Source of the DNA: Morinoia aosen
Lineage: Eukaryota; Arthropoda; Malacostraca; Amphipoda; Talitridae
Assembly (NCBI GenBank): GCA_030386875.1
Contig: CM059563.1
Span: forward strand, 15,642,001 to 15,706,000
Reading direction: 5' to 3'
DNA: 64,000 nucleotides
Part shown: piece by piece, positions 1-64,000 of the stretch
Numbering within the stretch: the first letter of the stretch is position 1
Layout of the letters: the number at the start of each line of letters is the position of its first letter
The notes under the pieces: model-generated
Seen by the model: only the letters and a program-made list of their open reading frames with translations
The model's database searches: none
What the model was told of the DNA's origin: nothing
Made by a program: the position numbers and the translations under genes

Positions 1-2157
1 CGGTAACTTTGTATCTTGAGGAAACAGACTTGTCTACTTAAAATTGTGATATTCATCTTGGTCTATCGTTATTCAAGAACGTGTGCTTAAGAACGTGTGA
101 ACGTGTGCAACCTTTAGAAATAACCCTAAGAATGCATTTTTGTTTAAAAAAATCGCTAGCTTCCGAGAAGTAAAGATAATTTTTCTCTTTCTTACAGCGT
201 TTGGAATTACTGTGCTGATATCATTAAAAAATTATTTCATGACCAGTTTGAAACTGATAAAACCTCTTTTCCGAATCGCTTTGTTCTGAAACGAAAACTT
301 GCGATTGGCTGCCAAGGATTGGTCGCAAAGCAAGGAACTCCCGTGATTGGCTCTATTACAATTGTGGGCTGCAGCAAGTGCCGTGATCGCAGCGGCTGCT
401 GCGAACTCGATGCCAATTTGGGGCTGTTTCCTCAATTCAAAATCCTCACTGATGTCGAGAGAAGTCAGAGAATAACACACTGCCGGTGTCTAAGAACTTT
501 TCACACGGATTATTATTCGACGAGTTACAAACAAAAAACTTATTTATTGAATGAAAATAGTTTTATCTAGAATGATGCATATTTACTCGAAACGAAAATA
601 TTTTTTCGAAAAATAAAGATTGTTTACAGTACTGAAATGTATCACTTCCTTTAGATGATTATAGACAGGTCAAAATTCTATCGTAAATTTAGTGTTTTCC
701 ACTATCAACTAGATAGTGTCGTCACCAACAGCAGCAGAAAAACTTATTCAATTCAAATAATTCAGTTTAGCGCAATACATTCCAGCAACTTTATACTTTT
801 ACAAGAGACGTTATAACACTAAAAATTGCTGCAAAATATAAGCACAAATTACGTGTACTTAGATTCGCAAAGACAATCAAGATCATTTTACTTTTAACAT
901 GTACGCACAAAATTACCAGATTTCCCTAAACCTAACATATGAGCTTATAATTCCTGTCAAATATAAAGCAAACAAAGAACCACGAAGTCATGTGATTAAA
1001 ATAATGTAAATTAGTTTACTAATACTGTTGATAGAATATTCACAGCGACAGCGTCCATTGATACTGTCTACTCGGGAAAAGCTCAAATACGACGCAGAAC
1101 TGCCTTGGACTCAAGTAGGGTGCATTTGGCTCTATTCAGCCCCTCTTAAGTTCATGTTCACACCCAACATCAAACGAGTATTTTCAATGTAGCAGGTAAC
1201 TGCGTGGAGGGCACAATTAAGCTCATCATGGTACCTACATTAGAGATCACATTGTTAAGCAATGTACTCTGTTGTAGCGGTATAGCTGGTAACGTTAAGT
1301 CATCGAGTCCCTACAGCTCTCAACATGCAACAATCCTGTTCAATGCTCCGTCGCACGATGCGTCACTACGTCTGTTCAGAAGCACTAACGCTGCTAGCTG
1401 TACGGCTACAGCAGAAATATTATTTGAAAATCCGGCTCCTGATCAGAGGACGATCCCATTGCCTCGCACTACTCACACAGACCGCCAGCGCGCATGCGCA
1501 CGCCTGCCGTGCGTGTGTCCATTGATCAAAGGCGATAATCTCATTGTGGCTGCCGGCGCGCAGAGCAAATCCAGTCACAAACAAAGAATTCCTGAGAGCG
1601 TGTTTCTCTCACGTGAGCTCGTCGTACAGTCCTATGCTGAGTTACGCATGTTTCTGGGTGAGAAAAGTATTTTATGGCCAGCCTATCTCAATACAGGTGA
1701 ATTTGCTCAAGGTAAACTAATCAGATCAAATCTACGGACTCGTACAGAAGTGCAGCATGCTATTTGCAGATTTTTTTTTAAAGTATAATGGCTCATGAGG
1801 ATGCAAGACGGGAATTATTCGTTTTCAATAATGTTGTATAACTTGTATTACTGGAAGAAATTTTGACACGCCTGTAGGTGTCAAACGGTAATTCAGAGTA
1901 ATCCTGATACACATTGGAGTATCACCTATGACCTCGCCTTCAAGCGGTCGAGGTAGATAAATCAAATTTTCATGTTTCACATGGCCAAATAATTCTTGGT
2001 AAAAAATAAACTGTACTTCAATTTGTGAATAAAACATAATCCTCCTTAGTTACTTCAAGAACTTAGCTATTTTTTCCCCAAACTCTCAGGTATTGTCTGT
2101 TCATTAGTGTAATCACTAGCCAATCTAAAAAAGTGAAACTTAGTGCTGCCCAATGCC

Positions 2158-2181
2158 AAGTGTGCCATGATTGGCACACTT
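2158..2181. repeat. Short perfect hairpin
   Basis: AAGTGTGCCA and its exact reverse complement are separated by a 4-nt loop (TGAT). A further AAGTGTGCC lies about 50 bp downstream. It is probably a remnant of a dispersed repeat; no function is evident. Confidence 0.6.
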
Positions 2182-2639
2182 ATGTGTGTCAAATCAGCCT
2201 TTACCCAAAAGTGTGCCGTAATAAAATGACTGATAATGATTGATGTCACACTTTTCAACAACAGTTTTGTCACAAATGTTTTTTTTCAGTTGTATCAATT
2301 TCTTAGCCTTGACGTCTACACGACTGAATTGCAGCACTTTTTGACAGGTGCCGACTAATCCAGAGCTTACCGCACCAGGTTGCTCTCATAACAGCCGCAT
2401 TGTTGAGGACGGTGCCAGGCCAAGAGCGGTGCACCGCTATGTCTGCTCACCAGAAAATAAGCCTTATAATATCCCAGCTATAGGTCAAAGTATTTGAAAG
2501 CAAAAAATCAAAGCACTTAAGATCGATTATTTGTAGTGTTTCTCTTGTATTCGTTATTCGTGAACTATACTATCCTAAGAAACCTCGAATTATAGAAATT
2601 AGGAGACGTCAAAAAAATTACAAAATCGATCGGATTATT

Positions 2640-2775
2640 TAATCAAGTAATGGGACTATTTACATGAGAGATGGAACTATTTCCTCGACAGATGGAACAA
2701 CATTTATTCAAGTGATAAGACTACTTACCCGTGAGATGGGACTATTCACTCAAGTAATAGGCCTATTTTCTCTCG
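2640..2775. repeat. Degenerate tandem repeat, unit about 27-30 bp
   Basis: Variants of 'gatgggactatt(t/c)actcaagtaat' follow one another four to five times, with heavy divergence. No open frame of note. It lies just upstream of another tandem array with a different unit. Confidence 0.6.
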
Positions 2776-2995
2776 TTTTATCTCCGTTCACTAAATAATA
2801 TTAAAAGAAAAGAAAATATCAAGAACTCGATTTCTATGTTCATTCTCAATATTCCCCGTAGTACACATTCATTAAACGCAAGTAAAAAAGAGGAAATTCA
2901 GTTGAGTAAGCACCCGAATTTAAAAATAAAAGAAAAATCGGTGAAATTGTGTCCATACTTCAACCCTTCTCGTAACGCTACATCGTATTCTTTAT

Positions 2996-3405
2996 ACTCT
3001 ATCATTTGTCAATCATATTCTCAGTACTCTATCATTTGCCGGTCGTATTCTCAGTGCTCTATCATTTGTCTATCATGTTCTCAATACTCAGCGATTTGTC
3101 TACCATATTCTCAGCCCTCATGGATTTGTCCATCGAATTCTCAATATCCAGTGATTTGTCCATCGTATTCTCTCGACGCTTAGTCATTTGTCCATCGTAT
3201 TCTCAATCCTCAGAGTTTATCCATCGTATTCCCTCACCATTGTCATTTGTCTATCATATTCTCAATGCTCAGTCAATTGTACATCGTATTCTCTCGACAC
3301 TTAGTCATTTGTCTATGGTATTCTCAATACTCAGAGTTTATCCATCGTATTCCCTCACCACTCTGTCATTTGACCATCATATCCTCAATGCTCAGTCAAT
3401 TGTCA
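2996..3405. repeat. Tandem repeat: 30-bp unit with 121-bp higher-order period
   Basis: The basic unit is 'ctctatcatttgtc.atc' followed by 'atattctcag'. It recurs about 13 times with variants such as 'agagtttatccatcgtattcc'. A block of several variants starting 'tagtcatttgtc' at 3181 is repeated from 3302, a higher-order period of 121 bp. The Ser/Tyr/Ile-rich open frames across it, for example 2836-3183, come from the repeat and are not credited as genes. Confidence 0.85.
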
Positions 3406-3432
3406 GTCCAGCTCGCTGACTCGTGTGTGGCC

Positions 3433-3470
3433 GTACACAGGCATGTGTGTGTGTGTGTGTGCCTGTGTAC
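3433..3470. repeat. Hairpin with GT microsatellite loop
   Basis: GTACACAGGCA pairs with TGCCTGTGTAC, an 11-bp perfect stem, across a loop made of a (GT)n run. A further 'cctacacaggc' follows at 3474. This is a simple-sequence structure with no gene link. Confidence 0.7.
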
Positions 3471-4074
3471 AGCCTACACAGGCCGTGCGCTATAACCCTC
3501 GTAGGCGCCGCGAGAGGCGCCCTCTAAGTCTTCCTAATGACCACTATCATTAGTAAATTAAATCAAGTGAGAGGAATGGACGATATTAAGGCGGTGAGAA
3601 GTCGAGGGAAGTCGCTGGGAAAGCCATTCCTTTTCGAGAAAGAGATTCAGTGCTACTGTTGAGCGGAAGAGCGCATTAGAAGTGGTGTGAGCGAGCTCTT
3701 TTAACTGTACATATACTAAGATTACGATTAATTATCGCCGTTGATTGATATTTGGGATATCCTTCTTGGTATTTGGGATATCCTTTGCGAAAAAAATGAT
3801 TCAGTGATATGAGTTAGACAAATGAATTCTCAAATTTATACTCCTTAATCCCGGTCAAAAATTTGAACTGTTCTTCATCAAATAGAGCTCCTGTGAGAAA
3901 ATAGTGACTGGATAGCCAGCTTTTTTAAACTAGAACTGAATCACATTACGCTGCTCTTACTGCTACTACATACAGTAGGCCCGATACTGAGTAGCTATTT
4001 CCAGCGCTCTTGTTGATCACCGAGCCTCTTCCACATATCTCCATGACAGTTCAGTTTTACCTTTCTTGTTGGCA

Positions 4075-4255
4075 GTAAGCTCCGCTTCGCTAATCAGACA
4101 ATAATCAGCATAAGTTACCGCTTCGCTAATCATACAATAATCAGCATAAGTTACTGCTTCGCTAATCACACAATATACAGCATAAGTTACCGCTTCGCTA
4201 ATCATACAATAATCAGCATAAGTTACTGCTTCGCTAATCACACAATAATCACTAA
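4075..4255. repeat. 36-bp tandem repeat, about 5 copies
   Basis: The unit begins 'taagttaccgcttcgctaat' and ends 'catacaataatcagca'. Because 36 is a multiple of 3, one minus-strand frame stays open and yields a 12-residue repeat containing SEAVTYADYC (4017-4304). This is explained by the repeat, and I see no sign of a real gene. Confidence 0.85.
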
Positions 4256-5774
4256 AATTTAATGGCGGGATAAATAAAAATTTTAATAGAAAACGCACTG
4301 TCATCGACGAAAAGTACTGCGAATGCGTTAGAAACCACAGAGTAGATTATGGTGTTGGAATGGGATTTACTCTCTTTGCCTCATCAAAAATTATTTCCAG
4401 CCTAAACGGGTTGTTCATTATGATGAAACAAAGTTTAACACTGAAACAACGTAACAAGAGTTCGCTTTACCCTCCAAACAATTGGCTTCTTAATTTTAAG
4501 CTTTTGATCTATATGAAATATAAAGTGCTTCCGTGAATCATTATTAGCAGAAAGAAGCACAACATGACGTAAGCCAGCATGCTCATATGAGCACCTAGGT
4601 TGCCCTCGGTATGTCCATACATCGTAAGAGTAGCTCTGGAGGTTAATTGCTCATGCAGGTGGATAAAATCAAAACGTCTTGTGAGTGAGAGTAAACTTTG
4701 AGTTCGAGGTGAGTTTTGCTCTCATGGAAAACGACAGAAGTTTAGTTGCATTTGGTTGATTTGGCATTCTTTGTGCTTAGATGGATTTCACGTAGATGAA
4801 ATGATTAAATCGGAATCATTTAAAATATAGCATCGATTAATATGCCAAAATATCTGCTTATTGAGACCTTTTTTTACCTGATTAGGAATATTTGATCTTA
4901 GAGAATTCTTCTCAAGCTATTTTGAATGGTTCAACTATTCAAAACCATCATACCTGCACTCACGACCATGCATTAATACACGAATAATTAATTCATTGCA
5001 GAGCATTATCACACATTTTTTCAGTATACCAAAAGCCTAGTATAAGAAATTGGGTCGTACCAAAAATGTAAAGCAGATGTAGCCAGCAGATGTGTGTAAT
5101 TTTGCAGAAATTCAGTAAAATTGACCACAATAGCGATTTCATTCCGTTGAATCCAGTTATTTCTAGGCCTGTGTCAGACCTCTTCTCTAGTACAGGCGAA
5201 ATGATGTCTAGCACCACTTGCTGATCTCATTACGCATCATTTAACTCCATTTAGAGCTTATTGCTAAATGTGCTTCGCCCGAGCCATCATCAAATGGAGA
5301 ATTTCGCCTCGAACTAATGATTAGATCGACGAGAACTGATCGCTGCCTTCCCGGTCGTTTAAGTCTCAGCTTTTCCTTAATTGATGAGCAAGATCGGTAG
5401 AAGATGCGGGGCTTCTGGGCCTTCTCATGAAACCTGAAAGGTTTATGAAAAGGGACGCCTTTGTTCAGACAGATGCCTAGAAAATGGAACTTGAATGTGT
5501 CCCAAAAAAAAAAATAAATTAAAAAGGAAAGTTTGAAGAAAATGTGAATAATTAAAATGGATATTACAGTAATTATGAATTTGAGTCAGAACATTATTTA
5601 TTGAATTCGTAGTATGAGAAAATTATTATTTGCCGTACTTTAGACATCTCACATACGTGAAATGGTAACCCTATGGCAGAAATTGTGGCTCGATATTGTG
5701 ACATTAAATCGAAAACTTTTCTTTATGTAAAACTGTCACTCATCTCTGCGGTCTCAAATACTCGCTGAGACCGT

Positions 5775-6150
5775 TCGCTGTTTTGTGCCCCGACACCAAA
5801 GTGAAGACTGCTTATATAGTATTGTTTCGACAGCAAGACGAAAACTGATATACGATGCTCCAGCAAAACTATTGAACGCATATACATTGTTTCAATACTA
5901 ATGCAAGACTGCTACTTAGCATTTCGATACTCAAAAGAAACTAATATGTGACGTTTAAACACAAATAAGATGACAGCCGCATGGTGTTCCAGCACCAAAC
6001 AAAGACATGGTGTATGATATTCAAAAACCAACACTAAAACTGCTGTATGAAATTAAACTACGATATTCCTACACCTTAACGAAGATTGTTATGCGATTTT
6101 TCAACACCAAGACTAAAGCTGCTGTACACGATGAGCTTACAGGAGACGAA
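5775..6150. repeat. Degenerate tandem repeat, unit about 45 bp
   Basis: Variants of 'caacaccaagactaaagctg' plus 'ctgtatacgat' recur across the interval, with 'gacaccaaagtgaagactgc' near the left end and 'caacaccaagactaaagctg' near the right end. The 69-codon open frame at 6007-6216 lies mostly inside it and is not credited as a gene. Confidence 0.5.
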
Positions 6151-9100
6151 GATCTTGTGATTATTGAAATTAGAGCTTTGAGACTGGCAATACTGCTCAG
6201 CTACTTGACTGCCTGAGAGGCTCTCAATAAAGCGCGTTTCGAAGCCCCAGCAAGTTTGAGAGCCAGAATGAGATCGGCGGGTCGTGGTGAAGATTTGAGG
6301 ACTTCTGCTGTGAGGTCATCCGACAGCGTCACATGCGCACACGCCGCTTATGAATTCCTGACCAGGAATCCTCGCCTGGATTCCAGAGATGGTTGGAATG
6401 ACCTCAGGAATGCTAGGGAGCGTCATTTGCGCTGTTGTGCGTTTCTCTCCCCCCGACCCTTTGTCTGACGAGCCGCATCATGGTCTGCTAACTCGCCGCA
6501 CTTCTGACACAAGTAATGCTCTTCAACCACTGCCTTCAAATGAACCTGTAATAGCTTGTAATGTTGCTCTTGTAAATCGAATTGCATTTCGTTGCGCAGT
6601 AAGTTTTTATAGAATACTCAAATAATTCCAATGCTAATCTTATAATGGACACTAATCTAAGCTTAAACAAAATAGATTAAAACTACGCATGTAAGTCTCA
6701 ACATTTGTACAAACTAATTTCAGTTTTTTTTAATTATAAATACAAACAGCGTTCCCAACTATACCAATTTGCGCATAAAATATGCTCACTGAGTGGCTTA
6801 AAGTTTTTCGGATTCAAAATATACAGTATTTCTTTGCCAGTACTTCTCACTTAGGATAATCGGTTAATAAATTTCCATGGTAACATTTAACTTCACAATT
6901 GTTATAAATTCGGAAGGAGAAAATATATTTTCTGTCCTTTTTAATACTAAACGCCTAAGCACATAGTATTATTTTTGGCAATCCTCCAGAACAACGCGAC
7001 CTTTTTATTGTCATCACGGCTTACATCTTGCAGGTTACTGAAAATCCTTCCCCTACTTCTGTTTTTCTGTCAACCAGTGAGTCAGAGAAGAAGCACAAAA
7101 GTGATTGGTTATTTCAGGATTTTCATAGTTACTCGCATTCAACATATCAATTAAAGACGCTCGAGAATTTTCTACCATTATTAAACTTTCATTCTCTTGT
7201 TTAACACTAGCACAGTTTGTCGCGTGGTTGCTGTAGCTTGCGTATATATTTACACGAACATGCTTGATCTTTCGTCTCTGCTCCCACCCTGCATAACGGA
7301 TGCCTGAACGCTATAAAATAACTGTTCCCTTTTGTTTTTTTTACCACAATTCATCTGAATTGATTGAAATCTCATTCGGAATTCTAATAATGCATAACCA
7401 CAGAAATAGGAAAAAGACTGAACACGGATTTAAAATGTTTATCTGAAAACAGTTTTCACAAATGAATTTAAGGCTCTGACTTGAAAAAAACCCTCATTTT
7501 TACAGGTGAGATCCAACCAGTAATCTTTATTTTCGGTTTAGGTAACCAGATGAGTTTTATGTGTCAGTTTTTTGAGAACAAAGACAACATATACACAGGA
7601 AATTGAAAGTACTACCCACATCGTATTTGTGTCGTGGTCAACTCGTGTAGTATAACAAAAATATGCTACGCAAACATAAAACTAATTTTTCAAGAGTCCT
7701 AATTTCAATATTTTACTCACAATTTCCTTCTGCTGTCGAAATCAATTGACTTGTTCGGGCTCACAAGTAACCGCATTCAAATGTGCCCACAGCAATAGTC
7801 TCAGGTTATTACCTTTTTCTTGGCTTATCACTTTCGGTAAATACATTGTTTAAAATTGTTTTCATGCGTTTATGTTGGTACGTGAAAGTTTCCTCGCATC
7901 AGCAGGCTCGCATGCTCGTGCATCTCATCCTTCTGGTCTGTGAACTGTCGCTGCAGCTCTTGCTGCGCAGTTTGGGTCATAACTTAATTTTACATTATTC
8001 TTAAATGGTCTTAGATTTAACCTCCAGCCCGGGAGTGTGAAGCTTTAAAACAAAGCTTAAGTGCAATTGAGCCTTCAGAAATCCATCACGAATTTTGTTC
8101 AGTTCTATTTGATGCTTAGGCAATGAAAGTAAATATCTGTTATCTAAAGCTCTTATTTCTAAGCTCAGTGATAATTCTTAAGTATAAGTTGGGAATTCTA
8201 TGTCAAGTGTCACAATGCCACAAGCTAAACATTTTCTAATTCAACATGAGATATTAACCATTTATTACTTCAAATTAAAATCCCAGCTACCCTCCAGTTT
8301 ACGATCTGTATTTGTGAGTAGACAAGTACAAAAGTGGTGTTTTTGCCACCGTATCTCCATCGATGCGATGCTATTCTCAAGTAAACCATCCTGAAGAGCA
8401 CACTCAGTTCGCAAGCGCGTGCGTGCGCACGCCACGAGTTAGGGACGCAGCATCACACAATCGTGTAGGCTTCTCTCGTATCGATTTGTCAATACAGTTT
8501 ATTAGGTTAGCATGACCGCCATATCAGCGACCAGCGCTAATCGAATCCTGCGGCCGATTTTACGACGTAATTCTGCCCTCAATGATGATTTATAGCCCGT
8601 GGCTCACACGATTAGCATTTGCGGCTGCGAGTTCCTCCCTCAGATGAAATGCTTCCACAAGCCTCGCATTCACCACAAGCAGGAAGGACCAGCTGCGATG
8701 AGCAGCTCAACTAAACGACTTTATGAACGACACTAACTTTCAAACTTCAGATGATTCATTCAATTGGGTACCCCTATAGCAATGTCGAGAGATATTTGCT
8801 TCGGATTAAATTTTTCTAATCACCGACTCCCATACTACAAGCACCTGAGTGCGATTTTTCAACTCACTCTCAACATACGACTTAGTTTTTATTCGAGTTT
8901 ACTACGAAAATGTTTTTTATTATATTTTCTCAAAAAAATTTTTTCTCCGAAAAAATATGCGATTCAAATGGGAAACCATGCATGCACAGAATTTTATGGG
9001 ACTAACGAAATGTGAAAATATGATTCAGCATCATAAAAAAATCATCCAAAAAATCTTTTAGCGATCAGAGACCAAAATGCATGGGGGGACGCTACATTAT

Positions 9101-10737
9101 TATGACCTCTATTAAATTACCCAAATCGAGTTTGTGTAGCTGGACGCTAGTTTGGCTCTCGCTGGAAAATCTGTTCCCGAGTTTTATGGAGTCGTTCGTT
9201 TGCATTCAGAGGAGACCGAGCCAGAGAATTGTGGGGCCTTGCGGCGACGCTTATATACCTACAGTAACGTTGGTATTAAGGCTGCAACATATGCATGTAA
9301 ATTGCAGAGTACATGCTGTATGGTGTACTTATAGGCGCTATTTAAAAGATGAAGTAAAATTCTAGGGAAATTAAAATTAACAAGCAAAATTTATTTCCCT
9401 GAAAACCATGACTTGAAACGCATAAAAAGCTCAGAAAAAACATATAAGTTGCCTTGCAAACGTGATTTTCCGCCCCTTGCATTTGTTCAACTTTGGGAAG
9501 TAATGGTTTCGACGCATGATTCGCTCAGCTAAGATTAAAAATACCCGGTAAGTATGCCCTGCTGGTATATACTTTGTCTATACTTAGTCCATATACATAT
9601 ATACGTTACGATCTTTAGTGTGACGTCATAGCTATGTTGCCTTGTCTCAGAGCAGGCCTGGAGGCATTGGTTCAGTGCCCAGCGCATTAACGAGCAGTGG
9701 TTCACTAAACTGAAATGATGTACATCTAGTTTAATTTAACAGTTAGGTCTCAACGTTATTTGATACCTCCCCAACAGAAGCATATTTTACACCGCGAGAA
9801 GTACGCTTTACATAATACAAAGAACTCAGATTTATAAAAGAAACGCGTTTAATTCCATTGTTTGGCGAACGGCTCCATCTGAGCAGGCCGATACATCCTT
9901 TGAGCCACAACTCTTCCCTTAATTACATGCTGCAGCCGGCATAAACGTAGCGTTCGGCGCAGTTCACAAGAGCGTACGTGTTGCGAGTGTGTGCTTCCCA
10001 CAAGCCAATGGTCGTCCTCCTGTATCAGTTAAAAAGTCGTTAAGAGCTGATATTTGGCGCACTTTTGAATTAGAGTTGCCTGCATCCGATGGACTTGACT
10101 ACGTCGCTAAGAATGTTTTTTATATGAAATCACATCTCTTCAATACATTAGCATCCACCGCAGGGTCACCCACGAAACGAAGACGCCAAATCGTCTCGTT
10201 CTATCGAGTTGGGGTGCAATAGTAGGTAACAGAACAGCTTTTGGGAAGGTTACTTGAGTTACTTATTTACAATTTTACAATAAACAGGCAGAGCCAAGAA
10301 GTAGTACTCGAAGAAGGGCAGATGCGAGTCTACATCATTTATAATACTCGTACTCATACTCGTACAGCTACAGTGGTTCTGACATGATGATGGAGCTCGT
10401 TATAAACTTGATGCTGTTCACTGCATACTGAATTGTTTTTCAATGTAGAGCTGTGTACAGTGAGGTACTGTACACTGAGGAGCCGTGTACATTGACATAC
10501 TACTCACTAAAAAGCTACACTGAGACGCTATTTAGTCAACTATGTGCTGTGCTGTATCGAGGTTAGCTGCACGCCTGTGTAGAAATTTAGCCATGATGGT
10601 AGAATCTCTTGCCTTAAACGGAACAAGAAGGAAGAAACTTAATGGAATAGTATGGTATAGCCAAAAAATATGAGACAATAACTTTGGGTTCCTTATTATT
10701 CTTCAGACATATTTCTTATGTTTCGCCATTTCACAGG

Positions 10738-10870
10738 GTTGTTTCCAGGCCTAAAATCCAAGGAGCTCAAGAAGGAGACAGCAGCTCAATCAGAACGAGA
10801 TAAACCCATTATAGCTTTGTGGTATCTCATCGTTGTCTTATTATATTCTTAGTTATCTTGCTTTCGATTG
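10738..10870 (+). pseudogene. Doubtful oldest decoy copy of the homeobox exon start (U0)
   Basis: A weak match to the unit described for 10871-11270. 'ttgtttccag' corresponds to the WFQ codons and 'ctcaagaaggaga' to the RKTE codons, and the spacing to the next copy (133 bp) fits the 130-bp period. It is preceded by 'tttcacag'. It is too diverged to be certain. Confidence 0.35.
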
Positions 10871-11010
10871 GTTTGGTTCCAGAACCGCAGGACGAAATAG
10901 CACAAAACGAAGAAGCTGTAACTGACTTACTGAATGCGGCTATTTCAAACAAGAATATCTCTGTGTTATATACTGTACAATTATTCAAAATAATTTGTTC
11001 CGTTGGCCAG
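10871..11010 (+). pseudogene. Decoy copy U1 of Vsx-A homeobox exon start plus intron tail
   Basis: The copy opens with codons for V-W-F-Q-N-R-R-T-K and then a TAG stop at 10898-10900, matching homeodomain residues 47-55 of the real exon at 11271. The following 110 bp align with the intron tail of the other copies ('aatgcgg', 'caagaata.ctctgt.tta') and end in GTTGGCCAG, an acceptor-like sequence. At 140 bp it is longer and more diverged than the next two units, so it is probably older. Confidence 0.85.
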
Positions 11011-11140
11011 ATATGAATCCAGAACCGGAGGGCGAAGTGGCGCAAGACGGAGAAACCGTAACTTGCCAACCCAATGCGGATAAGATCAATCAAGAATAGC
11101 TCTGTATTATCTATTCACGATAGTTGGTTTTGTTGGCCAG
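11011..11140 (+). pseudogene. Decoy copy U2 of Vsx-A homeobox exon start plus intron tail
   Basis: Exactly 130 bp. It is nearly identical to the functional exon over 'ccagaaccggagggcgaagt' and the next 17 bases, but the W48 codon has become TGA (11014-11016). A second in-frame stop (CCG TAA) follows the TEK codons. The remainder is intron-like and ends in TTGGCCAG directly before U3. If spliced in, it would stop translation inside the recognition helix. Confidence 0.9.
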
Positions 11141-11270
11141 ATTTGGTTCCAAAGCCGGAGGGCGAATTGTCGCAAGACGGAGAAACCGTAACTTGCCAAC
11201 CCAGTGCGGATAAGATCAATCAAGAATAGCTCTGTATTATCTATTCACGATAGTTTGTTTCGCTGGGCAG
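11141..11270 (+). pseudogene. Decoy copy U3 of Vsx-A homeobox exon start plus intron tail
   Basis: Exactly 130 bp, with about 12 differences from U2 by my count. It reads I-W-F-Q-S-R-R-A-N-C-R-K-T-E-K-P and then TAA at 11189-11191. The invariant N51 is replaced by S, and K55-W56 by N-C, so the DNA-recognition helix is damaged. Its last bases, CGCTGGGCAG, form the acceptor actually used by the functional exon at 11271. Confidence 0.9.
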
Positions 11271-11448
11271 GTGTGGTTCCAGAACCGGAGGGCGAAGTGG
11301 CGCAAGACAGAGAAGACGTGGGGCAAAAGCACCATCATGGCGGAGTACGGGCTATACGGCGCTATGGTGCGGCACTCCCTCCCGCTCCCGGACGCCATCA
11401 TCAAGAGCGTCGAGTCCGGCAGCGAGTGTCCAGCGCCCTGGCTCTTAG
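11271..11448 (+). CDS. Vsx: Vsx-A coding exon: homeodomain residues 47-60 and CVC domain (partial gene)
   Basis: The exon encodes the end of a Vsx/Chx10 paired-like homeodomain transcription factor, a nuclear regulator of retinal and interneuron progenitors in the animals studied. It opens in phase 0 after acceptor CTGGGCAG with [14 protein letters not shown], the recognition helix with Q50 and N51. This is the intron 46/47 site common in paired-class homeobox genes. The CVC domain, found only in Vsx/Chx10-type proteins, follows immediately ([14 protein letters not shown], then LPLPDAI, then CPAPWLLG). The exon stops after one base of a Gly codon at donor TTAG|GTCAGA. The reading frame runs open to 11717 without the splice, but the downstream part is AT-rich and intron-like. 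Family identity is near certain. Which paralogue (Vsx1 or Vsx2) cannot be told. The upstream exons lie outside the window or were not found. Confidence 0.95.
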
Positions 11449-11884
11449 GTCAGACACAGTTTGAAAGAGTCATTTCATCAAATTTGATACTCATAAGCTA
11501 TCATTTCACGTTTTGTGCTTGTAATTCTGGTAAAAAGAGCTCTTACCAAAGGTTTAATGACTGTAATTCTAAAAACATGAGCTTTTACCTAAATTTTGAT
11601 GCTTGTATTGTGAAAACAAGAGTCAACAATTTTGATGTTTTTAATCCTAAAAACAAAACCTTATACCTTAAGTTTGATGCTAACCATTTACAATACGTTG
11701 ATCTTCTAAGTCTTTAGTAGATTATGGTCTAGCTCTTCGAGTTGACATGGTCTGCTTTATTAGTATATAATGTTATGTATTATCCAATGAATAATGACAT
11801 AGCATTTCAAATTCGTATTCTTCTAACATGTTGTGCGTAAAACATTTTAATGTTTATTCATGAGTTCCTCGATGCTGAGAGCAG

Positions 11885-12197
11885 GCATGCAAAAGAAAAG
11901 CGTGGAAGCCTCAAAGATGCTGCGCGGAGACGAGAAAGATGAAGTCGAACATTCTCCAAGAGTAACTTCAACTGAAGGAATTCATTCTCCTATTGAGAAA
12001 AGAATTCTTACTCCCCCGTTAGACGTTGAAAGTTTGCCTGAACAAGAAATGGAATCCCAATTTTTATCCAAAAGTGCAATCGATACAAAAGAACTGGCCA
12101 GAAGCAGCGTAGATCAAACCGATTCAAGCGACGCAGAAGACGTTCCTACATCCTCGCTACAAATGACATCAGAACGCCAGAATAGCGATCTTTGGTG
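11885..12197 (+). CDS. Vsx: Vsx-A coding exon: end of CVC domain and acidic Ser-rich linker
   Basis: Acceptor GAGAGCAG|GC at 11884/11885 completes the split Gly codon and continues directly with MQKKSVEASK, matching the GMHKKSLEA tail of the vertebrate CVC domain. The phase and homology together fix this junction. The rest is a hydrophilic linker rich in Glu, Asp and Ser, with a TDSSDAEDV stretch and no recognised domain. The best donor is TTGGTG|GTGAGT, ending the exon after TG of a codon. If the donor were skipped, the frame would reach a TGA stop three bases later (Trp-Trp-stop), so a shorter isoform ending here is possible. Confidence 0.9.
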
Positions 12198-12503
12198 GTG
12201 AGTTGTCATTTAGTTAGGATTTTCCAATCCTGTCTCATGTCATCCCACGAAGCGTGCAAATAATTTGGGAAGAATAAGGTAACAAATGAATGAAACACGC
12301 GAATGACGTTTTGAATACTAAATTTTTATTGTTCCATACACTATACGTTTGTTTTAATCAGTTGTTCTGCGCAGTGCACTTTGATAATTACGCTTATAAA
12401 TCAAATTGCATTTATTTCTTACCATGAATTATAATACTTCAATGTTGTTTGCATGCGATACAACCAGGCCTTACTGATAAAAGTCTTCGTCTGATTGTTT
12501 CAG

Positions 12504-12900
12504 TCTTCGCCTTCCAAGAGAGCATTATGTGGAAAACGCAGACACAGCGACTGGAAAACGAGCGGGAGTCTCATCAGATTCAAGACATGTACCCGACCTG
12601 CCACCACCACCACCTCTGTCATCAACATCCAGACTGGTGTCTCACTTCTCAAATGCTCACGATTATTTACATCCTTCTATTTCTGATGCTTATTCTCTGG
12701 GTTGGTCTTTGCAACAAGGTTTCCAATATCAATTCCCTGAGTCGAGATCATTTTCGTTTGGGAATTTCTTACATCCACGAGCTGCCTGCATCTATCCTCC
12801 CGTCAGCAAAACGTATGAGGACGTCCCAATGTGTCTTCCGTCTACTTCAGATTTCTCTCGAGCACAATTTTCAAATCCCTTTTCCAAAGCCCGACTCTAA
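12504..12900 (+). CDS. Vsx: Vsx-A last coding exon, C-terminus and stop
   Basis: The acceptor GATTGTTTCAG precedes 12504. Its first base completes the Cys codon left open by the previous exon, and the frame then runs to TAA at 12898-12900. About 131 residues are encoded. They include a proline run (DLPPPPPLSS), then a segment rich in Ser, Phe, Tyr and His (for example SDAYSLGWSLQQGFQYQFPE), and end in NPFSKARL. I recognise no domain here; Vsx C-termini vary strongly between phyla. Two other overlapping open frames (12449-12904 and 12495-12686) are shadows. The placement rests on matching splice phase and coding-like composition rather than homology. Confidence 0.8.
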
Positions 12901-15900
12901 ATAATTTTTCACTCAGAGAAAATAAGCTGAATTTAATGTCCACAAATGAAGACATTGTATTGTTTACTTTACTGCATGTGTTCGGGGTAATAAATTGAGC
13001 AAGTAAGCGACCTTGCTGTAATGAGATAAGTTGTCGTGGTCAAAAGGCCATCTCTATTAGTATCAATTCCTGCAGGGTACTACAAGAATGTCAGCAGCTA
13101 TTTTTGAAACATTAATAGATTAATAATAATTATTGAAATAGTGAGATTATCGATAAAGCAATAGGCATCACTATCGGTTTTCATTCCGGAATTGGCAACA
13201 ACATGGAGACAAATTTTCTATACCTGGTATTTAAGTCATGTATAGTTGTCCTCGCAATATTGTATAGACATCGAATAATACCTAAACAATTTTTTCGAAG
13301 CGTATTACTCTAAGCTTTAACAATAAATGTAAGCAAGCTTTTTCAAAATTAATCCATAGTTCCCGAATAGAATTGGGCATGAAAAATTGTTCATTATCGT
13401 GTTTTATTTTAAATTTTTTATTTTGGGAACGTTAAAGAAACGAAATAAATTTTCTATTTCCCGTCTCATTCATTTCGATGAGTATAATCTGAGAACGAGG
13501 AACGACATTGTATTTATATAAATAGAATTATAAAGTATGCAAAAATAACATGCATGGAAATATGAGGTATACATGTGTGCAAGAATTTAACATGTATCTA
13601 ATGCATATATGAGCCACTCCATGATGAATAATAGCCAAACATTTTCAGCGAACAGCATTTGAGCATTTTTTAAACATTTATTCGTGAAACATAATTTTTT
13701 AACAATGTTTCGGAAAACGAAATTGTCACGAAACTTTTATAAATAAATATTTGTTAGGTTTTAAGTAGATCATTGAATATTTTGTCTCTTTCCTCCAAGC
13801 ATCGAGTGCGTGACTCTATATAGCGAAACCTCACGAAGTTCATGCTTACTCGTAATTAAGGTCGATTAAGCGACAAGAAGCTGCGGTTTTGTAAGTCAGT
13901 AACAGCAATTCAAAAGTAGAAATTCGGGGTTGTGTTCCGCAACCACTTCCAGTAGAATATAAACCAATACTTAAAATTAAACAGTTATTTACCTTGAACG
14001 ATAATTTGCTTCTTTAAAATTAATACACTCGATCTGAAAGATCAACGGCTTTTCGTATCATTTCAATCCGTTATCGCTGACCTCTGTACGCGGAGATGAA
14101 GATCATAATCATAACATTTGAAGCTGTAGATAGTCCCGGTATGCATGCAAAAAATATCAGAAAAAATCAAATTTTGAATCCGCTCCATCCGTATGTAATT
14201 CATCAGAGTGGAAGAAAAAGAAACGGACTATTTGCCAGTTAATGAAGATGCTGCAACCAATACCCGGCTTGATCACATATTTTTGTTCATTCGTTACCAC
14301 TTAAAGGCTTTGTTCAGGCTTAAAGAGTTTAGATAATTCCATCGTCAAGCGATAATCAGTTCATATTTCTATCTATCGTGGAACAACCAATGAAAAAATT
14401 TCAAAATAACTTTACTAGTATTCAATTCAAATCAAAATTAGATTGTAGCCAAAAGTTCATATTAACCAAACACTAACAACTACGATAGTAAAGCATAGCT
14501 ATGTGGTTTGCTCTATAAAAAGTCCAAGATACCATATAATTAAGCAAAATTCAATGTTTGCTTTTCCTACAAATCAATACAGTTTTTAAATTATCTTAGC
14601 CATTCTTTAAAAGTATTATCCAAAATGGACTGGAAAATAGGTTTCATTATTGTCTAAGAAGCCAAAAAATAAACTTCACCGTCAACATCCAGTTAATACA
14701 CAGCTCAAATGTTCTGCAAATCAAACGGCACTCAAATAAAGTGGCGATGATGAATGCGCAAAATGTACGCGCTGTGCGAGGTTCAATATTGTCGAGCAAG
14801 TACAATAAAGAAAAAGAGCAAGTCCTGAAACCTGACAATGACGAGCCTGCCGTGACGGAGGCGCTGACTGACAGACTCATCTCTCATCTGTCCAAAACAG
14901 GTGAATTTTGCGGACAAATTTGCCTCCGATGGGAATCTCGTTTTCGCGCATCTAGTATTCCCTCCTCATTCCTGAAAATTCCCATTGTGCGTAAATAACG
15001 GCCGGTGCATTGACGTCGAGTGCATATTATTTTGGACAGGTCATGAAATGCTCTCGAACTCGACACCGTGTGCCTCTCGAGAAGACAATCGGGTGGCGGT
15101 AACCCAACACAGCGGAGGGAAATTCTGCAAATTGGAGTAGTTCTTTTATTTGATCACTTAGGTGATTGTGTTAGAAGAGGTCAATATAGCCTCACAATGG
15201 TGACAAGGAATGTGTTTACCGAGATCTCCTCGCTGATGTCGATCTTAAAGAGAACAAGGGATGGTGAGCGTGCGTGCGGGGTGACGCCAGGGCTTTGTGT
15301 CTGCTCGAGCAGGGGTGGATGGATGATGTACAGTTCATCCTCGAGTCAGACATCATCTTTTGCCGGCCTCGATGTTTACGGATAGAAATTAGTCCCATTA
15401 TACAACTGACGCAATACTCGATTCAAGATGTGAGTAACATGGAACTACTTGTGCTAATTTCCTCTTTATAGGAAAATTACTCCCAAATGTTCAACTAATA
15501 CGATGCTTGATCCAGAATTAAAAAAAAAATTGTAGCAACTAGGACTAACTTTTATTTGTTTAGGTTGCGGCTCCCGGAAGATGATGTCGCATTATTCGAC
15601 GATTAACTGTACTTTAAGCTCAACAAGTGATATGACAGAACTATTGCTGTCCTCCGTGACATTTACAAATGATACCAAAATCTTTCGAGAGGTCTCACGC
15701 TGAAGCACGTGATATCCCTGTACTAACACAATCCTATGGTTTTTATCCTGATTAAAATATATTCTGCACCTTCTTTTTCTAATGGAATGAAAAGAACTCG
15801 AACTAGACTTATTTGAAATTAGTTCAAATGCCTCTCGCTGCTGAACATAAGGAAGATGGGTTAAACAATATCAGTAAATTTTAGAATAATGAACGAATTA

Positions 15901-16172
15901 ATCAGGTGTAGGACAGTCACATGAGCAGACAGATTAGTTACGTCATATATGAAGTAAAGTTAAAGTAACTTTTTTTAATAAAAATTAGATAGCTAAGTGA
16001 CATAAATATGTTGCACCTTCTACCACTTAATTAGTTATTCAATATTCTTCGTCTGAAATAACTAGCAAAGTTTTCATTTTACGCACACGTATTTTATTGA
16101 ATTATCAAACTCATACTTTGTGCGATTGAGCTTCTATAGCTCAACCACAAGTGGTAGCGAGATTTACATGAT
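12901..16172. other. Vsx-A 3' flank, no gene recognised
   Basis: After the stop codon the DNA is AT-rich and has no recognisable gene. The stretch 14730-15440 is less AT-rich and carries several moderate open frames on both strands: 14741-14998 with a hydrophilic N-terminal part ending near a GTGAAT donor-like site, 15068-15385, and 15274-15471. None matches a family I know. They could be exons of an unrelated gene or a non-coding transcript, or chance. Confidence 0.4.
12989..12994 (+). promoter_or_regulatory. Candidate polyadenylation signal of Vsx-A
   Basis: AATAAA lies about 90 bp after the Vsx-A stop codon. Another AATAAA follows near 13321. The nearer one would give a short 3' UTR. Confidence 0.45.
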
Positions 16173-16184
16173 CGAATAGTTGGT
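16173..16184. repeat. Target-site duplication, left copy
   Basis: CGAATAGTTGGT occurs here and again in the same orientation at 18015-18026, flanking the Penelope-like element exactly. Confidence 0.8.
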
Positions 16185-16394
16185 TATAAATAAAAGAGCA
16201 AAGAAAGTCGCTTTTAAATTCAACATTCTTATTATTACAGTCTAATACTAAAAGAAGAACGTTTCGACCTGTTAGGTCATTTTCAGCTTCTGTCGATAGA
16301 AAATCACAAAATCCAATAAAATTTCAAGTAAAATTGCAGACAATGAGGAAAAATGAAAATAAAAAACATCATACTAAAAAACAACAAATACAAC

Positions 16395-16829
16395 CTAAAA
16401 TAGCTGAAGGGGGAATGCAGACGGACTATCATTCAAAACCGTTTTTTCAGTTAAAATATACAAAGATTCTAAAATACGAAGTTTAATAATACCAGATGTG
16501 GATGCAATTATTTTAAAATCGTTTAAGCGCACTGAAAGATCGCATTTCTCTGCATGAGAACGGATGGCAGAATGAGATGGCGTAGAGAGAAGGAGGCCTG
16601 TTCTAAAACACCTACCAGCATGCTCAGCAACGCGAATACTAAGGGCCCGTTTTGTTGAGCCCACGTACTCAGACGCGCAACGTGCGCAACAATATTTGTA
16701 GATAACAGATGAGAGCATGCCTTTGGGAGTTTTATCCTTATAATTGAAATATGACCCTATTTCGAGCGTATTGACCTGTATAATTTTGAAATCTATATGC
16801 ATGAAATGTTTAAATAATAGTAAATGCAT
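16395..16829 (-). pseudogene. GIY-YIG endonuclease fragment of Penelope-like element (inverted copy)
   Basis: 144 codons read on the minus strand. The visible GIY-YIG features are VIYKYCCARC with a Cys-x-x-Cys pair, then EYVGSTKRALSIRVAEH with the YVG motif and the conserved Arg, then a His/Cys segment (AIRSHAEKC) and ILESL with the catalytic Glu. It is the same protein end as the + strand copy at 17224-17763, with a few substitutions and a slightly different end (LQLF instead of LQLV). The reverse transcriptase part is missing, so this is a fragment. Confidence 0.85.
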
Positions 16830-16831
16830 TT

Positions 16832-17161
16832 TATAGGAGGTACGTTGACGATACGTTTTTACTGTTTAAGAGCAGTTCTCATTGCAATCTTTTTTTAGAC
16901 TACATGAATGCCCAACACCCTAATATAAAATTTACCATGGAGACTGAAGTAAATGGTAGTCTTCCATTTCTGGATGCCCTTATTACTCGCAACAATGGCA
17001 GATTTCACAGTTCAGTCTTTCGTAAACCTACTTTCACATGGCTTGGGATCAGTTTTTTTAGTTTTTGCACTTTCAGATTCAAAATGAACAGCATCAAGAC
17101 TTTACTTTCCAGGGCATATGTTCATCATTTTCCTCTCTTCATAAAGAATTTGATATTTTGA
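16832..17161 (+). pseudogene. Penelope-like reverse transcriptase fragment
   Basis: The frame is open from the inverted-repeat junction. It reads RRYVDDTFLLF (YVDD catalytic box at 16841-16852), then NAQHPNIKFTME, LPFLDALI, a SVFRKPTFT segment and FRFKMNSIKTLL, all in the order typical of the C-terminal half of Penelope reverse transcriptase. The fingers and upper palm are missing because the element starts here. The frame ends in TGA at about 17161, after a probable frameshift near 17130. Confidence 0.85.
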
Positions 17162-17223
17162 AATGTTTTTTTAGATGCAACGGTTTTCCCTGCTAACTCA
17201 TTGATTCAGCTATTAAAAATTTC

Positions 17224-17763
17224 TTGAATAATAAATTTTACAGCAAGATAAATTCATGCTTAGCCAATAAAAAGCCGTTTTACCTGACATTACCGTATTT
17301 TGGGTACAAATCGGAAAAACTGAAAAAGGAATTGCATTTACTATTATCTAAACATTTCATGCATATATTTCAAAATTATATTGGTCAATACGTTCAAATA
17401 GGGTCATATTTCAATTATAAGGATAAAACTCGCGAAGACATGCTCTCATCTGTTATCTACAAATATTGTTGCGCACGTTGCGCGTCTGAGTACGTGGGCT
17501 CAACAAAACGGGCCCTTAGTATTCGCGTTGCTGAGCATGCTGGTAGGTGTTTTAGAACAGGCCTCCTTCTCTCTACGCCATCTCATTCTGCCATCCGTTC
17601 TCATGCAGAGAAATGCGATCTTTCAGTGCGCTTAAACGATTTTAAAATAATTGCATCCACATCTGGTATTATTAAACTTCGTATTTTAGAATCTTTGTAT
17701 ATTTTAACTGAAAAAACGGTTTTGAATGATAGTCAGTCTGCATTCCCCCTTCAGCTAGTTTAG
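17224..17763 (+). pseudogene. Penelope-like element C-terminus with GIY-YIG endonuclease
   Basis: 179 codons without an internal stop, in a different frame from the upstream reverse transcriptase fragment. The first 50 residues (for example PFYLTLPYFGYKSEKL) are the connector between the reverse transcriptase and the endonuclease. The GIY-YIG domain follows: VIYKYCCARC, YVGSTKRALSIRVAEH, AIRSHAEKC, then ILESL with the catalytic Glu. In an intact element it nicks target DNA for insertion. The domain looks intact here, but the upstream protein is truncated and frameshifted. Confidence 0.85.
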
Positions 17764-18014
17764 GTTGTATTTGTTGTTTTTTAGTATGATGTTTTTTATT
17801 TTCATTTTTCCTCATTGTCTGCAATTTTACTTGAAATTTTATTGGATTTTGTGATTTTCTACCGACAGAAGCTGAAAATGACCTAACAGGTCGAAACGTT
17901 CTTCTTTTAGTATTAGACTGTAATAATAAGAATGTTGAATTTAAAAGCGACTTTCTTTGCTCTTATATTTATAATTAGGATTTGCAAGACGCAAAACATA
18001 AATATTTATTCATA

Positions 18015-18026
18015 CGAATAGTTGGT
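18015..18026. repeat. Target-site duplication, right copy
   Basis: Second direct copy of CGAATAGTTGGT, directly after the 3' tail of the element. Confidence 0.8.
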
Positions 18027-18310
18027 GCTACAATTACTGCTAAAATGCTAATCTTCTTACACTGTTACCAAGATTTATTATCGCCCTAGGCAGAAAAAAT
18101 TACTTTCTATAACCTTGCAGATGAAACGAAAAAATTCTCATACTAGAAATGAAAGTACCTCAAAATTACCCACAAATTCTTACAATTCTTACTGAATAGT
18201 AAACAGATCGCCCAAAACCTTTCTTCCTTCACTTCCATTCAAAAACTACTCAGTGTATCGGTTTCTTCTGACCTGCGTTGCAGTGGTAAAAACATGCAAG
18301 CCAGAATAGC

Positions 18311-18482
18311 CTTCAATACCTCGACAGTATAATTTATGCAATCCAGCCTTGCATTCAATACCTCGACAATATTTATTCATACAACCCAGCCTAGCCTTCA
18401 ATACCTCGACAATATTAATTTATGCAACCCAGCGTAGCCTTCAATGCCTGGACAATATTAATTTATAAAACCCAGCATAGCC
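18311..18482. repeat. 42-43-bp tandem repeat, 4 copies
   Basis: Copies start at 18311, 18353, 18396 and 18439 with 'cttcaatacctcgacaatat' and end with 'tatgcaacccagcctag' or variants. No open frame of note. Confidence 0.85.
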
Positions 18483-18744
18483 TTGACCGCGTGTATCGAA
18501 GACAGTAAAGTAACATCCTACACAACGATCCCAGTTCACCTCGATGGCACAAAATAAAATGCGAGCAGCCAAGCCGCCACCAGAGGCGCAGGCGGCAGCA
18601 CACGCGCCGCGTATACTCGCGCTCACCGTCAAAAGACCAGCAAATTCAAGAGTCACTCTCGCCTGATAATTTTTGTGCCGAGCTCGTGGAGAGGCCCTCG
18701 ATCGTGCGCCGCAGCGACTCTGTGGTTCAGGCTCTCAAGAGGTA

Positions 18745-18978
18745 GATGGTAGAGCGGCATCTACCGCAGCTGTAATTGCGGGCGCACCATACGAGCTGAG
18801 AAATAGAAGGTAGAGCAGCATCTACTGCGGCTGTAATTGCGGGTACACCATTTGAGCTGAGAAATAGGAGGTAGAGCCACAACTGTAACTGCGGGCGCAC
18901 CATACGAGCTGAGAGGTAGAAGCTAGAGCAGTATCTACCGCAGCTGAAATTGCAGAGGTGCATAGGAGTGGAGAATAG
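18745..18978. repeat. 61-bp tandem repeat, 4 copies, one shortened
   Basis: 'agagcagcatctaccgcagc' recurs at about 18751, 18812, 18873 and 18925. Each copy is followed by 'tgtaattgcgggcgcaccat' and 'acgagctgagaaatagaa' variants. The third copy has lost part of the unit. The minus-strand open frame 18727-19008 is explained by the repeat. Confidence 0.8.
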
Positions 18979-19227
18979 AACATTTACCGCAGTTGTAATG
19001 AAGTGCATACAAGTGAAAAACTCGAGACTGACTCAAGTTTTTACATTAGAAGAGTTCTTCAGTGAGAGTTTTTAGTACTGTAGTAGACGTCATTCCATTT
19101 TAAGAACGTCGTGGGACATTTTTTGCAAGTGGTACCAATTAAGGGCCGAGTGCACTCAAAACAATAGCACATGACCATGCGATGGCCGATCTACATCACC
19201 TTACTGATGCTGCATCTGCACAGCACT

Positions 19228-19440
19228 AATTATTATCTGCACTACTCATATTAGCATATGCACTGCCCTTATTAGCATTTACACTACTCATATTCGCATT
19301 TGCACTGCCCTTATTAGCATTTGCACTACTCATATTCGCATCTGCACTGCACTTTTTAGCATTTACACTCCTCTTGTTAGCCTCTGCATTACGTTCATTA
19401 GCATTCACTGTACATTTATCAGCGTTTGCACTGCATTTCT
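19228..19440. repeat. 18/36-bp tandem repeat
   Basis: 'cactgcccttattagcattt' alternates with 'cactactcatattcgcattt', giving an 18-bp basic and 36-bp composite period. The minus strand shows a six-residue motif (NANKGS / NANMSS) because 18 is a multiple of 3. The open frame at 19226-19408 is not credited as a gene. Confidence 0.85.
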
Positions 19441-21259
19441 TATTCCGAAAGACTTCCGTATTAAACCCACATTTTTCAAAGGGTCACAAGACTATGACGA
19501 ATAAGGTAACATTTATGTTTCAAAGTACCTTGTTTACGTAAGAGAATTTGTAATCTTTTTATATAGGCGGTCATCAGTATCGTTTAAACATTATTCGGTA
19601 GTAAATATTACATTTCTCCTTTCCTCAGTAACAGTTTCCTGTCAGAAACGTATTGGAAGAAGACAATTTTGCTTCCTGCTTGAATGCATTCACTACAGTA
19701 ACTCTCATTCAAATAATAATCGAAAGCTAAACCAATCGACAAGTTAATTGAAAAAAACGCGTACAATATGAGCCCAAAATGAAGTCGAGTCGACCCTAGA
19801 GTTATGCGACATCATCTTAGGCGAACCGCAATTTATGCGGATAAGTGTTACACTATTACAACCAGCTGTTCCCGTAACTCCAATCGAGCGCTGTACTAGC
19901 TGAATTAATGGGACTAAGTTTCAAACGTAAAAGTTGGGATTCATATACGATGATGTCGTGTACCCCGAGGACCAACTAAATTTCTGTTTTAAATTGTAAA
20001 CAACAGTTAATTCCATATGATTCAACATGGGATACGACTCCTGAACGATGAGCTCTAAATACGGATACGCTGAGATGAAAATTTCAAGAACTCTACCGGA
20101 ATATTCTTCTAAATATTTAGCGCGCATCAGCGGCTGATCGAGGAGCGTACCAGTCCTCAGCTTTTAGTACGCAGCCTCACAACGTAAAGAAATACATTAG
20201 CTTTATATCACTCGAGCTCCGTTACAGCGGCAATAAAAGTATCGGACGAAAATTGTTTGTCGTTATGGTAATACAATTATACAATTCAATGTGTCAGTCA
20301 GTTGCACATGCGGCAGCAATGATAAGTTCATTTATTCTGTGGCAAAAAGAAAACATACAGAAATAACGGGTCAGATCACATGCAGAGATAACTGGGGCCA
20401 GATGACACGAAGATCTAAATGCGATCAGCAGTCCAATCAGAAATATATAAACATTAAAACCGTTTCTAAGGGTCAGAAAAGGAATTACTTGGTGGTTAGT
20501 CTCAATTCAATCTCGATTCTATGAAAATCGTCTGGTCCAAACTCAACAATAACCATCAAAATTAGATCCTTCGTGCTGAACCGTGAACAACGAGATAACG
20601 TGCCTGCTCCTCACAAGAGAACATAAACAATTAGTTTGTAATTTGACTTCATCCAAGTTTTCAGGATTTTTAGTTGAAGTAACTTGGAATTTCAAAAAAA
20701 TATATAATTATGAACTGCAGTAGGGAAAAAATATAGTTTCCGCAATTTGTTAGGAACATCATCTTCAGATTATCAAGTTCACCCTTGGCAACACTCAAAA
20801 AATAAACAGGGTTATCAACGAATTTATGGTATTCCTATAGATGCATAGATATTGGAGCACATTTTGCGCTAAATAAGCAGTAAATTTCACTACGCCTAAG
20901 TTAGTTATTGAAGGTGCCGAGCGGGACTTTTTATGGTACTGCATATACCCAAAAAAAAACACAATATTGTTTCTGCATTATGTTACTCAGAGCTTTAATT
21001 GTTCATCAATGAACTCTGCAAATCTATGCCTTTCAAAACGCTCATTCACGATTTCTAAACATTTGAGGCGTGAAACATTCGCAGAAAGACTGAAGTCGTG
21101 GCTAAGTTCATGAATTATTTTCCTGAATAATTCGCAAACCTCTCCTTATTCAGATTCGAGCTTTCCACCATAGCAAATGAAAGACTGAAGAAAAACAACG
21201 GCGAATGTAAATACTTATATAATAACACATATATACGTATGATGCGTAATGAATGATGG
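19441..21259. other. Intergenic stretch, nothing recognised
   Basis: AT-rich DNA with only short open frames (19921-20127 minus, 20291-20524 plus). No protein family, RNA gene or repeat could be recognised. Confidence 0.4.
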
Positions 21260-21760
21260 AAGCTATGGTCCCTTTGGAGATAAAAATTCATCCAAAGAGA
21301 AATATGCGTGCGGAAAAAAAAATAAAATTTTAAAAGCAAAACTATTCTTGCAGTTAAAAATTTGTCCAACAACACAAAATATTTCGCCATACTAAAAATT
21401 CTCCCAATGAAATTGATACGGCGCGTCAAAAAATTATCCTAAAAATTCGTCCCGGAATAAAAATTTGTCTAATGACAAAAATTGCTCCAGTGACAAAGGT
21501 TGGTCTAGCGACAAAAATTATCAAGTCATAAAATTATACTTATCACTTAAATTCGAAGACATAAATTTCTCGTTGACAAAAATTACTTAATAAGCGACAA
21601 AGATTGGTCATGTGACAAAAAAGTCACAAACTTACACTTATGATAAAAAATCGTCAAGTGACAAAATTACACTCGTGACAAAAATTCTTCAAGTCACAAA
21701 CTTCCTCTAGTGACAAAAAATTCGAGCGACTGAGATTAGTCCAGTGACGAGGATGACCGG
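21260..21760. repeat. Degenerate tandem repeat, unit about 24-26 bp
   Basis: Variants of 'gtgacaaaaattc.tc.a' recur more than a dozen times ('gtgacaaaggttggtctagc', 'gtgacaaaattacactc', 'gtgacaaaaattcttcaagt'). The left third is more diverged. Confidence 0.7.
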
Positions 21761-21961
21761 GTGTCGAGAGGAGCAATTTGGTGAGCAAACAGCTGAAGTG
21801 TCCAGCTCTCCGTTCTGCGGCCACCGCCTCGAGCACCTAATGGAGGCTGCGACTGCCCCGCCGAGTGATTAATGTCCTCTTGCACTTGAAATATCCAGTC
21901 TGAATATTTTTAGTTCAGTATGAGCATTATAGAATTTAGGAAATCAATTCCGAGTATCAAG

Positions 21962-22406
21962 GTATCAAAAAATGTATTTGGTGTATAAAGGATTAACATA
22001 AACTACCATTTGGTGTACAATAACCTAAATGAATTATTTTTTGAAATAATGTCCTCTATGTGGTCTCCATTCCAAAGCCCACATTCATCACGGCGGCCGT
22101 GGAAAGTGTTCATGACATTGTTCAAGACATATGCCATGGGGGGCTCCTTAAAACGAAGGTGTATTAGTTAAATCGTCCCGAGAGCATTCCAGCCTAGAAA
22201 CAGCGAATTCGAGATGAGATTGCTGCAATTCCACTAAACACGTCAAGAGATTTCATGAACAATTTTCACGGCCGCATTGATGAATATGTGCGTCGGAATG
22301 GAGGCCACCTATGAGGGCATTATTTTCAAAAAATAATTCGTTTCGGTTATTGTGCACCAAATGGTTGTTTATGTTAATCATTTATGTACCAAATAATTTT
22401 TTATAC
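21962..22406. mobile_element. Inverted pair of Tc1/mariner-type transposase ends
   Basis: The two sides are imperfect reverse complements (about 21962-22125 and 22240-22406). The outer part is an inverted repeat with 'accatttggtgtacaataac' inside it. Inside the right arm the + strand reads RIRDEIAAIPLN, then NNFHGRIDEYVRRNGGHL, the characteristic C-terminus of Tc1/mariner-superfamily (DDE_3) transposases. The left arm encodes a diverged version on the minus strand (NTFHGRRDECG..NGDHIED). Stop codons interrupt both. It looks like two 3' ends joined head to head, a dead fold-back derivative. Confidence 0.75.
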
Positions 22407-23434
22407 TTTTTTTCATTTTTTTAAGAACTTTAAAATTTACCATTTCACTGACGCACCCTGTATTATTTTTGCTGAAAAGAAGAAAAGGAAAGTTGAAGAA
22501 GAGCTAAGTTGCTTGACATTGTAAAAATGAAGCAGTCTCAAAACGAGAAGTCGCCGGTGTAACCGTTTATTGGCGAGTTTATTTACCTAGAGATGATAAT
22601 CGCTCATAGCTTTATCGAGTAACAATAAATTGAAGCTGAATTTTTTGCGTTAGGAAACGAAAAATAATTTTTTTCCATCATGACGTCAAAATGGGTCAAT
22701 ATACGCATACGGTAGATGTGTGAGGGACGTTCACCCTAGTAAAGTGATGGCTAAAAAACTTCTCGCACCTAAATCCGCTTGAACTGTTAGCTTTAAGATT
22801 AGATAGGATAGGTTAGTTTAACAATAAGCTTCCTTAACCACTACAATGGTATTCTACTGAGATGAAGGAAGAAGGCTCATTCAATGGGGAGGGAAGGGTA
22901 AGATTTAAGACATAATTGAGGACTGTTGGAATATTTTGGACACAAACCGATTGACATAAACACTCACATTTTCGTCTCCGAGAAGAAAGCGTAATTCATT
23001 CATCTTGTGCAAGTGGGAGGCGCCAAGCTGCTGGTGCAGTGCAGTGGTGCAAGACGTGCACCCCTTTATCGAACACTGAGGAAAACATTTGAAACCTCCA
23101 GCCTCGTAATGTACTGCGAAGATTTTTTAATTTAAGCAAATAAGCTTCGATGATTGAGTGATTAAATTTCTACACGTCTCTAAGTGATTGTCTACCAAAC
23201 CATACAGTGCAGGAAATCCTAAAAAACTCCATAGACTTTCCGCGCAATACATTAACGTGACCATTCACGATGTACTTAAGATGAGAGTGGGAAGGCGAGG
23301 GAGGGAGGAGAGAGACGCGCTGTGCATGAGGAAGTAAACAAAATTTTAATTATTAATGCTGTATAAGTTAGTTCAAAACCCCCTTATCCACTTAGATGGT
23401 GGTCTCAAGAGAAAGAAGATAATGGACCATTTAG
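22407..23434. other. Intergenic stretch, nothing recognised
   Basis: No gene, RNA gene or repeat seen. Composition becomes more balanced around 22970-23120 and 23280-23320, without a coherent open frame. Confidence 0.4.
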
Positions 23435-24375
23435 TATGGACTATTGAAAACAAAACTCCCTTTTTGAAAAATAGAAATAAAAGCGTAGTTTTTCATTTTC
23501 ACCGACTTGCTATAAGTGTACCGATTTGTTATGGTATACAAATGAGTGTACCGATTTGCTATGGTACACGTACCACATACGTATTCACAATTAGTAATAA
23601 TAGGTCAAATTCAGTCATTAATTATTGGCTCGATCATTTTCTGGTAGAGGGGCCTAATTTTAATCGTTTGCTGAGGTATTTTGGATGCTATTGCGCCTCG
23701 ATCACGGCGTTGCTATAATTTGCACTCAGCCGACGACTTCGAAGTTTTACTCATACGAGAGAATTCTTACTTCAGATGTTGAGGGGCACAAGATAGGCAA
23801 TAAGTTTAGGCTAATTGAGTTTGTCTACTCTATGCCAGAAAGTTATAAAGGAAGACAAAGGAATGGCATTGAAGAAATAGCGTGAAAACTAACAGAAATA
23901 ACGTGGACACGAAAGACAAAATGGTCCTGAACGCCTGCCTGTCTATAGCCGAGGTAACTTACTAATATCCCTCTGAGGTGTGTAAGTCCCCATGGCATAG
24001 AGTAGACAAACTCAATTAGCCTAAACTTATTGCCTATCTTGTGCCCCTCAACATCTGAAGTAAGAATTCTCTCGTATGAGTAAAACTTGAGTGCAAATTA
24101 TAGCAACGCCGTGATCGAGGCGCAATAGCATCCAAAATACCTCAGCAAACGATTAAAATTAAGCCCCTCTACCAGAAAATTATAGAGCCAATAATTAATG
24201 ACTGAATTTGACCTCTTATTACTGATTGTGAATACATATGTGGTAAGTGTACCATAGCAATCGGTACACTTATATGTGTACCATAGCAAATCGGTACACT
24301 TATAGCAAATCGGTGAAAATTAAAAACTATGCTTTCATTTCTATTTTTCAATGAGGGAGCTTTGACTGTTCCTAT
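23435..24375. repeat. 0.9-kb fold-back inverted repeat
   Basis: The left arm (about 23435-23836) and right arm (23993-24375) are near-identical reverse complements around a 156-bp spacer. The left arm has about 14 extra bases (from 'gccgacgacttcga') missing in the right arm. Each arm holds short internal repeats of 'gtgtaccgatttgctatgg'. The open frames in the arms (23356-23718 plus, 24098-24289 and 24169-24501 minus) encode related hydrophobic sequences of no recognised family. It could be a fold-back transposon or an inverted duplication. Confidence 0.85.
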
Positions 24376-25378
24376 AGCACAAACAATGAAATAAGAATGC
24401 AACAAATGAAGGTGCAGAGCTATATGATGAATCAGACCCAGTCTGAATGTAATTATGCCCTCCCTCCCACAGCGCAGTATAACTAATCGAATGGCTTTCA
24501 AAAACTCACACGATGAGGCTATGAGGCTAAAGAGATTTTGAAGAGGAAATTAAACAACTTGCTTAACTAAAGGAAAAATGTAAATTAACATACCAACACA
24601 ATCGCGCATAATATTCCTAGCAAGAACACTAAGCAGGTAACCCTCAAACAAAAACAGCTATTTTTGGCTACCGCGGTCTATCGACGTCAGAGCGAGGCAC
24701 ACCTATACGTATATTCGAATGCGTATCTCCATGGCGAGCTTTCTTATTCCTTCTTTCTGACCGTACGTCCCCATCCGCAGGCGTCCCTTGAGTACCATTT
24801 TCCATAGAGCTCCTCCGTGCGCTTTCAGTTGAGCGGCCCCATTGTGAAGGCAGGCCGCCGTTCTCTTGTGGCGCACATCTAACACCGGACCTCCAGCCAA
24901 AAATTATGAGAGCTAGTCCATGATCAACATTTAAGAGTAATGTCCTTGATCCTTGATCAACATAAAACACTACTCAAGAGTAATTTTTCGACATTACATA
25001 TATGAGTAATTTTTTATTACTTTTATCATGAGTTAATCTTCAAATTGACGAACATTAAGTAAGGAGTAGTGGGACGTGTAATTCAGCCCTACGTTTGGTA
25101 TGAGAAGCACCGTACATGGAGAGCGGGCATCCCCGCGCGCAGCTGTATAGACCGATGCTGGAACGACGGGAAACCATTCACACGTTGCAGCTTTTTCAGT
25201 GCTTGACAAAAATTACTCTTATTCTCATACGTAATTGAGCGCTGGCAAAATAGTTGAGAAATTATATGGATATAAACTTTGAAGTTTTGCCCTTAATAGT
25301 TTACATGTTCTTATACACAATGATTTATGCGTGTATAGTTTCTGTAAATAAACACAAGTTATTGATTGTATATCTATA
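24376..25378. other. Intergenic stretch, nothing recognised
   Basis: Open frames at 24668-24970 and 24703-24900 (minus) lie in a GC-richer patch (24660-24900) and match nothing I know. No other feature seen. Confidence 0.4.
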
Positions 25379-25752
25379 CAGGTTGTTCCAAAAAAAAGCA
25401 GGCCAAACTTCGAATTGATGGAGCTCTACAGTTATTGCTGATAATTTAGTTTTGTAAAGGCCAGTATGTTATTTATCTAAATCAGTATCTATACAATACC
25501 ACTTGCATGGTTAAAATATGCTTGCAAGATCAAGTTATCCTCGTAAATAAAATTAATGCCCTTTATTCTGCAGTTAACAAAAGAACAAAGAGTGTTTATA
25601 GTCACGAACTGAATTTCGACTAGAAGCACTAAACGCGTACTGGCCTTATTTGCTCAACATTTCCCAGGTCGAACATTGCCATGCATAGATATCATATCTG
25701 GAAAAATGCTTTTTCAATTCAAAGTTCGGCCTGCTTTTTTTTGGACACCCTG
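25379..25752. mobile_element. Mariner-like MITE, 374 bp
   Basis: The terminal inverted repeats are about 40 bp: left 25379-25418, starting CAGGTTGTTCC followed by an A run and GCAGGCC, and right 25714-25752, whose reverse complement starts CAGGGTGTCC, again followed by an A run and GCAGGCC. Such CAGG.TGTCC ends with an A run are typical of mariner-like elements. There is no transposase open frame inside, so it is non-autonomous. The left flank has the expected TA; the right flank reads GATA, so the TA duplication is not clean. Confidence 0.8.
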
Positions 25753-25753
25753 G

Positions 25754-26114
25754 ATAATAAGTCAAAGATTATGTACGTTTGATTTCAATACCACTCGAGC
25801 TCTGAAATCATACAGTATTAAGTTGAATTATTTGACTTTGAAAGAGTTATAATTTCAATTGAGAACGTAAGAATATAACCTTTCAATTGAGCGTTTTTAC
25901 ATTCTCAATTGAAATTATAACTCTTTCAAAGTCAAATAATTCAACTAAGAACGCTAAGAACGTAAGAACGCTCACGCTCAATTGAAAGGTTATATTCTTA
26001 CGTTCTCAATTGAAATTATAACTCTTTCAAAGTCAAATAATTCAACTTAATACTGTATGATTTCAGAGCTCGAGTGGTATTGAAATCAAACGTACATAAT
26101 CTTTGACTTATTAT
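25754..26114. repeat. Perfect 141-bp inverted repeat with 79-bp spacer
   Basis: By eye, 25754-25894 is an exact reverse complement of 25974-26114. The spacer contains a third, partial copy of the inner part ('ctcaattgaaattataactc' onward) in the orientation of the right arm. A single strand could fold into a 141-bp hairpin. It starts one base after the MITE. No open frame of note. Confidence 0.9.
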
Positions 26115-26591
26115 ATTCAATTGAGCGTGAATGGCCAGTATGTCAATCCAAAGTGGAAATTAAAATAATGCGGAGGTTAGTATTTTGTTTGAAGTTAGTA
26201 GTTAGTATAGTTAGTATTTTGTTTGAAGACGTTAACCACAGATTTGAGTTCATGAGGAAAAAAATGTAGCCGCAGAATAGTAAATCAACATGTTATTTTT
26301 ACAAATATTTCCACTGGAACACTCCGACCCACTCGAAGGCGACATGCCATGTTTTCACTAAGACTTTACTCGTTTTCTCATCAAAGACCTAATGCATTTT
26401 TAGCTCCCACATTCCCCTTCCATTTTCCAGCCATGGTATTCATATTTTCTCCCTGCCACAACCCCTGAATTACCTCCCCTCTTTCGATCAACATCTAATT
26501 ACCTCACCACCAGTGCGCTCGACAAGCTGTTCCTTTCTTCCCATCGTCCCGTACAGCGTAATTACTTGCGTCACATTGTGCACTTGTACGT

Positions 26592-27257
26592 GTACTGCAT
26601 GCAGTGATCCAGACAGCCTGTATATGTACTGCATGCAGTGATCCAGACAGCGTGTACATGTACTGCATGCAGGGATCCAGACAGCGTGTACATGTACTGC
26701 ATGCAGGGATCCAGACAGCGTGTACATGTACTGCATGCAGGGATCCAGACAGCGTCTACATGTACTGCATGCAGGGATCCAGACAGCCTGTACATGTACT
26801 GCATGCAGGGATCCAGACAGCGTGTACATGTACTGCATGCAGGGATCCAGACAGCGTGTACATGTACTGCATGCAGGGATCCAGACAGCGTGCACATGTA
26901 CTGCATGCAGGGATCCAGACAGCGTGTACATGTACTGCATGCAGGGATCCAGACAGCCTGTACATGTACTGCATGCAGGGATCCAGACAGCGTGTACATG
27001 TACTGCATGCAGGGATCCAGACAGCATGTACATGTACTGCATGCAGGGATCCAGACAGCGTGTACATGTACTGCATGCAGGGATCCAGACAGCATGTACA
27101 TGTACTGCATGCAGGGATCCAGACAGCGTGTACATGTACTGCATGCAGGGATCCAGACAGCGTGTACATGTACTGCATGCAGGGATCCAGACAGCGTGTA
27201 CATGTACTGCATGCAGGGATCCAGACAGCGTGTACATGTACTGCATGCAGGGATCCA
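26592..27257. repeat. 34-bp minisatellite, about 19-20 copies
   Basis: The unit is made largely of three palindromes, GTACATGTAC, CTGCATGCAG and GGATCC, joined by AGACAGCGT. Copies are nearly identical, differing mainly at one or two positions (GCGTGT, GCCTGT, GCATGT). Because 34 is not a multiple of 3 and the unit has no stop in any phase, long open frames run through it on both strands (for example 26604-27287 plus and 26488-27258 minus). They are by-products of the repeat, not genes. Confidence 0.97.
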
Positions 27258-30200
27258 TGGACTAATTCATCGCGTATAAGAAGTTAGCATTAATTAACTT
27301 GTTTTTATTTTCGTTTTGCTGCTTGTCGTCACCTTGGTCTTTTTCTAAAACTACTCACACGCATTTTCTTCGTTTACTGTAGAGATTGTGACTAGAACAT
27401 CTGGGATGTATCACAATTGTATAACATCCGTTTACGTATATCCTACACCTCAACATCTTGTTCATTCCCTAAGCCCTAATATCTTGGTAGTTGCTCTTCA
27501 GCAATTACCACCAATCACATCGTCACAATTACAACAACCAAGCCACAATATACGAGTATAAACAAACATTTCAGTTCCCCACTGCCTTTTTTCACTACAA
27601 ACGGACCCCTAACACCTTCCCACCCCACCCACAAGCTTTGTCCGCGCACCCCGCTCCCACCCTCTCCCCGTCCCTCAGTTGGTGCTAGCTCACCCCTCGT
27701 TCCATTGCCACCACCCCAGCTCCCCCCTGCCCCCGAGCCGCCATTGTGATGCTAATGTTGGGGCTTGAACCAGCGGCTCCCGGCACAACTCAGTCGCGGC
27801 TCTGCAAACACTCGTCGAGGCGCCTTCTTATTTGATGAAAAATGTTGAGCTAAGCAGCGTTCTGTCCGCACATCCACTGCACGGTCTCCATCAAAGTTTC
27901 TTAAAGATGAAACGAGAAGAATTTCACGCTCTTCCATGCTGCAAAACGTCGACTTGCTTGCTCTTCCATGTCCCAAAATGTTGAAGATTGTTTATTTTTC
28001 CTTGCTACAAAATGCTTGTTTGCTCTTCCATGCAACAAAAACACGTGTATAAAGAGTGCAAAAGAGCGTAACTCAAACTATCAGTATCCTAACTACCATG
28101 ACAACGAGTTAGGATAGGCAAATAATCGAGTATTGTCTTTGTAATTGAAAAATATTCATCACTGCTTTTATCATAAACATCCACTTTTGTCCATGAAACT
28201 CCTTCAATGAACTGTGAAGACAACCTTTCTCTACCTTCTGATTATAAAACCCTCTATGAACTACTCCTGTCTGGATGCCAATGTCAGGAGGCATGTATGC
28301 TTGCTCGTTCAAAGAATTTCAAAATAATCTTCTAGAAAGTTTCACAAGTCTGTCAATATTGAACGATTCGAAGAAGATTAAAAAACAGCTTCTCTTGAAA
28401 CGCTTGTATTTTTTGAATGACTTTGGAGCAAGGATTTATATTTATTTCTTACATACATATTGAGTACAGCGTGCCAGTCTCATCATACGGGATAGGTACA
28501 TCGCAGCAAAGGCAACTGATGCACACAAAGAGAAAAATGTCAATATCTACAGCATATGCGAGCGTTCATGTAGCAAAACGAACACGTGCAAGCAACATTT
28601 AACAGAAAGAAGCTTGATCCAAACTTTGCAACCATTTTGTAATTTTTTATGAGGAACCTATGCGTGATTTGATCATGAAGTTAGAGTTGTGTGGAGAAAA
28701 GCATCATGTATCTGAATATTATTTCTACCAAAAATAATGCATGGTGCAAATCTGAATTATTGCCTTGATAAACAAGGCAATGTCTCCATTCAAGTCAATG
28801 TCACAATTGGAATAATAGAAAATACGTAATTTTTGTAGAACCGTGAAAAAAAAATATATGACGAATTAAGATCATTCTAATTCCAGCAATGCAAGTGAAG
28901 AAAACAAAAAAGGTGCAGAAAAGCAGAGCGGAACGAGGAAGTTCTCTATATGTTTTGGAAATGCAGGCGATCAAATTTAACAAACATGTCTTCAGTGTCA
29001 TCAAAATGAAACATTAACTTAACTTTGGAACTTTAACAAGACCATTGCTTTTTATGAAATTCATGCTGCGTAGGAAGGGATTTTAACTAGCCCAAGATTT
29101 CAACTGTTTAGGACCACTATAAAATATCGGCGCAAGCAAAGCTGGTAGCTTTATTTTCAAGTTCAAGTTTAAAAAAAAATCTTATTTTAAGCTTTATTAT
29201 TCGTTCATTGAAAGTTTTTAAAGAACCCGTTTAAATGCATGTCCATTCTTCTCTCCGCTCTCCATTTTTGGTCTGGATCACTTTTTGATGAATTTTATTG
29301 AAGGCTAGTTATTCCAACAGAGAAGTTGGCAGTCGTTATGTATGGTGGAGTTTCCAGTTTGCGGCCGGATCGAGCGGGACACACGCAAATGACAACCAAC
29401 AAGGCCCAATAGGCACAATAAAGCGACACACCGTATTCGTGTAATGGGGGATGATTTCTTGCACAACACGGACTATTAAGTAGATTTTGAACAGAGTGCC
29501 GGGAAAACTCTTCGAGTTTCATACACAAAAAGTTCAAGTTTTTATTCATAGCTGGCAGCGCAGGCTGGTTCTATAATATAAACGTCAGGGCTGTCAAGCA
29601 CTCGCTGTTCGACAGCTTTCAAGCGAGAGTTCGACTCAAAGTCGGTACTTTGAACAAACATTTAATGCGCTTATAAATGATGCAGATTATATTGTTTCAT
29701 ATCACCAACTTTTTTGGAGTCATTTAATTTATTGGGGGTATGTATACAATTGTTTATTATTTCTGTGTTACAAGATGCAAATAAAAGATTTGCTTCAAGA
29801 CCAAACAAATGACCTAAGTATTTTTGTAATGAACAAGAAGTAATTATAGGGACGTACCTTCTGATGTAAATTAAATACCAAACGATTGATTATGGATTTC
29901 CCATTGCCTCACGTTGGCAACTCCTATCATTGGATGTGCAAAACACCTAGCTATACCTATTCAGGTGGTGAAGGCAATCTTGATTATTCAGCAAGAATGT
30001 TTAAGTTGTACTACAATAAATTCAGCACTAATATCCACACATAGCTTAAGAATATCAATGAATATAGTACAATATTAAGCAGATTCAGCTTATCTTGCAC
30101 CGTTACATGCAAAAACTGCTTTCTTTCATAGAGACAAATGTTAAGACAAGTCAAACTCACCCAGATACTCCATGTTAATCATACTTTTGAGAGCATATAC

Positions 30201-32724
30201 AGTGAGTTTAAACTTAAAACAAAGTTGTCATGAAAAATCAGATTGAATTTAGGACATTATCGATCTCTACGTAATATTCACCCTTTTATACAGGCGCTGT
30301 GGTAGTTTCGACGTCATTTCAAACAGTGTTCTTCATACTTTGGCGTGTTGCTCCTCAAAAGTTTGAACTCGTATTCAATTCTGCTCTTTAGATCATTCAG
30401 GTCTCTCAAGCGAGTAGAGTGACATGAGCTTTACACTTCTGCATGGTGACTCTAGATGTTATTTTCGCATATCTGTCATCACGATATAGAAATATTCTTT
30501 GTTTGAAATAAGCGACGCTAAAACCGGTTAGGAAACTGATCTGTGCAACTAACGTAATAAAATGCGCTAAAATTGGAATGATAGTAAATAAATTATTATT
30601 TTTTTAAAATGAGGGAACATTCTTGTGAGATCTTACGTAAAAGGCATACTATTGTTCATGAAAACATTGTAGTGCATCCATTTATTTATATATTTATTTA
30701 CTGACCCGTACAATTCCTGTACTGCTATCACAAGTCTCAAGCACAAAAACGCTATTTAACTACTTACTTTGAAGAGGTATTTAACTTTATCACTTTTTAA
30801 TTTCCTTTGCACGGACAAAACGCACGTGTGCACGCTATATATTAGCTTTCAGAATAAATCAGATCAGAGGAGCTAGTAATTCCTTCATAGTTGTCGTGCG
30901 TAAATCGATTATTTTTTTACTGTAATCAGCAAATATTAATTTCATGTACTGCTAAAAGTGCTTGATTATTTTTTTCTGTAATACACGTTTCATTACTGTG
31001 AGGGTGAAAAATATAATGTAAAAATCGCTACTTTTATTTTTATTTAAATATTCTTTTGGTGTCCCAATGTTCAAAAATAATACAAGAAAAATTCGAGAGG
31101 TAGGAAAGCCCATGTCAGTGATGCTCTTGATTACATTATACATAGCATTGTTCAAATTTCAGATCCCGAACATATTTTATGTATTCAATAATCTACTCAA
31201 ATGATTTACAAGTTTTATCAAAAATCTCCGGATGCTATTATTTTTGATAGTCCATAAACGACAGTTTATATTATTGTAACCAAATCCAAAAAATAAATTT
31301 TTCAAGCAAATTACGATACACACGCGCTTAATATTGTAAAAAGATGATTCAGAAAAATTCGAATGATTCGAGGGAGAATTGATAAGATTCGCGAAAGAAA
31401 GGCGTAGCTAATAAAGAGACAGAATTGAAAGCTAATTTCACCTATGATGATAATCCCTTTCGGCTTTTGAGAATTTCGTTCCTCAGAGCAAATAGTTTGA
31501 AGCTCACACTCGAAATATCTGCAACCGAATTGGTCGCAAGATATCTGCAACCGAATAACCAACGAACTTTAAAGATTCGATTAGATACGTTAGTTTAAGT
31601 CTCTCTAACTACACCAAATGTGTTCCGAAAGAGGAGAAAAGCACCATTTAGTATGGAGTTTAGGGAATGGAGAATCTGTGCACAAGGTGTGTTACCGCAC
31701 ATGTCCCATGTGCACAGGGACTACAAGTTGAGAAAGAAGTTTAGGAAAGTTGAAGAAGAAAGTCATGAGATGCTGAAAAACAGAACAGCAGTGTACCAAA
31801 AAGGATTTCCGAAACTAAACAAAAAAAAATTATTTTAACAAAAGCAAAGTATACCTAACGTTCAGTTCAGTACCTCGCATTTTCCCCGTAGGAGCAATAA
31901 TTCCCATAGATACAATGGTTGTATTCCCCTGAGGGATATGAACTTGATGTGTGAGTATTATTTGAGAGAAGTGTTACATGTGTTTAGTTGATTTGGATAT
32001 CATTCTCTAGTTTTGAAAACTCAGGCAAAAAAGCTAAAAATATAATATGAAAGTGTAGCAGTTAAAGCCCGTACTATATTGAACGTTCAGAAAACAAACA
32101 ACGTGTCAGAGGTGCCAAAGAGCTTTTTTCTTGCGAAAATTTTTTAGTCTGGAGTGAAAAAGGGTCAATTTAGCATATTTTGAGAAGCTACATTTGTATT
32201 TGAAGCAACATTTGCATCTGACAAAAACGCCCAGACTTGGCTAGAAAAGATGAATCTGACCACTGGGCTTGGCGGCTTTACTTATATTTGAGGAAGCTAT
32301 ACTTGCAGTCCAGTGTAAATTTCATCTACAAATTTAAACTTACGGCGTTCTCTATCTTTTGAGCAATAAACATTCCTGCCATGCGTGCATCTATTACATA
32401 TTATAGACTCCTCGGACAGCTGCACGCCCGGTGAAAATAAAAATCTCACAGGTTGAGCTGGGTTCGAACATATCTCTATCTCTTCCATGCTTCATTCTGC
32501 GGCTCATCTCTATACGTGCTTACAGTCCTTTTCCCATTTCTTCACTGTCACCCATTTTCCCAGCTCTGAAGGTTTCTAGCATCACACTCACCAACCCTCT
32601 CACGTCCCCTAACACGTTACATCCACCAATACTCTCTCTCCTACTTACCGATATCCTCATGCCCTCCTATAAATATCCTCACACCATCTCATCAATACTT
32701 TTACCCCTATATAACATCAGTGTC
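27258..32724. other. Intergenic stretch, no gene recognised
   Basis: Mostly AT-rich DNA without recognisable genes. A pyrimidine-rich, strongly C-rich tract lies at about 27590-27745. Short open frames (28109-28312, 29295-29549, 31311-31562, 31620-31838) match no family I know. Confidence 0.4.
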
Positions 32725-33080
32725 TTCACATCCGTTATTCTCACACACATTAATATTCTCCCACCCATTAATACCCTCACACCCATTAATACTCTCACAC
32801 CCATTAACACCCTTACACGATCAATAATACTCTCACATCCATTAGTACCCTCACACCCATTAATACCCTCACACCCGTTAAAATTCTCCCACCCAATTAC
32901 TACCCTCACACCCATTAATACCATCACACCCCTTAATACCCTCACACCCATTCATACCCTCACACCCAATAATACCCTCACATCCAATAATACCCTCCCA
33001 CCCAATAATACCCTCACACCCAATAATACCCTCACACCCATTAATACCCTCACACTCATTGATACCCTCACATATTCATC
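32725..33080. repeat. 18-bp tandem repeat, about 18 copies
   Basis: 'acacccattaataccctc' and close variants repeat in tandem. 18 is a multiple of 3, so a Thr/Leu/Pro/Asn-rich frame stays open (32431-33138), as does a Gly/Val-rich frame on the other strand. A more diverged leader with similar 'ctcaca' spacing extends upstream to about 32600. Confidence 0.9.
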
Positions 33081-36000
33081 AATACTCAGACACCCTCCGC
33101 TGCATCTCTCCCTCATCAGTACTTATTACACATATTGACACTTTCTTACCCACATATCCATCATTAATATTACACAGACCTATACTCTAACACCCAAAAA
33201 TACTCTTACACCACAAGTATATTATGTTTCTTACATTTCTATTCAGCTGCGCTAAAGAATAGTGCACAAAAATGAAGCTCAGTTTTTCTTCCGATTTATT
33301 ATCATCCAGGCGCCCAATATACTTCCCTGAACACAGTGTGTCAAACTTCCGGTATTACATGTCATAGAAACCCCGACCGAATTACTTCTAGGAAAAATGC
33401 ATGTAAAACCTATCTTTATACGCACATAACAGAGAAGCACCTTTTTTATAAAAATAGCCACCATGCATTACTTGTACCTGCGCAGAAAAAAGACACGTAA
33501 TGAATGTATCATAATATACGCATAAATATACGAGTCAATGTGCAGCCGCGTAACTTTGAGAAATTTCGACACATCTAGACGTGTAACGTACGTTGGCACA
33601 TATCCAGCTCAACCGGTTGGGAAATCAAATCAGACATTTCATGCACTGGAAATATTTTAGTTTAAAAAAAGTTTACTTTAGAACTTGATAAGTTCAACTA
33701 TTCTCCTCATCCAGACTTCAAGCTATTCGATTTTTTTATTGAGATAAATTTTAGTCGATCTGTAAAATTGATACAGTAAATGGCCTGTGCCAACGAAATT
33801 TACAAATGAAACACCGCAGACTTACGCTAGATGTGTCATGTCATGTTTTCATACTTTATTGTCACTTGGCGCAGAAAACCGTACCCTAATACCTTCATGA
33901 TTCGCATCTGTGCATCAGTTGTTAAAAAAATATGACTAGGGTTACTTTTTTAGTATTTATCATTATTATTATTATTTTCAGTGATAAGCCTTACCAATTA
34001 TGAACGGAACGCAAACAGTAGAGTAAGCATTGACCGCCTCTCTCGCTTGATGACGTGCTCGGTGTTGAGCACACTTTGCGCTGACGGACTTGGGATTATT
34101 TTTATGTGAAAAGTGAAATAAAATTTTCACGGTCTCTTTTTTAGATATAGTTGTACAACATGCTTGTTTGAATTTCAGAAATATTTTCCAGTTGTTAACG
34201 CTGTTTGCCGATGCTTATATTTTGTGTTAACTAGCATTTGTGAGACACGAAAATTGTTGCAAAAATTAAAATTTTTATTCTTCTCCCTTCATGATCAGAC
34301 CACTTGCCATAATTTACTTTTTTGTTGCTCCCGTCAATACAGAAAAATTCGTCTATAATCATACATCTAATTGAACAGTAAATTTATTTTCAAATCTCAC
34401 ATTACCATCACATCATTACTATTCATTGAATTATTTCTTCAGAGATAACTAATATTTTTGAACCAAAAGCGACAATATTTTTTTAAAAGAGCTGATATTT
34501 AAAGTGTGAAATAAAACAAAATAAATAAGGCGTGGTAACATGGAGCGATGACTGCAATGCTATGAAACACACGAAATATTGAGTTGGGCTCGAGCCCGAG
34601 TCTATGCAACATCAGCGTCTCTGGGTCGTTTGGCCGAGACGGTTCTGAAGGTTCGTTAGATATCGTGGCAGGTTTTGTGACAGTTACAGAGATATCATGT
34701 CAGCTACATGATCTCAGATGTATGAAGTTGCAGCCAGCCTACATCCAGGGCGCTTCAGTCATTTAGCAATGATTGGCCATGTAATCAATAGATGGGCAAG
34801 TTGATTGGGTGCTACTTTGGCTGGTTCAGTTGGTCTTGGAAGCTTATTGGCTGCTAGTTTGGTGAGGTCAGGTAAGTTAGGATGCTCATTGGCTTGTAGT
34901 GTCGCAGGGCGTGACCGAATACTGTATTATCGACCAGTCAAATCCCTCCCGCTGGTACGATACGAGCACTTTCTCAGACCATCTCAACCTCTACTAAATA
35001 ATTTAACCTCCAACTGACCACCACGCACATCCTTTTGAAACCCTACTATAAAGTGGTTAGCACGTATCCTGGCTACAGCTCGAATAATAAGCTTTAATGG
35101 AGCTCAGAGAACGAGGACTTAGCAGTCGCAGGCAACCGATGTGAGACCGCGCACGCCTCGGCCAGGCAATCCGCCTGTGTAAAGAGCCTGCCATTTTCTC
35201 GGTGGCAGCCCAGGCCGGGTCTCACAGACCGCCCAGGTTCAGACGTGGTTTGGTGGTCGTCCGCACCGCAGTAACGAACGCGTGGTCTCGCATGCTCATC
35301 GTCTCCGTCGCTCGCTCTCTCTCCTTGTCCCTTCCGACTCGAGGCGCCGATCGTTTCTATATCAGTGATAGTGCTAGAAAATGTAATGATCTACTTTTTC
35401 CGGTAAGCAGGGCTAACAAAGCTGAAAATTTGTCGTATTACTCGTACTTAATTTTTTTCATTAATGATGAATTTTGAAAGCTGGCGCACGGACCATAGCT
35501 GAAATTCATCATATGTGTGTTATAATTATAAAAAAAATTATACTGCGAGGTATAACTAAATCACGGCTACGGGAACAAGTGTGATGGACAACGAGTGGAA
35601 ACGAAACGTTAATCTGACAGTATAATAAAATTAAAAGCTTTGTGAACTCGAATGAACTCGTTAAATATCATCAGCTATGACATGAATCACCAGCCTAAAA
35701 CTGCAGTGACAATTCGTTCAAGTTTGTGTTAGAAAGATAAAAAAAAGGCTCTGATTATAAGAGAGAAAATTTCAGAAAATACATATAAGGTTGAAATAAA
35801 ATTTGAATCATTTATCACAAGTCGTGCGCAGAATTCCGAGAGCAGCACGTGCTCACAAAATGTAAGATAACTGAGATATTTAACCAAATATCGTCCTACA
35901 AGACCTCGGGTCCTCCGCCGTGCAGCGGCCGCATGCAGGACAGCGTGCGGGACACTGCCGCGTAAACAGGCGTAAGTAGACTTTTTGTTTGCTTTACACT

Positions 36001-37236
36001 GCACACTTTTTTGTTTACTATATATTAAAACGTTCAAACAACACTCAGTACGTAATAAATTTTGTTTCTTCTTTTCAAAATTCTTGTTAAAATATCTATT
36101 AACCCCATTTAAATGAGGTGATAACCAAAAGCCTTTTAAATTTTTAATTTTTTTTTGTTGCAATCAAATTATGTGAAAATTTTTTTACAGTATCGACGAA
36201 TATTGTATTTTCGTGCACTTTAACGACACATATCTCTAATCAAATATGACAACCCTACCACACTTGATGGTAGATCGTGCATATAGAAAAATAGGTTACC
36301 TCGAACTGCCGTAACGTAATAGGTTACCTCGAACTGCCAGAGATTTTTATTTACGAAAATAATAGCATATTTATAATTAATCCGTTTCTCAAACGAGCGA
36401 AATTGCAAAAGTTATTTTTTGAAACATCGACTTACGGAATAACTATTTTTTAAACGATTGTTGCTGAATGATGCAGAAAGAGTTAACGGCCAACTGTATT
36501 CCTCGTTTATGAACAGCCCATACTAGGAGTATTTTTTATGTATTTCTTGCAGAAATTTTCAGTGTAAATTCGATACATTTATTTTAATTTCATTCTAAAA
36601 TATTCACTTTTATTTTCATAGGCTCAAAATTAAAATAAATAAAAACCTAAATCGAAATATGAAACTCAACTTCGAGTTGAAAATTATTTTACTGACAATT
36701 GTCATTTAAAAACCGATATTCTCCAGTAAAATTTTTAATTATTAAGCCGATGAGATACTTTCTCATCGGCTTTAAAATGTTTTGCTGGTTTTTTCACAAG
36801 TCATTGAATGAATTACAAAATATTACTGGTTATTTGAGCATGGCTGTTAAGTTTTATTACTTTTTTTAAATCTTCAGCCTAAAAGCAAAGAACTTACATA
36901 AATATTTAGTATTAATCTCAATATCCATAAAACTCTCTCTAAATTAATCTATCAATAAATGTACATTCCGCAACTAAACCAAACTCCATCCTTGTTCGCC
37001 TAAAATTTTCTTTTTAGAGTTAAATTCAGTAGTTAGTATTCTCAAAATCCTTTAAATTTTCTCACTGTCCGGAAAAAATTCTTAAATTTTATATCGCTCG
37101 AAAGAATCCTCGAAGTGCCAAAAAAGTAGCTAACGCGGTTGATGGAACATGCAATCTATCTCCTATAGCTGCAGTACTTGGTTATTCATTGCGTGTGCAG
37201 CGGAAATGAAATAATTTCAAATTCTTTTCTCTATTT
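33081..37236. other. Flank 5' of Vsx-B, no coding gene recognised
   Basis: AT-rich except for a CpG-containing block at about 35090-35380, whose open frame (35202-35477) resembles no known protein and ends near a good donor-like site, CCG|GTAAGC at 35403. This block could be a promoter or untranslated first exon of Vsx-B, but that is only inference. A 31-bp direct duplication of 'ataggttacctcgaactgcc' sits at about 36290-36345. Confidence 0.4.
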
Positions 37237-37736
37237 TCAGGTGGCTCTGAAGCGGACATGCAATGTTCAACAAAGTACGATTTTGCCAAAGAAAACGAAG
37301 CATCTATAAAACTCTTAAAATCCATATGAAGCTCATTTTTGCTGAATAACAATAAAATTGAAAACTATGAAAACCTGGAAAGTAGTAACATGTCCCGTAA
37401 TCGAAATCAACAAGTTTGAATGGGTTATAAGTATTTTAATTTTGGTGAATTTTATTGTTTTATCAAATGAAATTTCATAGCTAGCCCTTGTCTTACAAAA
37501 ATTAATCACCACAATTGTCAGACTTGTATCCACGGAGTAAATACGATATCCTCAAAAACGCAGACATATTTAATAAAAAGACTTCAGATTCGTGAAATTA
37601 GCTCTTGAGGTATGAAAAAACAAACACGCAGTTAATTAAAAGTTACTTTGAGCGCCTCATTACGCCCAGTACGCGTAGCGACACAACAATTCCGACCAAG
37701 AATTACATTGAAGCATTGGACTTTTTTTCCGCAACG

Positions 37737-38121
37737 ATGGACCGCGGAGGCCTGCACGTCTCCCCGTCGCTGCAGGCAGCTCATGCCCACATGACGGCCC
37801 TCACAGCCCCCTCTCTGCCGCAACGCAGCCCTTTTGCCATCCAGGAACTTTTGGGCTTGAACAACCAGGGGGAATCTTGCCCACCTTCTATTAGCCAAGG
37901 CGGCTCCCTGGGTGCGGCGCCCCCTCTCATCTACTCCCGACACGCTCTGGCGGCACAGCAGGCCGCTGCCGCACCATTTTTCCCAGACTCCCGACACATG
38001 TGGATGAATCATGCGTTCCTTCCCAGCATGGGGGGCATCTCCCCCGTGGGGGGAGCCGTGTCAGGGGTCACGTCCATGCTGGGACTCCGACACGAACACC
38101 CGCCGCAGCCTCACAGCCCTG
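37737..38121 (+). CDS. Vsx: Vsx-B first coding exon with octapeptide motif (partial gene)
   Basis: The exon encodes the N-terminal 128 residues of a second Vsx-family homeodomain protein. Residues 31-41 read SPFAIQELLGL, the eh1-like octapeptide typical of Vsx proteins (vertebrate GFGIQEILGL), a motif that recruits Groucho-type corepressors in related factors. The remainder is rich in Pro, Ala, Gly and His, including an AAQQAAAA run and MWMNHAFLPSMGG. The ATG at 37737 is the first in frame after a TAG at 37599 and has A at -3 and G at +4. The exon ends at donor CCTG|GTGAGT after one base of a codon. No homeodomain exon was found in the following 26 kb. Rx or Arx-type octapeptides differ (SIDxILG), so Vsx is the best call. 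The minus-strand frame at 37632-38012 is a shadow. Confidence 0.85.
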
Positions 38122-40955
38122 GTGAGTACGCTTCCCTCACTATACTCCTCTTACAATAGAGCAGTTTAAGCTTTCTTGCCGAATTTCGATTAGGCGCATT
38201 TCAAATTAACGTTGAATGACTCAAGAAATTGTATTCTTCCCTCACAACTTTTATTACAATAAAGCAGTTTATGCGTTTTTACAGAATTCGTTTATTTATT
38301 TCGAAAAGCCAGGTTTCAAAATAGCGTTGAATTGTACGGACGTGGTGATAAAAATAGATTTGCTGTAAAATTGCTCACACTGATTTAAATTGCTATTTAA
38401 ACAGGAACATGGTCATATCTTTATGGTGTGAAAGGTGATAAATTGTTTTTTTCTTGTTTTTTTTAAACAATTGTTTTAAAAGCATCTTGTTTTTTTTAAA
38501 GCAGCATAAAAATGCACCTGATATTTTGTAAATGCTTAAAGATCTATCTATGCTGAGTAGCTGCTTTAATGAGTGAATATATTTTACTGAATTTAATGCT
38601 GGTCATGAAAGAAGAAATCCCGGCTTCAACGCTATGTGACAAATGAAATATTTTTCGGTTTCATTTCGGTACAGTTTTTGGATTCATTTTCAATGATTCT
38701 GTGCATTTTATTCGTGAGAAAACTTCTAAATGGGTGCGAGTAAAATTTTTCGAGCATTATTGAATAGGAAAATAGGAATGAATAGTTTTCGTGTCATTGA
38801 TAAGGAGAGAAGACTTGCGTAATTCCAGGTTATTATATTAAGCACGAATGTTAACCCTTTAACGCCCACATTTTTATACTCATATTACCGTTATGACAAC
38901 CACTATCACTAAACCGACACTGGCATTAGGTAGTCACTGTTATCAAGATGGGGAAGGAACTGCCACTCGGTAGTGCAGTTCAAAGGACACATTAGTGAAC
39001 AAATTGAAGAAGAAATAAGATATATTATTGTTATTTTGAAAAAGACGAAATAGTCCAGTTGGGCAGTAAAGGGTTAAAGAATTTATTCATGCTTTATGTA
39101 GAATCTCCGGCTCGTAGCAGAGGCACGTTCATACTTATAAGCAATTCAATATATTTTTCCAGAACAAATGAAATATAGTTAAACTTATTTGGGAAATATT
39201 TCTATCTTATAATAAATACTACAATGATGATAATTTAAAATGATTTAATAAAAAACTGGGTAAGTTTTTGTTAACACAATTACGCCATCCCATGAGCTCC
39301 TGCGTTCACTGATACTTAAACGTGGCTCGTCAGATCCGTAGACTTTCTCCTCATTTTGCAAAGCTAAATCAAGTAAGAATGATTACGATTCGCGTATCGT
39401 AAAACTGATCTGAATTATAGAAAAACAATCCCTCGAATGAAAAACGCTAACAATAAATTAATTGTAAAAATTTGTTACGCTTAAAAAATATAAGCTTTTA
39501 CAGCTTTTTGATTGGAAATAAACTCGTGAAACGGTAGGACAATGCCGTGATTTTTTGTGCCGAACTATGAATTCAATTGTGATTTCTCACCTCGGAATGA
39601 TAAATAAATTACTGAGAAAGATGAATTGCTATGATGCACAGCTGAAATGCGGGATATATCTCGAGTGATAAATAAAAATACATTAGTGTATATTAACAAC
39701 ATCGATGAACTAAATGAAATGAAATGAACAAATGAACAACATCGTGAACCTTCATGTGCACGGCGCAAATGAAGAGAATTCCATACTAGCAAAAAATTTC
39801 CTGAGTTTTCAATAATAATTTTTTGAAGGAAATAAATACCAAAATTATTATTTTAAGAACAAACTAGTATCATGAAAACAAAAAACCACACATTTTAAAC
39901 AGATCTACTTCTGAAATATTTACTCTGATTGACATAACCCCCAAAAAAGAGGTTCGCAGGCATGTGCATGTTTTCAAGTCAGTACCATTTCAATTAAGTT
40001 GTAATTATCGCTGCTGTGAATTTTTGCCAGTGCTGAAAACATTTCCGTATGTTCAAAACGGTCACTGCGTTGAAACTGAAATGAGTTAAACTCAGAGAAA
40101 ATTAAAACCAAATACTGTTTTTACGCTCCAGTATAATTTTCAAGCACAGTAAGCTAAAGGGTGATTTTTTTATGTCAAAATCGATCACTCGTAAAATCTT
40201 TGTAGGCTTGAAAATTTCTGAAGTTAGCAGATGGGGAAGAAGACTTGAACTACCGTGGATATATGTAGTTAACTGAAATTATCGTCAATTAACGTCTGTT
40301 TATATTCATCACTACTGTGAGTTATGGGAACTACCAAGCATTTACGTGCACAATTTTAGGGAGACTGTCACAGGAACGCTGTTTTTACGCATACTTCAAG
40401 ATATTTAAATTTTGATTCATATACCTTTTCAGTATACTAAAAATTTATGGTAAATATTTACTCTTTTTTCGCAATTTACTTCCTCATTTCGCTATCGCCA
40501 CTTGCAAGTAATTTCACTTAACGCGTGTGATTCGCACGAGCATAGAACTATTCATGATCGAGCAATTCATATTTATCATATCATGAGATAGTATTTATTG
40601 TTTTTTACTGTACTTTTGTGTGTGCGCGCATAACTGGCTGCGTCAATTTTAGTGTTGCTTAAATGTGACGAAACTCAGCAGCTTCCAAGTTTTGAGCATA
40701 ATCACTCACCACTGCATGTTGCACTTGCGACTCGCCGGATGTTATGGTCCTTTCTGTCAAATAATTATAATTATTATTGCCGACTATTGATATTTTACAT
40801 CTTTTTCTTGTCGTAGGAAATGAACAAAAATCAAGAAAATATTTATTTCGAAAAATGGGGGTAAAAAATAATTTTTTATTCTTGCTGATTATCAACTATA
40901 CTTCAATAGGTTTTATGAATATCCCATCTGGTTCGAAACGTAGTTTCGGGGTCAT

Positions 40956-41001
40956 GGTTCGAGGTTCATCTCAAACTACGTTTGAGATGAACCTCGAAAC
41001 C
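40956..41001. repeat. 20-bp hairpin with 5-nt loop
   Basis: GGTTCGAGGTTCATCTCAAA pairs with TTTGAGATGAACCTCGAAACC across CTACG, with one bulged A. A related 'gttcgaaacgtagtttcg' lies just upstream at 40931 and could pair in an alternative fold. The loop is too short for a typical microRNA precursor. Confidence 0.8.
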
Positions 41002-42399
41002 AAAAACATCGTCATTAGTTAAGCGTAGTTGACACCTTATAATGATTGATGCGTTGACGTCGTTGACACATTATTATAACGTTCAACTCGATGGTACTTA
41101 GATTGAATCAATTTAAGATTGATACCGAAAATCGAGCGACACGTTGCCAAGTTCTTGTCAAGATGTCATCTGAGAATGCGCTTCATAATATAATTCCGTA
41201 TATTGTTGAACTAATCAATAAGCCCTGTAATAAATATTTACTGAAAATTGGAAGGGAAATTATCTTTGGAACCGTTATGGTATGGTCTACATAGGGAAAA
41301 CTAACGGAGAAAAGAACCACCTCATGAAGCATTTTTTTGTGTTTTTGAACATTTTATTTTGATATAAAAATGTTAAAGCAAGCAAGAGTTGAGCAATAAT
41401 TGGCCATGCATTTTGCTACTCAAAACTGATTATTTAGGTTTTCCTTCATTCCGAGTCTCTCGATTACATTCAAGCTCATAGGATGCGCGCCTATGAAAAA
41501 CTCCTTCAACTAACGATATGCTCGTATTTTCAAGTTCTAACTTGAAATAAAGTTGGTGGAAAAAAATTTATAGTGGATGCTATGTTTCTATTGGAAAAAA
41601 GCAGGCAAGCACACTGAGTTCTGAATGCAAACGTTGCCTACTACCCTCACTGCTTTAGCGTTTTAAAAATATATCTTTGCTCCATGTGCAAAGCGTTAAA
41701 AATCGTCTTTAGAGCATTATGAAAATATGGAATAAATAAATAACCGTTTAAATTTTTTTAAGTGACTATACAAAGGTTTCGACAATACTTTGCGGATATT
41801 AATGCTCTTTAATAATCCTTTTCCGAAAATTTGAACCATTCTTAAAAACGAATAGGTAACTACGATCAGATCACCGCAAAAGAAAGTAGTGATCGCCTGC
41901 GGTAATTGTATTACGGGGATTTACACCACATAATTTCAGCAAGAGACTGATGACACAAACATGAAATTAAAAAGAGACATGATTTTTTTTTCAGACGAAA
42001 TTTTTTATCCTCGGGTGTCTTGTACTTTCCTAATTAACTGGTAACAACGCTTCATGTAATTATTGATTTTTTATTTCGATTATATTTGAATGATAATAAC
42101 CTGATAAAAATGAATAATTTCTTTAGGTACTTTGCAGAAAATTCAACAACGTGTGTTGGCGTTTTTTCATTGATGGTGAATACGCGTTTAATTGCTTTAT
42201 AGATATCGTTACGAATTCATTAGCAGCCTGTGCATAGCAACATATAAGATTGTAAGGAACAAAAACATTTAATGCAGAGTAATTCTAATTCATTTTTAAT
42301 ATACATTAAACTAATTATAAAGCAGTTTTTTAAACTGATTTCATCTCAGCCTCTGTATATAAGAACACAAAACTGTAAGGCACTTTAAAATTTGAACCT

Positions 42400-42630
42400 T
42401 TAGTTAACTTTAAACATATTTTTAAATTATTTTGGAATAGATCGTTAACGGATTTGTTTGCAGTCAGTGTGCAGAATTTAAGGCTCATAAGAATTAACAA
42501 ATTTAATCAATTTCAGACACACAAACAGCATATTTAAGTTAACTTCAAACATCCTTTAAAGTTATTTTAAAATAGATCGTTAATTTATTTGTTTACAGTC
42601 AGTGCTTAGAATGTAAGGCCCATCAACTCT
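42400..42630. repeat. 135-bp tandem duplication, 2 copies
   Basis: 'aatagatcgttaa', then 'tttgttt.cagtcagtg' and 'agaat.taaggc.cat' occur from 42436 and again from 42571. The preceding 'ttaactt.aaacat' is also shared. The copies are diverged. No open frame of note. Confidence 0.75.
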
Positions 42631-42869
42631 TTTAAAATGTAATTACTTTCAAACGCACATTTTTTTTGCATTAGATGGTCGCCTGAATTAGTTACGAGGG
42701 TGCGTGTAGGAACACAAGGAACAGTTTTCCACACCGCCTGCAGTGCCGAGGTGGCGGTGCTCTCCATGACAGCTCCAGTCCCTCCCTCCCTGTTCCCGCT
42801 CCTTCTCATTCTCAACCAAACGGAATTGATTTATTGAACAAGCTACCGCTTACTCCCGCTCTAAAGTGC

Positions 42870-42955
42870 CCCCCTCTCCTTCGTTTCTCCCTCTCTTTCT
42901 CTCTTGAAAATCAACTCTCTCTTTCTCTCTGTCTGTCTGCTTTCTGTATAGCGCT
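42870..42955. repeat. CT-rich simple sequence
   Basis: Runs of CTCTCT, CTTTCTCTC and GTCTGTCTG on the + strand form a polypyrimidine tract. Low complexity only. Confidence 0.8.
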
Positions 42956-44519
42956 CATGACCTCCAATGAATTACAATTAGGGTTTCATCCTTGTTTCTT
43001 TTTTTATTCTCACTTCTACATATTTTGAGAACGGAACGAGAGTAAATTTATTGATGAGTTTTGAGAATAAATCAGCACGTGGGCGTTTTTTGATCGTATT
43101 TCGTTACGTATACTCAATATATTTAATAAGGCTTCTCAGATGTTCGGGAGCGTGATGTTACAAATCTACCAAGAGAGAAGACACTCGGTAATTTCAAGAT
43201 GAATAAAGATTTGAAGTTTGTGAAGCATTTCCAATGAATCTGATATTTAATTTGCTTCTGTAAAACTTTTGACTCCAAGGCGATTTTTGAGTTTCGAGTA
43301 TTGGAATGGAGTATAGTCGTCTTTGCGCAATATAAACTGTACCTGCACGTATGGTCGATTATGTATATTATACAATTTATTACTTCTATCATGGTTTTTG
43401 TTTCCAAAATAATGCAAAATTGGTATCAAAATGAGTTGAGTGTAAAAATGAAGAGTGCATAGAAAGAAAAGTATTTTTTTATGCAAATAATTATCAGCTA
43501 AATCCAATAACTTTCAACAAAATTTCAACAAATTGAAAAAATCAGTTAAAATGGCTAACACACTCGGAGTAAATCGTTTTATGACTTGTAAGCGTCAAAA
43601 TCTGCAATGAAATGATGAAACAGGAGACATTACTAGGTTATTAGATAATAAGGGGCAACGCCCTAAAATTATTAGTTTTTTGCTTTATTTTAGAATCGTG
43701 TGCTAAAATGAACATCGCATTGTATTCATCGTATGCTAAATGAACATTGTGTGTATGGTGTAGGTGTGGAGTATATTAGTTGAGGGCAGTATAAACAAAT
43801 AGTAATTTATAACAAAGTAAATTGTGAATTGGCGTGAAATTAGTGAATTAGAGTGTGAAATTTTTTTTAGCTCTCCAAGTGTGCAGGCTTTGAAATGTTT
43901 CATTACTTAAACTCTGAAAAATTTAAACCTTCATTTGCAATTGAACATGAAAGACCACAACAATAATTCCTAGATTAAAATATTAACAATACGCCGCAGT
44001 AGTTTTTGCTTCATCAAAAAGGCCTCTAGGCGGTGCGCAGTAATTTTACAACTAATTACCTATCTATTCTATCGCTAAAAATCTTTTCCTTAAACAGCGC
44101 ACTTACCAATGGCAAGGAAGGTTTTCAAGAAAGTAAAATTCCCCGTTTGACCCACTGAAACAGCGCAAGATAATTTAGAAATATTTTGAACGTTGACATA
44201 AAACTTGCGTAGCTATTTCTGTACGTTATTTTGATAATAATGAAATAAAAAACTAGTTAAACCTATGGTGAAATTTATGCATGAATTTTTCACTTTTTTA
44301 TGCATGAATTTTTTACATTGAATATCAGAGTGATGTTCATATTTTATCAGAAAAAATTATTTAGGAAATTTTTTAAATTTATGATCAAACTAATTTCCCA
44401 GCAGCCCGCACGAATTAAACCGTTCGCTTCCTTGTCTCATCTGTAAACGACAAAACTTTGCCTGTGTGTGCCGTAATCAAACCTAGAGGTTACAGATATT
44501 AATCAATTCTACCTTTTTT

Positions 44520-44895
44520 TTACGTTGGTCGTCACTTTCTGCTTGTATTTCCGATAATATTATAGACATTCTGCCTGTCTTTTCAATTATCGACTCATTC
44601 ATATTTGTTTTTTTGATTATCAACGCCGTCTTATTTATGCCTCTGATTATGAACATATTCATATTTTTGTTTTTGATTATTGGCTCATTTTTGTTCGTGT
44701 TTCCAATTATCGACACATTCTTGCTTGTTTTTTCGATTATCGCCATATGTTTTTTATGTTTCCGATTATCGACGCATTCTTGCTTGTATTTCCGATTATA
44801 TTAATTATCGACACATTCTTGCTTGTGTTTCCGAATTATCGCTACATTCTTGCTTGTGTTTCCGATTATCGGCACATTCTTGCTTAGTTTTCTCC
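44520..44895. repeat. 30-bp minisatellite, left arm of an inverted pair
   Basis: About 12 copies of 'gattatcgacacattcttgc' plus 'ttgtgtttcc', more regular toward the right. Reverse-complement copies form a second array at 45165-45495. The open frames on both strands (44483-44746, 44613-44804, 44680-45003) derive from the repeat. Confidence 0.9.
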
Positions 44896-45164
44896 GTTTT
44901 TATATTAGGTGAAATTTTCCCGAGGTTGCCATTTCCTGTTCCAATTAGAGAGGAGGGGAGCACGGCAGCCTCCCCCTCTGCCCCAGCGGGGGGCGCAGCG
45001 TAGCGCCGGGACGCAGCACGCAGCCACCGAGCGTCCGTGCGGCGCGCACCAATGCTCGGGCCGCAACCCAAACAAGAATGTTATTATAATGTATATTGTA
45101 AATTCTTATTATACTTTATGTTGAAAATCGTTATTATAATTTATATTATAACTTATTTAAGAAT

Positions 45165-45495
45165 AAAACCAGAATGTGCTGATAACCCGAAACACGAATG
45201 TATCGACAATCGGAAAGCTTGTAGGGGTGCGCCGGGAATCAATAACAGAAACTAAAATGTGTCGATGATTGTGAACAGAAGCAAGAATATGTTGGTATTA
45301 TAAAGCACTAGCTAGATTGTGCCTCGCTTGGTGGCGATAATCGGAAACACGAGCAAGAATGTAGCGATAATTGGAAATATAAGCAAAAATGTTGCGATAC
45401 TAGAAAACACAAGTAAGAAAGAATTTGTCAATAATATGAAATACTAACTAGGCTGTGTCGATAATACAAAACAGAAGTAAGACTGTGTCGACAAT
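45165..45495. repeat. 30-bp minisatellite, right arm of an inverted pair
   Basis: Copies read 'ggaaacacgagcaagaatgt' plus 'agcgataatt', the reverse complement of the left arm at 44520-44895. This arm is more diverged. The 270 bp between the arms include a CpG-rich core at 44940-45070. Confidence 0.85.
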
Positions 45496-46707
45496 TGGAA
45501 ACTGTACACACCAGATCGCTCCAATAAGATCACAGGAAGGGGTAACAAGTTATGGGCACGGCAAAAAGAATAACATTTCAGTCTAGGGTTTTCCGTTAGA
45601 GCATCTATTGGTTTAGCCGCCTCTTGCATAGACTATGCTTGGGCAACCTACATCACAGATGCCTCGATGAAAAAGTTAGACTTGGATCGTGCATCTTACA
45701 ATAAGTGAATGAAGGAGAGCGTAGGAAAATGAATATAACATTTGAAGTAGCGAATGAAATACAAATGGATTGAATGAATGTAGGAAGGAACTTCAAAGAC
45801 CACAGACTAACATAAATAAAATGAGAACGATTTACTATTGTAAGCACAGACTATAAAAGCGTGCGAGAACGGCATTGAATTTTGAATTTAAACAAATATC
45901 GGTGAGGATCTCCTGTGTTTTAAAAATGAACGGATTTTAATACGTTTGAGAATAGTTGTGAATGTCACTACATATGTGAACAAAATCGTGAGTACATTAT
46001 TTCAACCAAAATTAGTAACAACCAAAATTAGTAACAACTTATTTTCCGTGCGTAAGCAGTTTGAAATTCAATTCTTGATTTCCTTATCGATGAGCCGGAA
46101 CTTGTCTTGAAAAAATCATGCTCGAGAGGTAAAATTTACACATTGATAGTAACCGACGGTTTCAAGCTTCTCTCATATTTTTCTTTGAAGTTCTTTTTCA
46201 CGTGTTCTCTCAATTTATCGACGTCTAATGAATGCTCCTCTGTTTTCTTGGAGGTCGATTGTGCGATACATCTACCTATCTGTTAAAGAATAAAGATTGC
46301 ATTAGCGTGAAAATGGGAAAATATAAAGTGGCAGACCATCACAATTCAAACTTTGATTACATCATACAGAGTTGAAGAAATTAAACGTTTCCTGCCAGAG
46401 AATTCCCACTTCAAAATCATCCCAATCGATTTACATTTACTCAAAATTCAGAAGTATTTAAAGAGTCTAAACAAGAAGGTCCTCGAGAGAAGAAACCGTG
46501 TACTTTTCTTATCTCCATCAAGGCCCCATAATGACCGAAGTTTCGTTGCTCAATATATAAGGCGCAGCAGAATTAGTTTCATCAGCTGTTGATTGGCTGG
46601 CATTAGGAGGTCTCGTGGTGGTGGTGAGAGGCAGCGAAGGCTTCACTCATCTCTTAACTCTTGTTCTTGCTTGCCCGACCTGGCGCTCTTGAACGGCTGA
46701 GCTCCTT

Positions 46708-47478
46708 GTGCTGCTGCTGAACTGTTGTGCCACCGTGTGCTGCTGCTGGACTGTTGTGCCACTGTGTGCTGCTGCTGAACTGTTGTGCCACCGTGTGCTG
46801 CTGCTGAACTGTTGTGCCACTGTGTGCTGCTGCTGAACTGTTGTGCCACTGTGTGCTGCTGCTGAACTGTTGTGCCACTGTGTGCTGCTGCTGAACTGTT
46901 GTGCCACCGTGTGCTGCTGCTGAACTGTTGTGCCACTGTGTGCTGCTGCTGGACTGTTGTGCCACTGTGTGCTGCTGCTGAACTGTTGTGCCACTGTGTG
47001 CTGCTGCTGAACTGTTGTGCCGCTGTCTGCTGCTGCTGAACTGTTGTGCCACTGTGTGCTGCTGCTGAACTGTTGTGCCACCGTGTGCTGCTGCTGGACT
47101 GTTGTGCCGCTGTCTGCTGCTGCTGAACTGTTGTGCCGCTGTCTGCTGCTGCTGAACTGTTGTGCCACTGTGTGCTGCTGCTGAACTGTTGTGCCACTGT
47201 GTGCTGCTGCTGAACTGTTGTGCCACTGTGTGCTGCTGCTGAACTGTTGTGCCGCTGTCTGCTGCTGCTGAACTGTTGTGCCACTGTGTGCTGCTGCTGA
47301 ACTGTTGTGCCACTGTGTGCTGCTGCTGAACTTTTGTGCCACCGTGTGCTGCTGCTGGACTGTTGTGCCACCGTGTGCTGCTGCTGGACTGTTGTGCCAC
47401 CGTGTGCTGCTGCTGGACTGTTGTGCCACCGTGTGCTGCTGCTGGGCTGTTGTGCCACCGTGTGCTGCTGCTGCTGCT
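46708..47478. repeat. 29-bp minisatellite, about 26 copies
   Basis: The unit is 'gtgctgctgctgaactgttg' plus 'tgccactgt'. Variation is limited to a few positions (CACCGT or CGCTGT for CACTGT; GGAC for GAAC). 29 is not a multiple of 3 and there is no stop in any minus-strand phase, so three overlapping minus-strand frames of 260-279 codons stay open (46643-47493) with the same Gln/Ser/Ala/His-rich repeats. They are not credited as genes. Confidence 0.97.
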
Positions 47479-50400
47479 AAACTCTAGCGCCACCTTGACG
47501 TACTCAGTTGAACAGCTACGCCATCGTGGTTCAATTCAGTTGCAAACTTTGGCCTATGTGGCTTCGTACGACCGAGGTGCACACGCTTATTCAACTGAAT
47601 TGCCCATGTAACTCAGTCCAACAGAGGTACTACTGGGGCTCGGTTTAACAGAAGCGTCTTATATATTTTTTGAAATACGAACTTTTAGAAGACGTTTACA
47701 CTCTATCACCACAGCGGTGATCCAGCGATGATCCAGCGCTTATACACACCTAGGCCTCGCGTACGTATTATAGAGTAAGCTGTGTGCCGAATGAAAGAAA
47801 AAATCAGACTCCTCAAAATTTTGAAAAAGTGGCATTTATATCTGTGCGTTTTATTGAGAACGGTGAGTAGAATTTCTCACGTGAAACTTCATCGAGGTAG
47901 TGCGTGTGTCTATTCCATAATATATTTCGTATAATTTTGTCATAAGCGAAGAGGATCTCAAGCATTATTATGTGACTCACTTTCATCAGTTGCCTACTGT
48001 GCTGCAAACGTGAGTTCATTTTATTATTTCTAATGTTGTCAATAAATATTCAAAGAATGATTTATTTTCATATGGTGCGTCCTGGAGATTGTATTTCAAA
48101 GGGCGATCAAGGTACGACGTGCATGTGCATGAGCTACGGCAAGAGCACGATGTCTAAATAAAAATGGTGATTTCGCCAACAACTCATTTATATCGCATAA
48201 AGAATAAGAAAGTTCGTGCGTAATTCTATTCTGTTTCAAGTTAATAGCATTTAAAATTTTTTTCAGCGACGTGGACTACTTCCAAGGATTCTTTCAAATC
48301 TACGGATAGGTTCTTTTCGTACTTTCACTTGATCAAAACTAGCCTCTGTTTTCGTATAAACGCATGAATTTTTTTTCGTTGCTTGTGCTCGAACCAAGCA
48401 ACATTAATCCAACGCCATAATTAATGTGAATAAGGAAAATCTAGTTGAAACGTTTGAAAACCTAGTATTTCGTCTACGATTAACAAACAGTATTACGACA
48501 ATGGAAAATAACTGAAAGTTAGAAAACTAAATCAAATATTTTATCTTTACATGGTCACTCTCTGAAAGCCACGTCTGTTTTACAGACTTACACTGAGACA
48601 AAGTCAACACACCGTTTGACTCTGTGAAAAGCACATAGCTTGAGCTATACCGAGTTTAAGTCTCGTATAATTTGAGTGGAGAGGTATGAATATTCATTTA
48701 ATTCGTCAGAGCATTCAGTATGGAGCGCGTCACTCATCTCGTCCAAACATCTGCTTCGTCATTTCCGATGATTGACACAAGCGCAATCTGGATACGGACG
48801 CCCAACTCACACAACCGCTCGATCCGCTCTCCACAGAGTGATAACGTTCAACGCTGCAATGTAATTTTCTTTTGTTACAAAATGTGCTTGCAAGAGAAGT
48901 CGGTCAACTCGTTTGATACCGAATAATTGTCGATATTCAAGTGCAATTTTTGGTTGCTTAGATTTTTAGCGTGGTAAATACGTGTAAATGAATCTTAAAT
49001 TTTTCGAAATTTTTATAAAAGCATCATAAAAACTACAGTACTACACTTACGCAGCCAGAAAAACAGCTTTTCTGTGTCTCCTTAATTTTCATTCAATTGT
49101 ATAAGACACACATCTTTCAATTAAGTTCGTTATGAATAAAAAATAATTTCTTTGAGAAAGGACATAGTGTGGAGCGTGTGTCTATGATACAGACTCGACA
49201 ACCTCTTTAGCGAACGATACCGCAGTCATAGTACATTGCCCATGGTGCCTTGTTGACGTCATGAGCTGTGCATTTCAACCAAAATTTCCTTAAAGTTCAC
49301 GTGGGATGGGGGGGGGGAGAAAACATCTCCTCTGCATCAAAAATACCAGAGTGGTGCGTATTTCTTAGCATTACTTTCTAATTTCTATGTCTGAGGAGTT
49401 TAAATTGGGTTCAACTTGAATAGTTAAGAGATTTCAACATAAGAGCTAAGACCTGTAATAGATCGAGAAAAATCCAATTTGCAGGCATAAGTAATGTAAT
49501 GCCTCTTGTGTGTCGTAACGGGTTTTCTGTGATGGCACGGCACTGAAATTATTTTACAAAATAAAATAAAATGCTCTGTTACAACTAAGTATACGTACAT
49601 TGTCGTATGTGCAAAAAATAAGTTTTACTCTTCCTCGATCGTTCAAATAAACAGGAATTAACTGACAAAAAGTTAGTTTTTCACTAATGCAATAATAATT
49701 ACTTCATTAGTAAATGGTGTCAGTAGCGTAATTCATGAATGCCAGAGATCAACTTTACAATATGTGAATACAAAGCGGGCTTACATTTAAATTAATTATC
49801 AAGGTTTCAATATATGATTTAGAAGATAATGTTGAGGTAATGAAGATAATAATCCCTGTATATGATGTAGATAATTATCTAACGGCTGTTCTATCACGTT
49901 TGGTCTGTCTCACACGAGTAAAGAATATGTAAAAAGCACGAGAAGAGAAATAATGCTTTCATATGTGCATTTTCCTTTAAATAACGCCTACGTTGAAATG
50001 GAAGTATTCCTCATTTCATTTGCCACAAAAGCGATTGCATAAATAACACTGCACGAGTCATCCCGCGATATCATGTGTTACACTCTCAAAACATCGTCAT
50101 CTTCTGCGAGAACATTGGTTTCTTACATCTGAACATTTATATGGGGCCTTCAAACTACTGAACCTTCATCGTAAGACTCTTTTTGTTTTGTTTATTCACC
50201 ATTTTTTCTATATTTTCCACTTTTTCTTAAATTAAAAAAATAAATAAATAAAAGCATGCCTCAGAAACACGTACCTAGCTCTAGATCATACTTCAATTCG
50301 AACAAAAAGAGTGATATTTGAAGTGTTCTGAAAAAATGAAATCGAAATAACCAATTCTCCGAGCTGTTCTATACAGCTTCGTTCTAGACGCAGGATTGTT

Positions 50401-50754
50401 GTACAAAAGGAGCTATGGCACAGCGCGACACCGAACGAGGCGGGATGTTCTGATGCTGGGAAAATTATGATCTTAATATTCCAGCACGGTGTGCCTAAGC
50501 TCTCTCAAGCTAAAAACAGAAAGACTTGGTGAATGAAATGAACACTCATTTCATAATTGCCTCCAAATAGTTGTTTTTCAAAATTCTACATCACTAGGCA
50601 TTGAGACATAATTTCTTCGCAAATAATGAAAACTATCCAAAATAAATATGACCACTGGTCTTTGTGAACAATAACTTAACTCTAAGCTACAGTTTTTGTT
50701 CGTCCTTTCTCATGCTGACATGTTCCCAGAATAAGGCGCTTAGTTTCCTTCTCT

Positions 50755-51420
50755 TTTTCTCACGCACTCTCTCTCTCTCTCGCTTGTCTCCGGCATCAGA
50801 GGGAGCTTCCTTCTCAGAGGCGTGACTTGCAGTCGCTGCTTCCTCTGCTGCTGGTGGAGCTGCTGATAGTGCTGCTGGCTGCTGGTTCTACTGCTGCTAG
50901 TCCTGTTGCTGCTGATTGTGCTGCTGGTGGTGGTGGTGCTGGTGCTGTGACTTTTGCTGCTAGTCCTGCTGCTTGTGCTGCTGCTGATGCTGCTGCTGAT
51001 AGTGCCACTGTTGGGGCTGCTTCTACACTGATAGTGCTCCTGCTGGCCTTGCTTTGTTGATAGATATGCTTCTGGTGTTGATGGTGATAGTGCTGTTGAG
51101 GGTACGGATAATGCTACTGGTGCTGACCGTGCTGTTGCTGCTGAATCTGTAGATGGTAATAGTGCAGCTGCCAGAAGTGTTGACGTATAACTACTGATGC
51201 TGTTGGTGCTCAGAGTGCTTTTGCTGCTGGAAGGGATGGTAGTGCTGGTGCTTGTGTTGATAGTACAGCAATTCACGCTGGTAGTGAAACTGTTCGAGGT
51301 AGTATAAAGCTGCTACCGGTAGCATGGATCCTAGTACGTGCTTGCAAAAGTTGTAGTGCTGCCGAGCATATGATGTCATCCAACGGCTGCTAGTGCTGGT
51401 GGTCATGCTGTAATTATTAC
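50755..51420. repeat. Impure CTG/GTG trinucleotide-rich region
   Basis: A (CT)n run at 50765-50785 is followed by about 600 bp of imperfect CTG, GTG and AGT triplets. Frames on the minus strand are Ser/Thr/Gln-rich (50740-51276, 178 codons) and on the plus strand Leu/Ala/Val-rich. Composition explains them, and I see no splice signals or domain supporting a gene. Confidence 0.8.
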
Positions 51421-51474
51421 TGCAGCCACATGTAATCTTGGTAGTAGAAAGGCTACTACTGGTGGCTATGTTAT

Positions 51475-51745
51475 TCCAAAATAGTATTACGCCATGAACT
51501 AAGTGGAGGACTGCAGGTAGTTTATATGTAACGTAAAAGTATTATTCCGCCATGGACTAGGGGGAAAACTGCAGGTATTAATGCTACTGGATATTACTAC
51601 ATGTAGCGCAAAAGGATTATTACACCATAGACTAAGAGCAGAACCGGTGATAGCTATGATGCTATAGACATGTAGCAGAAAAGTATTGCTCCATGGACTC
51701 AGATGAGAACTGCAGGTAGCTATGCTACTAAATATAGGATAAAAT
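51475..51745. repeat. Degenerate 57-75-bp tandem repeat, 4 copies
   Basis: 'aaaagtattattccgccatg' plus 'gactaag.g.agaactgcag' and 'gtagctatgctact' recur near 51478, 51535, 51610 and 51680, with variable spacing. It directly follows the triplet-rich region. Confidence 0.7.
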
Positions 51746-52449
51746 CTGCTTCTTTAAGTAGATTATTCATAACAATGTTATGTATTGAGACCAAAATGCT
51801 CGAGGTCCATGCTGTGTAGTAAATACAACAGCATACTTATAATTACACCCTGTACACCCGTATACTCGTTATGCTTTAACAAATGATACACGAACTTCAG
51901 CACGTGATGTGTGGGTCCTTCCTTAGCTTACGTCAGAAAATTTCGAGTCCATCCTTCTTCAATGCTTTTCTTGATGTGTATGTAAAAATTTCAGTACTAG
52001 GAGATTTTTTCAGATATTACTAAAAAATTTCTAGATATTTAAACTAGTGAAACACAGAAGTACGAAAAACTTTTGCCGAGGCAACATAAATAAATTTTTA
52101 TAGTAAGCGCATGTTAAAACATTATTACTGCTGAGGGTAAAAGCAATAAAGCATCGCCTAACAGATTAAAAGTAAAATCAATTCTTAATTACAAGAACCA
52201 TAACGCAACATGCCACACTCCATATCCACCACGCAGCATCAATAGATTTTTCTGAATAAAAACCAAACATGCGTTAAAATTTAGAACCCACACAATAAGA
52301 GTCAGTCAATTGAAGTTGTTCATATAAAGTTAGTGAATGAGTTTTTCTGCACGTTAATTCTGTGAAATGAATTCTGTAAATAATTGAAATGAATTATTCC
52401 ATTGAATAATTTCATACTTACTCAAAGACATTAAATCACAATTACCGAC

Positions 52450-52855
52450 TGACAAAGCAATGAATGCGGTGATTCCCCCTTGTAGAGAAAAAAGAAAATT
52501 CATTATTAAGGGCGAAGTTTATTTAATATCTACAGTATACCGCAGCATCGAATTACAAGTACCGCCAGGCACTGAAATGAATGCAGTAATTCCATACTGT
52601 AACGAAGAAGAAAGTTTATAACCATGGTCAAAGTTTATTCTATATCTATACCGCGACATCGAGTCACAATTACCTCTGGCACTGAGGTGAATGCAGTAAT
52701 TCCGTGCTGTAACGAAGAGGAGAATTCGTATTAAGAGCGTAGTTTATATCATATCTATACCGCAACATCGAGTCACAACCACCTCTGGCACTGAGGTGAA
52801 TGCAGTAATTCTGTGCCGTAACGAAGAAGAAGAGAGTTCATATCATGAGCGGAGA
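52450..52855. repeat. About 110-bp tandem repeat, 4 copies
   Basis: 'atgcagtaattcc.t.ctgt' recurs near 52464, 52581, 52691 and 52800. Each copy is followed by 'aacgaagaagagaa' and 'agtttat.t.atatctatac', then 'cgca.catcgagtcacaa'. The right copies are most alike. No open frame of note. Confidence 0.85.
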
Positions 52856-55800
52856 GGTCTGGTCGCATGCGTCAGGTCCACGCTCGCGCAGCAGCGTGTC
52901 AAGTTACGGCGCTTTTGGTAGCTCCAATTAGAGGCTTGAAGCGAGGCTTCTCTCGGATCACTGCAGCTATTAGGTTTCACTTCACATTTCTTGAGTAACC
53001 TGGATACGAGGCGAGTAAAATAAATACCTCCTGGCCTTTAATAAATCATCAAATGCGGCCGGGAAAAGTAACTCCGAGATGGCTACAGCGAAGGAGAAAA
53101 GATTGTTCCCGTTTTGGAACTAAATGTGAATAGATTAACTTACAAAAAACGGCAAAGAAATTAGCGTTAACAACCGCTTACCTTATTCCAGAACATGAAA
53201 GGACTAAGATAAAAACCCCTATGCAATCTTAACTCGTAATTCTAATGACAAGTATTTGTTATAAATGCGTCCCAACGCAGTCAAACTTTTTCGCCGGAGC
53301 ATGCATATTTTTCACCGACTGAGCAATTTAATTACTTGGGCGGCAAAAAAATGCATGCAGGCGGCAAAAAAGTTAGACTAGGTATTGTCAAGCTTTGGGC
53401 CTGTTCATGAATGTTTTGAAGTTAAATAAAGTGTTCAATTTATTGAATACTGTCTCCAGAAGACAAGTGTTTTCATTGGGTGAACATTCGCTTATGAGAT
53501 AAACCTAGATCGAAACAAAGAAATTAATTTTAGTGACCGAGTTGTGAGCTGAACACCACGCTCTATATTGTTTATCTGTTGGGCATAATTTTTGTTGAAA
53601 TGGGCCAAATTTCTCTAGCACAATGAATGGTTTCAATGAAGCGGCTGGGGAAAAACTGACGCTAAATTAAGCGTTATTCCCAGGCTGTCACCTCATCTTA
53701 ACGTGACAGCAGACTAAAGCTAATTTTATCTGAATCTTTACATGCCTGAGTAACTGAAATTCTCCAAGTAAAAACGATCTCAAATGCGCAAAACTTCGAA
53801 ACATACAGCCCATGAAAATAAAATAATATGCCGTAAACCATTCTGAATAATAAGACAAAGCCCGAAATAAGCCGAAGGCCAAAAGAGAACAGTGAAATAG
53901 TTCGTATCAGTTTCACTTTCTTTTTATCTAAAATTTGTTGCACACTTAAGTAGCAAATATTAATTTAGTATTATTACCTCATTCTCTTCACGCTTTTCAA
54001 AATAACTGTATAATACTATGTTAGCTGCGAAGCAAAAACAAGTACAATTCTACCAACGACTTCAGTTTGGAACGAGGAAATCTTATTCCCGCACGTATTG
54101 CAGTTTTTCTAGGCACTCCCAACTCCTAATTATACCAGAATTTTCCAGCAGTTGCCCTAAAATCTGAGGAAAAGCAGCCTGTGTTAAGATCAAAACGTCT
54201 CTCAAAGTCCATTAAGAAATATCCCTGCCGCAGACCTACCTTCGTGGCCCATCTTATAATATCAGTACTATAAGATAATCCATTGGAAATTTCTGGCTCG
54301 AATTCATGGTTTTTGTGAGCGCCTGAAGCCACAGAGACATGCCAGGAGCATCTGACCGCGCCCATTCAAGTCGGTGACAATGCCTCCTATAGACACCGAA
54401 GAAAGATGTCCTTGTCTGATTGCTATTCGATCACGCACCAGTTTACCTAAGTTTCTGCACCAGTCGTTCCAACTTTTCTTTGGGTGACATCAGATTCTTC
54501 TTTTTTATGTCTCATTGCTCAATTTTCAGCGTGGTCTTAATAGAAAATCCGTCATTAGACCACAAAAGTGTTTAGCCCTACGCCAAACTTGTGATACAGG
54601 ATTTGGTTGCTCCTCATTTGTTGTCTCCCACTTGGCTAGTAATTTGGAATATATGTAGTTGACCCAGGGATACAGACTTATCAATGACATGTTTTATTTC
54701 ATATAGAGCTTCATGCAATCCCTCAAAATATGCTACTTTGAAAATTCGTTCCCAGAATTAACTTTCACTCAACCCTCTACAGTCGTCCTTCACCCACATT
54801 AACTCACTTGTTTTGACAGTCGTTTTTTATCCATTACCTCTTATTTATTCCCCCCTTATATCTGTTTCACTGCACGTATGCCACAACACGACCACCTCAT
54901 TTGATGCTGTCTAGGTGTGATATTCTTCTCCCCTGCAGAAACTCAGTAGTTTACTTCAAATAGTCTTTGGTTTTTGGCGCTGCGTAAATGTGATTGTCGG
55001 AACGGGTCTGGTCGAATTAACTCAAATGTACAATCAGGTCGCTCCAAGAGGTTAAAATAACAGACTGGTTTCTTACAGCCATTATTATTGTTTAGTTTTA
55101 TCAAACATGCTCCTAGGTAAATCTCAGTAACAGGTGCCTTCCAGATCACATACAGTGACCGAGCAACGATTGAATGCGCAACACGAATAATTTTTTGAGT
55201 TTACAAGATTAGTATTTGAATTTCGCTAATTCTAGTTGCACCAATAATAATCCTCGCCATTTCCCCAATTCTTGCTATACGAGCTATAGTTTAATAAATA
55301 TATAAAGTATCTAGTCTATGACTACAAATCATTGTCCATCATAGGTTAAAAGAAAACCAGATGAATACAGAAAAATTTCCGCGTTCCCACAATTAATCTA
55401 TAACTTATTTGTAACTCAAACTCATTTTAAATTTCATATGATAATCAGTATTATGGTATTCTGCAGGTAAATTACCTTAAGTTAATTTAGAAATGAGCGA
55501 AAACTAGAAAATATTCCAAAGATCATTAATTCGACGTTCATCGCGGACAAAAGTTAAGGAGATCGCATGACAGAGCCATTGTAGTGCCTGCGAGACGTCA
55601 ATCAAACGAGAAGATCGCATTGACAGAACAGAGCGTTTTGTGCTCCGATTCTCCTCATATTTGCACTTACTACGACCTGCAGAGTTCCGGTGAACCGCAC
55701 ACAGTCCTCGCCAGAAGTTCATGTTCAGTTTTTTCCTCTAGTTTTTGCGGGTTCTCCTAGTCGTAATATCTTCTAGAAGAGGTTCATTTAATTACTATTA

Positions 55801-58800
55801 ATATCATGAGGTTTTTTGGTAAATCGCAAGCTACTCACTCCTCGGCGTAAGCCGGAATTTGTGATAAAAATACATTCATTTCACTCATTAAAAAGCGATA
55901 ACACCTCACTTAATAACACCTCACCTCACCTCACTTAATAACGCTCGAAATGCATGTACGCTGCAAATGATCGACATCATCAACATTCTGCCCACAAACA
56001 ACTCCTACTGAAATAACAGATCCTGTTAATCTAGTTTCATCTCAGGAGGACTTGAGAGCAAACAACACAAGTTGACAGTACCGCCACGATTGACTGCCTC
56101 AGGAGATAACGGATAATTAAGGGAAGACTTGCCAGGTTTCTGGAGAGATGGTGCTCAATGCAGGGCACACAAAGACCGTTTTCATAGATCGCGGCAAAGG
56201 ATCTCGTAGTCAATGGATTTCTCGGCAAATTGTTAACGTCTCCATCTTTTTTTGATGCGATTCTTTCGCGTATTTAAAGTCATTGAAAATAAGAAGCGTA
56301 GTGAAGAAGATCTACGGGTTCGCGTATAAATGTGAAAGCTGTGCCTCGGGGATGTGATTCTGGTGCAGATAGAAGCAATTTTTCCGACCAGTTTTCACAC
56401 AAAGGTAGTAGGTCAAGAATGCCTTATTAATTAGTACTTGCTTCCGTAATGCGTAATGCGAAGCTTTTGAATGATGCTAATGATCAGTCAGTAGCAAGCA
56501 AATCATTACATTTTTCCCCTCAGTACACTTAGAGCGTTCCATTTATGTAGACATCAATGTGTGTCGCTTGCAGTTATCTTCCTCTTTTCAGAGCACTGAA
56601 CTGCTATCACTATTCAAGGTTTTTAACATGAAACAAGTCCAAAATCAATAATAAAAATTATAGCTCTGTACCCTGTAGAGTTTACTCCACTAAGCCCATT
56701 TAGTCTGCAGGATTTCGTACGTATGCCGGAAAAAACTATGATATTATTTTGGATTGATTGGCTTTCGTCTGTAAAAATTAAGGGAAGGGATAAACAAGCT
56801 TCTCCACTGCGCAGCTGACATGCGCTTCACTGACGCTGCCCTCCTGAAGGGATGGTCGTTACGTGTTCAGTTATTGAAACTTTCCTTACAAGTAAGCTAA
56901 ATAAAATATGTAATTCATTTCTCAAAACTTTACACCAAAATAAATAGATAACGTTTACTCGATGTAGCCCAGTGGCATTTTGAGGGCTTCTGAGTGGAAA
57001 CCGATTATTATCCGTATGATGAATTATTATAGGCGACAATTTTAAGTTTTGACCTGAGAAAAACATAACTGAATCTTCACTCGAGAAGAGAAATTCAATT
57101 TGTACGTACCTGTCGTTAAATTTCAAAATTTTCTTTTACTTGTGCTGTCACGCATAATACAATGTATTTTTAATCGTATTTAGATGCATATATCAGACTT
57201 GAATATAATTTGTTATTAATCCTGAGCTCTCTTTCTCATGTTATGCGACACACTGATTAAAATATTAATGAATAACATAAGAATTAATATAAATTTTAAA
57301 GTGGCTTGTCTCTCGAATGTTTTCCATCAATTTCGGCTCGTTTCAGCACCTCTGACGTTATCATAACATGATATTAGTATTTTTCATAACAATTGTTCTT
57401 ATATTTTACCCATTCTTCTTGCTGCATTTCTTCACTGAGTTGTAGTTCTTGACCTCCAAAATTCGCTACGTTGCTCTGCTATGTTGTCCGGAATTCTCTC
57501 CGAGTCTCATTTCTAAAAGGATATATGTTTAACAATTTTAACGGCTGCGCAATATGAACGAATACACCCAATCATGAAAAGTCTCTTGAATATCTCCTCT
57601 GTTTTTCAATTGTCCGCAATTATTTTGTTTTACCACCGTATTAAGCGCGCTTCTTAAATATTTTCATTTTGCTCCTTTGCACAACCATTCTTATAGCCGA
57701 CTTACGCGGAGAAAATTAGTCATTTTTATACCTTTACCGAGTGCTCCTACTGAAAATGAATAAGAAATAAAATGAACGCTTTATTTTAAACTTTCTTACA
57801 TGCGCAATTTCGACTGTCTCGTGATTCATGCACCCAATCCTGAGAAGCCATCTTGAATTAGAATCTGAGAACATAAATTGAAAAACATCGGAACAGTTTT
57901 ATAATTTGACTTTCACACGTGCATTACTAACGCCATAAAAAGCACGCCCTCTCAACATCTTTGTTCTTAGCTCCTGTACATAACCATTCTCGTGGCGAGT
58001 AACGCGGAGAAAATCTTTTCTCGGTGCCGAAGCGGATCAATTGCGCGCAGCTGGAAGACGAAGAAGACGGTGGACGGTGGAGGTGACCGCGGCGTGTATC
58101 GGTGTCCTTAGGCCCTTTTAGAGGTATTGCTTTACACCCCACTAATGGAGGCGTCGTGCGGACACCCTCGCTCCTGGCGCGACAGCGAGATGGGCCGGCA
58201 CATGCAGCGCACATGCTTCGGTGTTGTCCAACGATCGCTGTTCGCGCGTCAACATGAGAGAGCGCCTGCGTATGCTCATTCGGAGAAGCAGCCTGCGTTC
58301 AAGTGCTCTTTGATAAATAAAAAATTTTTAACGTGTGGAAAATGAAAGGAATAAATTGAATTGAAGAGATGCGCGCTAATTTTAAACCATGAATTGAATT
58401 CTTTCATGTTCCGATGTGCGTGAGTTGACGTAACGTTTCAGTGGAATTCGAACTTACAACTGCAAAAAAATCAAATATTTCGCCAGAGTTTCGATGACTA
58501 TCAGAGTGAATCAAACTTTTCGCAAGTCCGACTGGGTTAAAATTTGAGCGATGATTAATGTACTAATGCACTCAAGTAAGTAATGAATCTTCAAGTCAAA
58601 GGAGAGCTGCGTGGGATGGATATTAATGAGAAATATATTTTTCGGAATAGTTTTTAACAAGTTCTTTTCATTTTGCTGATTTGCATCAGTTTGATTAGTT
58701 TAGCTGCAGCGTGAGATGACCTTCCAACTTTTCAATTCATGATAGCACTTGCACGAGTAACTTTGTTTGTTCGCAACCACATTCACTAATACTAATTCAA

Positions 58801-59519
58801 GCCTCGTAATTTTTCCTGTGAGAAACTTTCTTCAACATGACATAAACTTTGCAAATGAGCTAAAAAATATAATGCAAAAGGTGCCCATTTTTATTATTAT
58901 TTTCAAAGTTCTAATAACCATCAATTTCTTTGCTTTTAAACATGTGTTTCATTGCATTAAATGACTAATGCACAAATTTATGCATATCTTCGGTGATATG
59001 ATACCCTAAATTTCAGGAAAATGAACAGTAGTAATAAAATATTGTTGTGCTGCATTTTTCAATTAAAATTAACTCATTCTTTAAACAGACTGATCCTTTG
59101 TCTCCGAAAGTGTTTTAAAAAATTTTTAAGACATGTTTCGCAATTCAATGATTAAAGAATCTTACACACGACTAGAACAAAATATGAATAAGAGTTAAGT
59201 TAATTTGAGTGTCTATCGTCCACCCATGAGTACCAAAATTGATTTCTTTAAGAGACGGCATTCAAAATAAACTTTAAGAAAATCGCATTATTTATCTGAC
59301 CTCTAACAAAAAAAACCCTAAAAGAACACTCCTCGTCCTCTATAGATGTAGCGCATAGCAACTGAACCGAATTAAATAAGCTCCGTTTAACTGTTACGAG
59401 ATGATCATAAAAAGCGTAAAGCGAAACACAAGAGCAAGCTCTCTCTCTCTGCACCTCCGCCACACTCGGCTGCTGAATCTTTTAACAGGCAATTTGGTGG
59501 TGCTAATTGTGACCAGGCA

Positions 59520-59945
59520 GCCTGATATTGGCGGTCTCTGGTGTGCTGTGTCGTGTGCTGTGTGGCAGCATGATGATATTGGCGGTCTCTGGTGTGCTGT
59601 GTCGTGTGCTGTGTGGCAGCATGATGATATTGGCGGTCTCTGGCGAGTTGTGTCGTGTGCTGTGTGGCAGCATGATGATATTGGCGGTCTCTGGCGTGCT
59701 GTGTCGTGTGCTGTGGGGGAGCATGATGATACTGGCGTTCTCTGCATGGCGTGTTGTGCCGTATGTTGTGTGTCAGCATGATGATATTGGCGGTCTCTGG
59801 CGTGTTGTGTCGTGTGCCGTGTGGGAGCATGATGGTATTAGCGGTCTCTGGCGGGTTGTGCCGTGTGCTGTGTGGCAGCATGATGATATTGGCGGTCACT
59901 GGCGTGTTGTGCCGTGTGCTGTGTGGCAGCATGAAAATATTGGCG
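59520..59945. repeat. 51-bp minisatellite, about 8 copies
   Basis: The unit starts 'ggcggtctctggtgtgctgt' and ends 'ggcagcatgatgatatt'. Since 51 = 17 codons, frames are kept and several stay open on both strands (59401-59781 plus, 59405-59932 minus). One copy (near 59735) has 3 extra bases. These frames are repeat by-products. Confidence 0.95.
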
Positions 59946-60191
59946 CCGCTTAGTGTGCTGCCACGCTGGCGGTTTGAGTCGCATATGCATCATGATGATA
60001 TTGGCTTGATGGTGGGAAGGCCTCTATTATGCCTAACTACGTGCAATTTTACTGTCTTAATGTTTTATTACTATGATAGAGGAGCTAAACGTTGTACTGT
60101 AACGAAAAGCACTGGGAACGCCTTTCCATGTTCCATGGTACTAGATACTTGATTGTATGGTGACACATCACACATCGTGGTACCAGGATGA

Positions 60192-60272
60192 ATGGCCACA
60201 CAACTCACGCCTCAGTACTGTATGCATGGCCACACAACACACGCCACAGTACTGGATGCATGGCCACAACAG
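60192..60272. repeat. 34-bp tandem repeat, 2.3 copies
   Basis: 'atggccacacaacacacgcc' plus 'acagtactggatgc' starts at 60192, 60226 and 60260 (partial). It is unrelated in sequence to the 34-bp minisatellite at 26592. Confidence 0.85.
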
Positions 60273-61029
60273 ATTCGTTGCAGTAGGAGACGCACGCGTG
60301 CCGGTGCCTCATTATCGAACGAGATGATCGCCTTGTCGATTTTCCCTGGAATTGCTGCTGAGTCGCGCCGTCAGCCTGTGACGCTGCGGGGCTGTATCTG
60401 AAGCAGGGTTGTCTTATGCCGCTTGGAACCAAAGGCTGAAAATAGCCTAAAAAAAACGTCTTTGACGATAAACTCTTCAAAGTATTTGTTTCAGCAGAGG
60501 GAAATCGTTTTGATCACAGCATCGCTTGTAGTACGAGCGCTAATTTTATAGAACATCAACAATCCATTCCGCGTATTTTTATTTTCCAGAATAATTGGAA
60601 AAAAGACGTCTATGTTTAACCTAAAGTTTTGATGAAATCAATTAAGAATGAGGTATACAATTGTGTCAGAAATCATGATGGAGTGAGTGTTATGGCTTAT
60701 TGAGGTACCAGGTTTTTTTCGTGTTTCTATTATTTCTTCACACTACAATTGGAAAAATTCCAAGGGACTTAAAACACAAATACTTTGCTTCTCTTTGAGG
60801 ATATCAGCGGCTAACATCTTGTGCAAATCATTGTGATACTCTGATAAAGTTATGTATAATTGAATTTTAAAAATAATTTCACTTCCATGATAGCATTCAT
60901 GACCGGGACAAACATCGCATTATTGGAACCCAAAATTAATGCCTCTCACTGCTACTACACAATTCATTTTTCTTGGAGTTGCACGAGATCGGTGACTACA
61001 CCTTCGCCATAGCTGCAAAAACGCAAGCT

Positions 61030-61285
61030 GCAATTCTACGTGACGGATGCTCGGCGCAGCAAATTTCTACTACGACTGCGTTGAACTGCTGAGAAATGAC
61101 GCCGAGTTTAATGGCAGTGAGAAAGAGATGCACGGGGTGACCGTGAAGTGCGCCAGCGTGGCTGTGACGTTCAGGGGCGAGATCACGCCCCCGGGATGCT
61201 GCTTCACTCAGCAATTCATTGACAGCGCCGTCGCCGCATGCTCATCGCACCGATGTTCAATAATTATTACACCAAATTTTCGGGC
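61030..61285. other. GC-richer block with unrecognised open frames
   Basis: Open on the + strand (61047-61298; includes GEITPPGCCFTQQFIDSAV) and on the minus strand (60996-61214). Composition contrasts with the AT-rich surroundings, as for an exon or a conserved enhancer, but I recognise no domain and see no convincing splice frame. It lies inside the inferred Vsx-B intron. Confidence 0.3.
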
Positions 61286-64000
61286 ATCTAATCCCTAAAG
61301 TACCAAACATAATTTCAACCTTGAAATGTTCTCTAGTAAGACGATCTTTCAATTCCGACGTGTGTTGTAGGAGTTAAGTAGAGACATGTCACCGAGCTGT
61401 CTGAGCAATCGATTAAAAAGGCGTCTCTAACTACGGCGTTTCTAATTGTTTTTGTAAGACGTTTGTTTGAAGTACGCTTCCTTCCGCATCACTGACGGAT
61501 CTCTTGCTTCAAGCCGTTTCCTACAGGTCCCTGGTTATCTAATTTTAATTCTTAACCCGTTATTTTAAGACATACCTAACGACATTACTATAAGCAGTTC
61601 CCAAGTAGTTCATTATTTATATAACCTCCTAACTGGTTTGTTATTATCAGAAATTTATATATTTTAAATTATTATTAGAAGGTCCGGCGTTGTCTGTTAT
61701 CGTAGGAATTTTCCAAATGGTGTAGTGTTGTTCGATGTCTCTTTTAGCCTCGTTATTATCAGTCTATAATTTGTCGTTGCACAGGAAAATTTCATACATA
61801 ATAAATAAGAAAATACGTTGAAACAGGTGAAATAAAAACACTGTAATTGCAGGTGAATACCTAGTAATACTTTGCAAGAAGACGTGATAGTGTATCTTCA
61901 ACACTACGCCGAAATATAACAGATTAAAAACATTTCAAAATTAGGTATAAAGTCAATGAACTCGTCAAGTTAGTTTTTTCGAGTTCTTTGCTCACGTAAT
62001 TTTTTTTTTTTGTCAGGTGAACATTACTTTTAGTCTTTGAATATAGGGCGAGATATAGTAAGTTGAAGTGAGACAGCTGAATCAGTAGAAATATTAATTA
62101 AACAAGAAATGATTTTTACTTTGTCTCATTTGAGAGTTAAATGCAAGAAAAATCAAAATAATACATACATATATAATGAACCAGAACATAGACGTAATAA
62201 AATGTTTCCGAGGTAATAAAATGTTGCCGCGAGGTGAATATTGGAGGCTAATTCTTTCATCGCAAACTAAGGTAGAAGTTTTCTCAAAGGTAGTGGATAA
62301 TTGTGATTACCTCCACTCCATGATTCTATTATTGAATTACATTAGCTGCAGACACTTATAACAATATTTACTTTTAACAACATTTACGTTCCCAGAATGA
62401 ACATGAGTTAATTCAAAAAACTGCAACATCCATCGGTAAAAAAGGAATTGTGAGGGCAGTTATGAAGCGATTAAGAAGTCCTCGTTCGACACTCATGCGC
62501 TCGCAAACGCAAGCCGCAGAATGGCATAACCGGTGGCCAAAGTAGCAAGAAGTGTGAACGCAAGAAAGGAAAAGTAAGCACTTAGTGCTAAGGGTTGGCA
62601 GTTCGTTGGGACCAAATAAAGCTTTTTATAACCACTTACGAGCGGCAATAAGCTGGTCTAGCGCTACTTTAGCGGGAGCGCCTCCTACATGCAAATCTCA
62701 AACCCGCTTTCTGTGCACCGAACTGTGGCGTCTTTGAGATCGCACGCCACAGTCACTTTAGCCACACTTTGCCGCCACAGCTGATTTTGCTCTGACTTCA
62801 TGCGATGCTTTGCATGCACTACACAGAGAGTACTGGGGTGACTTACTTAACATATAGCCAACAAAAACGAAGGAGCAAGTTTATGTCATGAAAAGTTCAG
62901 CCCATATGTATGTAGTTCTGGTAAAGAACCTTGAATTTGGATCTCGATTAGCTTCTAATACTCGGAGCACATGTTGCATGGTTTACTGAAACCTTAAACT
63001 TCCGGCCACATGTTTACGCATTTCGGGTGATATGCAATGGAGACTGAGTTCGTAGAGAAAACTCTGCCAGTACATTTTGTTCAGCTTAAAACCATAATTT
63101 CTCGAACTAATATTATATAATATTCAAGTATTTTACGCTCCCAGATCTCTGCTGCAGTTTTCAGGTCGACGGTATAGTTGTGACATCAAATATTTACTTA
63201 GAATCTCTTTTTAAGCTCATATTTCAGTTTTAGTGACGGTTGTAATAAATATAATGCATCTTGACTTTTTCCTTCTGAACTTCGAGAAGTTTTGAATTCC
63301 CCGGTCCTGCATTTCCGTTCTACCTAAGGACATTGTTCTGCAAGAACTCCATAGAATGGAAAAAAGATGATCCATAAGGCAGACTTTTCTCGATCGATTT
63401 TTAAAAGCGATGGATGCGCGAGAACCATACTATTGCACAAGCTAGTACCGGTAAATAAATGCGACTGAACTGAGTGAGACATAATATGATGGCGACGTAC
63501 CATCCAGCCTTCACGAGTGCGACACTCAACGGCTCAGGTCATTCAAATTCGTCTTCAATTACTTCAGAAGTTTCATAAATTTTCCACAAAAAGACGAGAC
63601 GAGCTCTATCAATGCGCGCTTGGAAGAACCACCGTGCGGTACTTCCTCATGAAGATATTCTGATCACATTTTCTTTGTTTCGTATTAATTCGAGCAGAGA
63701 AAGTTTTCACATTGATGAACTCCCCCTAGCAACACTGACTGACTTGCTTTAAATTCATCGACCAAGAAACGTGTTGCAGAGACAACTTTCCTACTTTTCT
63801 CTCTCTCGAAATTCGGAGTCTGCAAGAGGAGGTTGACGGTCTTCCGAACTTCAATGAAACACTCGGCGGCGGGCCTCCAAAGCGGCTTTTGTGAAGCCAG
63901 GGTAATCAGGGTGCGGAAACGAGAGCACTATTCCCATTGATTCGCGATCCCGTGTTATTCCTACGAGGCCTTTAGAAAGTGCCCGCGTCGAGTGCTTTAA

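Follow-up and report, generated by a model that had tools for sequence, protein, structure and literature searches.

Three broken copies of the start of a homeobox exon stand in tandem directly in front of the intact exon of an amphipod gene that we call Vsx-A (we take the gene to be Vsx), and this array is very probably a 'mirage', a minisatellite spanning an intron–exon boundary, with a single origin, later gene conversion between Vsx-A and a sister gene, Vsx-B, and tolerance on the part of splicing. The window, meaning the whole 64,000-nucleotide stretch of Morinoia aosen DNA that was analysed, holds one of four such arrays that a DNA search of the genome (1.99 Gb in 29 contigs) located, all on one contig: A1, in the window; A2, in a second copy of the Vsx-A locus 1.40 Mb from A1; and B1 and B2, in the copies of Vsx-B that lie near each A copy, where the array sits at the same intron end as in Vsx-A. 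The main interest of the case is this neighbouring sister gene, with its same repeat and its apparent exchange of DNA. Pfam recognises the homeodomain only. The units and exons of the window copy are as follows.

10760..10827, plus strand: possible degenerate older unit (weak), a local match to U2
10871..11010, plus strand: decoy U1, its first ~50 nt resembling the start of Vsx-A exon 3, the remainder intron tail
11011..11140, plus strand: decoy U2, with TTGGCCAG just before it and TGA as its second codon
11141..11270, plus strand: decoy U3, with TTGGCCAG just before it and a stop after 16 codons
~11206-11270, plus strand: tail of U3, in use as the intron end of exon 3 and part of the A/B identity tract
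11271..11448, plus strand: intact Vsx-A exon 3, coding for the homeodomain from its residue 47 onward and for what comes after it, in 59 codons and one base
11449, plus strand: donor GT of Vsx-A exon 3
11885..12197, plus strand: next Vsx-A exon, in which the reading frame continues, with donor GT at 12198 (splice sites read from sequence)
12504..12900, plus strand: last Vsx-A exon in the present reading, up to the stop (splice site read from sequence)

The decoys and the intact exon were found at just the positions that a first-pass annotation had given (10871, 11011, 11141 and 11271), spaced at 140, 130 and 130 bp, and the tandem unit, as in a mirage, consists of intron end and exon start: about 50 nt of exon, then a short stretch, then the intron tail. 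The repetition lies beyond chance, with a TRF score of 526, and the start of exon 3 scores 70 against the 330 nt upstream of it, where 100 shuffles reach at most 24; the preceding homeobox exon lies ~18.8 kb upstream. All reading frames are broken, as had been described, U1 by a TAG after nine codons, U2 by the TGA at its second codon and U3, which reads IWFQSRRANCRKTEKP, by the stop that follows. The estimate of about 12 differences in 130 between U2 and U3 agrees with the aligned count of 12/130 (7/50 in the core and 5/80 in the tail), and the resemblance claimed between U2 and the coding core of the true exon is borne out by the lack of any difference over nt 8-38. Other details hold in part. 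The ending (T/C)TGG(C/G)CAG, ascribed to every unit, is present before U2, U3 and the exon (where the bases are CTGGGCAG) but not before U1, where TTTCGATTG stands and AG is lacking; the A2 counterpart reads TTTCGATAG. Likewise, the N51S and W56C changes in U3 are real in the window copy but private to it, since A2 reads IWFQNRRANWRKTKKP followed by a stop. No unit begins at 10738, where a doubtful fourth copy had been placed, although older units have probably left faint remnants in the 500 nt before U1: U2 as query scores 34 at 10760-10827 (maximum 30.5 in 200 dinucleotide shuffles), U1 finds its best match elsewhere, at ~10410-10474 (32.5 against a shuffle maximum of 32), and two Vsx-B units match more weakly, at scores reached by 3/200 and 13/200 shuffles.

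Mirages have been described from lancelets, in Adh3, the globin genes BflGb6 and BflGb9, PGBD5 and TnC (PMC3087553, PMC3902484), as minisatellite-like tandem duplications of an intron–exon boundary that are unstable in length (PMC3087553). The BflGb6 unit measures 150-160 bp and occurs as six and three units in two haplotypes, and many units carry AG/GT signals, inner units are homogenised, both exon edges are hit and RT-PCR suggests that splicing is undisturbed (PMC3087553, PMC3902484). The Vsx arrays share the structural traits, being boundary-spanning tandem repeats. The two Vsx-B copies have three decoys (B1) and 12 (B2) and the Vsx-A copies three each, a difference that would amount to length instability if the 1.40-Mb pairs are alleles; the 12 is the least certain of the decoy counts. 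An AG precedes many, not all, of the units (2/3 in A1, 3/3 in A2, 2/3 in B1 and 11/12 in B2), and both sides of homeobox exons are affected in this genome. In Vsx-B copy 2 (C8:14375490-14377058) the inner units are nearly identical and the edge units diverged, whereas the Vsx-A array, which is short, shows no clear homogenisation. Within that copy, frame-open units (U5, U11 and U12) are scattered among TGA-bearing ones, and U5 and U11, six units apart, have the same sequence, which would fit duplication of a block of six units.

Set against the lancelet examples, the present array differs in lying in a homeobox gene of an arthropod, in being common to a tandem sister gene and in having a conversion tract end inside it, and it is known here from DNA alone. 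Searches of the open-licence literature by mirage terms found no mirage beyond lancelets. In lancelets, such boundary-spanning minisatellites have been described as one way in which new introns might arise, and in the potato RdRp gene an intron is reported to have been gained through tandem duplication across a boundary (PMC4974935); the duplicated copy in potato turned into a new intron, of which the Vsx array gives no sign. The decoy exons in retained introns of OGT resemble the Vsx decoys as splice-site-like sequence inside an intron, but the account of OGT gives them both splice sites and experimental support (PMC12017769), whereas for the Vsx decoys the evidence is a set of acceptor scores within the range of real sites. 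Here a probable mirage, of a kind that recurs at several edges of homeobox exons in an arthropod, differs in copy number between two copies of one gene and contains the end of a probable conversion tract. One genome thereby poses two testable questions: by what means splicing gets past as many as eleven copies that carry acceptors, and whether such repeats steer conversion between developmental paralogues.

The array would have begun when a segment of ~130 bp that took in the intron tail, the acceptor and ~50 nt of exon start underwent tandem duplication, after which only the copy adjoining the rest of the exon would have remained a working exon, the upstream copies becoming intron, drifting and altering in number by unequal exchange. 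The shared position of the array, at one intron end in both genes, makes a single origin most likely, whether that origin preceded the Vsx-A/Vsx-B split or lay in one gene, from which conversion later carried the array to the other. Splicing probably passes the decoys, presumably through exon definition, since only the last copy precedes a complete exon. Conversion between the genes, in either direction, would later have evened out exon 3 and ~65 bp of intron, with its upstream end inside the last decoy.

The case for this exchange comes from the contrast between two exons. When 36 kb of Vsx-A were compared with 30 kb of Vsx-B by blastn, similarity was found only in exon 2 and in the array with exon 3 (tblastx listed further short matches), and the two exons behave very differently: 36/126 nt differ between the genes in exon 2 and 3/177 in exon 3, with ~65 bp of adjoining intron also near-identical. 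The contrast starts inside the last decoy, 20/64 columns differing before and 4/245 after the best cut in the last decoy and exon, a cut chosen to maximise the contrast, and the longest identical run covers 112 columns (permutation p 0.0004). Near-identity of exon 3 and its intron end, divergence of exon 2 and a break inside the last decoy together point to gene conversion, with the excess identity, silent sites included, and the sharp end expected of a tract, as read from A and B alone and with the cut picked for contrast. That selection alone keeps exon 3 alike is unlikely. In its favour, 59/59 residues are identical across all four loci and the matching intron includes the working splice region, but silent sites agree too (among degenerate codons for the same residue, 3/53 differ in exon 3 and 17/32 in exon 2, p 1e-6) and the break and the long run fall as described. 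The earlier hint of conversion between U2 and the exon is thus redirected: for that pair selection on the exon alone suffices, and the real signal lies between Vsx-A and Vsx-B. The pattern resembles that reported for the linked Capitella Dlx genes, in which excess nucleotide identity, silent sites included, covers part of the homeobox and the adjoining intron while the remainder is diverged (PMC3199776); that tract lies in the 5' part of the homeobox of inverted genes, whereas in Vsx it lies in the 3' part, in same-strand genes, and breaks off inside a repeat array.

Gene conversion and the origin of the array are separate matters. Tail sequence common to the A and B units makes a single origin likely, and a tree of 16/21 units, in which units group by gene with weak support (81/62), does not settle the point, origin before the A/B split and later transfer both being possible. 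Immediately upstream of U1, a 70-nt comparison of A and B was equalled by 0/200 shuffles, the segment having been chosen after the match was seen, and over 500 nt by 56/200; in the intron downstream of exon 3 no A/B similarity was detected (147/200 shuffles as good). The idea that the U1 tail of Vsx-A is closer to Vsx-B units finds no support in the counts, with 19/79 and 20/79 differences to A units and 18-23 of 75-81 to B units. A search with the Vsx-A protein did not find the next exon of Vsx-B.

Repeats of this kind are found at other exon edges in the genome. Copies of the exon start were detected upstream of 3/35 acceptors tested (35 of 40 had sufficient exon), in Vsx-A, Vsx-B and a gene, presumably Rx-like, at L043 (C11:30356150, minus strand), where two decoys of the recognition-helix exon lie at -272 and -135, each after CAG and with a period close to that of the Vsx arrays. 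Copies of the exon end were detected downstream of 5/22 donors tested, one of them (L140) marginal; the 22 include five Vsx donors, three of 20 fetched donors having been unplaced and L142 placed 25 nt too far downstream. Two of 19 loci surveyed for the exon motif lacked it. Arrays in register with the true acceptor precede Vsx-A exon 2, as 4.6 copies of 52 bp with units ending TGCACAG or TGCGCAG (L060:1097-1337; C8:15634097-15634337), the exon of L115 (C17), as 16.8 copies of 30 bp running up to it over positions 1-503, and the exon of L109 (C3), as several units with TATCGCAG and an exon-like start. On the donor side, Vsx-A exon 2 has a degenerate copy at +104 to +142, and L140, L141 and L152 have repeats in register with exon end and donor.

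An idea raised after the arrays had been seen, that they are born specifically at acceptors, was dropped in the absence of significant enrichment over random positions. At a score threshold of 34, a tandem repeat is present at 6/40 acceptors, 3/22 donors and 15.3% of 2100 random positions, the last figure falling to 63/1500 once two intron segments of Vsx-B that are rich in repeats (58% and 28%) and raise it unduly are taken out. Against a control of 38 independent loci (three of 41 being omitted as neighbours or near-duplicates), in which 114/1520 random positions (7.5%) have one, neither acceptors (5/38 with two exon-3 sites excluded, p 0.21) nor donors (3/22, p 0.23) nor both jointly (8/60, p 0.13) are significantly enriched; a twofold excess is compatible with this control, though not shown. 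In a shifted-position control the rates are 18.5% for 200 shifted positions and 15% for the 40 acceptors, but a shifted position can fall in the same array, which confounds the comparison.

Since splice sites show no significant excess of tandem repeats, neutral repeat turnover is favoured over the alternative that the decoys tune splicing, whereby use of a decoy acceptor would yield either a homeodomain cut short or a transcript subject to NMD and copy number would set Vsx output. We regard such tuning as quite improbable, although several decoys fall within the range of real acceptors when only intron bases are scored: against 31 of the 40 acceptors (six Vsx sites, L043, L109 and L115 being set aside), Vsx-A decoys with AG reach the 19-71% range of real sites and tested Vsx-B decoys 58-71%, compared with 74-84% for the true exons, and Vsx-B decoys with an intact TTGGGCAG number 11 in one copy and two in the other. 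When exon bases are included, in a model of 38 of the 40 fetched homeobox acceptors (one without AG and one identical duplicate dropped) that contains exon bases typical of homeobox exons, Vsx-A decoys with AG fall to percentiles of only 8-26%, with Vsx-B decoys with AG at 42-79% and true exons at 84-87%. Moreover, Vsx-A decoys are not visibly constrained, because the array is as variable between A1 and A2 (9/335 differences) as the intron further upstream (40/1210 and 66/1299). The 0/244 count for the last 65 bp of intron and exon 3 says little by itself, because the downstream intron also differs at only 2/431. Between the Vsx-B copies, three unit pairs differ at 3/132, 1/131 and 3/126 and the flanks at 8/1351 and 27/1948. 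Against tuning also stand the loss-of-sense changes of U3, private to one copy, and the lancelet mirages, which are reported to leave splicing undisturbed (PMC3087553). What the first-pass annotation said of the duplication, of acceptor-like ends and of broken frames thus stands, and of its two interpretations a neutral product of slippage has more in its favour than regulation, given the lack of visible constraint, the private mutations and the lack of significant enrichment.

A broader functional reading, very doubtful in our view, would make the array a working element: a homology patch where conversion tracts start or end, keeping the recognition-helix exon of two old sister genes identical, with AG/GT junctions that could be used, optionally, as decoys or as splice sites of zero length and with the three and 12 decoys forming an allelic series for Vsx-B output. 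Most likely the array has no directed function, repeat turnover setting its length, selection keeping the last copy and splicing passing the others, and its visible consequence is most likely to be the homology patch in which the A/B conversion tract ends.

It is extremely improbable that the AG/GT junctions are zero-length recursive splice sites, at which exon 2 would join a decoy, regenerate a donor and then be spliced to the true exon. Exon 2 ends CAG in both genes and four Vsx-B units read CAG/GTGTGG, whose intron side stands at 67% of 18 real donors, but most Vsx-B units read GTTTGA (6%), Vsx-A U2 and U3 begin AT, not GT, and ratchet points are described for long introns rather than tandem arrays (PMC8605326). 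The donor model, built from 18 of 20 donors (L142 and L143 left out), scores the true exon 3 donors at 3.5 (A) and 1.5 (B), its own lowest donor at 6.4, a GT within the A array at 5.5 and CAG/GTGTGG in the Vsx-B units at 12.8, and so speaks against a lack of usable donors in the decoys as the reason for their being passed; small splice models such as these cannot explain why the decoys would be passed, because the true exon 3 donors score below the model donors and some GT sites in the array. In the A-type decoys GTAACT was considered as a donor and rejected, since its intron side stands at 17% of real donors and its score turns strongly negative once exon bases are counted. Open Vsx-B decoys might supply an alternative last exon; of the four units with an open frame, one has R53W.

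An assembly artefact is scarcely credible as the source of the array, for although the 1.40-Mb pairing shows that unmerged haplotypes may be present, diverged units (U2 and U3 at 12/130) stand at four loci with differing copy numbers, and a simple error is countered by the three decoys of A2 and the corresponding array in Vsx-B. The 1.40-Mb pairs are alleles or a segmental duplication. Unmerged haplotypes are suggested, with recent segmental duplication the alternative, because many homeobox exons form pairs of the same score within a few Mb, on other contigs too (for example C6:97576369/98410520, C4:83014367/85352554, C14:47618308/48460183 and C24:88658530/89761767).

Elsewhere in the window, an open frame at 37602-38159 (plus strand) includes PFAIQELLGLN, which we take to be a Vsx N-terminal motif, and is a possible first exon of Vsx-B; it gave no Pfam match. 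Two further open frames, at 16395-16865 (minus strand) and 17197-17763 (plus strand), likewise gave no Pfam match but have a long near-identical peptide stretch in common, and may represent a mobile element present as two inverted copies. In the wider genome, one Hox gene suggests an arthropod or close kin, for it matches Ultrabithorax from the Protein Data Bank at 74/75 aligned residues, including the stretch after the homeodomain.
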